42,001 nucleotides of DNA, taken from a virus. The stretch is taken from IMG/VR virus record IMGVR_UViG_3300022707_000735, positions 1-42,001 of that record, one strand, 5' to 3'. The position numbers were made by a program, and so were the translations under genes. Shown here piece after piece: positions 1-42,001 of the stretch. Each line of letters begins with the position of its first letter. Position 1 is the first letter of the stretch. Below the pieces are notes generated by a model. That model searched no databases. It was not told the DNA's origin and saw only the letters and a program-made list of their open reading frames with translations.

Positions 1-114
1 AAGTACTTTTCCTACTCCCGGAACACCTCCGTTTATTTGAATGGTAGTATCAACAACAAGCCTAGTGTTAGAGCCTATGGTTACTTTGTTGACATTTAAC
101 TCGATGGAGTCTGA
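1..114. repeat. Left copy of 114-bp perfect inverted repeat
   Basis: This segment is an exact reverse complement of 41807-41920, which lies inside the fibre-like gene at the other end of the window. Identity stops at base 115. The first eight bases, AAGTACTT, are self-complementary. On the + strand the segment breaks the frame of the following gene, with a TGA at 90-92. It therefore looks foreign to its position: either an assembly or amplification fold-back at the contig end, or one product of a real inversion. Confidence 0.95.
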
Positions 115-125
115 AAGATACTACC

Positions 126-1889
126 GTGGCTATTCCAACTAGCGCAGAGTTGACAGTGACGGCGGAGCAGTGGACTAGTATGTTCACTTTTGGGGGTGGA
201 TTTGGTGGAGGAATAAAATGCATTGCGCCTTCCGCATCAGACATTGTATGCTTTATTGGGTTGGGTGTTAGTGGTGCAAACAATCCTACTGCCTCTGCTT
301 CCAACCAAAGATTTGGTGCTCTTTTGAAAAAAGATGCGGCAACAAACTTTATTGTAGTGGACGAGACAGAGGGATCATTGCTTGTTGTCTTAGATGGAAC
401 GGGCGGCATCCCTCTCGTTGAAATAGGCGACTATTTGGATATTTCAGTATTTATTGACATTAATTTTACAGACCCTAGATGGATAGTTAACGGGATAGAT
501 ATCGGGGCCGCTGTGATTGCAAACAACTCAAACACAATTGATTTAGTGACTATCTCGTCTGGCTCTAGTGCTGGGATAGGAAATGATTTTAATGTTGATA
601 ATTTTGGTATAACAATTCTGGAAGAGTCTACAGCAAAGACTATCTCGATAACTTCAATGGCTGCTGATGCGATCCGAGTTATTACGCCTCCAATTATACG
701 AGATTTCGAGGTAATAATACCAGATGGTGCGGGTAGGAACGTAGGTGGTTTAATTAGCCTAATACTTAATAATGTGGGTGGGTCATTCACAATTAGAGCA
801 TCAGATTTAGGCGCGCCTCAAGCATTAGTAAATGGGGTTCGCTCCTTTACTACAAATGTTACAAGCACAAAAGAAGTCTCCCTAGTTAACACAATTGAAA
901 ATGGTAACGTGTATACAGGACAAGGATTTGAAGATGATGAATCTTTCCACCATTCAGGCATCGTATCTATAGAAACAGATGGGGTAAATCCTATTACTAT
1001 ATTGACTGCTACAACTTTCAGAATATCTCCAATTAAGGCTGTGATAGTAGAGAGGTCGATAGCCACGAAATTACCGATAAATACACGTTTAAATTTACCG
1101 CAAACGGACCACACAATTACAGGCGGTGGGGATCAGGTTGTACACATACATATTGACAAAAAGGGAGAGTACGTTTTTAACGAAATAGGTGTATTGCCAG
1201 GCGACGTGACAGAGTCCCCTCATGTAGGAAACGTGGTTATGGATGCCGGCGTAATATCTAGGGTTGTATTCGCGCCTTTAGTGGCTTACGGAAGTTCCGT
1301 GGATGAAATGGCTGAACTAATCGGCGGAGGCGGTCAGAAAACATTAGGGTCAGTTGTGAACGGTAATAATAATAATTTGACTATTGGAGTGACCCCGGGC
1401 GATCATAACCAATTAGGACGAGGATTTTTAGTAAACCCTAATTCACCTAACCAGTGTAGTACACTTGGCGAAACTGTTTTCGCTTTTACGGGAACACTGG
1501 GAAGTTTGTTTTTATCCTATGCAGATACTGGGGGTCTATTTGTTATAGATTCTATACAGCAAGGAGCGCTACCACAGATAGACCCAGCAAGATTCAACAA
1601 CGCTGGCACATTGGACGCTGTTCCTACAAATAACTTTACAGCAATTAGAGTAATCCAATTTTGTCAAACTGGTGATATGGTTGGTTATTACGGCACTGTA
1701 GCTTATGCCAATCTTGCAGCAGCAGAGTCTGGATTTTTAACAGAAGATCCAGAGGTATTTGCAGATACTGGTGACGGGTCGTGGATCTGTACTATATTAG
1801 TCAAAAAGAATGCAACAAGATTAGATGCAACTGGGGTTGCGGCTGGTGATGTTAAGTTTATCGGTAGATCTGGTAGGCGAGATTTTTAA
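126..1889 (+). CDS. Tail fibre/receptor-binding-like protein, 3' part (5' end interrupted)
   Basis: Long, Gly/Asn/Thr/Ile-rich, low-charge beta-type sequence typical of phage fibres or large virion surface proteins. No enzyme motif is visible. The only start in the window is a GTG; the open frame begins at 93, and genuine sequence probably begins at 114, just after the inverted repeat. Joining base 42001 to base 114 gives an uninterrupted frame (..SAVRF-KDTTVAIP..), so this is probably the C-terminal 591 residues of the roughly 1000-residue protein that starts at 40775. It sits just upstream of the major tail protein. That it is a fibre is inferred from composition and from the GKVLTSD-type motif in the other half. 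Confidence 0.7.
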   Translation: MAIPTSAELTVTAEQWTSMFTFGGGFGGGIKCIAPSASDIVCFIGLGVSGANNPTASASNQRFGALLKKDAATNFIVVDETEGSLLVVLDGTGGIPLVEIGDYLDISVFIDINFTDPRWIVNGIDIGAAVIANNSNTIDLVTISSGSSAGIGNDFNVDNFGITILEESTAKTISITSMAADAIRVITPPIIRDFEVIIPDGAGRNVGGLISLILNNVGGSFTIRASDLGAPQALVNGVRSFTTNVTSTKEVSLVNTIENGNVYTGQGFEDDESFHHSGIVSIETDGVNPITILTATTFRISPIKAVIVERSIATKLPINTRLNLPQTDHTITGGGDQVVHIHIDKKGEYVFNEIGVLPGDVTESPHVGNVVMDAGVISRVVFAPLVAYGSSVDEMAELIGGGGQKTLGSVVNGNNNNLTIGVTPGDHNQLGRGFLVNPNSPNQCSTLGETVFAFTGTLGSLFLSYADTGGLFVIDSIQQGALPQIDPARFNNAGTLDAVPTNNFTAIRVIQFCQTGDMVGYYGTVAYANLAAAESGFLTEDPEVFADTGDGSWICTILVKKNATRLDATGVAAGDVKFIGRSGRRDF

Positions 1890-1935
1890 ATAAAAATAAC
1901 TTAATAATAATAATAATAACTAAAAATTAAAAACT

Positions 1936-2913
1936 ATGTTTTTCTTCGAAGAATGCGAATGTGGTGACGGCGGGCGGAATACAGGAGTCCCAGCATGTGT
2001 ACCAATAACTGACAGGACCTCATTCATGATTCTTGTCCAAACAATTGCCAACGATGGTACAGTAAATTCCATCAAAGCCACTGATTTTGTAGCTGGCAAA
2101 CTTCCTGATTCTTTTATTCAGGGTAAAATAGATGAGCGGGACTCATCAAAAAGGTGGTTTATCACTCCAAAAATTAACACCGTAATTGATGTTAGAGCGG
2201 AACCAGTAACATTTGATGTTGATGGAATACCAAAGATCGTTGACCAAGGAGTAAGAACTTTTGCGGGTTCGTTCTTTGATAAATTAGGGTCACCCGTTTT
2301 TGCTGGTGTAATTAATTCGTTCCAATGTCTCGATATGAGCGAATTTGAGATAACACTATCTGGAGGAATAGCAGGTATAGGAACTAAAGATGGCAGTGAA
2401 ATGTTGCCTGTTGCAATTGAAACGGGTACTTTATTCGCTGGAGTTGTTAAAAAGACTAAAACCGAATTAAATGCAGTAACTATTACCTTTGCAGTAAATG
2501 AGTTAGTACGCGATGAAAACCTTATTCAAATTAACTCAAAGAACATTGGGACTAATATGTTGTTAAAAAAAGGTTTAATTCAAGTTGTAGGTGAGGGATT
2601 AACAACCCCTGTAATAACTGCTACGACCGTCAGAATAAACGCTACATTTATTTACGGTAACTTCCCAAACAGTGATCCGTTTGCCTCATTAATTGCGGCT
2701 GACTTGAGCAGTGATTTAGGAGTAACCACGTCAACAGTATTCAATGTAAGTACCGCGACACAGGTTGCCGTTTCTTCATTAATTCCTGTAGCTGGATCAT
2801 TAGGGGAATATGATATGATAATTGCGGCCGGTGCGGTGTCCACGGATATTATCCAAGTTGCCATGTTTAAATCAAAATTTGCAATGGTTCCATTTACTTA
2901 CATAATACCATAA
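1936..2913 (+). CDS. Putative major tail (tube) protein
   Basis: 325 residues. The N-terminus is short and Cys-rich (C7, C9, C21, with a TGVPAC motif) and is followed by a beta-rich body with an SKRWFITPKI segment near residue 75. This arrangement resembles the protein that precedes the tail assembly genes in many Bacteroidota siphophages and is usually taken as the tail tube subunit. It lies between the fibre-like gene and the small genes that precede the tape measure, the expected place for a tube gene. The leader is A/T only, with a TAA-rich run and no Shine-Dalgarno sequence. Function is inferred from context and recalled family resemblance. Confidence 0.6.
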   Translation: MFFFEECECGDGGRNTGVPACVPITDRTSFMILVQTIANDGTVNSIKATDFVAGKLPDSFIQGKIDERDSSKRWFITPKINTVIDVRAEPVTFDVDGIPKIVDQGVRTFAGSFFDKLGSPVFAGVINSFQCLDMSEFEITLSGGIAGIGTKDGSEMLPVAIETGTLFAGVVKKTKTELNAVTITFAVNELVRDENLIQINSKNIGTNMLLKKGLIQVVGEGLTTPVITATTVRINATFIYGNFPNSDPFASLIAADLSSDLGVTTSTVFNVSTATQVAVSSLIPVAGSLGEYDMIIAAGAVSTDIIQVAMFKSKFAMVPFTYIIP

Positions 2914-2916
2914 GCC

Positions 2917-3105
2917 ATGACAGAAGCTGAAAAAAAGGTTCTTGCCGAAAGAAAGAAAAAGCAAGAACAACAATTTGCAAAGATCCTTAATCCTAAGGCG
3001 TTCAAAGACATGAGCAAAACGGAATTCAAGAAACAATACAAGGGTAAATTACCCCATGATCTTGATACTGTTTATGCATGGATTGTAAGAAATAGGAAAG
3101 GATAA
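2917..3105 (+). CDS. Small charged tail-region protein, unknown
   Basis: 62 residues, strongly basic and helical at the N-terminus (Lys/Glu/Gln-rich to about residue 25), then a compact segment ending in VYAWIVRNRKG. It follows the major tail protein by three bases, and its TAA stop overlaps the ATG of the next gene (TAATG), so the two are probably translated together. Position suggests a tail assembly helper. No motif identifies it. Confidence 0.6.
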   Translation: MTEAEKKVLAERKKKQEQQFAKILNPKAFKDMSKTEFKKQYKGKLPHDLDTVYAWIVRNRKG

Positions 3106-3584
3106 TGCAAGATAGGTTACTAAGATCGGTTAGGGCTGCAATATCATTAGACGCGAGTAAAATGTTTAATGCAATCCTAGCCGATAAGGGCCTACAAAAG
3201 TTTATACTCGATATGAATAAGAGCCAATTATTTGATGGTGAGGATTCAATTGGGGTTAAACTGGAAAAGATCGGGGGAGGTTACTCGTTTACGACAGAGT
3301 TTTTGAATGTTGGTAGGTCTTTTAGTTTTGGAGGAAAAACAGTAAACAAGAAAGCTGGAGGTAGTCCAATTTTATTAGATACTGGTGAGTATTACGATAG
3401 TTACCAACTTACATTGGGCCCTGATTTATTTGTAATAAGTTCAGACCCAAAAAAAGAAGACACTAATTTAGAAGATGATTATGGTTCGAATTTGGAAGGC
3501 TTACAGGAGAAAAACAAGAATATTCTTAGGGAGATTGTTCGGAATAAGCTCATCGAAGCAATCAGAAGAGTACTATTGTCATGA
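3105..3584 (+). CDS. Putative tail completion / neck protein (HK97 gp10-like position)
   Basis: 159 residues: helical N-terminal part, a Gly/Phe-rich beta middle (FSFGGKTVN), a motif ILLDTGEYYDSYQL, and a helical C-terminus. The 'L-DTG-Y--S' pattern is reminiscent of tail completion (gp10-like or virion morphogenesis) proteins. It begins on the preceding stop codon (TAATG). Its last 110 bases overlap the next frame, which has no good start of its own after the overlap. Tentative from motif and position. Confidence 0.5.
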   Translation: MQDRLLRSVRAAISLDASKMFNAILADKGLQKFILDMNKSQLFDGEDSIGVKLEKIGGGYSFTTEFLNVGRSFSFGGKTVNKKAGGSPILLDTGEYYDSYQLTLGPDLFVISSDPKKEDTNLEDDYGSNLEGLQEKNKNILREIVRNKLIEAIRRVLLS

Positions 3585-4041
3585 CCTATTCACTTCTATA
3601 CGCGATCTTCCACAATGGAATTGGAATAAGATACATGCGACTGATAATTTCATCTATTTAAAAAAGCTCCCATTTTATAAGAAAGGGGATATTGATTCCT
3701 CTGATTATCTTAAAGAGTGCTTTAATAATATCTATAATGAATTTATTGAGGAATTCGGATGGAGTGAAGATTTTTCAGAGCTACTGGCAAAGAAAAAGGA
3801 AATTGCAGAATTAAAAAATGAGTTCATAATAGATGGTGACAGAACACTATTAACATTTATCACAATGGCCGAAAAGGATCTGGAATATATCATAAAAAAA
3901 TCCACTAAACGAATGACTTTTCAAAGTTTGGTAGTACATCTTGAAAAAAAACAAGGATTCCCGATTGATGAGCAGGGCATTACCGTTTACAAGTTCAATA
4001 ACTATTTACGCACCTTAAACGATACCAATGGCGATAATTAA
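3475..4041 (+). CDS. Protein in tail assembly chaperone position, start uncertain
   Basis: Up to 188 residues. The well-behaved part begins near residue 38 (DLFTSIRDLPQWNWNKIH..), which resembles proteins just upstream of the tape measure in Bacteroidota phages. There is no in-frame ATG between codons 3 and about 130. Possible starts are ATG at 3475 or 3481, both deep inside the preceding gene, or TTG at 3535. The alternative is entry from the preceding gene by a +1/-2 frameshift before its TGA at 3582-3584. It overlaps the tape measure start by 14 bases. Tail assembly chaperones at this site are often made by frameshifting in other siphophages, so that role is plausible but not shown. Confidence 0.55.
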   Translation: MIMVRIWKAYRRKTRIFLGRLFGISSSKQSEEYYCHDLFTSIRDLPQWNWNKIHATDNFIYLKKLPFYKKGDIDSSDYLKECFNNIYNEFIEEFGWSEDFSELLAKKKEIAELKNEFIIDGDRTLLTFITMAEKDLEYIIKKSTKRMTFQSLVVHLEKKQGFPIDEQGITVYKFNNYLRTLNDTNGDN

Positions 4042-7000
4042 AGGTGAAGGAGAACTGTACGAAAAGGGTATTTACAAACCCCTTATTACAGAGGCAGAAG
4101 CGTTAATTAAGGTTCTGGAGATGTCCAACGCCTTATTGAAAGAACAAGCTAAAATTAATAAAGATTTTATTGATATAGACCCTAAAACTATTAGTGATCT
4201 TAACAAGGTACAGGAGGGAATAAAAAAGACTAACGAAGCGTTTAAAGCTAAATTAGCTATTGATGATGAAATCATCCTTTCTCAGAAGAAACTAAGTCAA
4301 TCAAGAAAAACCCAATCAAAAGATATTGCCGCATTAAGAGAAGCGACAAACAGACAAAACGCAGCCAATAGGGAAAATGCAAAGATAAACGCATTACAAG
4401 TAGGCAGTATTGCCCGAACATCTTTAGAGCTAAGGAAAAATATACGCAGATATAACGAATTAAGCGACTCACAGCTTAATAATTCAAAGATTGGTGGTCA
4501 ACTAAAGAAAAGGATAGAAGAGCAGCGTATTGCACTGGATAAGCTGAAAGGAGCTATTCGAAGTACGTCCAATTTTACTGAAAGGATGACCAGCTCATTT
4601 ACTGCAGCAGGAATAAGATTAATTGCTCTTACTGGCGGGGCTTTTGCTTTATTCAGGGCTTTCAGAGCGGGATTCAATAGTATAAGAGAGTTTGACAAAG
4701 AAATGCAGAACCTTGCTGGTATTGCAGGAAAAACCAGAACGGAGTTAAAAGGTACAGAGGAAAGGATAATTGATGTTGCTGGAGAATCAATTAAAACCTC
4801 AAACGAAGTTGCCAAATTAGCGACTACACTCTTTGCTTTAGGTAAAACAGATAAGGAGGTAAACAGGCTGTTGAAGCCTACCAACAACCTATCTATTGCC
4901 TTACAAGCGACCTCTGATGAATCAGGGGAATTACTAGTAGGGTTATTGAACGCTTTTGAAAAAGGGGCTGATTCAGGGCAAAAATTTGCAGATACAATTG
5001 CAAAAATCAGAACATCTACATCATTAAATTTCCAAAGGATTAAGGACTCTTTCGGGTTCGTGGCATCTACCGCGAACGTTTTGAATTTTACACTTGGCAA
5101 AACGGGCGCGTTGATCGGAGTCTTACAAGATAACAATGTAAAAGCTGCTAGGGCTGGTCGTTTATTAAACAGTTCTTTCATTAAGTTAGCCACAGACGGA
5201 AATACCCTTGAAGGGGCTTTGGACAGGATAAATAAGGCGCAAGAAAGTGGAGCGTCTAGTAACAGAATATTACAGATAGCGAATAAAGATTTTGGTAAAG
5301 AAGCAGCTGCATTAGGGATTATCCTGTCTAAAAATCGGAAAGAAATTGCACGATTGACCAATGAGTTTGATAACTTGTCTGAGGGAAGCCTTAAGAAGTT
5401 GACTGATGAACAATTAAAGGCGATGGACGCTGAATTGAAAATACTTGATTCGACCTGGGAGAAGTTCTTGATACGCATCGAAAATGGTGAGGGTGTTATA
5501 TTTGATATAACGTCTGGGTTTATTTCGTTTGCTTCTGGCATTCTTCAAGCCTTAACACCATTAGAGCAGTTGAGTGACAAATTAGAAGAGCAGGCAGACA
5601 GTTTAATATCTTTAACCGTATCACTTAATGATGTTAACACTAATTCATCTACAAGGATTAAAATAATGGATGAATTAAATTCTAAATATCCTACATTATT
5701 AAAGAATTTAGGGTTTAATGTAATTAGTGAGGATAATCTTAACGAAGCAATACAGGCGGTAAATAAAAATCTCCTAGAAAGATCTCTTATTCAAAAGGCT
5801 GTTGAAGAAGTCAATGAAAAAAGTATTGGAACTAATATCATACTATCTGACAGGCAAGAATTTTTAAACAAATTTATATTTGAAGGGACAAAAAACTTAA
5901 TAGAAAATGGAAAGGCTAATCTACTGCATAACAAAACAATAAAGGAACAGATAGTTATAATAAAAGAAAACCAAACGACTTGGCAAAATTTTATAAACGA
6001 TACTGGATTTTTTGATAATGAACTAAAAAAGTTAACTGTTTCCCAAAGAAATCAAAACGAAACATTCGAAGAAAGCAGTAAACTAGTTTTAAACGTACTA
6101 AGAACTAGACAAGATTTAGAAAACCTAACAACAAAAGAGTTAAGAACAGTAGTTAAATCTGGACTTATAAAAAAGACCGAACTAGATCTTATTGCTAGGG
6201 AAATAATAATTCTTAGAGAGCGCAAAAGAATAGTTGAAGAAAATATCAAAGTCAATCAAGACGAAGATGTCGATACGGGTAATAAAATAAAGAAGACAAG
6301 AGAACTAACAGGATTAATTGAGTTGCAAAGAAAAGCTATATCAGACTTAAACGAGCAAATACAACGCGCCACAAGCGAAGTCGAATTATTATCATTAAAT
6401 TTTGAAATAGGATTCGAAAAAGAAGAGTTGGACAGATTATTAAGAATAGTAACATCTACACGTGAAGAGTTTGAAAAACAACAAATCAAACTCATCGAAG
6501 ACAGCACAGAAAGAAGGATAGCTTTAGAAAGAGCTAGGAGTGAAAAACTCATTGAATTAATAAGAACTAACGCAAGGACTACGCGAGCAGAAAAAGAATC
6601 TTTAATACTATTAGAAGAGCAAAGGTTAGAAGATTTTGAAACTAATTTAGAAATAAGGAAAGGACAACGAGCATTAAAGCTGGACGCTGATTTGGCCAAG
6701 GCAGAATTTGAGCAAAGAAGATCTGGATTTAAAACTGAGGCAGAATTTGAAGAAGAAAAAGCAGCGCAATTCCTAGCTATAAAAAAGAAACAGATTGATG
6801 ATGAATTAGAGCTTTTAAGAATAGCCAACAGAGAAGAGGACCAATTAAGAATAGAGCAACTAAAGGCCCAACGAGAACAGTTATTTAAGTTTGCCGACCA
6901 AAGGACAGAAGATTTAAGCGACATATCAAAAGCTATATTAGACAAGATTGACGAATCTTTACAGGCAAGATCCGACAAGAGATTAGAGGCTTTAGACGAA

Positions 7001-7717
7001 GAATTGGAAGCTAGTGAGAAGCAACAAGACAGACTTGAAAAGTTAGCAGAAAAAGAAGTTGTGGGAGCCGATGAAAGTATACTTGCGGAAGAGAAAAGAG
7101 CCGCTGAAATAAAACGCCAAAAGCAAGAAGAGGAAAGGCGGCAAGAACTTATTAGTGCAGGATTCAAAATATTTAGCGCATTGATTGAGGAGGGTAAATC
7201 CCCTGGGGAAGCAGTACTAGAGACTAGCGTAATATTGGGAGCGTTACCAGCTATCATCGAAGCATTGCCGACATTCTTTGAGGGGACTGAAAATGTAGCT
7301 GACTCATTAGGTAAACCTCATTTATCTGGTAGGGATGGTTATGTTATTCGCGCAGATGGAACTGAACGTATTGTTGATGGCGCCAATAACGCTAAAATGG
7401 GCGGTGTAAGCAACGATCAAGCCGCCGACATAGTACATGATTATAATTCTGGTTTACTTGGTTACATGATAGATTTCAATCAACCCAAAGCAATAGAAGT
7501 TAATACTAATTGGAGCAGTAATGAACAGGTTTTAAACAAATTTGATTCAATGCAAAAGGCTATTATCAGTACTAACCTTAGGATTGAGAAAGCAATTGAA
7601 AACCAACCTGTTTTGGATGATGTTAAATTCAACAGAATACTGAACCAAATCACCACCGTGATGGTTTCTAAAAATAAGATAGTTCGAACAACTTCAAAAC
7701 AACGTAGCATTTTCTAA
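4028..7717 (+). CDS. Tail tape measure protein
   Basis: 1229 residues, the longest gene here. An N-terminal helical region precedes a hydrophobic segment near residues 197-215 (LIALTGGAFALFRAFRAGF). Then comes a domain of the TP901/PhageMin_Tail type (about 215-420; EFDKEMQNLAGIAGKTRTEL, KLATTLFALGKTDKEVNRLL, LNFTLGKTGALIGVLQDN). Residues about 750-1060 are nearly all Arg/Lys/Glu/Gln coiled coil. A second hydrophobic stretch lies near 1070-1090, and the C-terminal part is Gly-rich. This protein sets tail length and is ejected with DNA in the family. The next gene starts on its stop codon (TAATGG). Its length implies a long flexible tail. Confidence 0.93.
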   Translation: MAIIKGEGELYEKGIYKPLITEAEALIKVLEMSNALLKEQAKINKDFIDIDPKTISDLNKVQEGIKKTNEAFKAKLAIDDEIILSQKKLSQSRKTQSKDIAALREATNRQNAANRENAKINALQVGSIARTSLELRKNIRRYNELSDSQLNNSKIGGQLKKRIEEQRIALDKLKGAIRSTSNFTERMTSSFTAAGIRLIALTGGAFALFRAFRAGFNSIREFDKEMQNLAGIAGKTRTELKGTEERIIDVAGESIKTSNEVAKLATTLFALGKTDKEVNRLLKPTNNLSIALQATSDESGELLVGLLNAFEKGADSGQKFADTIAKIRTSTSLNFQRIKDSFGFVASTANVLNFTLGKTGALIGVLQDNNVKAARAGRLLNSSFIKLATDGNTLEGALDRINKAQESGASSNRILQIANKDFGKEAAALGIILSKNRKEIARLTNEFDNLSEGSLKKLTDEQLKAMDAELKILDSTWEKFLIRIENGEGVIFDITSGFISFASGILQALTPLEQLSDKLEEQADSLISLTVSLNDVNTNSSTRIKIMDELNSKYPTLLKNLGFNVISEDNLNEAIQAVNKNLLERSLIQKAVEEVNEKSIGTNIILSDRQEFLNKFIFEGTKNLIENGKANLLHNKTIKEQIVIIKENQTTWQNFINDTGFFDNELKKLTVSQRNQNETFEESSKLVLNVLRTRQDLENLTTKELRTVVKSGLIKKTELDLIAREIIILRERKRIVEENIKVNQDEDVDTGNKIKKTRELTGLIELQRKAISDLNEQIQRATSEVELLSLNFEIGFEKEELDRLLRIVTSTREEFEKQQIKLIEDSTERRIALERARSEKLIELIRTNARTTRAEKESLILLEEQRLEDFETNLEIRKGQRALKLDADLAKAEFEQRRSGFKTEAEFEEEKAAQFLAIKKKQIDDELELLRIANREEDQLRIEQLKAQREQLFKFADQRTEDLSDISKAILDKIDESLQARSDKRLEALDEELEASEKQQDRLEKLAEKEVVGADESILAEEKRAAEIKRQKQEEERRQELISAGFKIFSALIEEGKSPGEAVLETSVILGALPAIIEALPTFFEGTENVADSLGKPHLSGRDGYVIRADGTERIVDGANNAKMGGVSNDQAADIVHDYNSGLLGYMIDFNQPKAIEVNTNWSSNEQVLNKFDSMQKAIISTNLRIEKAIENQPVLDDVKFNRILNQITTVMVSKNKIVRTTSKQRSIF

Positions 7718-9474
7718 TGGCCCTTAACACAATAAATACCGATTTATCTTTTCAGCTTAAAGGCCAAGTGATAAACGCGCCTGTAGAATGGGAGGACATA
7801 AGTGTCGTAGCTTCATTTGATAATGAGAGCGTACAGGCCAATATTACTTTTGACTCATTCAGGTTCGTTTTAGATGCTGCCAAGATATTACGCAATGAAA
7901 TAGATGTGGGGTTCCCTGGAATATTTGAAGGAGTACCGTTTAAAATTGGAGCGCAAAACAATAGTTTGTCCTTAGATGTGTTTGATGGATTTGTGCAAAT
8001 GTCTCGTGATGTAGCTTTATTGGAAGATGGTAGTGTCGTTGCGAATATCCAAAAGAGAAACGGATTAAATTCGTTGGAAGAAAGATTGGAGGCGTTGACT
8101 TGGACGTTTTTAGAGGGTGCCGGTAAGGTTGGGAATCCAGATTATATTGATATGGATTATGGGGTTGTTAAGAAGCTTAATCTGATTGAACTTATAATTG
8201 CGGGTATTACTCTATTTATGATGATAAAAGAGTTTATTGAATCAATACAAAGAATATCTTATCTAGTTACAGAGGTGGTTAGTACTGCTGCATCCGGCAC
8301 ATTTGGATCAATTGGGGCGGCCATATTGTTAGCTGCTAAGACTCTTATTAACATAGCTTACACGCTTATTCTTGCCATAGCAATAATAAACCTTGGAAAG
8401 CAGTTGATTGAATCCTTGGTACCACCTTCTAGGACACACAGAGTTATGACGCTCAGACGTGGAATGGAAATAATTTTTAATCATTTGGGGTTAACTTTGG
8501 TGAGTACAGTTACCGAATTAGACAGGGTAGTTTTTTTACCTTCTAATCCGCGTCAGGATGATGTTAGTTTATCAACTGGATTTATAACTAAGCTGAAAGG
8601 AACTCCAAGCGGAATCCCTAATTCAGTTGATTTTGGCAATAACTGTTTAGATTTTGTTAGTGTAATAAAGAATTTAGTGTATGGGAAGTTTGCTGTAAGA
8701 GGTAATAACGTGCATTTCGAATCTTTCAATAATCCTTTTTGGCAAAGCACAAGTACGTTTGTGTTACCGGATGTGCTTTTGGAGCAACAAAAATTTAACA
8801 CTGACGAATTCAAAAGTAATTTTATATTTTCATTTGCTATAGATAGGCGTGATGATTGGACCATCGACGACGACAAAGGCAGGGGTATAGAGCGGATTAC
8901 AGACGCTATTCAAACGGTAAATTTGGAGGCCAAGGACTTACCTGGAGTTAATCATATTAGAATACCGTGGGCATTAGGAAGCCGTAAAGATGAATTGAAC
9001 GCAATCGAAAAGAAATTATTAATTGTTGCCGAGGCAGTTGATGAAATCACAGGGATCCTCGGAAATGGAACAAGCTTCGCAACGAGTATAAAGAACAAAG
9101 TAGGACAATTGAGGGTATCCGATAATTCTCATACCTTGCCAAAACTCATTTTTACGAACGGAACGGGTAAGATACCGGCTAATCATAAGACCCTTTTTAG
9201 TGCAAAATTGATGGAACAAAAGTATTGGAAAGAGACTAGTTTTGTTCAGGATAATTTCCAAGCTCAAAAAATAACTTTTGAAAATATTCGCATTCCATTT
9301 GGATTAATTAACTTTAACCAATTAGTTGACAATAGTTTTTTTACTGACAATCTGAATAGAAAAGGTAAAATAACAAATATTGATTGGACAATGTCGCAGG
9401 ATTTTGCAATAATTAGTTTTTGGATTAGACAAATATATGCGCCAAACTTAAAAGAAACATTTATAGAAGTATGA
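7717..9474 (+). CDS. Distal tail protein with internal hydrophobic block
   Basis: 585 residues directly after the tape measure, where distal tail or hub proteins usually lie. The N-terminal 140 residues are beta-rich. Residues about 150-240 hold two to three strongly hydrophobic helices (ELIIAGITLFMMIKEF, AAILLAAKTLINIAYTLILAIAI). The rest returns to soluble beta-type sequence ending in a region with SFWIRQIYAPNL. No catalytic motif is seen. The hydrophobic block could insert into the host membrane during DNA entry, or pack inside the hub. It starts on the tape measure stop and ends by ATGA overlap with the next gene. Confidence 0.7.
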   Translation: MALNTINTDLSFQLKGQVINAPVEWEDISVVASFDNESVQANITFDSFRFVLDAAKILRNEIDVGFPGIFEGVPFKIGAQNNSLSLDVFDGFVQMSRDVALLEDGSVVANIQKRNGLNSLEERLEALTWTFLEGAGKVGNPDYIDMDYGVVKKLNLIELIIAGITLFMMIKEFIESIQRISYLVTEVVSTAASGTFGSIGAAILLAAKTLINIAYTLILAIAIINLGKQLIESLVPPSRTHRVMTLRRGMEIIFNHLGLTLVSTVTELDRVVFLPSNPRQDDVSLSTGFITKLKGTPSGIPNSVDFGNNCLDFVSVIKNLVYGKFAVRGNNVHFESFNNPFWQSTSTFVLPDVLLEQQKFNTDEFKSNFIFSFAIDRRDDWTIDDDKGRGIERITDAIQTVNLEAKDLPGVNHIRIPWALGSRKDELNAIEKKLLIVAEAVDEITGILGNGTSFATSIKNKVGQLRVSDNSHTLPKLIFTNGTGKIPANHKTLFSAKLMEQKYWKETSFVQDNFQAQKITFENIRIPFGLINFNQLVDNSFFTDNLNRKGKITNIDWTMSQDFAIISFWIRQIYAPNLKETFIEV

Positions 9475-9701
9475 ACGAATTTGAGCCAATAAAAGATTTA
9501 GCCGTAAAAATGCTAGAAAAATCACTAACATCTTTTGTCGGAATTGACAACGACATAAGAGATGAGCCGGATTCAATTTACAAAAGTAAGATTCAATCAA
9601 TTAAAAAAAGGATGAATGAGGCAGTAAAAAAAAATGATTCGGCTGCTATCCATCAATGCATCAAAGAACTAAACGAAATAGAAAGCCTTGCCAAAAACTG
9701 A
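9471..9701 (+). CDS. Small tail-region protein, unknown
   Basis: 76 residues, charged and mostly helical (Lys/Asp/Glu-rich), with no Cys and no membrane segment. It starts inside the preceding stop (ATGA) and overlaps the next gene, so it is translationally coupled on both sides. Position between two large distal-tail genes suggests a small assembly factor or linker. Not recognised. Confidence 0.6.
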   Translation: MNEFEPIKDLAVKMLEKSLTSFVGIDNDIRDEPDSIYKSKIQSIKKRMNEAVKKNDSAAIHQCIKELNEIESLAKN

Positions 9702-12156
9702 AATCATACAAGAAATAAAGTTCTTAAGTGAGTTTAAGAATGATATAGGATTTACCGCCAATACTGGAGACACTACGGCTAATCTTACGGGATTAGTCAT
9801 GGAAAACACCAAGACTATTCAACTTATTGAGATAGGATGGAGATCAGAAATATTAGCGACGGACACAGCAGACCCCTCCACTTTAACTTGGACGGTCTCC
9901 GTGTCTGGAAGTGTGGTAACGGTTATATCAACTAGTGCCGATCTTGTTGTTGATGATGGATGGAGTGTAACTGACAAATGTAACCTTACAATTGTAGTAT
10001 TATCCACTGGTACGTTCGTTTTTCCAAATGGGACGGTCACTTTTATTAGTAGTAATACTATGGTGATTTTGTTAGATAATGCGCCTCCTCCATTGCCTAT
10101 ACTTGCTGACACTGTTCATATAATAATCGAGAGTTTAGGATTCCCTAAGGCCTTAGAGTACAGCTTTGGATTAGTGAAAAATTCAGAGAATTTTAATAAA
10201 ACATCGAAAGTATCTGGAAATGCTCAGTCATTTTATGCGGCTTCAGATATTACAGGATCTTTCCAGACAATGATAAGGTTGGGAAATCCGCTTGACTGGG
10301 TAACTGGAACGGTTCGAGTAAGAAGAGTTGGTCCGTCTGGGTTTAATAATATTTATGAGATTGAGCATGAATTTACAATTGCGCCTTGGTATCTAGCCGG
10401 TGAATTATCTTTGTTGCAAAACAACATTTTACCTCCTAATTTTGCCAATGGCGAGTCTTTGAAATATACTTTCAAGGCTGATTTTATGAACGATTTTTCG
10501 AACCCAAACACAAAGACTACTATTGTTTGGGATCAAACATTAGGTAGCGTTGGATCGTACGGCATAAATTTTAACGGCTTTCAAAATGTTTACGCAATCG
10601 ACGCGATTACTTATGAGGACTTTGCCACAACAGCGACGGCAAGTGGAATAATAATAGGAGCTAAGACCAAAATTAGAATAACCTGTAGTACTACGGGCAC
10701 ACCATTTATTGCAGGTGAACGATATGGGATTTACATCTCTCAATTGCCAGAACAAATTGAATATCAAAACACAAATTTAACCAATCTTAAATCTAATTTT
10801 ATTTATGATAGGGCAATAGATAGTCAAGGAATAGGAGCATCTGGACAAGATTTCATACAAGCAATTAGTGCGACTATCGTATCGGGGAAATTAGAGATAG
10901 AATGCGATGTTGATTACTCAACAAACCAAAGAAATTTCTTATCTGGAAAGTTCGCGCAAGCTCCTTTTGGGTTCGTCTTAGGGGTTCAGTTAGGCGACAA
11001 CACAAAGACGAACGCAAACAGTAATAGGGTTATGTTAAGGGCGCCAATTGTGGACTATGACGAAAGCGCAGATATTCTAGGGTTAATGGATTTTAACTTC
11101 TTTAAATTTTTCCCACACGATGAAGATATAGTCACTACAGGTGGCCATACAGATTTAAGAGCGTGGATTGAAGATGGATTTGCCATTAAATTTAACTTCT
11201 TTTTAGATACGAATAAGTCTGCAGTAATAAAAAGTTTAGAATTTAACCTAATTGCTCATAATACTTCTAATGGTCAGATAATCATCTTAGATACGTTTCC
11301 ATATAATGTCGCTGGTGCTGTTGTTTCTGGAGGTATACAGCAATTGAACGTAAACACCAATAGAGGCTATAATTTAGCTCCTGGAAGTCAATTCAACGGT
11401 GTTACTTTAAGTATAGGATCCAATGCGGCAGGTTTGCAGAGTTATGGAGGTACTTTTGCACAAAAAGTAAGTTGGCAAGATTGGATTCCAAACGCTACGG
11501 TTGACACCATATTCTTTGACGCTTCAAAACCAAATAATAATTTCAATCTAAAATCTAGTAATTATTCAGCTTTGAATGGTTATGGTATTAAAATGGAGAT
11601 TACCGCAAGTGTTGACGGTGTAAGCCCTACTGGTGTGCCCGGCACAACTCCATATCAATTATTGAGTCCTGTGTTGACCGTCCATGATTATGATGAAGAT
11701 GGTAATATAACACCTGATTGGGTAGGTACTGTTGAGACCTTCCATCCTGTCACAGCAGCCAATTTAGGAGGTGCAGTATTGACAGGGCTAGACACTCCAT
11801 TTAAGATCACGTGGGCCAATGTATCGCCTCCAATTACTAGTATTGCAAATGTTTACGCTATCCATAGGATAGAAGAAGCGTTGCAATTAGGGTACAATAT
11901 GGACGAATTGAGTAGTATAAATCCTTTTCCAGTGCCAAATAGACTAATACCTAGTTCGGCTCAAACACAATTAACGGTTAACATAGTTGGTGGTGATGTA
12001 ATAACGGAAGGATTGACCGACAATACTCAGATAATACCAGGTAAGAAGTATAATTTATCTGGAAGAATCAAAGACGTTATAATAATAGAGGGAAAAGAAA
12101 CCGAACAAGGAGTATTAAAAGATACCGAACAAGGTGTACAAAAAGTAATCGAATGA
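9688..12156 (+). CDS. Large distal tail / baseplate structural protein
   Basis: 822 residues, Asn/Thr/Gly/Ile-rich beta sequence typical of virion proteins. The longest frame starts at a TTG (MPKTEIIQ..) within the preceding gene; an ATG near 9742 would remove about 18 residues. The C-terminus carries a near-repeat (TEQGVLKDTEQGVQKVIE). No receptor-binding or enzymatic motif was recognised. It lies between the hydrophobic distal-tail protein and further fibre-type genes, consistent with a tip or baseplate component. The stop overlaps the next start (ATGA). Confidence 0.65.
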   Translation: MPKTEIIQEIKFLSEFKNDIGFTANTGDTTANLTGLVMENTKTIQLIEIGWRSEILATDTADPSTLTWTVSVSGSVVTVISTSADLVVDDGWSVTDKCNLTIVVLSTGTFVFPNGTVTFISSNTMVILLDNAPPPLPILADTVHIIIESLGFPKALEYSFGLVKNSENFNKTSKVSGNAQSFYAASDITGSFQTMIRLGNPLDWVTGTVRVRRVGPSGFNNIYEIEHEFTIAPWYLAGELSLLQNNILPPNFANGESLKYTFKADFMNDFSNPNTKTTIVWDQTLGSVGSYGINFNGFQNVYAIDAITYEDFATTATASGIIIGAKTKIRITCSTTGTPFIAGERYGIYISQLPEQIEYQNTNLTNLKSNFIYDRAIDSQGIGASGQDFIQAISATIVSGKLEIECDVDYSTNQRNFLSGKFAQAPFGFVLGVQLGDNTKTNANSNRVMLRAPIVDYDESADILGLMDFNFFKFFPHDEDIVTTGGHTDLRAWIEDGFAIKFNFFLDTNKSAVIKSLEFNLIAHNTSNGQIIILDTFPYNVAGAVVSGGIQQLNVNTNRGYNLAPGSQFNGVTLSIGSNAAGLQSYGGTFAQKVSWQDWIPNATVDTIFFDASKPNNNFNLKSSNYSALNGYGIKMEITASVDGVSPTGVPGTTPYQLLSPVLTVHDYDEDGNITPDWVGTVETFHPVTAANLGGAVLTGLDTPFKITWANVSPPITSIANVYAIHRIEEALQLGYNMDELSSINPFPVPNRLIPSSAQTQLTVNIVGGDVITEGLTDNTQIIPGKKYNLSGRIKDVIIIEGKETEQGVLKDTEQGVQKVIE

Positions 12157-13079
12157 CCGTAGTTATAAACCTTCCAAATAGTAGTCCACAGCCAGCCTTT
12201 TCAGGTATGGCGGTCAAGATACTTGCTGATGTATTACCAGAGGTTACGCCGCAAAATGTAAACTCTTTTTGTTATTGCAAATTTGAATGCGAATACATTG
12301 AAAAAGTTTTTGGCGACCTTGTTTCAACCGATTTTTGGAAAAACGATAGAAACACGTTAATTTTTAGGAGGTTAATACCAGCCGACACGGTTACTATCAA
12401 GTTATTGAAGGATAATACAGTAATAGCTACAATTGTTGATAACACTTTTGGTATTTTTACTAATGGTTTTGTTAATGGAACGCCTGAACAACAATTGTAT
12501 GTTGCTTTTACAGTTGAATGGGAGAAGGTTTTAACCTTACACGGGGGTGGTATTTATAAATTTGAGACCGATTTAAACATCTTAGGGGTAACCACAACGG
12601 TTGAAACCCATAAATACAACCTATTCCCCTACTCAGATCAAGCCGCAAATCAAACGGTTAGAATTGAATGGGTTCAAAACGGCAATATTTTAAGGAGCCA
12701 ATTCGATTTTACTGGTTTAAACCTTTCTCAATCTTTAAGGGTACGCGGAAGGTTTACTGAAGAAAATCCGCAAAAAGTAGCCGATAGATATAGAAATGTT
12801 GACCAGAAATTAAAACAGATCACAGCTAAAACGAGCCCAAAATATTTATTGAAAACACAGCGTATTGATCGATCTATCTATTTATCATTAACTAGGGATT
12901 TTGTACTTGCAAATGAGTTATTGATAACCGACTACAACATTATAAACGAGGATATTTTTAGAAGGATTTCAGTAGTAAATGACAGTATTGAAAAACCAGA
13001 TATAGGAAAAACAACAAGGCCAATCTTAGAATTAACATTCTCAGAGAAGGCTGACGACATCTTAAAACGAAACAATTAG
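12153..13079 (+). CDS. Putative tail structural protein, unknown
   Basis: 308 residues of mixed alpha/beta composition with no signal peptide, membrane segment or catalytic motif. Residues 40-55 contain a Cys pair (CYCKFECEYIEKVFG). It is ATGA-coupled to the 822-residue tail protein and followed five bases later by a fibre gene, so it is probably part of the tail tip or a fibre attachment protein. That role is inference from position only. Confidence 0.55.
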   Translation: MTVVINLPNSSPQPAFSGMAVKILADVLPEVTPQNVNSFCYCKFECEYIEKVFGDLVSTDFWKNDRNTLIFRRLIPADTVTIKLLKDNTVIATIVDNTFGIFTNGFVNGTPEQQLYVAFTVEWEKVLTLHGGGIYKFETDLNILGVTTTVETHKYNLFPYSDQAANQTVRIEWVQNGNILRSQFDFTGLNLSQSLRVRGRFTEENPQKVADRYRNVDQKLKQITAKTSPKYLLKTQRIDRSIYLSLTRDFVLANELLITDYNIINEDIFRRISVVNDSIEKPDIGKTTRPILELTFSEKADDILKRNN

Positions 13080-13084
13080 AAATT

Positions 13085-14392
13085 ATGGGTGATAAAGTAA
13101 GTGGTTATAACTTAAAAACAGTATTTCACGACAAAGATAAAATAGACATATCCAACACGGAAGATGGAGGGACTACTTATGACGAAAGTCAAGGGGCCGA
13201 ACTTGATACTTTTATAACCTATCTAGGTACAGTTGTAAAGAATATATATAATTTAGACGGTACTTTATTGTCTGACAGAATAATTACTGCCGCAACATTT
13301 TTCACTAAATGGATCGATGGGGATGTTATTGTAAACACCGGAGAATTAACAGAGAGAGGCTTTACAGTAAACGCATTCAATGACACAGAACGAGCAAGGT
13401 TGCGATTCAATCAAGCCGATCAAAGCGGTGAATTATCATTAACCGATTCTGCCGGTGTATTTCTTAATTCGTCTGGAGGTTTTACCAGCATGGGCGGGGC
13501 AACTCAGCTTAACGGAACTCAATTAGGAATAAAAGCACCCGATAATTCGGCGGTAAGCTACTCTATGAATTCGGTCAATTTAGATGGGACAAATATACTT
13601 AGACATGTAAATAACGCATCTATTATAATAGGCTCTGCCGCAGGTTCAAACCTTGGAACTTCCAATATAGGACTTGATACTATTAGCCCAAATGCAAATG
13701 CTTATCACGCCCTAATGTCTAGCAAAGAGGGTGATATAGCTGGGTACCACACCAATACTTTTTCTGGTGCTGGAGGACTTGGAGGGTTCGTGTCTGGTAT
13801 AAAAACAATAATAACCAGTGATCAGGCTACGATGTTCGGAGGCAACCATACTGTTAATATAGGTAGCAATGGCATTACTTCCTATGGAGTTCGTGCACTG
13901 GTTCATATAAATAATAAGGCGCATACAGGAATAACATATGGCGGTCTATTTCAAAACGCACATGTCGGTGGTTCTGCAGTATCTTCAAATATTACATTTG
14001 GTCTATCTGCCGAGAATATATTAGCCACTTCTGCTGGCGCAGCTACAGCTACTAAAATGATTGGCTTCAAGTCTTTGTGCAATATTAATAGTAACGGCAC
14101 CGCTACAGATGTAACCGCTCTAGAGGTAGCGATAATAAACACCGGTACAATAACTAACACCCCTGTAGTTGCTTCGTTTATGGGTGGTAATATGGGAATC
14201 GGAACAGTTACCCCTAACCGTGCTGCGTTGCTTGATATGGTTAGCACAACGACGGGGTTTTCTCCTCCAAAAATGACGACAACACAAAGAGACAATATAG
14301 TATCCCCTCCAGCATCTTTAATTATATACAATACTACTACCAGTAAATTAAACGTATTTACAACGGTGTGGGAGGCCGTTACAAGTGCGTAA
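13085..14392 (+). CDS. Tail fibre protein
   Basis: 435 residues. The body is Gly/Asn/Ser/Ala-rich with short beta-repeat-like stretches (NGTQLGIKAPD, GSAAGSNLGTSNIGLD). The C-terminus carries the fibre signature seen in many Bacteroidota phage and prophage fibres: GIGTVTPNRAALLDM, then PPKMTTTQRDNI.., LIIYNTTTSKLNVF and WEAVTSA. Such proteins form trimeric fibres whose tip binds the host surface. It is the last large gene before the lysis-side small genes. Receptor unknown. Confidence 0.8.
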   Translation: MGDKVSGYNLKTVFHDKDKIDISNTEDGGTTYDESQGAELDTFITYLGTVVKNIYNLDGTLLSDRIITAATFFTKWIDGDVIVNTGELTERGFTVNAFNDTERARLRFNQADQSGELSLTDSAGVFLNSSGGFTSMGGATQLNGTQLGIKAPDNSAVSYSMNSVNLDGTNILRHVNNASIIIGSAAGSNLGTSNIGLDTISPNANAYHALMSSKEGDIAGYHTNTFSGAGGLGGFVSGIKTIITSDQATMFGGNHTVNIGSNGITSYGVRALVHINNKAHTGITYGGLFQNAHVGGSAVSSNITFGLSAENILATSAGAATATKMIGFKSLCNINSNGTATDVTALEVAIINTGTITNTPVVASFMGGNMGIGTVTPNRAALLDMVSTTTGFSPPKMTTTQRDNIVSPPASLIIYNTTTSKLNVFTTVWEAVTSA

Positions 14393-14420
14393 ATTTTATT
14401 AACTTTAAAAAAAATTAGAT

Positions 14421-14753
14421 ATGCCATTACAAATAAACAAGCAGCTAACTAGACCAGACGGTGACACTATTGCATCTGGCTCAATAATTAAGCCTAATAT
14501 ATCGCAGAATGAAATAGATGAAAAATATTTCGTGGTATTTAAGATGTATCATTATGTCGATGCTCAAGCCGTGGTAGATAAAAAGGACCACATACAGAAG
14601 ATTGACGAATTCGTATACACCCAGACATTAGAAGTAAACTTTGGCTTATGGACAATGATGCTGAATAACCCCAACTCAAGAACACTAGTGGAAGGATGGT
14701 TAAAAGACATTCTAGAGGGATATATTGGTGTAGGATTTATAGATATAATTTAA
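14421..14753 (+). CDS. Small protein after tail fibre gene, unknown
   Basis: 110 residues, mixed charge, with no membrane segment or known motif. It contains FVVFKMYHYVDAQAVVDKKDH and an acidic/hydrophobic C-terminus. The leader is A-rich (TTTAAAAAAAATTAGATATG) without Shine-Dalgarno. It may be a fibre assembly factor because it immediately follows the fibre gene, but nothing in the sequence proves this. Confidence 0.6.
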   Translation: MPLQINKQLTRPDGDTIASGSIIKPNISQNEIDEKYFVVFKMYHYVDAQAVVDKKDHIQKIDEFVYTQTLEVNFGLWTMMLNNPNSRTLVEGWLKDILEGYIGVGFIDII

Positions 14754-14761
14754 GACAAGAT

Positions 14762-15205
14762 ATGACATACGAAGAACAAAAAAAATTACTAGTCGCGTCA
14801 TTAGACTCGACTATTGGATTGCTTGCCAATCAAATATCTGTATCAGAAAACAGGGAATTAGCGAAGAATACTCACATGGCATTTATTAACTTGCTAAACC
14901 AGATAGAGAGTGATAGCTTATTAATTAAAGAACCAGTAAAAAAACAATTATTAACAAATAAATTTAAACCAATGGAATTAAAAGACACAATTAACAATTT
15001 TACAGCAGCACAAAGAGCTAGATGGAACATTCATGCAAACGCTGGCCAAAAGCTACATGATACGGTACAAGGACTTATATCTGAGGCGGAAATCACCGAG
15101 GTAAATAACTCTCTTTCATCTGCAAACGCTTTAAGTAGCGAAGATAACGATCAATTAATTCTTGACTTAAACGCAGCGAATAAACTTTCGCAAAGACCTT
15201 GCTAA
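14762..15205 (+). CDS. Helical protein of unknown function near lysis genes
   Basis: 147 residues from the ATG nine bases after the preceding stop; a longer in-frame start inside the previous gene is less likely. Mostly helical and polar (Gln/Asn/Glu/Lys-rich), with FTAAQRARWNIHANAGQKLHD in the middle and an acidic C-terminus. No membrane segment. The final bases overlap a TTG start of the next gene. Not recognised. Confidence 0.55.
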   Translation: MTYEEQKKLLVASLDSTIGLLANQISVSENRELAKNTHMAFINLLNQIESDSLLIKEPVKKQLLTNKFKPMELKDTINNFTAAQRARWNIHANAGQKLHDTVQGLISEAEITEVNNSLSSANALSSEDNDQLILDLNAANKLSQRPC

Positions 15206-15549
15206 AAGATAAGTTCATATGGGTATTTGCAGTTTTATTTATGACTGCTAATTATGGAAATAGTCAGATAGATGATCTGATGTTGAGAAAAGAATTTTAC
15301 TTTATCGGTAAATCATTAGCTATTTTATTCGTGGTAATACATTTATTTCTAGCAGAAAGGACTTCGTTAACCTTATTTTTGTTAATATTCATGATCTCTC
15401 ATTTATACAATGAGGTTTATAATTTTGGCGGATACACATCTACTGACTTTTGCATTACTAGTTCTTGGTTTATATTGTTGCCTTTTGAAAAAGATCTTAA
15501 TTTCATTATCAGACGAATATTTATAAAATTAAGAAATGGTTTTCGGTGA
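15199..15549 (+). CDS. Multi-span membrane protein, possible holin
   Basis: 116 residues with about four hydrophobic segments: FIWVFAVLFMTA (7-18), FIGKSLAILFVVIHLFL (34-50), SLTLFLLIFMISHLY (55-69) and CITSSWFILLPF (83-94). The C-terminus is basic (RRIFIKLRNGFR). The start is TTG within the previous gene. Small multi-span proteins next to an amidase are often holins or antiholins. The 3-TM holin further on is a competing candidate, so the role here is open. Confidence 0.55.
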   Translation: MLKDKFIWVFAVLFMTANYGNSQIDDLMLRKEFYFIGKSLAILFVVIHLFLAERTSLTLFLLIFMISHLYNEVYNFGGYTSTDFCITSSWFILLPFEKDLNFIIRRIFIKLRNGFR

Positions 15550-15967
15550 AATAATGTACATAGTTAAGGCTATTGGTTTTTTTGTAGGGCCTGGCATAGC
15601 TATAATTCTTTTAAAAAATTGGTTAGGAAAAGGAAAAGAAGAGATAGAGAACTTTTTGAAGTGGCAAGAATTCTACGAAAAACAGATTGAAGACTTAAAA
15701 TCAATAATAAAAGATAAAAACGACAGATTCGAGTTAAAACTGAATTCTATGCAATTAACCATTGATGAACTAGAAACCACTGTCAGAATATCAATAACAC
15801 AAAACAAGGACAAAGACAAGATTATAGAACAAAAAGAAGAGAACCGTTTAATGTGGGAAAATGACAGCTTAAAACATCAAGACACTATTAGGCTAAGAGA
15901 CAAAACAATATCGAGACAAGAAATTGAAATTGACGAATTTAAAAACCAACTAAAACAGAGACCATGA
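15536..15967 (+). CDS. Membrane-anchored coiled-coil protein, spanin-like
   Basis: 143 residues. One N-terminal membrane segment (about 8-26, IVKAIGFFVGPGIAIILLKNW) is followed by a long, highly charged coiled coil to the C-terminus. This layout (short N-terminal anchor plus periplasmic coil) resembles an inner-membrane spanin subunit. No lipoprotein partner nested in it was found, so the spanin call is tentative. It is ATGA-coupled to the amidase gene, which supports a lysis role. Confidence 0.55.
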   Translation: MVFGEIMYIVKAIGFFVGPGIAIILLKNWLGKGKEEIENFLKWQEFYEKQIEDLKSIIKDKNDRFELKLNSMQLTIDELETTVRISITQNKDKDKIIEQKEENRLMWENDSLKHQDTIRLRDKTISRQEIEIDEFKNQLKQRP

Positions 15968-16494
15968 AAAAACCAAAAGTTGCCTTTGTTATCGGGCATC
16001 ATAGAGTAGCAAAAGGGGCTTATTCATACGTATTAAACGTTTCAGAGTATAGTCTCTGGAATGAATTCTACGATAATTATCTATGTGACGTCGGCGATAA
16101 GTTCGTTCACGACACCTCTAAAGGGTATTTGAATAGACAGAATAAGATGTCTGTAAAAACGAAAGATTATGACCTTGTTTTTGAGTTGCACTTTAATAGT
16201 GCTGGATCTACTCAGGCACATGGAGCGGAGGCGTTAGTTTACTACACTAATAAAAAGATGGCTCAGGTCGGCCAGTACTTTTGCGAGTTAATGTCGCGTG
16301 ATTTGTGCTACAGGAATAGAGATGTTAAGTTAATTAGCGGGGGGAATGGGTTTGGTTTCCTTCAAAAAACAAAAGGATCTGCGATTATTTTAGAACCATT
16401 TTTTGGATCAAATGAAGCAGATTGCCATCGGTTCGATATGTCCAAATACAGAGAGATAATAATTGAAACAATTAAATATTATGGGGAAATATAA
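15964..16494 (+). CDS. N-acetylmuramoyl-L-alanine amidase (endolysin), Amidase_3 type
   Basis: 176 residues with the Amidase_3 pattern: VIGHHR at 9-14 (zinc ligand His12), Glu28 or Glu34 as second ligand, FELHFNSAG (His76 as third ligand) and IILEPFFGSN (Glu144 as catalytic residue). The enzyme cuts the amide bond between muramic acid and L-alanine of peptidoglycan and would release progeny. There is no signal peptide and no cell-wall binding domain, so export should depend on a holin. It is coupled to the spanin-like gene before it and overlaps the holin gene after it. Confidence 0.88.
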   Translation: MKKPKVAFVIGHHRVAKGAYSYVLNVSEYSLWNEFYDNYLCDVGDKFVHDTSKGYLNRQNKMSVKTKDYDLVFELHFNSAGSTQAHGAEALVYYTNKKMAQVGQYFCELMSRDLCYRNRDVKLISGGNGFGFLQKTKGSAIILEPFFGSNEADCHRFDMSKYREIIIETIKYYGEI

Positions 16495-16939
16495 AGACGA
16501 ACACGGAAAAACAAGGATAGGCAACTTCTTAAAAAAGGTTGCTCCTGAATTATTGACGGTTGTGTCTGGATTAACTGGCATTGAATCGTTGAAAGGTTTA
16601 GCAAGCGCAATATCCGGAAACAATCAAATGTCGACAGAAGACAAAGAAATGGCGTTAAAGCTTCTTGAAATGGATATTGAAGAGGCTAAAGAAGTATCTA
16701 AGAGATGGTCGGCAGATATGGTTAGTGATAGCTGGTTAAGTAAAAACATACGTCCTATGGCTCTAGGGTTCTTAACACTGTTTATGTCTGCCATCGTTAT
16801 TAACGACAGTATTGAAAGCTTCAATTTTGATGTAAAACAAAGTTACATACAATTGTTAGAGCATCTTTTAGTGGTCGTGTATATTGCTTATTTTGGTTCA
16901 AGAGGTTTCGAGAAGTATAGGAAAATCAAAAATAAATAA
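16481..16939 (+). CDS. Holin, 3-TM (GTA-type) family
   Basis: 153 residues starting at the ATG that overlaps the amidase 3' end; a TTG 18 bases upstream is less likely. Layout: soluble N-terminal region with one weakly hydrophobic helix (ELLTVVSGLTGIESLKGLA), a charged middle, then WLSKNIRPMALGFLTLFMSAIVI and YIQLLEHLLVVVYIAYFGSRGF as membrane helices. The 'W-S-N-RP' entry to the first strong helix is typical of the 3-TM holins found beside phage amidases. It would permeabilise the inner membrane. It closes the late operon before two terminators. Confidence 0.75.
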   Translation: MGKYKDEHGKTRIGNFLKKVAPELLTVVSGLTGIESLKGLASAISGNNQMSTEDKEMALKLLEMDIEEAKEVSKRWSADMVSDSWLSKNIRPMALGFLTLFMSAIVINDSIESFNFDVKQSYIQLLEHLLVVVYIAYFGSRGFEKYRKIKNK

Positions 16940-16969
16940 GTGTCTTTGGGTTCCTAATAATTTTACCAA

Positions 16970-16996
16970 AGCCCTCGATGTTGAGGGCTTCTTTTA
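16970..16996 (+). terminator. Rho-independent terminator after lysis genes
   Basis: Perfect 6-bp stem GCCCTC/GAGGGC (extended by flanking A-T pairs) with loop GATGTT, followed by TTCTTTTAT. It lies 31 bases after the holin stop, as expected for the end of the tail-lysis transcript. Confidence 0.85.
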
Positions 16997-17011
16997 TATC
17001 AAAAATAGTAG

Positions 17012-17019
17012 TATATTTG
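17012..17019 (+). promoter_or_regulatory. Possible -7 element TATATTTG between two terminators
   Basis: TATATTTG matches the Bacteroidota -7 consensus TAnnTTTG. No TTG is present at the usual -33 spacing, and a terminator follows about 40 bases later, so any transcript would be short. Weak candidate. Confidence 0.3.
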
Positions 17020-17060
17020 ACTTGAATTTAATCAAAGTTAGCCCTTTGTAAATTTAATTA

Positions 17061-17090
17061 AGCCATCCATTAATTTGGATGGCTTTTTTA
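17061..17090 (+). terminator. Second Rho-independent terminator
   Basis: Perfect 8-bp stem AGCCATCC/GGATGGCT with loop ATTAATTT, followed by a run of T. With the terminator 90 bases upstream it makes a double stop between the late and early transcription units. Confidence 0.88.
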
Positions 17091-17140
17091 TTATCTATAA
17101 ACCCCTATAAACATTGGATTATTAAAGTTATTCTAAAAAT

Positions 17141-17181
17141 AGTTGTGTAAGAAGTTGTGTAAGAATTAAAAGTTGTGTAAG
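17141..17181 (+). repeat. Three direct repeats of AGTTGTGTAAG
   Basis: Identical 11-bp units at 17141-17151, 17153-17163 and 17171-17181. The second contains the -33 TTG and the third runs into the -7 element of the promoter beside them, so they look like operator sites or an activator binding array controlling the early operon. Confidence 0.85.
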
Positions 17182-17185
17182 TTTG
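17155..17185 (+). promoter_or_regulatory. Early promoter, Bacteroidota type
   Basis: TTG at 17155-17157, a 20-base spacer and TAAGTTTG at 17178-17185 match the Bacteroidota primary sigma factor consensus (TTTG - about 19 bases - TAnnTTTG). It lies downstream of two terminators and about 40 bases before the first early gene. The -33 and -7 boxes are built partly from the 11-bp direct repeats, so regulation through those repeats is likely. Confidence 0.75.
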
Positions 17186-17228
17186 TAGGGTAGTAAGGAA
17201 ATCACCACTACAAAAAAGGGCTAACATT

Positions 17229-17558
17229 ATGACAACATTAACAAACATCAACTGGGATTCAGAATTAAAATTAATTACTGACATTGAAAATACAAATCAT
17301 TCAGAGGAATCTTGGTTTGTTAGTTTACAATACAACGGATTAAAATTATCAGTCGAAATTTCTTTCCAATTACAGTTTGAACACGTGTACGATTCTGGTG
17401 ACAGATTCACTCCTCCTTATTCTCGTTATGATATTTTGGATACTGAGGTTGAAATCAAAAATATGTACTTAGAAAGTAATGACGAATTCAAAACTTCAGT
17501 TCAGAATATAGTGGAAATTCAAAACCTACTTGAAACTGATTTATCAATACAATACTAA
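17229..17558 (+). CDS. First early gene, unknown protein
   Basis: 109 residues, acidic, mixed alpha/beta, without Cys, membrane segment or known motif. It is the first gene after the repeat-containing promoter, and its leader has the motif AAAGGGCTAAC immediately before the ATG region. First genes of such operons often act against the host early, but nothing here shows a mechanism. Confidence 0.65.
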   Translation: MTTLTNINWDSELKLITDIENTNHSEESWFVSLQYNGLKLSVEISFQLQFEHVYDSGDRFTPPYSRYDILDTEVEIKNMYLESNDEFKTSVQNIVEIQNLLETDLSIQY

Positions 17559-17587
17559 AACATTTATTAATAATTTAACAAAACACT

Positions 17588-17782
17588 ATGAAAACAAAAG
17601 TAATTTACGAAGAAGACAAAGAAACCAAAGAATACGAAAAAGAATTAAAAAAGTATTTAGGTGAAGGTATAAATTATCAGGCAACCGGCATTAAAAACTC
17701 AGACCAAGGAGATTTGGAACAATTAGCTGCTGATTCTTTTTGTACTGGATGGTACTTGGCTAAAGGATATAAAGTGATTTAA
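17588..17782 (+). CDS. Small acidic early protein, unknown
   Basis: 64 residues with a highly charged Lys/Glu N-terminal helix (1-25), then GEGINYQATGIKNSDQGDLEQLA and an aromatic C-terminus (TGWYLAKGYKVI). The leader has AAACACTATG, also seen before the next gene. No function recognised. Confidence 0.6.
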   Translation: MKTKVIYEEDKETKEYEKELKKYLGEGINYQATGIKNSDQGDLEQLAADSFCTGWYLAKGYKVI

Positions 17783-17793
17783 GACTAAACACT

Positions 17794-18048
17794 ATGAGAT
17801 ACCAAAGCCAAAAAGAAAAAGAAATGATAGTGGAAGCGACAAAAGAAATAGACGCACTTAACTTGTTTCATCTTGATACGTCTATTAAAGATTATTCTAC
17901 TCAGATGATAGCGTTCAGTGTTGTGGAAAACAACATATATCAAGCGGCAATTTTTATCTGGAGGGCCACAAAATTAAAGCACGATGAATCTGAAAAATTA
18001 GCACTAGATTTAATTAACAAGATACACGGTACGGACCTTAAAAATTGA
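17794..18048 (+). CDS. Small early protein, unknown
   Basis: 84 residues, mostly helical, with a Gln/Lys/Glu-rich N-terminus and a hydrophobic middle (MIAFSVVENNIYQAAIFIWRA) that is too polar to be a clear membrane span. It follows the previous gene by 11 bases in the same early operon. Not recognised. Confidence 0.6.
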   Translation: MRYQSQKEKEMIVEATKEIDALNLFHLDTSIKDYSTQMIAFSVVENNIYQAAIFIWRATKLKHDESEKLALDLINKIHGTDLKN

Positions 18049-18097
18049 CAAACAAAGCTTTAAAATCATATCAATTAATATTAAACTAAAAATAATC

Positions 18098-18478
18098 ATG
18101 GGAACAAGAAGTACAGTAAAATTTTACAACGAATTTAGTGAAGACAATAATGAATGCGTTATGTGTGTCTACCATCAGTTTGACGGGTATATGACTGGTG
18201 TTGGTTTTGAATTAGCTAAGTTCTTAAACGGGAAGACAATTGTGAACGGAATTGGAGTTAACCAAACAATGGAACAGGGCTATGCTAACGGAATGTGCTG
18301 TTTAGCCGCTCAATATGTCGTTAAATTTAAAAAAACGGTGGGGGGTTTTTATATGTCACACATGGACGGTGTCGAATCTTATAATTATGAAGTGAGATTA
18401 GTAAATAGCAAAATTATTATAAAAGTGGATGATATTTTCGAGGGAACGCCAGATGAATTGTTAAACTTTAAAGAGTAG
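18098..18478 (+). CDS. Conserved MGTRST-type phage protein, unknown function
   Basis: 126 residues beginning MGTRSTVKFYNEF, then VYHQFDGYMTGVGFELAKFL, a pattern I recall from small proteins scattered through phages and bacterial accessory regions. It has four Cys (C19, C22, C67, C68) and an acidic C-terminus. No catalytic role is known to me. Confidence 0.65.
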   Translation: MGTRSTVKFYNEFSEDNNECVMCVYHQFDGYMTGVGFELAKFLNGKTIVNGIGVNQTMEQGYANGMCCLAAQYVVKFKKTVGGFYMSHMDGVESYNYEVRLVNSKIIIKVDDIFEGTPDELLNFKE

Positions 18479-18553
18479 AAATAAGAAACAAAATAACACT
18501 CCTCTAACCTGAGAAGGAGATAATTCCACAAAATCCATTTAAAATATAAAACG

Positions 18554-19219
18554 ATGGAAAATTTAAAGAATAGTGCCCATGATGGGCTAAGCGGTGCGGA
18601 CGGATCTGTAAACGCAACAAACAACTCAGATAAAAGCTACGACTTTAATCTGGTGAGTGCAAACGGCGAAGTCCTTAATTTCGGTAGTATACCTGCTGGA
18701 GAGTCTAAACACTTCTTACTGGAGGACTTAACAGAAATTAACGGAACAGCGATTAAAATAACTGCTGACGGTGTAGAATTGTGTGATCTTTTAACGGATT
18801 ATCAAGATTTTTACACGGCAATATCGTTTCAGATAAATCCAGATGTAGGCGAATGTGAATTAGCTGGAGGAATAAGAATGATAGAAATAACAGCTTATCC
18901 TGGAGTTGGGGTTGATCCGGGAGATGTGTCTGTCTTTAATAATTCTAGGCAAACATTTTACTACATACTTGTAGCAAACGATTCGGAATTGGTAGGATTC
19001 TACTACAAAGAAGTTGATGCGGGAACGGCTCAACATTTTAAAGCTTCTGATTTAGCGACTATAAACGGATTAGATATATGGATACAGGTGTCCTATCCAG
19101 AAAAAGAAGTTCAACCTACAGCGTGGATTATCTGTAAGGGGCTGACTAATTACCAAACGGATTATGCGCCTATTACTTTCCAGACTAATCCTTCTAGTTC
19201 AGAATGTGAATTATCGTAA
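18554..19219 (+). CDS. Two-domain internally duplicated beta-rich protein, virion-like
   Basis: 221 residues made of two related halves. Each begins with NNS (residues about 24 and 136), continues with a beta-type stretch (FNLVSANGE / YYILVANDS), then -AGESKHF / -AGTAQHF, -DLTEINGTAI / -DLATINGLDI, and ends with a TDYQDFYTAISFQINP / TNYQTDYAPITFQTNP block followed by CEL. The sequence looks like an extracellular or virion surface protein, unusual inside an early operon. No signal peptide. A hairpin terminator follows. It may be a decoration or host-surface protein; this is inference. Confidence 0.65.
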   Translation: MENLKNSAHDGLSGADGSVNATNNSDKSYDFNLVSANGEVLNFGSIPAGESKHFLLEDLTEINGTAIKITADGVELCDLLTDYQDFYTAISFQINPDVGECELAGGIRMIEITAYPGVGVDPGDVSVFNNSRQTFYYILVANDSELVGFYYKEVDAGTAQHFKASDLATINGLDIWIQVSYPEKEVQPTAWIICKGLTNYQTDYAPITFQTNPSSSECELS

Positions 19220-19233
19220 TTATTAACCAATAT

Positions 19234-19258
19234 AGCTGCCTGTAATGGGCAGCTTTTA
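19234..19258 (+). terminator. Possible Rho-independent terminator
   Basis: Perfect 7-bp stem AGCTGCC/GGCAGCT with loop TGTAATG, followed by TTTAA. The short T run makes it moderate; it could attenuate rather than end early transcription. Confidence 0.6.
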
Positions 19259-19269
19259 AAAACTGAATT

Positions 19270-19473
19270 ATGACCACCAAAATGACAATTACTACAATCA
19301 CCACTATTGATTATGATGGCAAAATAGTAGACAAGCATATCGCAGACGAAAAAGAAGCCAGCCAATACTACTTAGATAGATACGCAGAATTAGGAACGAA
19401 GCTAAAGCATACTAAGGCGATAAGAACGACAACAACTACAGTAGTACAGCCACATTTAGAGCATTACATATAA
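19270..19473 (+). CDS. Thr-rich small protein, unknown
   Basis: 67 residues with unusual composition: N-terminal MTTKMTITTITTIDYDG and a later RTTTTTVVQ, separated by a charged helix (ADEKEASQYYLDRYAELGTKL). It begins 12 bases after the preceding hairpin. The alternating Thr/hydrophobic pattern suggests beta strands. Not recognised. Confidence 0.55.
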   Translation: MTTKMTITTITTIDYDGKIVDKHIADEKEASQYYLDRYAELGTKLKHTKAIRTTTTTVVQPHLEHYI

Positions 19474-19484
19474 ACTAAAAAACA

Positions 19485-19991
19485 ATGAAAGAAGAAACAA
19501 CACCGAAAGTAAAGCTTTCTGAAAAACTTGAATGTATTAGGGAAGTAATGGAGAATAATAATACTATCCCATTTACTGAGATAATACACATGGATCAATG
19601 TATAGGTAAAGCCAAACAGTTAGAAGAACAGCTAGAGGGTGAAATACTGAGTGTAGTACATTTTAAAATAGGAGGCGTAGAAACCAATAACGTACCAGCA
19701 AACTCAGACTTCACAACGGACGCGTTCGAATTTGTAGGAACAAAAGATTTCACATGGTCTATAACTTTTGAAGATTTAGGCATAGTCGGTGGATCGCCTG
19801 TTTTTGATGTGTGGGTGTCAAATAATGCCAGGTTCTGGTATAAATGGGATCTGTCCACTACAAATGTAAATGTAAAAGAAGACAGTGCCGGATCAGACCA
19901 CTTGGGTTACAGGTTTATGAGGATAGAATATAGGGCAGGTGGGGTTGCTGCTGGAAATGTAAATTTAGAACTCGGAATTTTCACGAAATAA
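19485..19991 (+). CDS. Helical extension fused to a virion-like beta domain (paralogue of the 40436 gene)
   Basis: 168 residues. Residues 1-55 are helical and charged (KLSEKLECIREVMENNNT.., QCIGKAKQLEEQLEGEI). Residues about 57-168 match the whole protein encoded at 40436-40771: HFKIGGVET against NFKIGGVET, a central -W/Y-SN--FWY block, and GYRFMRIEYRAGGVAAGN against GYRFMRVVYTAGSVTAGL, both ending LGxF-K/N. The paralogue lies among head-tail genes, so this copy is probably also virion-associated, or anchors something to virions through its N-terminal extension. Paralogy is visible; function is inferred. Confidence 0.7.
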   Translation: MKEETTPKVKLSEKLECIREVMENNNTIPFTEIIHMDQCIGKAKQLEEQLEGEILSVVHFKIGGVETNNVPANSDFTTDAFEFVGTKDFTWSITFEDLGIVGGSPVFDVWVSNNARFWYKWDLSTTNVNVKEDSAGSDHLGYRFMRIEYRAGGVAAGNVNLELGIFTK

Positions 19992-20008
19992 TACTTAAAA
20001 TAATTAAA

Positions 20009-20440
20009 ATGGGATTTGTAATACATAGTGGTAGATTGGGTAAAACGGAAGAGTTTATCCTTACAAGAATGGAGTCGATAAGCAATAGCACGGCCACAGC
20101 TATTGAATATTTATCGTATCCAAAGAACGGGACAGAGATAAGCAACGTTATAGTGGCCTCTGGGGGTGATTATTACTTTAGCTTTTCATCCATAATTCAG
20201 AACTCAAAAAAGGGCGGATCTGTAAACTGTTACCCTATGATAAACACGTCATCCATATTTAAGGCTAGGTTTAGATACGAGCCAGACCAAGCGAAGAATA
20301 TGTTTGCTTGCTCAATGGCCGACAAACCGATAAAGCTTAAAAATGGGAAAAATACAATATCTTTTTACTTCTATAGTCTTGACAGGGGATACGCTACTGT
20401 TCATGAACTGACGGTTAAAATAAAAAAGATAATTATATAA
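20009..20440 (+). CDS. Beta-rich protein of the virion-like early cassette
   Basis: 143 residues, predominantly beta (YYFSFSSIIQNSKKGGSVNCYPM, NTISFYFYSLDRGYATVHELTVKIKKIII), without signal peptide or membrane segment. It follows the duplicated-domain and paralogue genes and seems part of the same cassette. No family recognised. Confidence 0.6.
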   Translation: MGFVIHSGRLGKTEEFILTRMESISNSTATAIEYLSYPKNGTEISNVIVASGGDYYFSFSSIIQNSKKGGSVNCYPMINTSSIFKARFRYEPDQAKNMFACSMADKPIKLKNGKNTISFYFYSLDRGYATVHELTVKIKKIII

Positions 20441-20456
20441 TTAACAACTGAATATT

Positions 20457-20699
20457 ATGATAAATACACAAATGACAATCAAAGAAGCTGTATTAAAGAT
20501 AGCCGAAGAAGACACCCTTACCGGGATGGCTGCCCAACTAGTTCTAAGCGGTAAACAGCAGATCATAACCTTTGCTGACATGATTTATGATCAGTACAAT
20601 AGAGAAGGAAACAGGGAGCATCTTATCAATTTCTACGGGGCAGAGGCCATTGAAACGATAGTTTGCCATGCTAAAGAAAGTAATTTACTAACCATTTAA
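20457..20699 (+). CDS. Small helical early protein, unknown
   Basis: 80 residues, largely helical (MTIKEAVLKIAEEDTLTGMAAQLVL..), neutral to acidic, with one Cys. It lies between the virion-like cassette and the recombination genes. Not recognised. Confidence 0.55.
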   Translation: MINTQMTIKEAVLKIAEEDTLTGMAAQLVLSGKQQIITFADMIYDQYNREGNREHLINFYGAEAIETIVCHAKESNLLTI

Positions 20700-20707
20700 T
20701 AATAAAC

Positions 20708-20884
20708 ATGAAAAAGAGATACAATATTAATTTGAACATCATTATAAAATCAGAATTTGAGGTCAAAATAACTGAAGAAAAAAAGAAAAACCTCGGTGTA
20801 AAAGTGAATTGCTCAGCAGTAACAGAGCGGTTAATGAGACTTTACACCCAGAAAGGGGAATCACTATTTGAAAACTTAATATAA
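20708..20884 (+). CDS. Small basic protein, unknown
   Basis: 58 residues starting MKKRYNINLNIIIKSEFEVKI, with a central KKKNLGVKVNCSAVTERLMRLYTQKG. It fills the gap between the previous gene and the Rad52-like gene, eight bases after one stop and five before the next ATG, which supports it as real. The beta N-terminus and helical C-terminus are compatible with a small nucleic acid binding protein, but that is a guess. Confidence 0.6.
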   Translation: MKKRYNINLNIIIKSEFEVKITEEKKKNLGVKVNCSAVTERLMRLYTQKGESLFENLI

Positions 20885-20889
20885 CGGAT

Positions 20890-21531
20890 ATGTCAGAAAA
20901 AAATAAACTCGCTTTAGTAAATGAGGCCGATTTGAGTCTTGTCGAAGACAATTCATTAAACGCGAGTCAACTTGCAATAATACTAAGAAAAACGCCTAAA
21001 CAGTACTTAAAAACGCGACCCGCTAAAGGTGGTGGTACTTGGGATTACGTGTCAGGTGGATATATGAAAAAAATGCTAAACTTAATGTTTGGTTGGGATT
21101 GGGATTTTGAAATTGTAGATGAACAAATACTATTAGAAGCAAAAGAAGTGGTCGTAAAAGGTCGTTTGACTTGTCGTAGTGGTGGAAATACCATTGTTAA
21201 AATGCAGTATGGAAACAAGGACATAATGTTTAGGAGGGGAACTGATGTTCCCTTGTCAGTTGGTAACGATATGAAAGCAGCTGCAACGGATTGTTTAAAG
21301 AAGTGTGCTAGTGAGATTGGAATAGCTGCCGACGTCTACAATAAGGAGGACTTTAGAGAGGTGTTAGTAGACACTAACAACATTGAATATAACATTGAAA
21401 ATCTGAAAGAGCTTTACAAGTTAAAAAGTGAAAATTTATCTCCAGAAGATGATATGAATATTCAACGAATTATTGATACTGAAGACAAGACAAGCTACAA
21501 AAAAGCAATAAATCTATTAAAACAACTTTGA
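20890..21531 (+). CDS. Rad52/Rad22-like single-strand annealing protein
   Basis: 213 residues. Residues about 40-150 show the Rad52-type pattern: GWDWDFEIVDEQI, KGRLTCRSGGNTIVKMQYGNKDI, GNDMKAAATDCLKKCASEIGIAADVY. Phage members (for example the Sak group) anneal complementary single strands during recombination-dependent replication and repair. The C-terminal 60 residues are acidic and may contact SSB or the nuclease. The lambda-exonuclease-like nuclease gene lies about 350 bases downstream, forming a typical annealase-exonuclease pair. An exonuclease remnant sits directly after this gene. Confidence 0.85.
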   Translation: MSEKNKLALVNEADLSLVEDNSLNASQLAIILRKTPKQYLKTRPAKGGGTWDYVSGGYMKKMLNLMFGWDWDFEIVDEQILLEAKEVVVKGRLTCRSGGNTIVKMQYGNKDIMFRRGTDVPLSVGNDMKAAATDCLKKCASEIGIAADVYNKEDFREVLVDTNNIEYNIENLKELYKLKSENLSPEDDMNIQRIIDTEDKTSYKKAINLLKQL

Positions 21532-21532
21532 C

Positions 21533-21625
21533 ATGAAAAAGATATTAATAATAGATATTGAAACAACAGGATTCTTAAATGACGGTGGCAAAATCGTTGA
21601 AATTGGAATTTTTAAATTAAATTAA
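21533..21625 (+). pseudogene. Remnant of DnaQ/RNase T-like (DEDD) 3'-5' exonuclease
   Basis: Only 30 codons (MKKILIIDIETTGF..GGKIVEIGIFKLN), ending at TAA. The sequence is a clear ExoI motif: Asp8 and Glu10 in DIETTG, then IVEIG. In DEDD exonucleases this motif opens a domain of roughly 170-200 residues; the ExoII and ExoIII motifs are absent downstream in all frames I read. It is therefore a truncated fossil, or less likely a retained micro-peptide. It sits two bases after the annealing protein gene and one base before the next ATG. Confidence 0.7.
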
Positions 21626-21626
21626 T

Positions 21627-21875
21627 ATGAAGGCATTAGATATAGTTAAAACACCAAATGGTGGAATAGCAATTGTAAAAGAAACAATCAAAGGAGGTAC
21701 AGAGGCTTCCATTAGCTACATACAAGGTTGCAATCCCAGATCAGAGCATAATTCTTGGTGGTATGAGTATGAATTGAAAGTAATAGATTCAATACCAAGA
21801 CTACTTGCAAGTACTGCAGCACACCCGTTTGGATCCGGACAGGAGGATGTTAAGTTATTTTTTGGAACTAAATAA
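21627..21875 (+). CDS. Small protein between recombinase genes, unknown
   Basis: 82 residues of beta-type sequence (LDIVKTPNGGIAIVKETIKGG, NSWWYEYELKVIDSIPRLLAS). The stop is one base before the ATG of the nuclease gene, so it belongs to the recombination operon. No motif recognised. Confidence 0.6.
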   Translation: MKALDIVKTPNGGIAIVKETIKGGTEASISYIQGCNPRSEHNSWWYEYELKVIDSIPRLLASTAAHPFGSGQEDVKLFFGTK

Positions 21876-21876
21876 G

Positions 21877-22614
21877 ATGGATAATAACCGAAAAGGATCA
21901 TTTAGTAGCAGCGGAATATCTGCTTTAATGTCAAAAGGAAAGGGTGCATTTACTATTGATAATGTTGGAGCAACATATCATACTTATATTGACGAGAAGG
22001 TAATGGAGCGTGATCTGGGAAGATCCTTGAACACTGAGAATAGCGCCCGTTCAACTGCATGGGGAACCTTAGTCGAAGAACAGGCGTTTGATAAAATGGG
22101 GTTAAATTACTCCTTGGTTTCAAAGGAAAGATTTTATCATTCAGAATACAAAGACTATTGGTCTGGAATGCCGGATATAATAACTGATGTTGAAGTTGGA
22201 GATATTAAAAGTCCATGGACCTTGAAAAGTTTTTGTACTCTTATGAAGTCGTTAAAAGATTTTGACGAGACTGGATCAATTGAAATGCTCAAAAAGAATC
22301 ATCATACGTACTACTGGCAACTTGTATCGAACGCAATACTTTGTGATAAGGATAAAGCCATACTAATCGTTTACGTGCCTTACATGGAAGATTTGGATGA
22401 TATTAGAAAGCTTGCCGAGGAAAGAATTGGTGAAGAAAATAATCGATATGCATTTATTAATTGGGCCATAGATGACGAACTCCCTTATTTAATTAAAGGG
22501 GAAAAGTATCAAGATCTAAATATTATGCAATTTGACATTCCAAAAGAGGATAAGATCCTTTTAACCAAGCGTGTTAAAATGGGAATTACTGAAATGAAAA
22601 AATTCACAATCTAA
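21877..22614 (+). CDS. Lambda exonuclease/YqaJ-like PD-(D/E)XK nuclease
   Basis: 245 residues from the ATG right after the preceding stop; a longer frame into that gene exists but is less likely. Core motifs: AWGTLVEEQA (Glu67/Glu68), YWSGMPDIITDVEVGDIKSPW with Asp100, Asp109 and Lys111 as PD-(D/E)XK metal-site residues, and YYWQLVSNAIL with Gln148. This matches the viral recombination exonuclease fold, which resects duplex ends 5' to 3' and hands single strands to an annealing protein, here the Rad52-like protein upstream. Confidence 0.85.
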   Translation: MDNNRKGSFSSSGISALMSKGKGAFTIDNVGATYHTYIDEKVMERDLGRSLNTENSARSTAWGTLVEEQAFDKMGLNYSLVSKERFYHSEYKDYWSGMPDIITDVEVGDIKSPWTLKSFCTLMKSLKDFDETGSIEMLKKNHHTYYWQLVSNAILCDKDKAILIVYVPYMEDLDDIRKLAEERIGEENNRYAFINWAIDDELPYLIKGEKYQDLNIMQFDIPKEDKILLTKRVKMGITEMKKFTI

Positions 22615-22624
22615 AACAAAAATC

Positions 22625-23089
22625 ATGAATTATTACTTTATACCAGGAATAGCAAAAACAGATAAAATTAAGATGATGGTGTCAAAAACTCACATTGAAC
22701 ATCTGATTGAAAATGAAGTCAACAAGGCATCTTTGCCAATCTATAACAATATCACGCGTTCAGACTCAAAAAGAAGGGTATTGCTTTATGTTTTAGATAA
22801 AGCCTTTCCAAGGAATAGAGTAAGAATTTGTGATCTGTTTAATGTTTCGGTTTCCTCAATTTCGGTTTGTCTAAGACTATTCAACTACCATTTAGAGCAA
22901 AATCCAAAACAATTAAAGTACTTAGAATCCTTTGTTGATAAGAATGGTTTTAGACAAAAGACAGAGCCATTACAGGGTAGATTGGAATCTTTCTTGACCG
23001 TTCATACTTGTGATAAATGGACTAAATCAGAGGAAAGAAATTATGTAAAACAAGTTAATATTTTTAAAAAGCTAAATCAAAAATTATGA
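22625..23089 (+). CDS. Helix-turn-helix protein of the replication region
   Basis: 154 residues. The middle (about 54-90, SKRRVLLYVLDKAFPRNRVRICDLFNVSVSSISVCLRLFNYHL) reads as a helix-turn-helix, with a shape like the DnaA C-terminal or small phage HTH domains. A basic C-terminal tail follows. It could bind the origin or regulate the operon; the sequence cannot distinguish these. It is ATGA-coupled to the next gene. Confidence 0.6.
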   Translation: MNYYFIPGIAKTDKIKMMVSKTHIEHLIENEVNKASLPIYNNITRSDSKRRVLLYVLDKAFPRNRVRICDLFNVSVSSISVCLRLFNYHLEQNPKQLKYLESFVDKNGFRQKTEPLQGRLESFLTVHTCDKWTKSEERNYVKQVNIFKKLNQKL

Positions 23090-23505
23090 GTGATTCAATT
23101 TTATGCAGAACAATGACCAGAAAATCAGTGTTAGGATTCGGTTACAGTTCTTATCGTGATCTAACCGTACAAATGATGTTGGATTCAAAGAGAAATAAGG
23201 TGTTAGTTTCGGCTTATTATGGATTAGATAAGATAAATTACACCGATGATGTTCTGGATGAACTATGCATTACAAAGGATTTAAGGATTGATAAACCAGG
23301 GAAAGTTTCATTAGAACAATTACCTGATATGATAGGAAAAGTGATGTATAAATTCTATGGTCAAATGTCAAAATTAGAAAGGATAAAGGCTTATAATGCA
23401 TCTAAATCTATCAAGAAAGAACATAATAAAAGGAAGGATTTAGGTACAAAGAAATTTGATGGTAAGGAATATTTACGAGCTAAAAACCAAGGAAAGTTAA
23501 AATAA
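23086..23505 (+). CDS. Conserved Bacteroidota phage protein (MTRKS..GFG), unknown
   Basis: 139 residues with MTRKSVLGFGYSSYRDLTVQMML, then VSAYYGLDKINYTDDVLDELCI and IDKPGK, a pattern I recall from Bacteroidota phage replication regions. The C-terminus is very basic (KKEHNKRKDLGTKKFDGKEYL), suggesting nucleic acid contact. Function unknown. A 100-base leader with a promoter-like element follows. Confidence 0.65.
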   Translation: MSDSILCRTMTRKSVLGFGYSSYRDLTVQMMLDSKRNKVLVSAYYGLDKINYTDDVLDELCITKDLRIDKPGKVSLEQLPDMIGKVMYKFYGQMSKLERIKAYNASKSIKKEHNKRKDLGTKKFDGKEYLRAKNQGKLK

Positions 23506-23510
23506 TAAGT

Positions 23511-23518
23511 TACATTTG
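23511..23518 (+). promoter_or_regulatory. Possible -7 element TACATTTG before initiator gene
   Basis: TACATTTG fits TAnnTTTG and lies in the only sizeable gap of the replication operon, but no clear TTG is found at -33. The following leader can form GTGTG-U-CAG/CTGCACAC with a 36-base loop. It could give the initiator gene its own promoter and structured leader. Confidence 0.4.
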
Positions 23519-23605
23519 TGGTGTGTCAGATACTTAGCGGTTCTGTTCAATGAGGTCTCAAGTTCCTGCACACTTCTTTAAACAACTTGAAAAACAATAC
23601 TTGAC

Positions 23606-24337
23606 ATGAAAGAAAAAAAATCATTCGTATTATACTCAGACTTAATACACACCACTCAGCTACTATCAAATGAAGATGCCGGGAAGGTCTTTAAATGGGT
23701 TTTAGATTATGTTAACGATAATTACCCTGAACCACTAGAAGGGTTGCTTTCTGCTGTGTGTGAGCCTATTAAGCAGCAATTAAAACGTGACTTAATCAAG
23801 TATGAAAAGAAGAGGGAACAGTACTCTGTAGCTGGAAAACTGAGTGCTGAATCAAGAAGGTTAAAGAAGGAAAAAGAAATCAACGAACGTCAACGAACGT
23901 TAACGAACGTTGAAGAACGTTCAACGAAATCAACTGTAAGTGTTAATGTAAGTGTTAATGATAATGTAAATGATATAAATAAACAAAAAGTTTACTCTAT
24001 CGAGGTAAACGAGTGTTTTAATTCTATTTTAGATCATTTCCCCAAGTCTTTACATCCAGATACGAAGAAAAAGAAAATAACTTGGTTAAAAACTATTGAC
24101 GAATTGAATAGGATAGATAAGATACCTTTTAAGCATATTAAATTAGTTGTTAAGGGTATCAGAAACGATGATTTCTGGAGTCGAAACTTCTTAAGCATAC
24201 ATAAGCTTAGAAAATCAAATAAAGAGGGTATAAAGTACTATATCGTTTTCTTGGAACATTTAAAATCAAAAAAGAATGAATCTAAAAATCAAAAGAATGG
24301 CGAAACTAAGGAGTCATTCGATATAAATAAATACTAG
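23606..24337 (+). CDS. Replication initiator-like protein with internal origin (lambda O position)
   Basis: 243 residues. Residues 1-80 (FVLYSDLIHTTQLLSNEDAGKVFKWVLDYV..) match the short N-terminal domain (DUF6291-like) of phage replication proteins. Residues about 85-125 are a polar linker (NERQRTLTNVEERSTKST, VSVNVSVNDNVND). Residues 130-215 form a helical C-terminal domain (FKHIKLVVKGIRNDDFWSRNFLS). Separate end domains joined by a linker that carries iterons, upstream of DnaB, copies the design of lambda O, so I read this as the origin-binding initiator. The lambda analogy is inferred. Confidence 0.7.
   Translation: MKEKKSFVLYSDLIHTTQLLSNEDAGKVFKWVLDYVNDNYPEPLEGLLSAVCEPIKQQLKRDLIKYEKKREQYSVAGKLSAESRRLKKEKEINERQRTLTNVEERSTKSTVSVNVSVNDNVNDINKQKVYSIEVNECFNSILDHFPKSLHPDTKKKKITWLKTIDELNRIDKIPFKHIKLVVKGIRNDDFWSRNFLSIHKLRKSNKEGIKYYIVFLEHLKSKKNESKNQKNGETKESFDINKY
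23881..23990 (+). other. Likely origin of replication: 10-bp iterons plus AT-rich region inside the initiator gene
   Basis: Tandem units CAACGAACGT (23881), CAACGAACGT (23891), TAACGAACGT (23901) and TGAAGAACGT (23911), with a degenerate fifth unit at 23921, are followed from about 23938 by AT-rich DNA containing AGTGTTAATG twice. Ten bases is not a multiple of three, so the repeat is conserved at DNA level rather than as protein repeats. The order iterons then AT-rich stretch, inside the linker of the initiator gene, matches lambda ori. Confidence 0.65.
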
Positions 24338-24342
24338 AAACT

Positions 24343-24555
24343 ATGAAAGGAGAAAGAAGGGGCAGAAAAAGAATAAACGATAAAACCTTAGCTCAAATAA
24401 AGATTGATTGTTTTGTATGCGAAGGTGTTGGGTCGCATTTCGGAGGTGATTGCGCTTGTAATGGGTCTGGCAAAGAAAAACTTAGAAGAGCGCTACAGCG
24501 AGTTTATAATCTAGAAAATGACTTTGATAAATCATATAATATAAATCAATACTAA
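24343..24555 (+). CDS. Small DnaJ-type zinc-finger protein
   Basis: 70 residues: basic N-terminus (KGERRGRKR), then CFVCEGVG (C23, C26) and CACNGSG (C37, C39). These are two halves of the CxxCxGxG zinc site known from DnaJ. No J domain. It lies between the initiator-like gene and DnaB, where helicase loaders are often encoded. A loading or accessory role is possible but unproven. Confidence 0.65.
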   Translation: MKGERRGRKRINDKTLAQIKIDCFVCEGVGSHFGGDCACNGSGKEKLRRALQRVYNLENDFDKSYNINQY

Positions 24556-24566
24556 AAATAGAAATC

Positions 24567-24767
24567 ATGGAAAAAACAATGAAAGTAGTAAAAGTAACAT
24601 GTGAAGAGGCAACTCTCTATTTAAGCGCTCAAGCAATAGATGAAGCACTAGAGGTTGTAAAACAGCAAATACTAGATAATCCAGAAGAAGATTTGGAAAT
24701 CATAATCAACTATGAAGATATGGACGGAGAGGAATTTTATAATCTTCCAGAATTTGACGGATTTTAA
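24567..24767 (+). CDS. Small acidic protein, unknown
   Basis: 66 residues, strongly acidic (NPEEDLEIIINYEDMDGEEF) after a beta-alpha N-terminus. It is encoded 11 bases before DnaB in the same operon. The acidic character could mimic DNA or bind a replication protein; this is speculation. Confidence 0.55.
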   Translation: MEKTMKVVKVTCEEATLYLSAQAIDEALEVVKQQILDNPEEDLEIIINYEDMDGEEFYNLPEFDGF

Positions 24768-24778
24768 AAAAGCCTAAA

Positions 24779-26167
24779 ATGAAAAAATCACAACGATTAG
24801 TTAAAAGGGAAGTACTGGAGCATGGAAAGTTACCACCTCAGGCGGTTGACTTGGAGGAGGCTGTGATTGGGGCTATATTGCTTGAAAAACAAGCGATGTT
24901 TTGTGTTAGAAAGATATTGAGTGTTGAATGTTTTTACAAGGATAAGCACCAAAAGATTTACCAAGCTTGTTTGGACCTAGATAATGACTCTGATCCAATC
25001 GACATTTTAACTATCACCAATAGACTAAAGAAAAAGGGAGAGCTTGAATTGGTTGGTGGTGCTTATCTTTTATCGCAGTTAACAAACAGGGTCGCCTCGA
25101 CGGCTAATATCGAGTATCACGCAATGATAGTACTGGAAAAGTACACAAAACGGAAACAAATCTCATTAGGTTCTGACATAATTACTCAGGCATACGATGA
25201 AACTATTGACGTTTTAAGCACAAACGAGCTCATTTCAACCATTGGTTCCGAACTGTTAAATATGATCGAGCCCAACGAAGAAAAAAGTATTTCAGATTTG
25301 ATAAGATTGGCAACTACAGAAATCGAAAAAGCTGAAAAAAACGAAGGAATAAGCGGTATACAGACAGGATTCAAAGAATTAGATGATACCACAGGAGGAT
25401 GGCAGGATACTGACTTAATCGTTATTGCTGCACGCCCATCTATGGGTAAAACATCCTATGTATTAACCATGGCACGTAATATAGCTGTTGACTTCGAAAA
25501 GCACGTGGCCTTTTTCAGCTTAGAAATGTCTGACATTGATTTAGTTATTAGGTTGATTTCGGCAGAAACTCAAATTCATCATAAAAAATTAAAAAAAGGG
25601 AACCTATCAAATGAAGATTGGATAGCATATAATAAGAAAATTTCCCCTTTAATAAGCGAGAAACTACATATTTTTGATCATATCATGACAATTCAAGGCA
25701 TAAAATCAAAATGCCTTCAACTACATCTTGAAGGCAAGTTGGATATTATAATGATTGATTATATGCAGCTTATTGAATACCCTGGATTCAAAGGCAACAG
25801 AGAAGGTGAAGTAAGTAAAATTTCTAGGACGCTTAAACTTTTAGCAAAGGAATTGAAAGTGCCCGTAATTGTGCTAAGCCAATTGTCAAGAGGTGTTGAA
25901 AGTAGATCTACAAAGAAGCCCCAATTGTCAGATTTGCGTGATTCAGGAGCCATTGAACAGGATGCCGATGTGGTTCAATTCCTATTTAGACCGGATTATT
26001 ACGAATTGCCAAACTCACCTAAAGGGCTTGCATTAGGCTTAATCAAGAAAAACAGAAACGGAGAACTAAAGAATATTAAAATGAAATTTATCCCGGAATA
26101 CGTACAGTTTAAAGATTGGGAAGAAGAAAGTAGCCAATTCCCAACTAATGATGATACACCTTTTTAG
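24779..26167 (+). CDS. dnaB: Replicative DNA helicase, DnaB family
   Basis: 462 residues, full length for the family. N-terminal domain starts PPQAVDLEEAVIGAILLEKQAM (about 19-40) with AGGAYLLSQLTN-like continuation (VGGAYLLSQLTNRVAST). RecA-like domain: AARPSMGKTSYVLTMARN is Walker A near 216-225; FFSLEMSD follows; IDIIMIDYMQLIE-type Walker B (DIIMIDYMQLI); LSQLSRGVESR.KKPQLSDLRDSGAIEQDAD is the arginine-finger and sensor region. It unwinds the fork as a hexamer. It follows initiator-like and zinc-finger genes, so loading is probably phage-encoded. Confidence 0.96.
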   Translation: MKKSQRLVKREVLEHGKLPPQAVDLEEAVIGAILLEKQAMFCVRKILSVECFYKDKHQKIYQACLDLDNDSDPIDILTITNRLKKKGELELVGGAYLLSQLTNRVASTANIEYHAMIVLEKYTKRKQISLGSDIITQAYDETIDVLSTNELISTIGSELLNMIEPNEEKSISDLIRLATTEIEKAEKNEGISGIQTGFKELDDTTGGWQDTDLIVIAARPSMGKTSYVLTMARNIAVDFEKHVAFFSLEMSDIDLVIRLISAETQIHHKKLKKGNLSNEDWIAYNKKISPLISEKLHIFDHIMTIQGIKSKCLQLHLEGKLDIIMIDYMQLIEYPGFKGNREGEVSKISRTLKLLAKELKVPVIVLSQLSRGVESRSTKKPQLSDLRDSGAIEQDADVVQFLFRPDYYELPNSPKGLALGLIKKNRNGELKNIKMKFIPEYVQFKDWEEESSQFPTNDDTPF

Positions 26168-26176
26168 AAAGAAATT

Positions 26177-26812
26177 ATGAAAGTACTAAATTTATATGCC
26201 GGCATAGGAGGAAATAGAAAGTTATGGGGAGATAAACACGATATAACTGCTATTGAATCTAATGAAGAAGTATCAAAAATATACCAAGGATTTTTTCCAA
26301 ATGATAAAGTGATAATTACGGATGCTCACGAATATCTATTGGAATATTACCGTGATTTTGATTTTATTTGGAGTAGTCCACCTTGTCCGACTCATAGTAG
26401 AATGGCAATAAGTGGTAAAAACAGACGAAAAACAAAATATCCATCTATGAAGTTATACGAAGAAATACTGATGTTACAACAGTTTTTTAAAGGAAAATAT
26501 GTGGTTGAAAATGTTAAACCATATTATACACCATTAATACCGCCGCAGATAACTGATCGGCATTGTTTTTGGGCTAACTTCGTAATAACTAAAAATGAAA
26601 TACCAAAAAGAGGAGATTTGTTAGCTTCATCAAAGGAGGATTTATGTAAGTGGTTGGGTTTTGATAATTTCCCAAATGTTTATTTAAACGGGAATCACTG
26701 TGATAGACAAGTATTAAGAAATTGTGTACATCCTGAAACTGGATTACACATATTCAATTTAGCCAGGGGAATAATAATAGACAATAATGTCAATCAAGGG
26801 AAACTATTTTAA
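26177..26812 (+). CDS. Short C5-cytosine DNA methyltransferase-like protein
   Basis: 211 residues. LNLYAGIGGNR (motif I, SAM binding), WSSPPCPTHSR with Cys70 (motif IV, catalytic PC) and VVENVKPYY with Glu111-Asn112-Val113 (motif VI, ENV) are all in place; NGNHCDRQVLRNCVHPETGLHIF ends the domain. The protein is shorter than usual and lacks a clear target recognition domain and a full motif VIII-X. It may methylate phage DNA against host restriction. Activity is likely but not certain. Confidence 0.8.
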   Translation: MKVLNLYAGIGGNRKLWGDKHDITAIESNEEVSKIYQGFFPNDKVIITDAHEYLLEYYRDFDFIWSSPPCPTHSRMAISGKNRRKTKYPSMKLYEEILMLQQFFKGKYVVENVKPYYTPLIPPQITDRHCFWANFVITKNEIPKRGDLLASSKEDLCKWLGFDNFPNVYLNGNHCDRQVLRNCVHPETGLHIFNLARGIIIDNNVNQGKLF

Positions 26813-26821
26813 ACAAATAAC

Positions 26822-27517
26822 ATGAGATGTAACAACCCAAATTGCAAAGATAAGTTTGAAGCAAAAGTTTTTCTGCAAAAACATTGTATGGAAAAGGATG
26901 AATGTATACAAATGGAATTGGAGTATAAAAAGGAGAAAGCAAGGAAGCAACAAAAAAAGGAATGGGATGCCGAAAAGACAGAGAAAGCCCCATATCTGTA
27001 TCCAAGGAAATACAAGAAGTTTCTATCTGATGAATGCCAGAAACTTGCTAGGATGATTGACAACCACTTTGGGTACTTATGCATTGATTGTGGTAAACCG
27101 TACGGCAAACAGCAAGATGGGGGGCACTTCAATAGTAAAGGAAAGAATATGTCTTTAGCTTGGAACTTGCACAACATACACAGCCAGAAAAGCGACTGCA
27201 ATCAAAACGGTTTAGGAGGCGGTAGAGAGCGTCAATATTATGATGGGTTAATAAGTAGGTACGGTGAGAGATACGCTGTATACGTTGACATAGGACTGCA
27301 AAAAGAATACAAATACATTGGATTGCTCGATACTGAAATTGCTGAAAAATTAGCGCTTGTAAGAAAGCTAATTAGAACATTCGACACATTTGTACTAACC
27401 GATTCAATCAGTGCCAGATTCATGTTCAACAGATTAATTGGTATTTATCCAACTGATTTAGGAGCAATCGATTTTATTGAGAATAACCAACAGGATGAAA
27501 AATTAACACTATTTTAA
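26822..27517 (+). CDS. ninG: NinG-like recombination protein
   Basis: 231 residues. Cys-rich N-terminus (CNNPNCKDKF..KHC), a long Lys/Glu/Arg helix (about 35-60), then CIDCGKPYGKQQDGGHFNSKG, NLHNIHSQKSDCNQNGLGGG and YDGLISRYGERY, the characteristic NinG/Rap order. Lambda Rap is a branch-specific nuclease for Holliday and three-strand junctions. It would resolve intermediates made by the annealase-exonuclease pair. Confidence 0.85.
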   Translation: MRCNNPNCKDKFEAKVFLQKHCMEKDECIQMELEYKKEKARKQQKKEWDAEKTEKAPYLYPRKYKKFLSDECQKLARMIDNHFGYLCIDCGKPYGKQQDGGHFNSKGKNMSLAWNLHNIHSQKSDCNQNGLGGGRERQYYDGLISRYGERYAVYVDIGLQKEYKYIGLLDTEIAEKLALVRKLIRTFDTFVLTDSISARFMFNRLIGIYPTDLGAIDFIENNQQDEKLTLF

Positions 27518-27518
27518 G

Positions 27519-27680
27519 ATGAAAGTAACTGATAAAATAACGATTACAAATGAAGATAACATGGTGTTAATGGCGCGTTATCCAGATAATTATTTTGATT
27601 TGGCTATTATAGATCCTGAATATTACAACGATTCGATAAAAAGGATAAAACAACACATTTCTCAATTAACGTTATTTTGA
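27519..27680 (+). pseudogene. Remnant of N6-adenine/N4-cytosine DNA methyltransferase
   Basis: 53 codons: MKVTDKITITNEDNMVLMAR, then YPDNYFDLAIIDPEYYND, ending IKQHISQLTLF. The start matches the N-terminus of phage adenine/N4-cytosine methyltransferases up to motif IV, where DPPY is expected; here it is DPEY. The last residues look like the natural C-terminus of such an enzyme, so most of the domain seems lost by internal deletion. The frame is still open, so a small peptide could be made. Confidence 0.65.
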
Positions 27681-27681
27681 T

Positions 27682-27717
27682 TATATTTGAAAATAAATAA
27701 AGGGCTAACACTATGAT
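27682..27717 (+). promoter_or_regulatory. Promoter-like element and AAAGGGCTAAC leader motif
   Basis: TATATTTG at 27682-27689 fits TAnnTTTG; a -33 box is poor. About 10 bases later comes AAAGGGCTAACACTATG, nearly identical to the leader of the first early gene at 17215. A 14-codon open frame starts at 27713. This probably starts a new transcript for the genes from 27764. Confidence 0.5.
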
Positions 27718-27763
27718 AATCAAATTCAATACCTCCAAGAAATCAAATAAATCTTAAATAAAT

Positions 27764-28402
27764 ATGAAGAACATGAAAAATTTCAGTTTAGCAAAAGTTA
27801 AATTGTTGAATGGTGGAGGCTTAGAAGCGCACTATCAAGAAGTAAACGAGAAAAAAGGTATTACAGATACCAAAACTTTTCAAGTAAAAGACACTATAAA
27901 TCCGCATCCTGACTTAATTGAAAAGGTGAATGAGCTCAAAGAATACCTTTCTAAGTGTTACGGGATGGATTCTATGCTTGTTCTTGCTAAATCTAAGGGA
28001 TTGGACGCGAAAGTGAAAACAGCCTTTAAAACGTGCTTAGAAGTCATTGAAAATGTTCATTCGGAACAAATGAAGAAAATCAATATTACTGGCGTATCAA
28101 TATCTGGAGAAATTGATGGTGATAAGGATAAAAGGTCTGTTGTTATCTCTGGTACTATGGCGCAAGAAAACGGCTCTAAAACAGCTTTAAACAGCCCTAA
28201 TATCAAACTGAACAACGATCAATTCAAATTCGAAGGCGAGGTTCAGGACATTGTTAATAGTCTAACTGAGGAAGTCCAAGCGTATTTGTTCGAAGGAAAG
28301 AAAGCGCAATTGGAAATGAATTTTGAACCAAAAGAAGGACTATCTGAGGACTTCAAAAAGGGAAATATCAGTAAGGTAGAAGACGAAAAAGAAGCTGCAT
28401 AA
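27764..28402 (+). CDS. Conserved phage protein of unknown function
   Basis: 212 residues. It shows NPHPDLIEKVNELKEYLSKCYG, then ITGVSISGEIDGDKDKRSVVISGT, and a C-terminal EVQDIVNSLTEEVQAYLFEGKKAQ, an arrangement I recall from many Bacteroidota phages. The C-terminus is acidic. No catalytic motif. The gene has its own upstream promoter-like element and a downstream terminator, so it may be expressed separately at high level, as would fit a DNA-binding accessory protein; this is inference. Confidence 0.65.
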   Translation: MKNMKNFSLAKVKLLNGGGLEAHYQEVNEKKGITDTKTFQVKDTINPHPDLIEKVNELKEYLSKCYGMDSMLVLAKSKGLDAKVKTAFKTCLEVIENVHSEQMKKINITGVSISGEIDGDKDKRSVVISGTMAQENGSKTALNSPNIKLNNDQFKFEGEVQDIVNSLTEEVQAYLFEGKKAQLEMNFEPKEGLSEDFKKGNISKVEDEKEAA

Positions 28403-28412
28403 TAATAATTCA

Positions 28413-28437
28413 AGAAGGGGTTAAACTCCCTTCTTTT
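28413..28437 (+). terminator. Rho-independent terminator
   Basis: Perfect 7-bp stem AGAAGGG/CCCTTCT with loop GTTAAACT, followed by TTTT. It lies just after the conserved protein gene at 27764. Confidence 0.75.
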
Positions 28438-28450
28438 TAAAACAAATAAC

Positions 28451-28828
28451 ATGAAAGAAGAAAAATTTATTTATATAACAACAGCCGTTAATGGTGGACT
28501 AAGAAAGGAATATACAGATCTTTCTAACCCAAAACTAGGTCTATTGTTAGCAGCTAGAAACATACACATAGCCAAAGGAGTATACCTAGAGAACGGTGTA
28601 ATACTTCACGATAATGTTAGTATAGGGGATAATGTAAACCAATACGCTAAATATAGCGGTTACATAGAGGTATTTACCGTAGAAGAAAAAGAGGATAGTA
28701 TCATTCGTGGTTCTAGTGGGCATCACTTCGAATTAAAAACAGTAAATCAAGACATACCGAAAGAGGGCTACAAAGTAACAATAGGAAGAGATACAGTTGT
28801 TCATTCAGGGGTTAATATATTTCAGTAA
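28451..28828 (+). CDS. Unknown protein with hexapeptide-like segment
   Basis: 125 residues. Hydrophobic and Asn/Gly spacing in the middle (ENGVILHDNVSIGDNVNQYA) and at the end (VTIGRDTVVHSGVNIF) recalls left-handed beta-helix turns, but the number of turns is too low for a confident call. It starts the run of small genes after the terminator. Not recognised. Confidence 0.55.
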   Translation: MKEEKFIYITTAVNGGLRKEYTDLSNPKLGLLLAARNIHIAKGVYLENGVILHDNVSIGDNVNQYAKYSGYIEVFTVEEKEDSIIRGSSGHHFELKTVNQDIPKEGYKVTIGRDTVVHSGVNIFQ

Positions 28829-28838
28829 AAACAAGAAA

Positions 28839-28994
28839 ATGGACAGATCAGACAAGCAGAAATTAAAAGAAGCCAAATTGAAACATCGTAAATCACTAAG
28901 ATTAAACGGTATTCCAAACAAACAATTGAACATTTGCCAAACAAGGGTAATAAAATCGACCAGCCATGTGAAGCAAAGTAATTCTAGTGATTGA
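28839..28994 (+). CDS. Small basic protein, unknown
   Basis: 51 residues from the first ATG after the preceding stop. N-terminal half is a strongly basic helix (DRSDKQKLKEAKLKHRKSLR). It may bind nucleic acid. Not recognised; small size limits certainty. Confidence 0.45.
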   Translation: MDRSDKQKLKEAKLKHRKSLRLNGIPNKQLNICQTRVIKSTSHVKQSNSSD

Positions 28995-28995
28995 A

Positions 28996-29151
28996 ATGGC
29001 GTTAAAAGAGGTATTCAGCCGTATTTATTGGGCATTCTATTTGACACGGATAGAATGGAAAAATAACGGTTACTGTTTTATTGGTAATTTTGGTATGGAT
29101 AAAAAGGGTAAAATCTACAAAAGGAAAGTTGTTAAAAAACTATGGCCATGA
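28996..29151 (+). CDS. Small aromatic/basic protein, unknown
   Basis: 51 residues: MALKEVFSRIYWAFYLTRIE, then WKNNGYCFIGNFGMDKKGKI and a basic tail ending in KKLWP. It starts one base after the previous stop, and its TGA overlaps an ATG of the next gene (ATGA). Coupling on both sides supports it as a real gene despite its size. Confidence 0.5.
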   Translation: MALKEVFSRIYWAFYLTRIEWKNNGYCFIGNFGMDKKGKIYKRKVVKKLWP

Positions 29152-29324
29152 ATAAATTAAACATCAATTACGTAATTACATTTTCAATCGATCCTTATGA
29201 TGTTTGGGTCAACCCCAGTATTGGCGGTTTAAATATGACATTTAGCCAAAATTATCAATTACCTGAAAACATTGGCCCTGAATGGGGGTGGTATGACTGT
29301 GAATGTGATGAAAACAACGATTAA
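29148..29324 (+). CDS. Small acidic protein, unknown
   Basis: 58 residues from the ATG that overlaps the preceding stop; an in-frame ATG six bases upstream is the alternative. Beta-type start (NYVITFSIDPYDVWVN) and a Trp/Cys/acidic end (EWGWYDCECDENND). Not recognised. Confidence 0.5.
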   Translation: MNKLNINYVITFSIDPYDVWVNPSIGGLNMTFSQNYQLPENIGPEWGWYDCECDENND

Positions 29325-29335
29325 AAACTACTACT

Positions 29336-29524
29336 ATGGAAGATGAAGAATTAAAAGAGGTGCTAGAGGAAAAAGCAAAAGAATATAATAATCACATAAT
29401 TGAAGGAAAAAGAGAGATTAATTCTTCAATCGTAACCGATGGTAGAAAAAAATTTGTTAAAGCTCAATTAAAATCTGACGAACAAAAGTGCTATCATTTA
29501 AAATCATTAATCAAACTACTATGA
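29336..29524 (+). CDS. Small charged helical protein, unknown
   Basis: 62 residues, nearly all polar helix (EDEELKEVLEEKAKEYNN, KKFVKAQLKSDEQKCYHLK). It is ATGA-coupled to the next gene. Not recognised. Confidence 0.55.
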   Translation: MEDEELKEVLEEKAKEYNNHIIEGKREINSSIVTDGRKKFVKAQLKSDEQKCYHLKSLIKLL

Positions 29525-29811
29525 GCGAAACAAATAAAGTAAAAATCTGCCCTTGTGGTGAATCTAAATACAAGGTGTCCAGAGTAGTCGTAAGTAAGGT
29601 GAAATCCGTATTTGTAAACGACACACAAGATACTGAAAAGCGATGGTATAAAGTGCCAATTACAAGTGATAAGGATGTTAAACCAACAACATTAACTGGC
29701 ATATTAACGCCCAGTGGTCAATCATTTTTAAAAAGTGCTCCGTATGAGAAAGGATTTATGTATGCTAATTATGATGGCACTACAACTATAGTTAAAATCG
29801 AGGACAAATGA
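29521..29811 (+). CDS. Small beta-rich protein with CPCG motif, unknown
   Basis: 96 residues starting in the ATGA overlap; a TTG in frame 33 bases earlier is less likely. An N-terminal CPCG (Cys10, Cys12) is followed by a beta-type body. It is coupled by ATGA on both sides. Not recognised. Confidence 0.55.
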   Translation: MSETNKVKICPCGESKYKVSRVVVSKVKSVFVNDTQDTEKRWYKVPITSDKDVKPTTLTGILTPSGQSFLKSAPYEKGFMYANYDGTTTIVKIEDK

Positions 29812-30011
29812 AAGAAATAACCTGCATACACCAAGTGTACAACCCTGACAAATGCCCTTTGCTTAAATCAATTAAGTGTGAGGATTGTTTGTATAACGCA
29901 AACAGCGATGTATTTAAGTTTAGTTCCGTGTATATTGACGACCAAGCACAACTACTAATCAACCAACAAATGGACAAGGACTATGAAGAAGCCAATAGAA
30001 AAGGAAAATGA
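29808..30011 (+). CDS. Small Cys-containing protein, possible zinc site
   Basis: 67 residues with Cys6, Cys16, Cys24 and Cys27 (last pair CEDC), spaced as a possible zinc site, then an acidic C-terminal helix. It is ATGA-coupled to the preceding gene and overlaps the next by 29 bases. Function unknown. Confidence 0.55.
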   Translation: MKEITCIHQVYNPDKCPLLKSIKCEDCLYNANSDVFKFSSVYIDDQAQLLINQQMDKDYEEANRKGK

Positions 30012-31338
30012 GTGCCTGGATAACCCAAAGGTTAAAGGAGTTCTATTTGTCAACCAAGAAACAAACGAAATGACATATAGTACTGTCCTAAATCCGCACT
30101 TGTTAACTCATGTGGAATTTGAAGAAATGAAGAAAGAAGTTGATAAGCTACATTCTTTACCGTTTGGAGCCACAGACTCACGATTTAGAGACGCTATAAC
30201 TAAAAAAAACAAGATGAAAGCAACTGATTTAATGGTAGGTAATTATGTATTAGAAAATGGCTCATTACATGAGATTGATGGGCATGATATATCGCTTCAA
30301 AGTTCTAATTTTGAAATAGAGCTTTTTGATGGCATCCCGCTAGATTATGAGCAACTGGATAAGTTGGGGTTTGAGAAATATGCTGCGCACGTTAATTATC
30401 TTGAATTTCATATCGGTAATAAAAAACCGCATAAAAATATAGTTGTGAGAACGGGGATACAAAGGGATTACTTTTCAGTATTTAATCATTCTGAATGTGA
30501 TTTTACAGAAATGCAATTCATAACAAGGATTGAATGCGTTCACCAACTCCAAAACCTATACCAAGCATTAACAGGTAAACAACTAAAATACAAGGAAGAA
30601 CACGATTCAAAAATAAGTGATATGCCCGAAAAGATTCAATGTAAGGATAAAATGGTATTTCCAAATATGAAAAACATACCCCGTCCTCCAGAACCGCCAA
30701 AATCCAGAACAATTAAAGAGGGAGTAACTCCAAATAAACCAAAAAATCATAACAAAATGAGCAAGAAATTTAGAGAAAAGCTAGATGAAAAGATAACTAA
30801 ATCCGCTAAAGAAGCAGGACTTAAGGCGTTTATGGATTCAATAAAGAATGAAGCAATCAACATAGATGAAATATCAGACAAAGTGTGTAATATGGCTTAT
30901 GAGAAGCTGAAGATACTAGAAGAAGACTGGTTAAAAGAGAATGCATCAATCACACACTGTAAAAAAACAGGTGAAGAAATTGGGTTAACTGTAGACGGTA
31001 AATATGTGGTCATTGGGGTTTGTAGTTGTGGATGTAATACGAACATGTATAACAGTGACGGCATACTATCGCCTAATATTGAAAAGGAACCAAAAGAACC
31101 TCAAACAGTCACCACAGACGAATTGAGGAGTATGGGGTTTGTAAAAGTAGAAAGATCCACCGTATACGAGTTCCATGTATATAATAAAGCTAAAGTATCT
31201 TACTACCCATGGAACAATGTTACAGTATTATACATAGGTACACCTGGGAATTGGGATACATTTCACCCAGCTATTGGTGATGATTATAAGTCGCTTAAAA
31301 AGTACATTAAACACGTTAAAAAAACATTTGGAGTATGA
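29983..31338 (+). CDS. Mosaic accessory protein with GNYV module
   Basis: 451 residues that look like several modules joined. 1-75: unknown N-terminal part. About 77-200: KATDLMVGNYVLENGSLHEI, IPLDYEQLDKLGFEKY and FITRIECVHQLQNLYQALTG, which resembles a stand-alone protein of about 150 residues common in Bacteroidota phages and gut elements. About 205-325: Pro/Lys-rich linker and charged helices. About 325-365: Cys-containing part (VCSCGCN). About 380-451: SMGFVKVER.., a compact C-terminal domain. No known activity. Modules are inferred by eye. Confidence 0.65.
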   Translation: MKKPIEKENECLDNPKVKGVLFVNQETNEMTYSTVLNPHLLTHVEFEEMKKEVDKLHSLPFGATDSRFRDAITKKNKMKATDLMVGNYVLENGSLHEIDGHDISLQSSNFEIELFDGIPLDYEQLDKLGFEKYAAHVNYLEFHIGNKKPHKNIVVRTGIQRDYFSVFNHSECDFTEMQFITRIECVHQLQNLYQALTGKQLKYKEEHDSKISDMPEKIQCKDKMVFPNMKNIPRPPEPPKSRTIKEGVTPNKPKNHNKMSKKFREKLDEKITKSAKEAGLKAFMDSIKNEAINIDEISDKVCNMAYEKLKILEEDWLKENASITHCKKTGEEIGLTVDGKYVVIGVCSCGCNTNMYNSDGILSPNIEKEPKEPQTVTTDELRSMGFVKVERSTVYEFHVYNKAKVSYYPWNNVTVLYIGTPGNWDTFHPAIGDDYKSLKKYIKHVKKTFGV

Positions 31339-31448
31339 AAGCCCTTGTAACAGTACTGAAAGTTGTAGGAATTATAAGCTTAATAGTAATATTGGGATTC
31401 GGGTTGTGGGTCTTAGTTATTGCAATAGAAATAATAATGAAATCATGA
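31335..31448 (+). CDS. 37-residue single-span membrane peptide
   Basis: MKALVTVLKVVGIISLIVIL followed by GFGLWVLVIAIEIIMKS: one long hydrophobic segment with Lys at both ends. Its ATG overlaps the stop before it and its TGA overlaps the ATG after it (both ATGA), filling the gap exactly, which argues that it is a real gene. Possible membrane effector; no family recognised. Confidence 0.6.
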   Translation: MKALVTVLKVVGIISLIVILGFGLWVLVIAIEIIMKS

Positions 31449-31726
31449 CTTTAGTAACCACAGCAACTGACCACGAAAAAAAGGAGTTTTATGAGGCGTT
31501 GGAACAGTTAAGAAAAGAACACCCAAACTCAGAAATTCAACGCATTAGCGAGCGTGGATACGATAATTCTAACATGGTAATAGTCGGGTATGTTGACTCG
31601 ATTAAATTTATTTGTCCTAACTTTAAGTTACATTTCGAATTAGATGAAGCCAATTTCAAAGAGTGGACACAACAGATACAAAGAATACGATACAAACACA
31701 AACCATATAAACCACCAACAACATGA
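31445..31726 (+). CDS. Small protein, unknown
   Basis: 93 residues from the ATGA-overlap start; a longer frame upstream is the shadow of the preceding genes. It is charged, with a helical start (DHEKKEFYEALEQLRKEH), a beta middle and a basic, Pro-rich tail (RYKHKPYKPPTT). Coupled by ATGA to the next gene. Not recognised. Confidence 0.55.
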   Translation: MTLVTTATDHEKKEFYEALEQLRKEHPNSEIQRISERGYDNSNMVIVGYVDSIKFICPNFKLHFELDEANFKEWTQQIQRIRYKHKPYKPPTT

Positions 31727-31926
31727 CAGGTAAAATAACAGGAATAGCGTCACGCCCCATAAAAAAGGGGTTTATTAGAATATACAAATCAGATCCAAAA
31801 AACGTTCGTAACGAAGGGGGGATAAGTGAAGTATTTGAGGTTATATATGATGTGGGTGGTACGATTCATATAATTGATACTGAGGATAACCAAGAAAAAA
31901 AAACTAAATTCGATAACTATGTCTAA
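31723..31926 (+). CDS. Small beta-type protein before terminase, unknown
   Basis: 67 residues, beta-rich (GFIRIYKSDP, EVFEVIYDVGGTIHIIDTED). The 3' end overlaps the small terminase gene by eight bases, so the two are co-translated. Not recognised. Confidence 0.55.
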   Translation: MTGKITGIASRPIKKGFIRIYKSDPKNVRNEGGISEVFEVIYDVGGTIHIIDTEDNQEKKTKFDNYV

Positions 31927-32425
31927 AAAGAAAAAAGGTACCGAAAGCAAGATGATTGGAAACAAGTTCTGGGAAAGAAGAGCTAAACACGGTAGAGATA
32001 AACTATTCAAAGATGGTGACCTACTATGGGAGGCAGCTACGGAGTACTTCAACGACTGTCTAAAGAACCCAATCCAAGAGGAAAAGCTATTCCATAGCAA
32101 GGGCATTATAACAAAGGGATACACCCAGAAAATGATCCCCTTCACTAAAACAGGACTATGCTTATACCTTGGATGTTCTGCATCTTATTTCAGGACATTT
32201 AAGACAGTAAATAAGGAAAGTACATCCAAATCAGCCAAAGATTATTTAGCAATCATTGAAAAAATCGAGGACACTATCTTCACGCAGCAGTTCAACGGGG
32301 CTGCATCTGACATGCTAAATGCCAACATCATAGCACGTAGTTTAGGGCTTGTAGACAAGAAGCATAACACGATAGAATCAGAGCAACCACTGTTTCCAGA
32401 CGTTAAACCAAATAAGAAGCCATGA
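31919..32425 (+). CDS. terS: Terminase small subunit
   Basis: 168 residues from the ATG overlapping the preceding stop region (MSKKKKGTE..). It has a basic N-terminus, LLWEAATEYFNDCLKNPIQEEK, TKTGLCLYLGCSASYFRTFK as a helix-turn-helix-like segment, and QFNGAASDMLNANIIARSLGLVDKK, the C-terminal pattern of gp3-like small terminases in Bacteroidota phages. It would recognise the packaging site and regulate the large subunit. The large subunit lies about 660 bases downstream, separated by three small genes, which is unusual. Confidence 0.8.
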   Translation: MSKKKKGTESKMIGNKFWERRAKHGRDKLFKDGDLLWEAATEYFNDCLKNPIQEEKLFHSKGIITKGYTQKMIPFTKTGLCLYLGCSASYFRTFKTVNKESTSKSAKDYLAIIEKIEDTIFTQQFNGAASDMLNANIIARSLGLVDKKHNTIESEQPLFPDVKPNKKP

Positions 32426-32547
32426 AAGTATTAGCCATAATAGTGAGGCTTTTTGAGTTGAATAGGAATAGGGGATTAAAGTTGTCTCCACCGCGTGTAA
32501 CAAGTAGACTAAGCCCAATGTTTATAGGGGTTCATGAAATACAATAA
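32422..32547 (+). CDS. 41-residue basic protein, unknown
   Basis: MKVLAIIVRLFELNRNRGLK..: short amphipathic start, then basic. The ATG overlaps the small terminase stop (ATGA). It is supported only by coupling and by filling the gap, so it could be chance. Confidence 0.4.
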   Translation: MKVLAIIVRLFELNRNRGLKLSPPRVTSRLSPMFIGVHEIQ

Positions 32548-32558
32548 TAACTAAAATT

Positions 32559-32714
32559 ATGACAAGATCAGAACACATAAAGCAGTACCTGGATGATAAC
32601 AATCTACCCTACTTTACATGGATGGGTGGACTGGTTTCTGTTGATCTTGACAAGTTCACCAAGGAAGAGTTAACAAATTATAATAACTTTGTTTATAATC
32701 TACAAAAGAAATAA
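32559..32714 (+). CDS. 51-residue protein, unknown
   Basis: MTRSEHIKQYLDDNNLPYFT, then WMGGLVSVDLDKFTKEELTN and a polar end. Codon use and composition look like a genuine small gene, and it fits tightly between an A-rich leader and the next ATG. Not recognised. Confidence 0.55.
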   Translation: MTRSEHIKQYLDDNNLPYFTWMGGLVSVDLDKFTKEELTNYNNFVYNLQKK

Positions 32715-32717
32715 CCT

Positions 32718-33080
32718 ATGGCCCTACTACCCAACCTCGAATTAGACGAAATAGTGACCGGAAAGAATAAAGCACGGTGCGCAATATGGTATAATTGTAC
32801 CATTAGATTGGAATGTGCAAATGATAATTACTATTTTGACAGCTTTATTCACGCACCCTTTGAAATGCAGATAGGCGTTTACTTGGCTTATTATGATAGC
32901 TTGGGGCTTCATGTAAACGCAATAAGGCTCCACGATCATGATGGTGGTTATTATTGGCATGGTATGGCTGTACGGTTTATTGATGACATAAGCGGAAACC
33001 GTACAGAAGCCTACCGCGAAGCATTCAGAAATGCAGACGAAATAGCGAATGCAGATATTTCCAAAAAGGAAACAACTTAA
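32718..33080 (+). CDS. Unknown protein between terminase genes
   Basis: 120 residues, His/Tyr/Asp-rich in the middle (NAIRLHDHDGGYYWHGMAVRF) with a helical, acidic C-terminus. The HDHDGGYYWH cluster could bind metal, but no nuclease family was recognised. It lies five bases before the large terminase gene. Confidence 0.6.
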   Translation: MALLPNLELDEIVTGKNKARCAIWYNCTIRLECANDNYYFDSFIHAPFEMQIGVYLAYYDSLGLHVNAIRLHDHDGGYYWHGMAVRFIDDISGNRTEAYREAFRNADEIANADISKKETT

Positions 33081-33085
33081 TACTA

Positions 33086-34312
33086 ATGTTCATACGCACC
33101 ACCGCAATAAACAAACTACTAGCACTAACCAATCGAAAGAAGGTCATTCAAGGCGGTACGTGGGCAGGTAAGACCTACGGAATACTACCAATCATAATCA
33201 ATCAGTGTGCAAATAGTGGAGGCTTAGAATATACCATCGTTGCCGAGTCAGTTCCAGCCCTAAAGAAAGGGGTAATCAAGGATTTTAAGAAGATCATGAT
33301 GGAAACTAATAGGTGGATTGAGGACAATTATAACGCAACTGATAAGAAGTATACATTTACAAAAGGGTCCTACATCGAATTTAGTTCTTTTGCTACTGTA
33401 GGGGATGCAGAGGCAGCAGGTAAGCGTACCGGTTTATTTATAAACGAAGCCCCTTACATAAACTTTGATATTGCCGATGCGTTAATGATGCGTACCACGG
33501 GTGATATATGGTTAGACTTTAACCCTCACCAGAGATTCTGGGCCCATGAACATCTAGTTGATACTAAAGAGGCCGACTTCTTAATTTTAACCTATAGAGA
33601 CAACGAGGGGTTACCTGAGACTATACTCGAAGAGTTACAGATAAAGAAAGGAAAAGCGTTCTATAATATTGGTTTACCAGTAGAGCAATTGTACAAGGAA
33701 TCTAACATTAAAGATAAACATTGGGCCAACTGGTGTAAGGTTTATCTGGACGGATTAATTGGAAGTCTGGAGGGTGTTATTTTTCAGGAAGGCGTACAGT
33801 GGGACATAGTAAAAGAGGCGCCAAAAGACAGTACTCTGCTAGGGTTTGGGATGGATTTTGGATTTACTAACGACCCTACAACCTGGCTGTCCGGAAGCAA
33901 GTGTAATAATTCAATATACTTTGACCAGCTTATTTACCAAACGGGATTGTTTAATAAAGGCATAGCTAAGTTGGTAAAACAGTCTGGAGCCAACTATGGT
34001 AAACCCACTATTGCTGACCAATCAGACCCTAAATCCATAGCCGAAATTCTTCAATACGGCATATCTATTAGGAAATACAAATGGACAAAGGATAGTATTG
34101 ATTTTGGAATAGGGTTACTCCAAGAGAATAAATTCTATGTCACCGAAAACAGCACGGATACAATAAAAGAATTACGTAAATATTCATGGAAGATCGATAA
34201 ATCTGGAAAAACTACAAATGAACCAATCGCGATTAATAACCATTCGATTGATGCCATGAGATATTTCGCCACTGAGTTCATGAAGCAAAGAGTAAAGCAC
34301 AAATCATTTTAA
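33086..34312 (+). CDS. terL: Terminase large subunit
   Basis: 408 residues. ATPase: VIQGGTWAGKTYG is Walker A (Gly23-Thr30), TGLFINEAPY is Walker B with Glu. Nuclease (RNase H fold): FGMDFGFTNDPTTW gives the first Asp, PTIADQSDPKSIAEI the second, and NNHSIDAMRYF the third. It pumps DNA into the prohead and cuts the concatemer. The 'NDPTT', 'D-SDPKS' and 'HSIDAMRY' motifs match PBSX/Terminase_3-like enzymes common in Bacteroidota and Firmicutes phages. A 340-base non-coding interval separates it from the portal gene. Confidence 0.95.
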   Translation: MFIRTTAINKLLALTNRKKVIQGGTWAGKTYGILPIIINQCANSGGLEYTIVAESVPALKKGVIKDFKKIMMETNRWIEDNYNATDKKYTFTKGSYIEFSSFATVGDAEAAGKRTGLFINEAPYINFDIADALMMRTTGDIWLDFNPHQRFWAHEHLVDTKEADFLILTYRDNEGLPETILEELQIKKGKAFYNIGLPVEQLYKESNIKDKHWANWCKVYLDGLIGSLEGVIFQEGVQWDIVKEAPKDSTLLGFGMDFGFTNDPTTWLSGSKCNNSIYFDQLIYQTGLFNKGIAKLVKQSGANYGKPTIADQSDPKSIAEILQYGISIRKYKWTKDSIDFGIGLLQENKFYVTENSTDTIKELRKYSWKIDKSGKTTNEPIAINNHSIDAMRYFATEFMKQRVKHKSF

Positions 34313-34317
34313 ATTAC

Positions 34318-34325
34318 TATCTTTG
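34318..34325 (+). promoter_or_regulatory. Possible -7 element TATCTTTG after terL
   Basis: TATCTTTG lies six bases after the large terminase stop and fits TAnnTTTG closely, though no good -33 TTG was seen. If active it would transcribe the following non-coding interval, starting near 34331. Confidence 0.4.
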
Positions 34326-34381
34326 CCTTATAAAATATCTGCTTGAAGATGAACATTATTTATTATCATACAATCCTGAAG

Positions 34382-34467
34382 GTACTACGTACACCTTTCA
34401 ATAGGGTATGACGGCAAGTAAAGACCGTTTACAGTAAGGTCGTTGTTTATTGTAAAGGTGTTAGTAC
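34382..34467 (+). ncRNA. Candidate structured RNA between terL and portal
   Basis: The interval 34313-34652 has no convincing gene; the best open frame is about 20 codons at 34350. It contains a long stem: CACCTTTCAATA (34392-34403) pairs with TATTGTAAAGGTG (34448-34460) with one bulged U, extended below by GTACT (34382-34386) with AGTAC (34463-34467). The loop can form GACC/GGTC or the alternative ACGG/CCGT. A second hairpin CCCCT..AGGGG lies at 34511-34526. It may be a non-coding RNA, a packaging site or a leader. Structure is seen; function is unknown. Confidence 0.45.
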
Positions 34468-34580
34468 ATGTGTATATGATTTCGGTAACACGATAAACAT
34501 ACTAAAGGCGCCCCTTAAAGTAGGGGAGGGCAGCACATCAAAAGCATTCCTCTGTAAAAGGACGGATATTTTACTTTCCA

Positions 34581-34610
34581 TTGTTTATTAAATATTTTTA
34601 CATACATTTG
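34581..34610 (+). promoter_or_regulatory. Strong Bacteroidota-type promoter for the head operon
   Basis: TTG at 34581-34583, a 19-base spacer and TACATTTG at 34603-34610 match TTTG-N19-TAnnTTTG almost ideally. AAGGGCTA follows about 10 bases later, the same leader motif as in two other promoters here. It should drive portal, protease and capsid genes. Confidence 0.8.
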
Positions 34611-34632
34611 TATACCATAAGGGCTAGCTTAC

Positions 34633-34653
34633 TTAATTATTATCAATAATTAA
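34633..34653. promoter_or_regulatory. Inverted repeat over the portal start codon
   Basis: TTAATTATT and AATAATTAA form a perfect 9-bp inverted repeat with a 3-base spacer; the last A is the A of the portal ATG. As RNA it would be a weak A-U hairpin at the start; as DNA it could be an operator for the promoter 25 bases upstream. Confidence 0.55.
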
Positions 34654-35981
34654 TGGCAAGGCAAGCGAACTCTCTTAAAACTAGGTTAAACAACGCTTAT
34701 AAAGCGCTCACAAGCCACGATCAAGTAAGCTTTGGTAACAGTAACATAACCTATTCAACAGTATTTTCAGAAGGATTCGTATTTAACAACCATAATCTTG
34801 ATAAATTAGTACGTGACGGGTACGCATCCAACACAGATGTATACTCAATCATATCGAGAATCATTAGAACAGGGGCGTCTATACCAGTAATAATTGAGAA
34901 TAAGAATCCCAACGGAGAAATAGAGATAATTGAATCGGGCAACTTCTTTGATTTCGTTCATCAACCAAACAAGAAACAAAACAGGTTTGAGTTTACAGAG
35001 GATGCGTTAGGGTATCAATTGACCACAGGAAATGAGTTAATCACAGGAACAACACCCTCAGGATTTTCAGATAGCCTGTATACAACACTAAATTTAATAC
35101 CACCACAGCTTACTTCAATCAAAGTATCGGGCACTGAACTGTTTGACACGACTGAATCTTATGAAGTAATGTTCAATAATAAAAAATTCAAATTCACGCA
35201 GGAACAAGTCAAACACATAAAATATTTTAATCCAACCATTGAGGGATTCAGGTCCAAGATGGGATTATCACCATTACAAGCGGCATTCAATACTTTAATG
35301 GCTTCTAATGAACAGGCCGTTGCGTCTAAGAGCGTATTCAAGAACAGAGGCGCAAACGGAATGATTAGTTCAGAGGGCGACAATCCAATGACCCCTGAGG
35401 AATCAGAGGATTTACAGGGTACTATTGATCACAAAATTGGAGGAGCGGACAAGTTCAACAAGATTGTAGGAACAACAGCGAGGGTTAAGTACACTCAATT
35501 CGGTTTATCACCTGCCGATATGAAGCTAATCGAAAGTGGAGTATTAACCATGCGACAATTAGCGAATGCTTATCATGTTGATTCCTCAAATTTTAATGAC
35601 CCTGCCAACAAGAAGTTTAACAACCTCAAGGAAGGACAAAAGTCTCTTTATGTAAATGCCGTCCTTCCTGCATTAGACAGGCATTATCTTGGTTACAACG
35701 AGTTTGTTACCCCTGGGTGGAATGAAAAAGATAACGCCAATTACAACGTGAGAGCAGATATAAGCTCCATCGAATCCCTTCAGGATGATCAGAATAAGAA
35801 AGTAGACAAACAGGCTAAGATGTCCAAAGCAATAACTGATGTGGTTATGAGGGTCGGAGAGAACAAGATAAGCAGGGAAAGCGCAATTGAAACGTTAATG
35901 ATCTCATTTGACATGAGCGAGGATAAGGCTATAAGGATAATGGGAACAACTGAGAACACTAATACAGACGGTAATGGTTAA
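34653..35981 (+). CDS. Portal protein, HK97 family
   Basis: 442 residues. The pattern fits HK97-type portals: VYSIISRIIRTGASIPVIIE (about 65-85), FTEDALGYQLTTGNELI, IPPQLTSIKV, then EQVKHIKYFNP.., GLSPLQAAFNTLMASNEQAVASKSVFKNRGANGMIS and LSPADMKLIESGVLTMRQLANAYHV. It forms the ring through which DNA enters and leaves the head. The C-terminal 70 residues are charged. It is the first gene of the head operon, after a strong promoter. A 32-codon gene starts inside its 3' end. Confidence 0.92.
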   Translation: MARQANSLKTRLNNAYKALTSHDQVSFGNSNITYSTVFSEGFVFNNHNLDKLVRDGYASNTDVYSIISRIIRTGASIPVIIENKNPNGEIEIIESGNFFDFVHQPNKKQNRFEFTEDALGYQLTTGNELITGTTPSGFSDSLYTTLNLIPPQLTSIKVSGTELFDTTESYEVMFNNKKFKFTQEQVKHIKYFNPTIEGFRSKMGLSPLQAAFNTLMASNEQAVASKSVFKNRGANGMISSEGDNPMTPEESEDLQGTIDHKIGGADKFNKIVGTTARVKYTQFGLSPADMKLIESGVLTMRQLANAYHVDSSNFNDPANKKFNNLKEGQKSLYVNAVLPALDRHYLGYNEFVTPGWNEKDNANYNVRADISSIESLQDDQNKKVDKQAKMSKAITDVVMRVGENKISRESAIETLMISFDMSEDKAIRIMGTTENTNTDGNG

Positions 35982-36072
35982 GAAAAAGGTCAAAGTTGAT
36001 GTTAAGGCCTTAAAAGAGGCTATCAAAATAAAGTCTAAGATTATTAAGGGCAACAAAATTGTGAAAAAATGA
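35974..36072 (+). CDS. 32-residue basic peptide between portal and protease
   Basis: MVKKKVKVDVKALKEAIKIK and then SKIIKGNKIVKK: almost half Lys. It begins inside the portal stop region, and its TGA overlaps the protease ATG (ATGA), filling the gap exactly. Could bind DNA or act as a small head-assembly factor, or serve only to couple translation of the protease. Confidence 0.5.
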   Translation: MVKKKVKVDVKALKEAIKIKSKIIKGNKIVKK

Positions 36073-36875
36073 GAGTACATATTCCAGAATTCGAGACAAA
36101 AAAGGAGCTTTTTAAATATCTTATCGATAATAAGAAGGCTTTGGTTGATAAAAAGAAGTCATTACCAATATATGCTGATTGTGTAAGCTTCAAGACTTCA
36201 AATGTCGGACCATCAAAAGATGGTAATGCAACAAAAGGAAATGCCGCCGTTACTGAAGATGTTGATATATTACGCGTAAAGGTTGTTGCTAATACGGCGA
36301 ACTGGATTGACTCACACATGGATATGTTATTGCCAGACTCAGCAGCCAAATCCATTAGTGAAAGAAAAGGCATTATACCTCACCTTCACGATCACCAGCA
36401 TAGGATTGACGCAAAGGTTGGGGAGGTAAAAGACATTTTATTAAGTGATTTGTCATTTGCAGAGTTGGGCATTAAAGGATCCGGAACAACACAGGCAATC
36501 GTATTTATCACTGATATAATGAAAAGCTACAACGAAAAGGTTTTCAATCAGTATAAAATGGGGAATATCAACCAACATTCGATTGGTTTACAATATATGA
36601 AATTAGACTTGGCTATTAATGATGAAGAAAGCGAAAAAGAATTTGACTTTTGGAACAAACATTTAGATCAGGTAATTAACAAAGAGGTTGCAGAAAAAAG
36701 AGGTTTCTTTTGGGTCGTTCAAGAGATAAAGCTGATTGAGAATTCCGCGGTACTATTTGGAAGTAACGAAATTACACCGACACTAGATAATAATATAAAA
36801 CAGGAGCCGATTGAAATCACTCCTAAGTCTGAGCCGCCTGAGGACACTCAGAAAGGATTCTTTGAAGGTTGGTAA
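36069..36875 (+). CDS. Prohead (capsid maturation) protease-like protein, S78 type
   Basis: 268 residues. IIPHLHDHQHRIDAKVGEV (about 102-120) carries the D-H motif with His109 as candidate catalytic His, and INQHSIGLQYMKL (168-178) carries candidate Ser171, in the order seen in HK97-type serine proteases. C-terminal residues 235-268 are Pro/Glu-rich. It sits between portal and capsid genes, as expected. It should remove the N-terminal part of the capsid protein. The catalytic assignment is by motif only. Confidence 0.75.
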   Translation: MRVHIPEFETKKELFKYLIDNKKALVDKKKSLPIYADCVSFKTSNVGPSKDGNATKGNAAVTEDVDILRVKVVANTANWIDSHMDMLLPDSAAKSISERKGIIPHLHDHQHRIDAKVGEVKDILLSDLSFAELGIKGSGTTQAIVFITDIMKSYNEKVFNQYKMGNINQHSIGLQYMKLDLAINDEESEKEFDFWNKHLDQVINKEVAEKRGFFWVVQEIKLIENSAVLFGSNEITPTLDNNIKQEPIEITPKSEPPEDTQKGFFEGW

Positions 36876-36934
36876 TAATAATTAATAATAATCAGATGGA
36901 TTTAAAATAAAGATTCATCACAAAACAAATTAAA

Positions 36935-38431
36935 ATGAAAAAAAGGAAAGAAAGATTTGCTAAAAATCTTAAAGTATTTGCATTAACTATGATTGCATTT
37001 GTAGTTGTGGGTATGGTAATGGCTTGTAACGGAATCGACACAATAACACTGGTGGATAGCCTACAAGTATCCGGTGTAATTGGTGGTAGTGCCATAGCTG
37101 TTAAACTTGGTTCTTTGGTGCCATGGATGAAGTTGGTTGATAGTGTTGAAACATTTAGTAAGCTTGATACATCGGACTTTGACAAACTAACAACTGAGGA
37201 GAAAACGATGTACCACAAGGCAGTACAACAAGATCTAGTTGAAACAGTTGCCAAACTTCAAGAACAATTAAACGCTTCTGAAACAGACGCGGACAAGGTT
37301 GAAAGGCTAACAGAACAACTTGCAGCCTCAAAACTGATGTTTGATAATCTGGAGAAAGTTCAAATAAATCAAGGCGAACTGATTGCCAAAATTGATAAAG
37401 GTGGTACGGAATTGCCATTGACCTTTGAAAGCTCTTTGAAAAAGGCCTGGGATGAAGGATTAGACGAATTGAAGTCAGCAGAAAAGAATAGAGGGGTTCA
37501 TACTATTGAAGTTAAGGAAACCCAAACATACGGTGACATCAATGCAGGATTAGATTTTGCGCAAATGCGACCAGGGGTAATTGATAAGCCTGTTAGAGCT
37601 CCAAAGATAAGAAGCTTGTTCGGTGTAGTTCCTTTGGCTACTGAGTTTTACAAATTCACACAACAAACAGATGTTGCTAGGGATGCTCAGAACGTTGCAA
37701 AATGTGCTCCAGTAGTATCAAATACAAAAGAAACGTTGACCGTTTCCTCAATTGAAACAAAAGTTGTTAAGGATCAGATTACATTTTGTAGAATGTTCGT
37801 TGATGATTATCCTTTCATGCAAGCAAGAATCAATAAATTAATAAACGAATCCCTCGCATTGAGAATTGATTCGCAATTACTGTTAGGTGATGGAATTGGC
37901 GAAAACTTATTTTCCATTGATTCAGTGTCTTCAGTGTTTTCCGCAGCTAATGCCGCTTGTGTTCTTACGGCATCTATTCAAGCCGCTACAATGGTCGATT
38001 TGATACTTGGTATGCAAACTCAAATTATCGAGTTAGGCCAACAAGAAGGATTTGATCCCGATGTTGTTATTGTAAACAAGTGTGATTGGTTCAAAGAAGT
38101 TGAATCCAGAAAGGATCTAAACAATAACTATTTGGATAGTCGTGTTACTATGATTGGTGGAACTCCTTTCATCGGTGGAATGATGGTCATGTGGACCCCG
38201 ATTGTTGCACAAAATAGTCTTTATGTGTTTGATTCAACAAAGGGTGAGATTATTGACAGACAAACGTTAACGATTGAAACTGCTTTCCAAAACAAAGATA
38301 ACTGGGAGAAACAAATCGCTGACCTACAAGGTTGGGAAAGGTTGAATTTCTTAGTTCCTTCTGAATTGGCAAACGCATTTATGAAGACAACGGACATCAC
38401 AGCGGCAATTGCAGCTATCCTGAAGCCTTAA
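36935..38431 (+). CDS. Major capsid protein, HK97 fold, with N-terminal membrane-type segment
   Basis: 498 residues. Residues 1-12 are basic and 13-31 strongly hydrophobic (VFALTMIAFVVVGMVMAC), like a signal or lipoprotein leader; 43-64 are moderately hydrophobic. Residues about 80-155 form a coiled coil like the HK97 delta scaffold domain. From about 195 the capsid core follows: FAQMRPGVIDKPVRAPKIRSLFGV, SLALRIDSQLLLGDGIGENLF, PDVVIVNKCDW.., GGTPFIGGMMVMWTP. The protease upstream probably removes the N-terminal region. A membrane-type leader before the scaffold is unusual for this family. A terminator follows directly. Confidence 0.9.
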   Translation: MKKRKERFAKNLKVFALTMIAFVVVGMVMACNGIDTITLVDSLQVSGVIGGSAIAVKLGSLVPWMKLVDSVETFSKLDTSDFDKLTTEEKTMYHKAVQQDLVETVAKLQEQLNASETDADKVERLTEQLAASKLMFDNLEKVQINQGELIAKIDKGGTELPLTFESSLKKAWDEGLDELKSAEKNRGVHTIEVKETQTYGDINAGLDFAQMRPGVIDKPVRAPKIRSLFGVVPLATEFYKFTQQTDVARDAQNVAKCAPVVSNTKETLTVSSIETKVVKDQITFCRMFVDDYPFMQARINKLINESLALRIDSQLLLGDGIGENLFSIDSVSSVFSAANAACVLTASIQAATMVDLILGMQTQIIELGQQEGFDPDVVIVNKCDWFKEVESRKDLNNNYLDSRVTMIGGTPFIGGMMVMWTPIVAQNSLYVFDSTKGEIIDRQTLTIETAFQNKDNWEKQIADLQGWERLNFLVPSELANAFMKTTDITAAIAAILKP

Positions 38432-38450
38432 TACGGTTAAATGATAACAA

Positions 38451-38478
38451 ACCGCCTTATGAAAGTAAGGCGGTTTTG
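38451..38478 (+). terminator. Rho-independent terminator after capsid gene
   Basis: Perfect 9-bp stem ACCGCCTTA/TAAGGCGGT with loop TGAAAG, followed by TTTGT. It would limit read-through, so that capsid protein is made in excess of the connector genes. Confidence 0.9.
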
Positions 38479-38512
38479 TAGGTAAAAAACGTAATTAACT
38501 AATATTATTATC

Positions 38513-38809
38513 ATGGAAATTGTAAAGTTTAAAAAAGAGCACATTGCAGGATTTGCCAAGGGTGATGTAAGAAAATTCGATTCGGCATTTGCCACGAGAC
38601 TGAAAAAAGAAGGATATGTTTCTAAGGCAACAGAAAAAGAACTTAAAGACCATTTGGAAGAATTAGCCAAAAGGAAGAATGTAGGTAACTACGAAGAAAT
38701 TAAAGCTATGGCCAATAGTTCTCACGATGAATGCGATGGTTGTAATGATGAGAAGGATCAAGTTCTTGGGATTACAATTATTGATGAAACAATAGAGAAA
38801 AAAAAATAA
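38513..38809 (+). CDS. Small protein after capsid gene, unknown
   Basis: 98 residues: VKFKKEHIAGFAKGDVRKFD, FATRLKKEGYVSKATEKEL, then an acidic end with a Cys pair (DECDGCNDEKD). The 'K-H-AG--KGD---F' start resembles small proteins next to capsid genes in Bacteroidota phages. Function unknown; could be a head completion or decoration factor. Confidence 0.65.
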   Translation: MEIVKFKKEHIAGFAKGDVRKFDSAFATRLKKEGYVSKATEKELKDHLEELAKRKNVGNYEEIKAMANSSHDECDGCNDEKDQVLGITIIDETIEKKK

Positions 38810-38819
38810 CTAAAACAAG

Positions 38820-39332
38820 ATGCCATTATTAACACCAGATGCTTACAAAGTCGGGATACTTCAAATCGCAACAAATAAAATTAACGTTGTTGATTTGCTT
38901 GTTTACATTACAGACTTCGAAAAGAACTATTTACAGGAACTTTTAGGGTGTGATTTGTACGATTTGTATGTGGCTGATTTGGATGGGCAGGGCAATCCGC
39001 AAACGCAAAGATTTATAGACATATACGATGAGTTTTGTATCGATGAAGATGATTGTGGCATTCAATGGAAAAGTGAAGGTATATTCCAAATGACAAAAGA
39101 GTTTGTTTATTGGGAATATGTACGGAATCAGCCAGTAACTAACACAAGCACAGGTGATGTTGCAAATCAAAATGAGGTATCACGTGAAACATCGAGCAGT
39201 GAAACGAGGATTTATAGAACATACAACGAAGCTGTAAACACGTATAAGGCTATCCAATGGTTCGTCTGTGATAACGAAACAGTATACCCCGAATACAACG
39301 GGATAAACAAACGCAAAACCAGTTGGTTTTAA
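38820..39332 (+). CDS. Head-tail connector-like protein (gp6 position)
   Basis: 170 residues. Acidic, helical, with FEKNYLQELLGCDLYDLYVADL (about 32-53), FVYWEYVRNQPV and NTYKAIQWFV near the C-terminus. This pattern matches the DUF6712-like family often placed after capsid genes in Bacteroidota phages, thought to be head-tail adaptors. Role inferred from position and recalled family. Confidence 0.65.
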   Translation: MPLLTPDAYKVGILQIATNKINVVDLLVYITDFEKNYLQELLGCDLYDLYVADLDGQGNPQTQRFIDIYDEFCIDEDDCGIQWKSEGIFQMTKEFVYWEYVRNQPVTNTSTGDVANQNEVSRETSSSETRIYRTYNEAVNTYKAIQWFVCDNETVYPEYNGINKRKTSWF

Positions 39333-39343
39333 AAAAAAGAATT

Positions 39344-39676
39344 ATGAGTCAAATAGAATTAAATTTCGTATTCGCGGACGGTATCGTACATGATGCCACT
39401 GCCACTGAAACATCCGCATCAATCAGAATAGAAGAAAATTATAAATGGTCAGTATACCCTAGGCTGGAAGGTGTAGTGGGTGGTCCCCCAGATTATTCAG
39501 TACAAGTGTCTATTGATGATGTGCGCTTTGCCAATTTTTCCTTGGAAACAACTAACAAAACCTCAACCTTACCAGTCGATGATGATAATTTGCCTTATTT
39601 ATTTGTGCGGATAGTTAGTACGGCCAACGGAACTACGGCTGGCACCGTTCAATATCCAATAAGTTTAAAGCAATAA
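39344..39676 (+). CDS. Beta-sandwich-type protein, distant paralogue of the 40436 gene
   Basis: 110 residues from the ATG after the preceding stop; an in-frame start overlapping that gene is less likely. The layout parallels the proteins at 40436 and 19485: NFVF.DG at the start, SVQVSIDDVRFANF in the middle, YLFVRIVSTANGTTAGTVQY at the end (compare GYRFMRVVYTAGSVTAGLIK). Similarity is weak but collinear. Probably a head-tail or decoration protein. Confidence 0.6.
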   Translation: MSQIELNFVFADGIVHDATATETSASIRIEENYKWSVYPRLEGVVGGPPDYSVQVSIDDVRFANFSLETTNKTSTLPVDDDNLPYLFVRIVSTANGTTAGTVQYPISLKQ

Positions 39677-39682
39677 TACAAA

Positions 39683-40387
39683 ATGAGCAAACCAACGGTA
39701 GACATAATAGGTGATTTAATAGCTTTGTTGACTTTCAACGAGCCAATACTGTCTTGCGTTGATAATGTGCCGGGAGATTTTACAGTGACGGTATGCGCAA
39801 CACATGGACTTGTTGTTGGGAGTATAGTTGAGATAGGAGGAATACCGTTTACAGTTAAGGAGTTGGTTAATAATAAATCTATAACCTTCTTAGGAGTTAG
39901 TTGTCCGTTAGGAACGACTGTTGATATACCGGCGCCTAATTATTATTATGGAACGGTTATATCTACTAATGAACAAGTTACAGCCCAAACCAAAAGGGAC
40001 TCATTTTTAGTAACCCCAATGGCTTATTTTTATGCTGTATTCAAAGAGAAACGCAACCGTAATCCTGCTATAAGTTTAGGCCGTAGAGTTGAAGCTCAAA
40101 TATTTTTCTTAGAGGATAGCATTTTAAATGGTGACTTAACCGAAGATTACTATTTGAAGTACATAAATGCTATGACAAATTTAGCTGAGGACTTTGTCGA
40201 CGCGTTAGAAGCAAGTCCATTAATAGGTGACTTCGAGGAGGATTCATATGATTTGATTTCGCACACTCAATTTGCCTACTTTAATAAAAATGGATACGAA
40301 AAGAATTTGTTCAGTGCCAATTATAGTGGCGTTGAGTTTCGGATGAGCATACCGATTGAAAAAGATGCTTGTATAGATTGTGAATAG
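39683..40387 (+). CDS. Head-tail joining / neck protein, putative
   Basis: 234 residues: beta-rich N-terminal domain to about 95 (VTVCATHGLVVGSIVEIGGIPF), then a helical part (FYAVFKEKRNRNPAISLGRRVEAQIFFL). The C-terminus ends in CIDCE. It lies between connector-like genes and the fibre-like gene, so it is probably part of the neck. No family recognised with confidence. Confidence 0.55.
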   Translation: MSKPTVDIIGDLIALLTFNEPILSCVDNVPGDFTVTVCATHGLVVGSIVEIGGIPFTVKELVNNKSITFLGVSCPLGTTVDIPAPNYYYGTVISTNEQVTAQTKRDSFLVTPMAYFYAVFKEKRNRNPAISLGRRVEAQIFFLEDSILNGDLTEDYYLKYINAMTNLAEDFVDALEASPLIGDFEEDSYDLISHTQFAYFNKNGYEKNLFSANYSGVEFRMSIPIEKDACIDCE

Positions 40388-40435
40388 TTAATCAGGTAGG
40401 CATGCGTAATACAGCCAACCATAAAATATATAATT

Positions 40436-40771
40436 ATGAGTGTATTAAATTTTAAAATAGGAGGTGTGGAAACAATAGCAGTTGATGCGACATCAAATTT
40501 TACAACTGATAACCTTAACACTGAAAGTAGTGATGCGAAGTCGTTTTCTGTGACGCTGTCACCATCAGGAATAACAGGGACAGGAGCAACATATACGCTA
40601 CAAGTATCGAATGAGGGTGATTTTTGGTATGATCTAGACAAGGATGTGGACGCGATTACAACTAGTACTCGATCGAACTTTATCGGTTATCGGTTTATGC
40701 GCGTAGTTTATACGGCTGGATCTGTTACTGCTGGATTAATCAAATTACAACTCGGACTATTTAAAAACTAA
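40436..40771 (+). CDS. Virion-like beta-domain protein (duplicated in the early region)
   Basis: 111 residues, a single domain: NFKIGGVETIAVDATSNFTTD, TYTLQVSNEGDFWYDLD, IGYRFMRVVYTAGSVTAGLI and LQLGLFKN. The whole protein matches residues 57-168 of the 19485 protein, and the DNA at the start of the domain differs at only two of 24 bases. It ends three bases before the fibre-like gene. Probable structural, decoration or fibre-attachment protein. Confidence 0.7.
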   Translation: MSVLNFKIGGVETIAVDATSNFTTDNLNTESSDAKSFSVTLSPSGITGTGATYTLQVSNEGDFWYDLDKDVDAITTSTRSNFIGYRFMRVVYTAGSVTAGLIKLQLGLFKN

Positions 40772-40774
40772 GCT

Positions 40775-42001
40775 ATGCCAGTAAATACTATAGGAGACCT
40801 TGGAGGTGCTGCTTTTGACAATTCGGTAAACGAAGGTAGATTAAACGTTTTAGAAACGGACATTGAAACAACTGTACCGTTATTTTTAGTGGATCAAATT
40901 TCCCCTACTAATTTAGATGACATAACGGTAGATGGTAATTACTGTGTAAGGAACGAACCCGCTGATTTAGTAGCGCAAGGTATTACTGGACATACCAGAG
41001 GCGATATATTAAGGCGCACTAACGGTAATTGGACATTTGTTATTACTCCCACTCCAGGGGTAACCTTGGCATTACTAGAATCTGATTTTAGAAACGCAAT
41101 GTTTGCAGACGACCCAACAGCAGGACTAAGTCCTTTGTTTGTAATCTTGTTCGATACAGGAGAACCATTTTCTGTAGCTGCTTTAGCTACAGACTTACCA
41201 GGACAGATAGCATTTGATGGTACAGAGATAACAGGGAATGTTGCTGGAGGGTTAACAACGGCAAATTTCAATGATGCCATAGTTTTACTCGTTAGTGGAG
41301 GACTACCCTACTGGATAACAGACACTGTCAATCCTGAGCAATCAGGTGTATACAACTTAGTTGTAAATAATGCAGGAACAGGGGACTATACATTACGTAG
41401 AGCTTACGGTTTTAGGGATTCTAATAATTTTACAGGTGGTCAAACATTCTTTGTTGGCATCAGCGGAGGGACTCAAGCTAATATAAACTACTTAATTGTA
41501 TTAGATCAACAATTTATAATCAACACGGGTTCTATTGCTATTAAAGAAGAAAAAAAAAATATCGATATTAGTGGCAACACAATCTCTGTAACTAATCTAG
41601 ACGGCGATTTAATTCTTGATGCTGCTACGGCTGGTTCTGGAGTTGTAAAGGTCACTGATCAATTAGAAATTGAAGGTAGCACCTCACAATTACTACTAAC
41701 TGATACGGACAACGATAAAACCTTTATAGTTAAAAATAACCTAGGCGACTTTTCAATAGTCCAAATAGGAGGAAACAACAGCTTTAAGATTAAGAACGAT
41801 GCCGCATCAGACTCCATCGAGTTAAATGTCAACAAAGTAACCATAGGCTCTAACACTAGGCTTGTTGTTGATACTACCATTCAAATAAACGGAGGTGTTC
41901 CGGGAGTAGGAAAAGTACTTACCTCAGACGCTGTCGGACTTGCAGCATGGGAAGAACCATTAGCATCTACTGAATCGTTTCTATTTAGTGCTGTCAGATT
42001 C
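40775..42001 (+). CDS. Tail fibre-like protein, 5' part (runs off the window)
   Basis: 409 codons open to the last base. N-terminal MPVNTIGDLGGAAFDNSVNE suggests an attachment segment; the middle is beta-rich (ISGNTISVTNLDGDLILDAA); residues about 375-395 contain NGGVPGVGKVLTSDAVGLAAWEEP, a motif typical of phage fibre and fibre-related proteins. The gene contains the right copy of the inverted repeat. Joining base 42001 to base 114 keeps the frame and gives one protein of about 1000 residues ending at 1889. Confidence 0.8.
   Translation, partial: MPVNTIGDLGGAAFDNSVNEGRLNVLETDIETTVPLFLVDQISPTNLDDITVDGNYCVRNEPADLVAQGITGHTRGDILRRTNGNWTFVITPTPGVTLALLESDFRNAMFADDPTAGLSPLFVILFDTGEPFSVAALATDLPGQIAFDGTEITGNVAGGLTTANFNDAIVLLVSGGLPYWITDTVNPEQSGVYNLVVNNAGTGDYTLRRAYGFRDSNNFTGGQTFFVGISGGTQANINYLIVLDQQFIINTGSIAIKEEKKNIDISGNTISVTNLDGDLILDAATAGSGVVKVTDQLEIEGSTSQLLLTDTDNDKTFIVKNNLGDFSIVQIGGNNSFKIKNDAASDSIELNVNKVTIGSNTRLVVDTTIQINGGVPGVGKVLTSDAVGLAAWEEPLASTESFLFSAVRF
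41807..41920. repeat. Right copy of 114-bp perfect inverted repeat
   Basis: Reverse complement of bases 1-114, inside the fibre-like gene and fully in its reading frame, so this is the native copy. It ends at the self-complementary AAGTACTT. The 81 bases beyond it (41921-42001) are not repeated at the left end. Confidence 0.95.

Follow-up and report, generated by a model that had tools for sequence, protein, structure and literature searches.

Replication origins that lie inside the gene of their own initiator are already known from phage lambda and from the RepA_N plasmids. In lambda the origin occupies the middle of the O gene, where iterons and then an AT-rich region stand between the parts that encode the DNA-binding N-terminal portion and the C-terminal portion of the protein (PMC7466680). 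In the RepA_N plasmid pSK41 the origin is inside rep and the linker that it encodes is dispensable as protein, and in a chimeric pPR9 Rep the N-terminal domain and the origin have been exchanged together, relative to a C-terminal domain that is host-specific (PMC5703833). In the literature that we searched, ori-lambda, pSK41 and PLE RepA were the only relevant precedents, no paper treated DUF6291, DUF1376 or DUF4373 proteins as initiators, and we found no description of a rule that links a motif of the initiator to the repeated word of its origin. The novelty lies in the families, in a hexamer element and, above all, in this motif-to-word rule.

The window analysed here, that is, the whole stretch of 42,001 nucleotides, is a 42-kb virus contig from IMG/VR. 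The nearest named relatives of its initiator gene are in Cellulophaga, Olleya and Flavobacterium phages, and because of these relatives a Bacteroidetes host is likely. The initiator belongs to the Pfam family PF19808 (DUF6291), which matches residues 6-79 with 61.8 bits (curated cut-off 27.2), and the DnaD-like helicase loader family phrog_2514 matches residues 90-221 (E 1.8e-9). The C-terminal domain also matches the DnaD-like loader of Cellulophaga phage phi18:3 (46%, tblastn) and is likely to be the part that contacts the helicase. The features of the locus are listed in Table 1. The first-pass annotation of this DNA had placed the initiator gene immediately before dnaB; the two genes are in fact 441 bp apart, with two small ORFs between them. 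Upstream of the initiator gene a Rad52-like annealing protein is encoded beside a phrog_4763/exonuclease-like protein (20890-22614), and these genes together with NinG, which is encoded downstream (26822-27517), make up a lambda-like recombination module. A 211-residue ORF (26177-26812) may encode a short or truncated methyltransferase, as its match to the C-5 cytosine methylase family extends over the first third of that family and no further.

Table 1. Features of the initiator locus (positions in the window).
Feature	Position	Strand	Size or basis
Initiator gene: DUF6291 N-domain, basic motif, linker with repeats, DnaD-like C-domain	23606..24337	+	243 aa
N-terminal domain, residues 1-76	23606..23833	+	two helices and start of long third helix (47-94)
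Proposed DNA-reading motif GKLSAESRR, residues 77-85, on long basic helix	23834..23860	+	mutual information; cross-family prediction
Iteron array	23880..23934	+	phased words; codon-shuffle test; synonymous conservation
Word TCAAC	23880		
Word TCAAC	23890		
Word TTAAC	23900		
Word GTTGA, inverted/degenerate	23909		
Word TCAAC	23921		
Word TCAAC	23930		
Six-base repeat array (GWWRNW)n, candidate unwinding element	23936..23977	+	encodes SVNVSVNDNVNDI tract
C-terminal DnaD-like domain	23993..24262	+	phrog_2514; tblastn match
Two small ORFs between initiator gene and DnaB	24343-24555, 24567-24767		
Phage replicative helicase DnaB	24779..26167	+	PF03796 E 3.9e-91, plus PF00772

The repeats lie in the linker of the initiator, as the first-pass annotation had stated, between the N-terminal and C-terminal domains, and our analysis confirms that they are real. 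They had been described as four 10-bp units with a fifth, degenerate one; the array instead has six phased positions and starts one base further upstream. Three of the units are near-exact (TCAACGAACG, TCAACGAACG and TTAACGAACG) and a fourth, TTGAAGAACG, is degraded. The array is the top tandem segment (period 8, 10, 11 or 13) of the whole 42 kb, with a score of 23, against a best of 13 and a mean of 9 for the same score in 40 dinucleotide shuffles. The density of TCAAC/GTTGA also peaks here, at 5 per 100 bp (3 at the next-highest site of the contig), and the exact unit AACGAACGTY is found nowhere else in the contig. The period of 10 was said to shift the frame from unit to unit and to leave the protein non-repetitive, and this holds: the units occupy all three frames and the linker peptide, NERQRTLTNVEERSTKST, is without repetition. 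In DUF6291 genes with words of the TCAAC type, the spacing between words on the same strand is 9-10, 20-21, 30-31 or 39-40 bp, that is, whole helical turns. Elsewhere in the window a 24-bp repeat of two and a half copies (12093-12153) stands at the end of the ORF 9688-12156; since its unit length is a multiple of three, it is probably a repeat of the protein.

A low-complexity linker might be kept for its properties as protein, with the repeats merely following, and tracts of VN/DN, TD or SP are indeed common in such proteins. In a codon test, the protein and its codon usage were held fixed, synonymous codons were permuted, and we counted pairs of repeats whose distance was not a multiple of three. 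In the window gene there were 23 such pairs, against a mean of 0.9 and a maximum of 10 in 200 permutations. In the linkers of 55 non-redundant DUF6291 genes there were 425 pairs against 64+-11 after permutation (maximum 103), so that permuting codons under a fixed protein removes most of the signal; the excess was little in the N-terminal domains of these genes (77 pairs against 60+-9) and moderate in the C-terminal domains (151 against 105+-12). Synonymous codons are also conserved. Among ten genes with the same word, matching residues share their codon in 93% of cases within the iterons, compared with 76% for the hexamer stretch and 51% for the N-terminal domain, the pairs not being independent, so that only the contrast between regions is meaningful. 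In pairs that include the window gene, the identical codon is used at 116 of 121 matching iteron residues (96%) and at 226 of 476 residues of the N-terminal domain (47%). The earlier suggestion that selection acts on the DNA is thus upheld by both the codon permutation and the synonymous conservation. Selection on the repeat DNA is well supported, and retention for the sake of the peptide is hardly plausible as the explanation of the repeats.

Conservation of the repeats in relatives with the same gene had been put forward as a check, and the array is kept in all six of the first relatives. DUF6291 was found in only three of 296 Bacteroidota genomes, and for this reason the relatives were drawn from viral contigs. 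In nearly all genes of this wider set the order is the same: N-terminal domain, basic motif, phased words, six-base repeats, C-terminal domain. Neutral tandem duplication by slippage in a tolerant linker could have produced 10-bp units, and three units of the window array do stand in tandem and are nearly identical. This is nevertheless a very improbable account of the array, as relatives 54-79% identical over the N-terminal domain and helix retain the words and their codons, and the phasing, the word identity and the hexamer junction are kept where the units are not tandem copies. In most relatives the C-terminal domain is of another type than in the window protein. Sorted by sequence, the domains of 54 genes make up 19 clusters, the same cluster can stand behind words of several types, and several match replisome organizer, O-like or DnaD-like loader families. 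Judged from these clusters, C-terminal domains are freely exchanged among DUF6291 initiators. We saw no clear link between the type of C-terminal domain and the type of helicase encoded downstream in a comparison in which many genes were scored 'none'. Two of the DUF6291 phages, phi19:3 and Harreka_1 (L229 and L476), also encode a small DnaA-like helix-turn-helix protein, and in Rhizobium phage RHph_N28_2 (L219) the gene for such a protein lies directly 3' of a DUF1376 gene.

The repeats had been said to be followed by AT-rich DNA. The DNA after the iterons is A+T-rich; it is not plain AT-rich sequence, and consists of ordered six-base units, GTAAGTGTTAATGTAAGTGTTAATGATAATGTAAATGATATA. In most relatives this six-base array abuts the last word.

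The layout resembles that of lambda, in that an array of repeats inside the initiator gene is followed by A+T-rich DNA, within a replication module of a phage in which a helicase function is encoded downstream (PMC7466680). A Pfam search of the window protein gave only PF19808 and did not find PF04492, the N-terminal domain of lambda O; the O-like family phrog_391 matches weakly (E 2.9e-4), over the linker and C-terminal domain. Lambda iterons are about 18-19 bp long and have an internal dyad, whereas the words here have a core of about 5 bp and recur every 9-10 bp. This locus also differs in its hexamer array, in having many interchangeable C-terminal domains, in a word that is set by a short motif, and in that the phage has its own DnaB where lambda has a P-type loader. 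Of the earlier proposal that the organization equals that of the lambda origin, by shared descent or convergence, the analogy of layout therefore stands, and shared descent is not supported. Because the protein combines PF19808 and a DnaD-like C-terminal domain without PF04492, and because its words are short, convergence appears the better reading. The RepA_N plasmids offer a second likeness, since here too, as far as layout can tell, the presumed origin is in the initiator gene and the N-terminal domain and origin can be exchanged as a unit. The Pfam search gave no match in the window protein to the RepA_N winged-helix domain, PF06970, and RepA_N proteins place a winged helix on larger, semi-palindromic boxes, whereas our DUF6291 model has no winged helix.

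We consider it probable that positions 23880-23977 are a replication origin inside the initiator gene. The initiator would bind the TCAAC words through the basic helix that ends its N-terminal domain. The words, on one face of the DNA and one or more helical turns apart, would align several copies of the initiator. The adjacent six-base array would then open, and the DnaD-like C-terminal domain would recruit the phage DnaB, whose gene follows downstream. The linker peptide would be mainly a by-product of translating origin DNA, and the motif would dictate the word, such that other phages pair other motifs with other words while C-terminal domains are exchanged freely. We infer the steps of binding, opening and loading, and with them the start of replication at this site, from the anatomy of the locus, with lambda O and pSK41 Rep as precedents. 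The repeats could instead bind the initiator as an autoregulatory, partition or packaging site, with replication starting elsewhere. By sequence alone a binding array and an origin are indistinguishable, and the contig has other repeats, for example three copies of AGTTGTGTAAG at 17141-17181, within the intergenic region 16940-17228, which are possibly an operator site. We nonetheless regard such a role as unlikely, given that most relatives have A+T-rich six-base repeats directly next to the words, that the array separates a DNA-binding domain from one of loader type and lies upstream of DnaB, and that lambda O and pSK41 rep, alike in layout, contain proven origins. GC skew was uninformative for locating the origin because it follows gene direction. 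When the density of a single 5-mer was used as a genome-wide marker of the origin, the linker was the densest site in the window and in Flavobacterium phage 11b and was tied in Olleya phage Harreka_1; for the single 5-mer tested it was not the densest site in Pseudomonas phage AH02 or in Leptolyngbya phage Lbo-JY16.

The repeated word varies by lineage, with types TCAAC, ATAAC, ATAGC, ATCGC, AAGC, AACCC/T and ATGC, and the type tracks the short basic motif that ends the N-terminal domain. The sequence SA goes with TCAAC, GGRP with AACCC, A..SA..RW with ATGCG and GN..RW with ATCGC, among other pairs; a few genes fit no motif class. Genes with DUF1376 (YdaU-like) and DUF4373 (Lin1244_N) domains, which occur in phages of Proteobacteria and Cyanobacteria as well as in metagenome viruses, have the same succession of N-terminal domain, basic motif, phased words, hexamers and C-terminal domain, and follow the same motif-to-word rule, although they belong to other Pfam families and their hexamers (GATACA, TTCACC, GTAAAG) differ from those of DUF6291. 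We trained a word classifier, based on codon-corrected 5-mer profiles, on one family and tested it on the other two, with 5000 label permutations. Training on DUF4373 gave 117 of 117 correct (permutation mean 83, maximum 96), training on DUF1376 79 of 87 (mean 46, maximum 59) and training on DUF6291 87 of 143, or 61% (mean 34, maximum 50); these tests are not blind, as we defined the motif classes and compiled the word list with the data of all families already in view, the permutations ignore relatedness, and the sampling of classes is biased, as search alignments A1, A3 and A4 included the motif and A1 also linker residues. The failures after training on DUF6291 were mostly in the RW class, of which DUF6291 has four examples. 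Within the RW class, position 4 of the motif tracks the fifth base of the word: in 36 of 41 genes of three families S goes with ATGCG, in seven of seven genes of two families K or R goes with ATGCC, and in 26 of 26 DUF1376 genes A goes with ATGCT. The last of these rules fails in DUF4373, with four genes for it and five against.

In DUF6291, with the alignment anchored on the conserved RD of the N-terminal domain and residues numbered as in the window protein, mutual information with the DNA word is highest at residues 81, 80, 85 and 82 and has lesser peaks at 73, 76, 88 and 69; it is near zero at residues 40-63, which is weak evidence as many of these positions in the N-terminal domain are nearly invariant. 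The motif and the repeats are adjacent, 20-60 bp apart, and phage replication genes are mosaic, so the two might be associated because they travel together by descent or recombination, with no recognition between them. Against this, the association survives where the spacing, the frame and the number of repeats differ, a difference of one residue goes with a difference of one base, and between families the codons of shared motifs resemble each other only as much as expected from codon usage (observed and expected identity 0.35 and 0.33 for SA, 0.21 and 0.23 for RW, 0.20 and 0.22 for GGRP; GN genes were too few). This codon result also makes a recent joint transfer of motif and repeats as a cassette unlikely. 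Joint inheritance without recognition therefore seems to us quite unlikely, and we infer that a single basic helix may read about five bases.

The AlphaFold2 model of DUF6291, built with 52 relatives (pLDDT 83.7, pTM 0.59), has helices at residues 5-17 and 22-36 and one long helix at 47-94 that carries the motif; it has no winged helix, and a fold search of the PDB gave no match at E<=0.001. The model of DUF1376 (pLDDT 86.7, pTM 0.74) has a winged helix and, after it, a basic helix at residues 81-103, and its only matches among PDB folds were weak ones to winged-helix, MarR and DnaD-N folds. In the modelled DUF1376 protein the GGRP motif sits past the confident part of the helix. Profile comparison gave 56% for DUF6291 with DUF1376, 85% for DUF1376 with DUF4373 and 90% for DUF6291 with DUF4373, the last over the helix only, which suggests that the three families are distantly related. 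From the two models and the profile comparison together, the basic helix is likely to be the part common to the three families and the reader of the DNA, although in DUF1376 the predicted winged-helix domain could do the reading instead. The basic region of eukaryotic bZIP proteins has the register N-x-x-A-A-x-x-S/C-R on one long basic helix, and the spacing of the initiator motif, G/A-x-x-[SGAK]-[AGMN]-x-x-R-[RW], appears to resemble it. This likeness need not reflect homology, no leucine zipper is seen in the DUF6291 monomer model, and the repeats here are direct and spaced at one helical turn, in contrast to the single dyad of bZIP sites.

On balance we favour a more general proposal, namely that in phages of Bacteroidota, Proteobacteria and Cyanobacteria the initiators of three domain families recognize the origins inside their own genes by a short motif on a basic helix that follows a simple residue-to-base code, that the word is predictable from the protein, and that in many phage proteins the low-complexity linker is origin DNA in translation. 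If this is true, sequence alone would suffice to locate the origin within about 100 bp in many uncultured phages, a function could be assigned to the DUF6291, DUF1376 and DUF4373 domains, and the NVNVN, TDTDTD and SPSPSP linkers of these proteins would be accounted for. It would also provide a compact code of protein-DNA recognition with hundreds of natural test cases. In the YdaU linker of Rac-type prophages (L226:2950-4020, ydaU of Escherichia phage Rac-SA53; L124-L199) there are words of the GTTCAAAC type and GATACAGATAAAGAT hexamers, and the active origin of Rac, oriJ, might be situated there; an active origin in Rac is confirmed by a published paper, in a passage that does not map oriJ to ydaU. 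A subgroup of DUF1376 genes (L318, L319, L339, L373, L391 and L395) has an arginine-rich sequence, ERQRRxRERRK, together with GTCACG/CGTGAC words that are partly palindromic (GTCACGCGTGAC).
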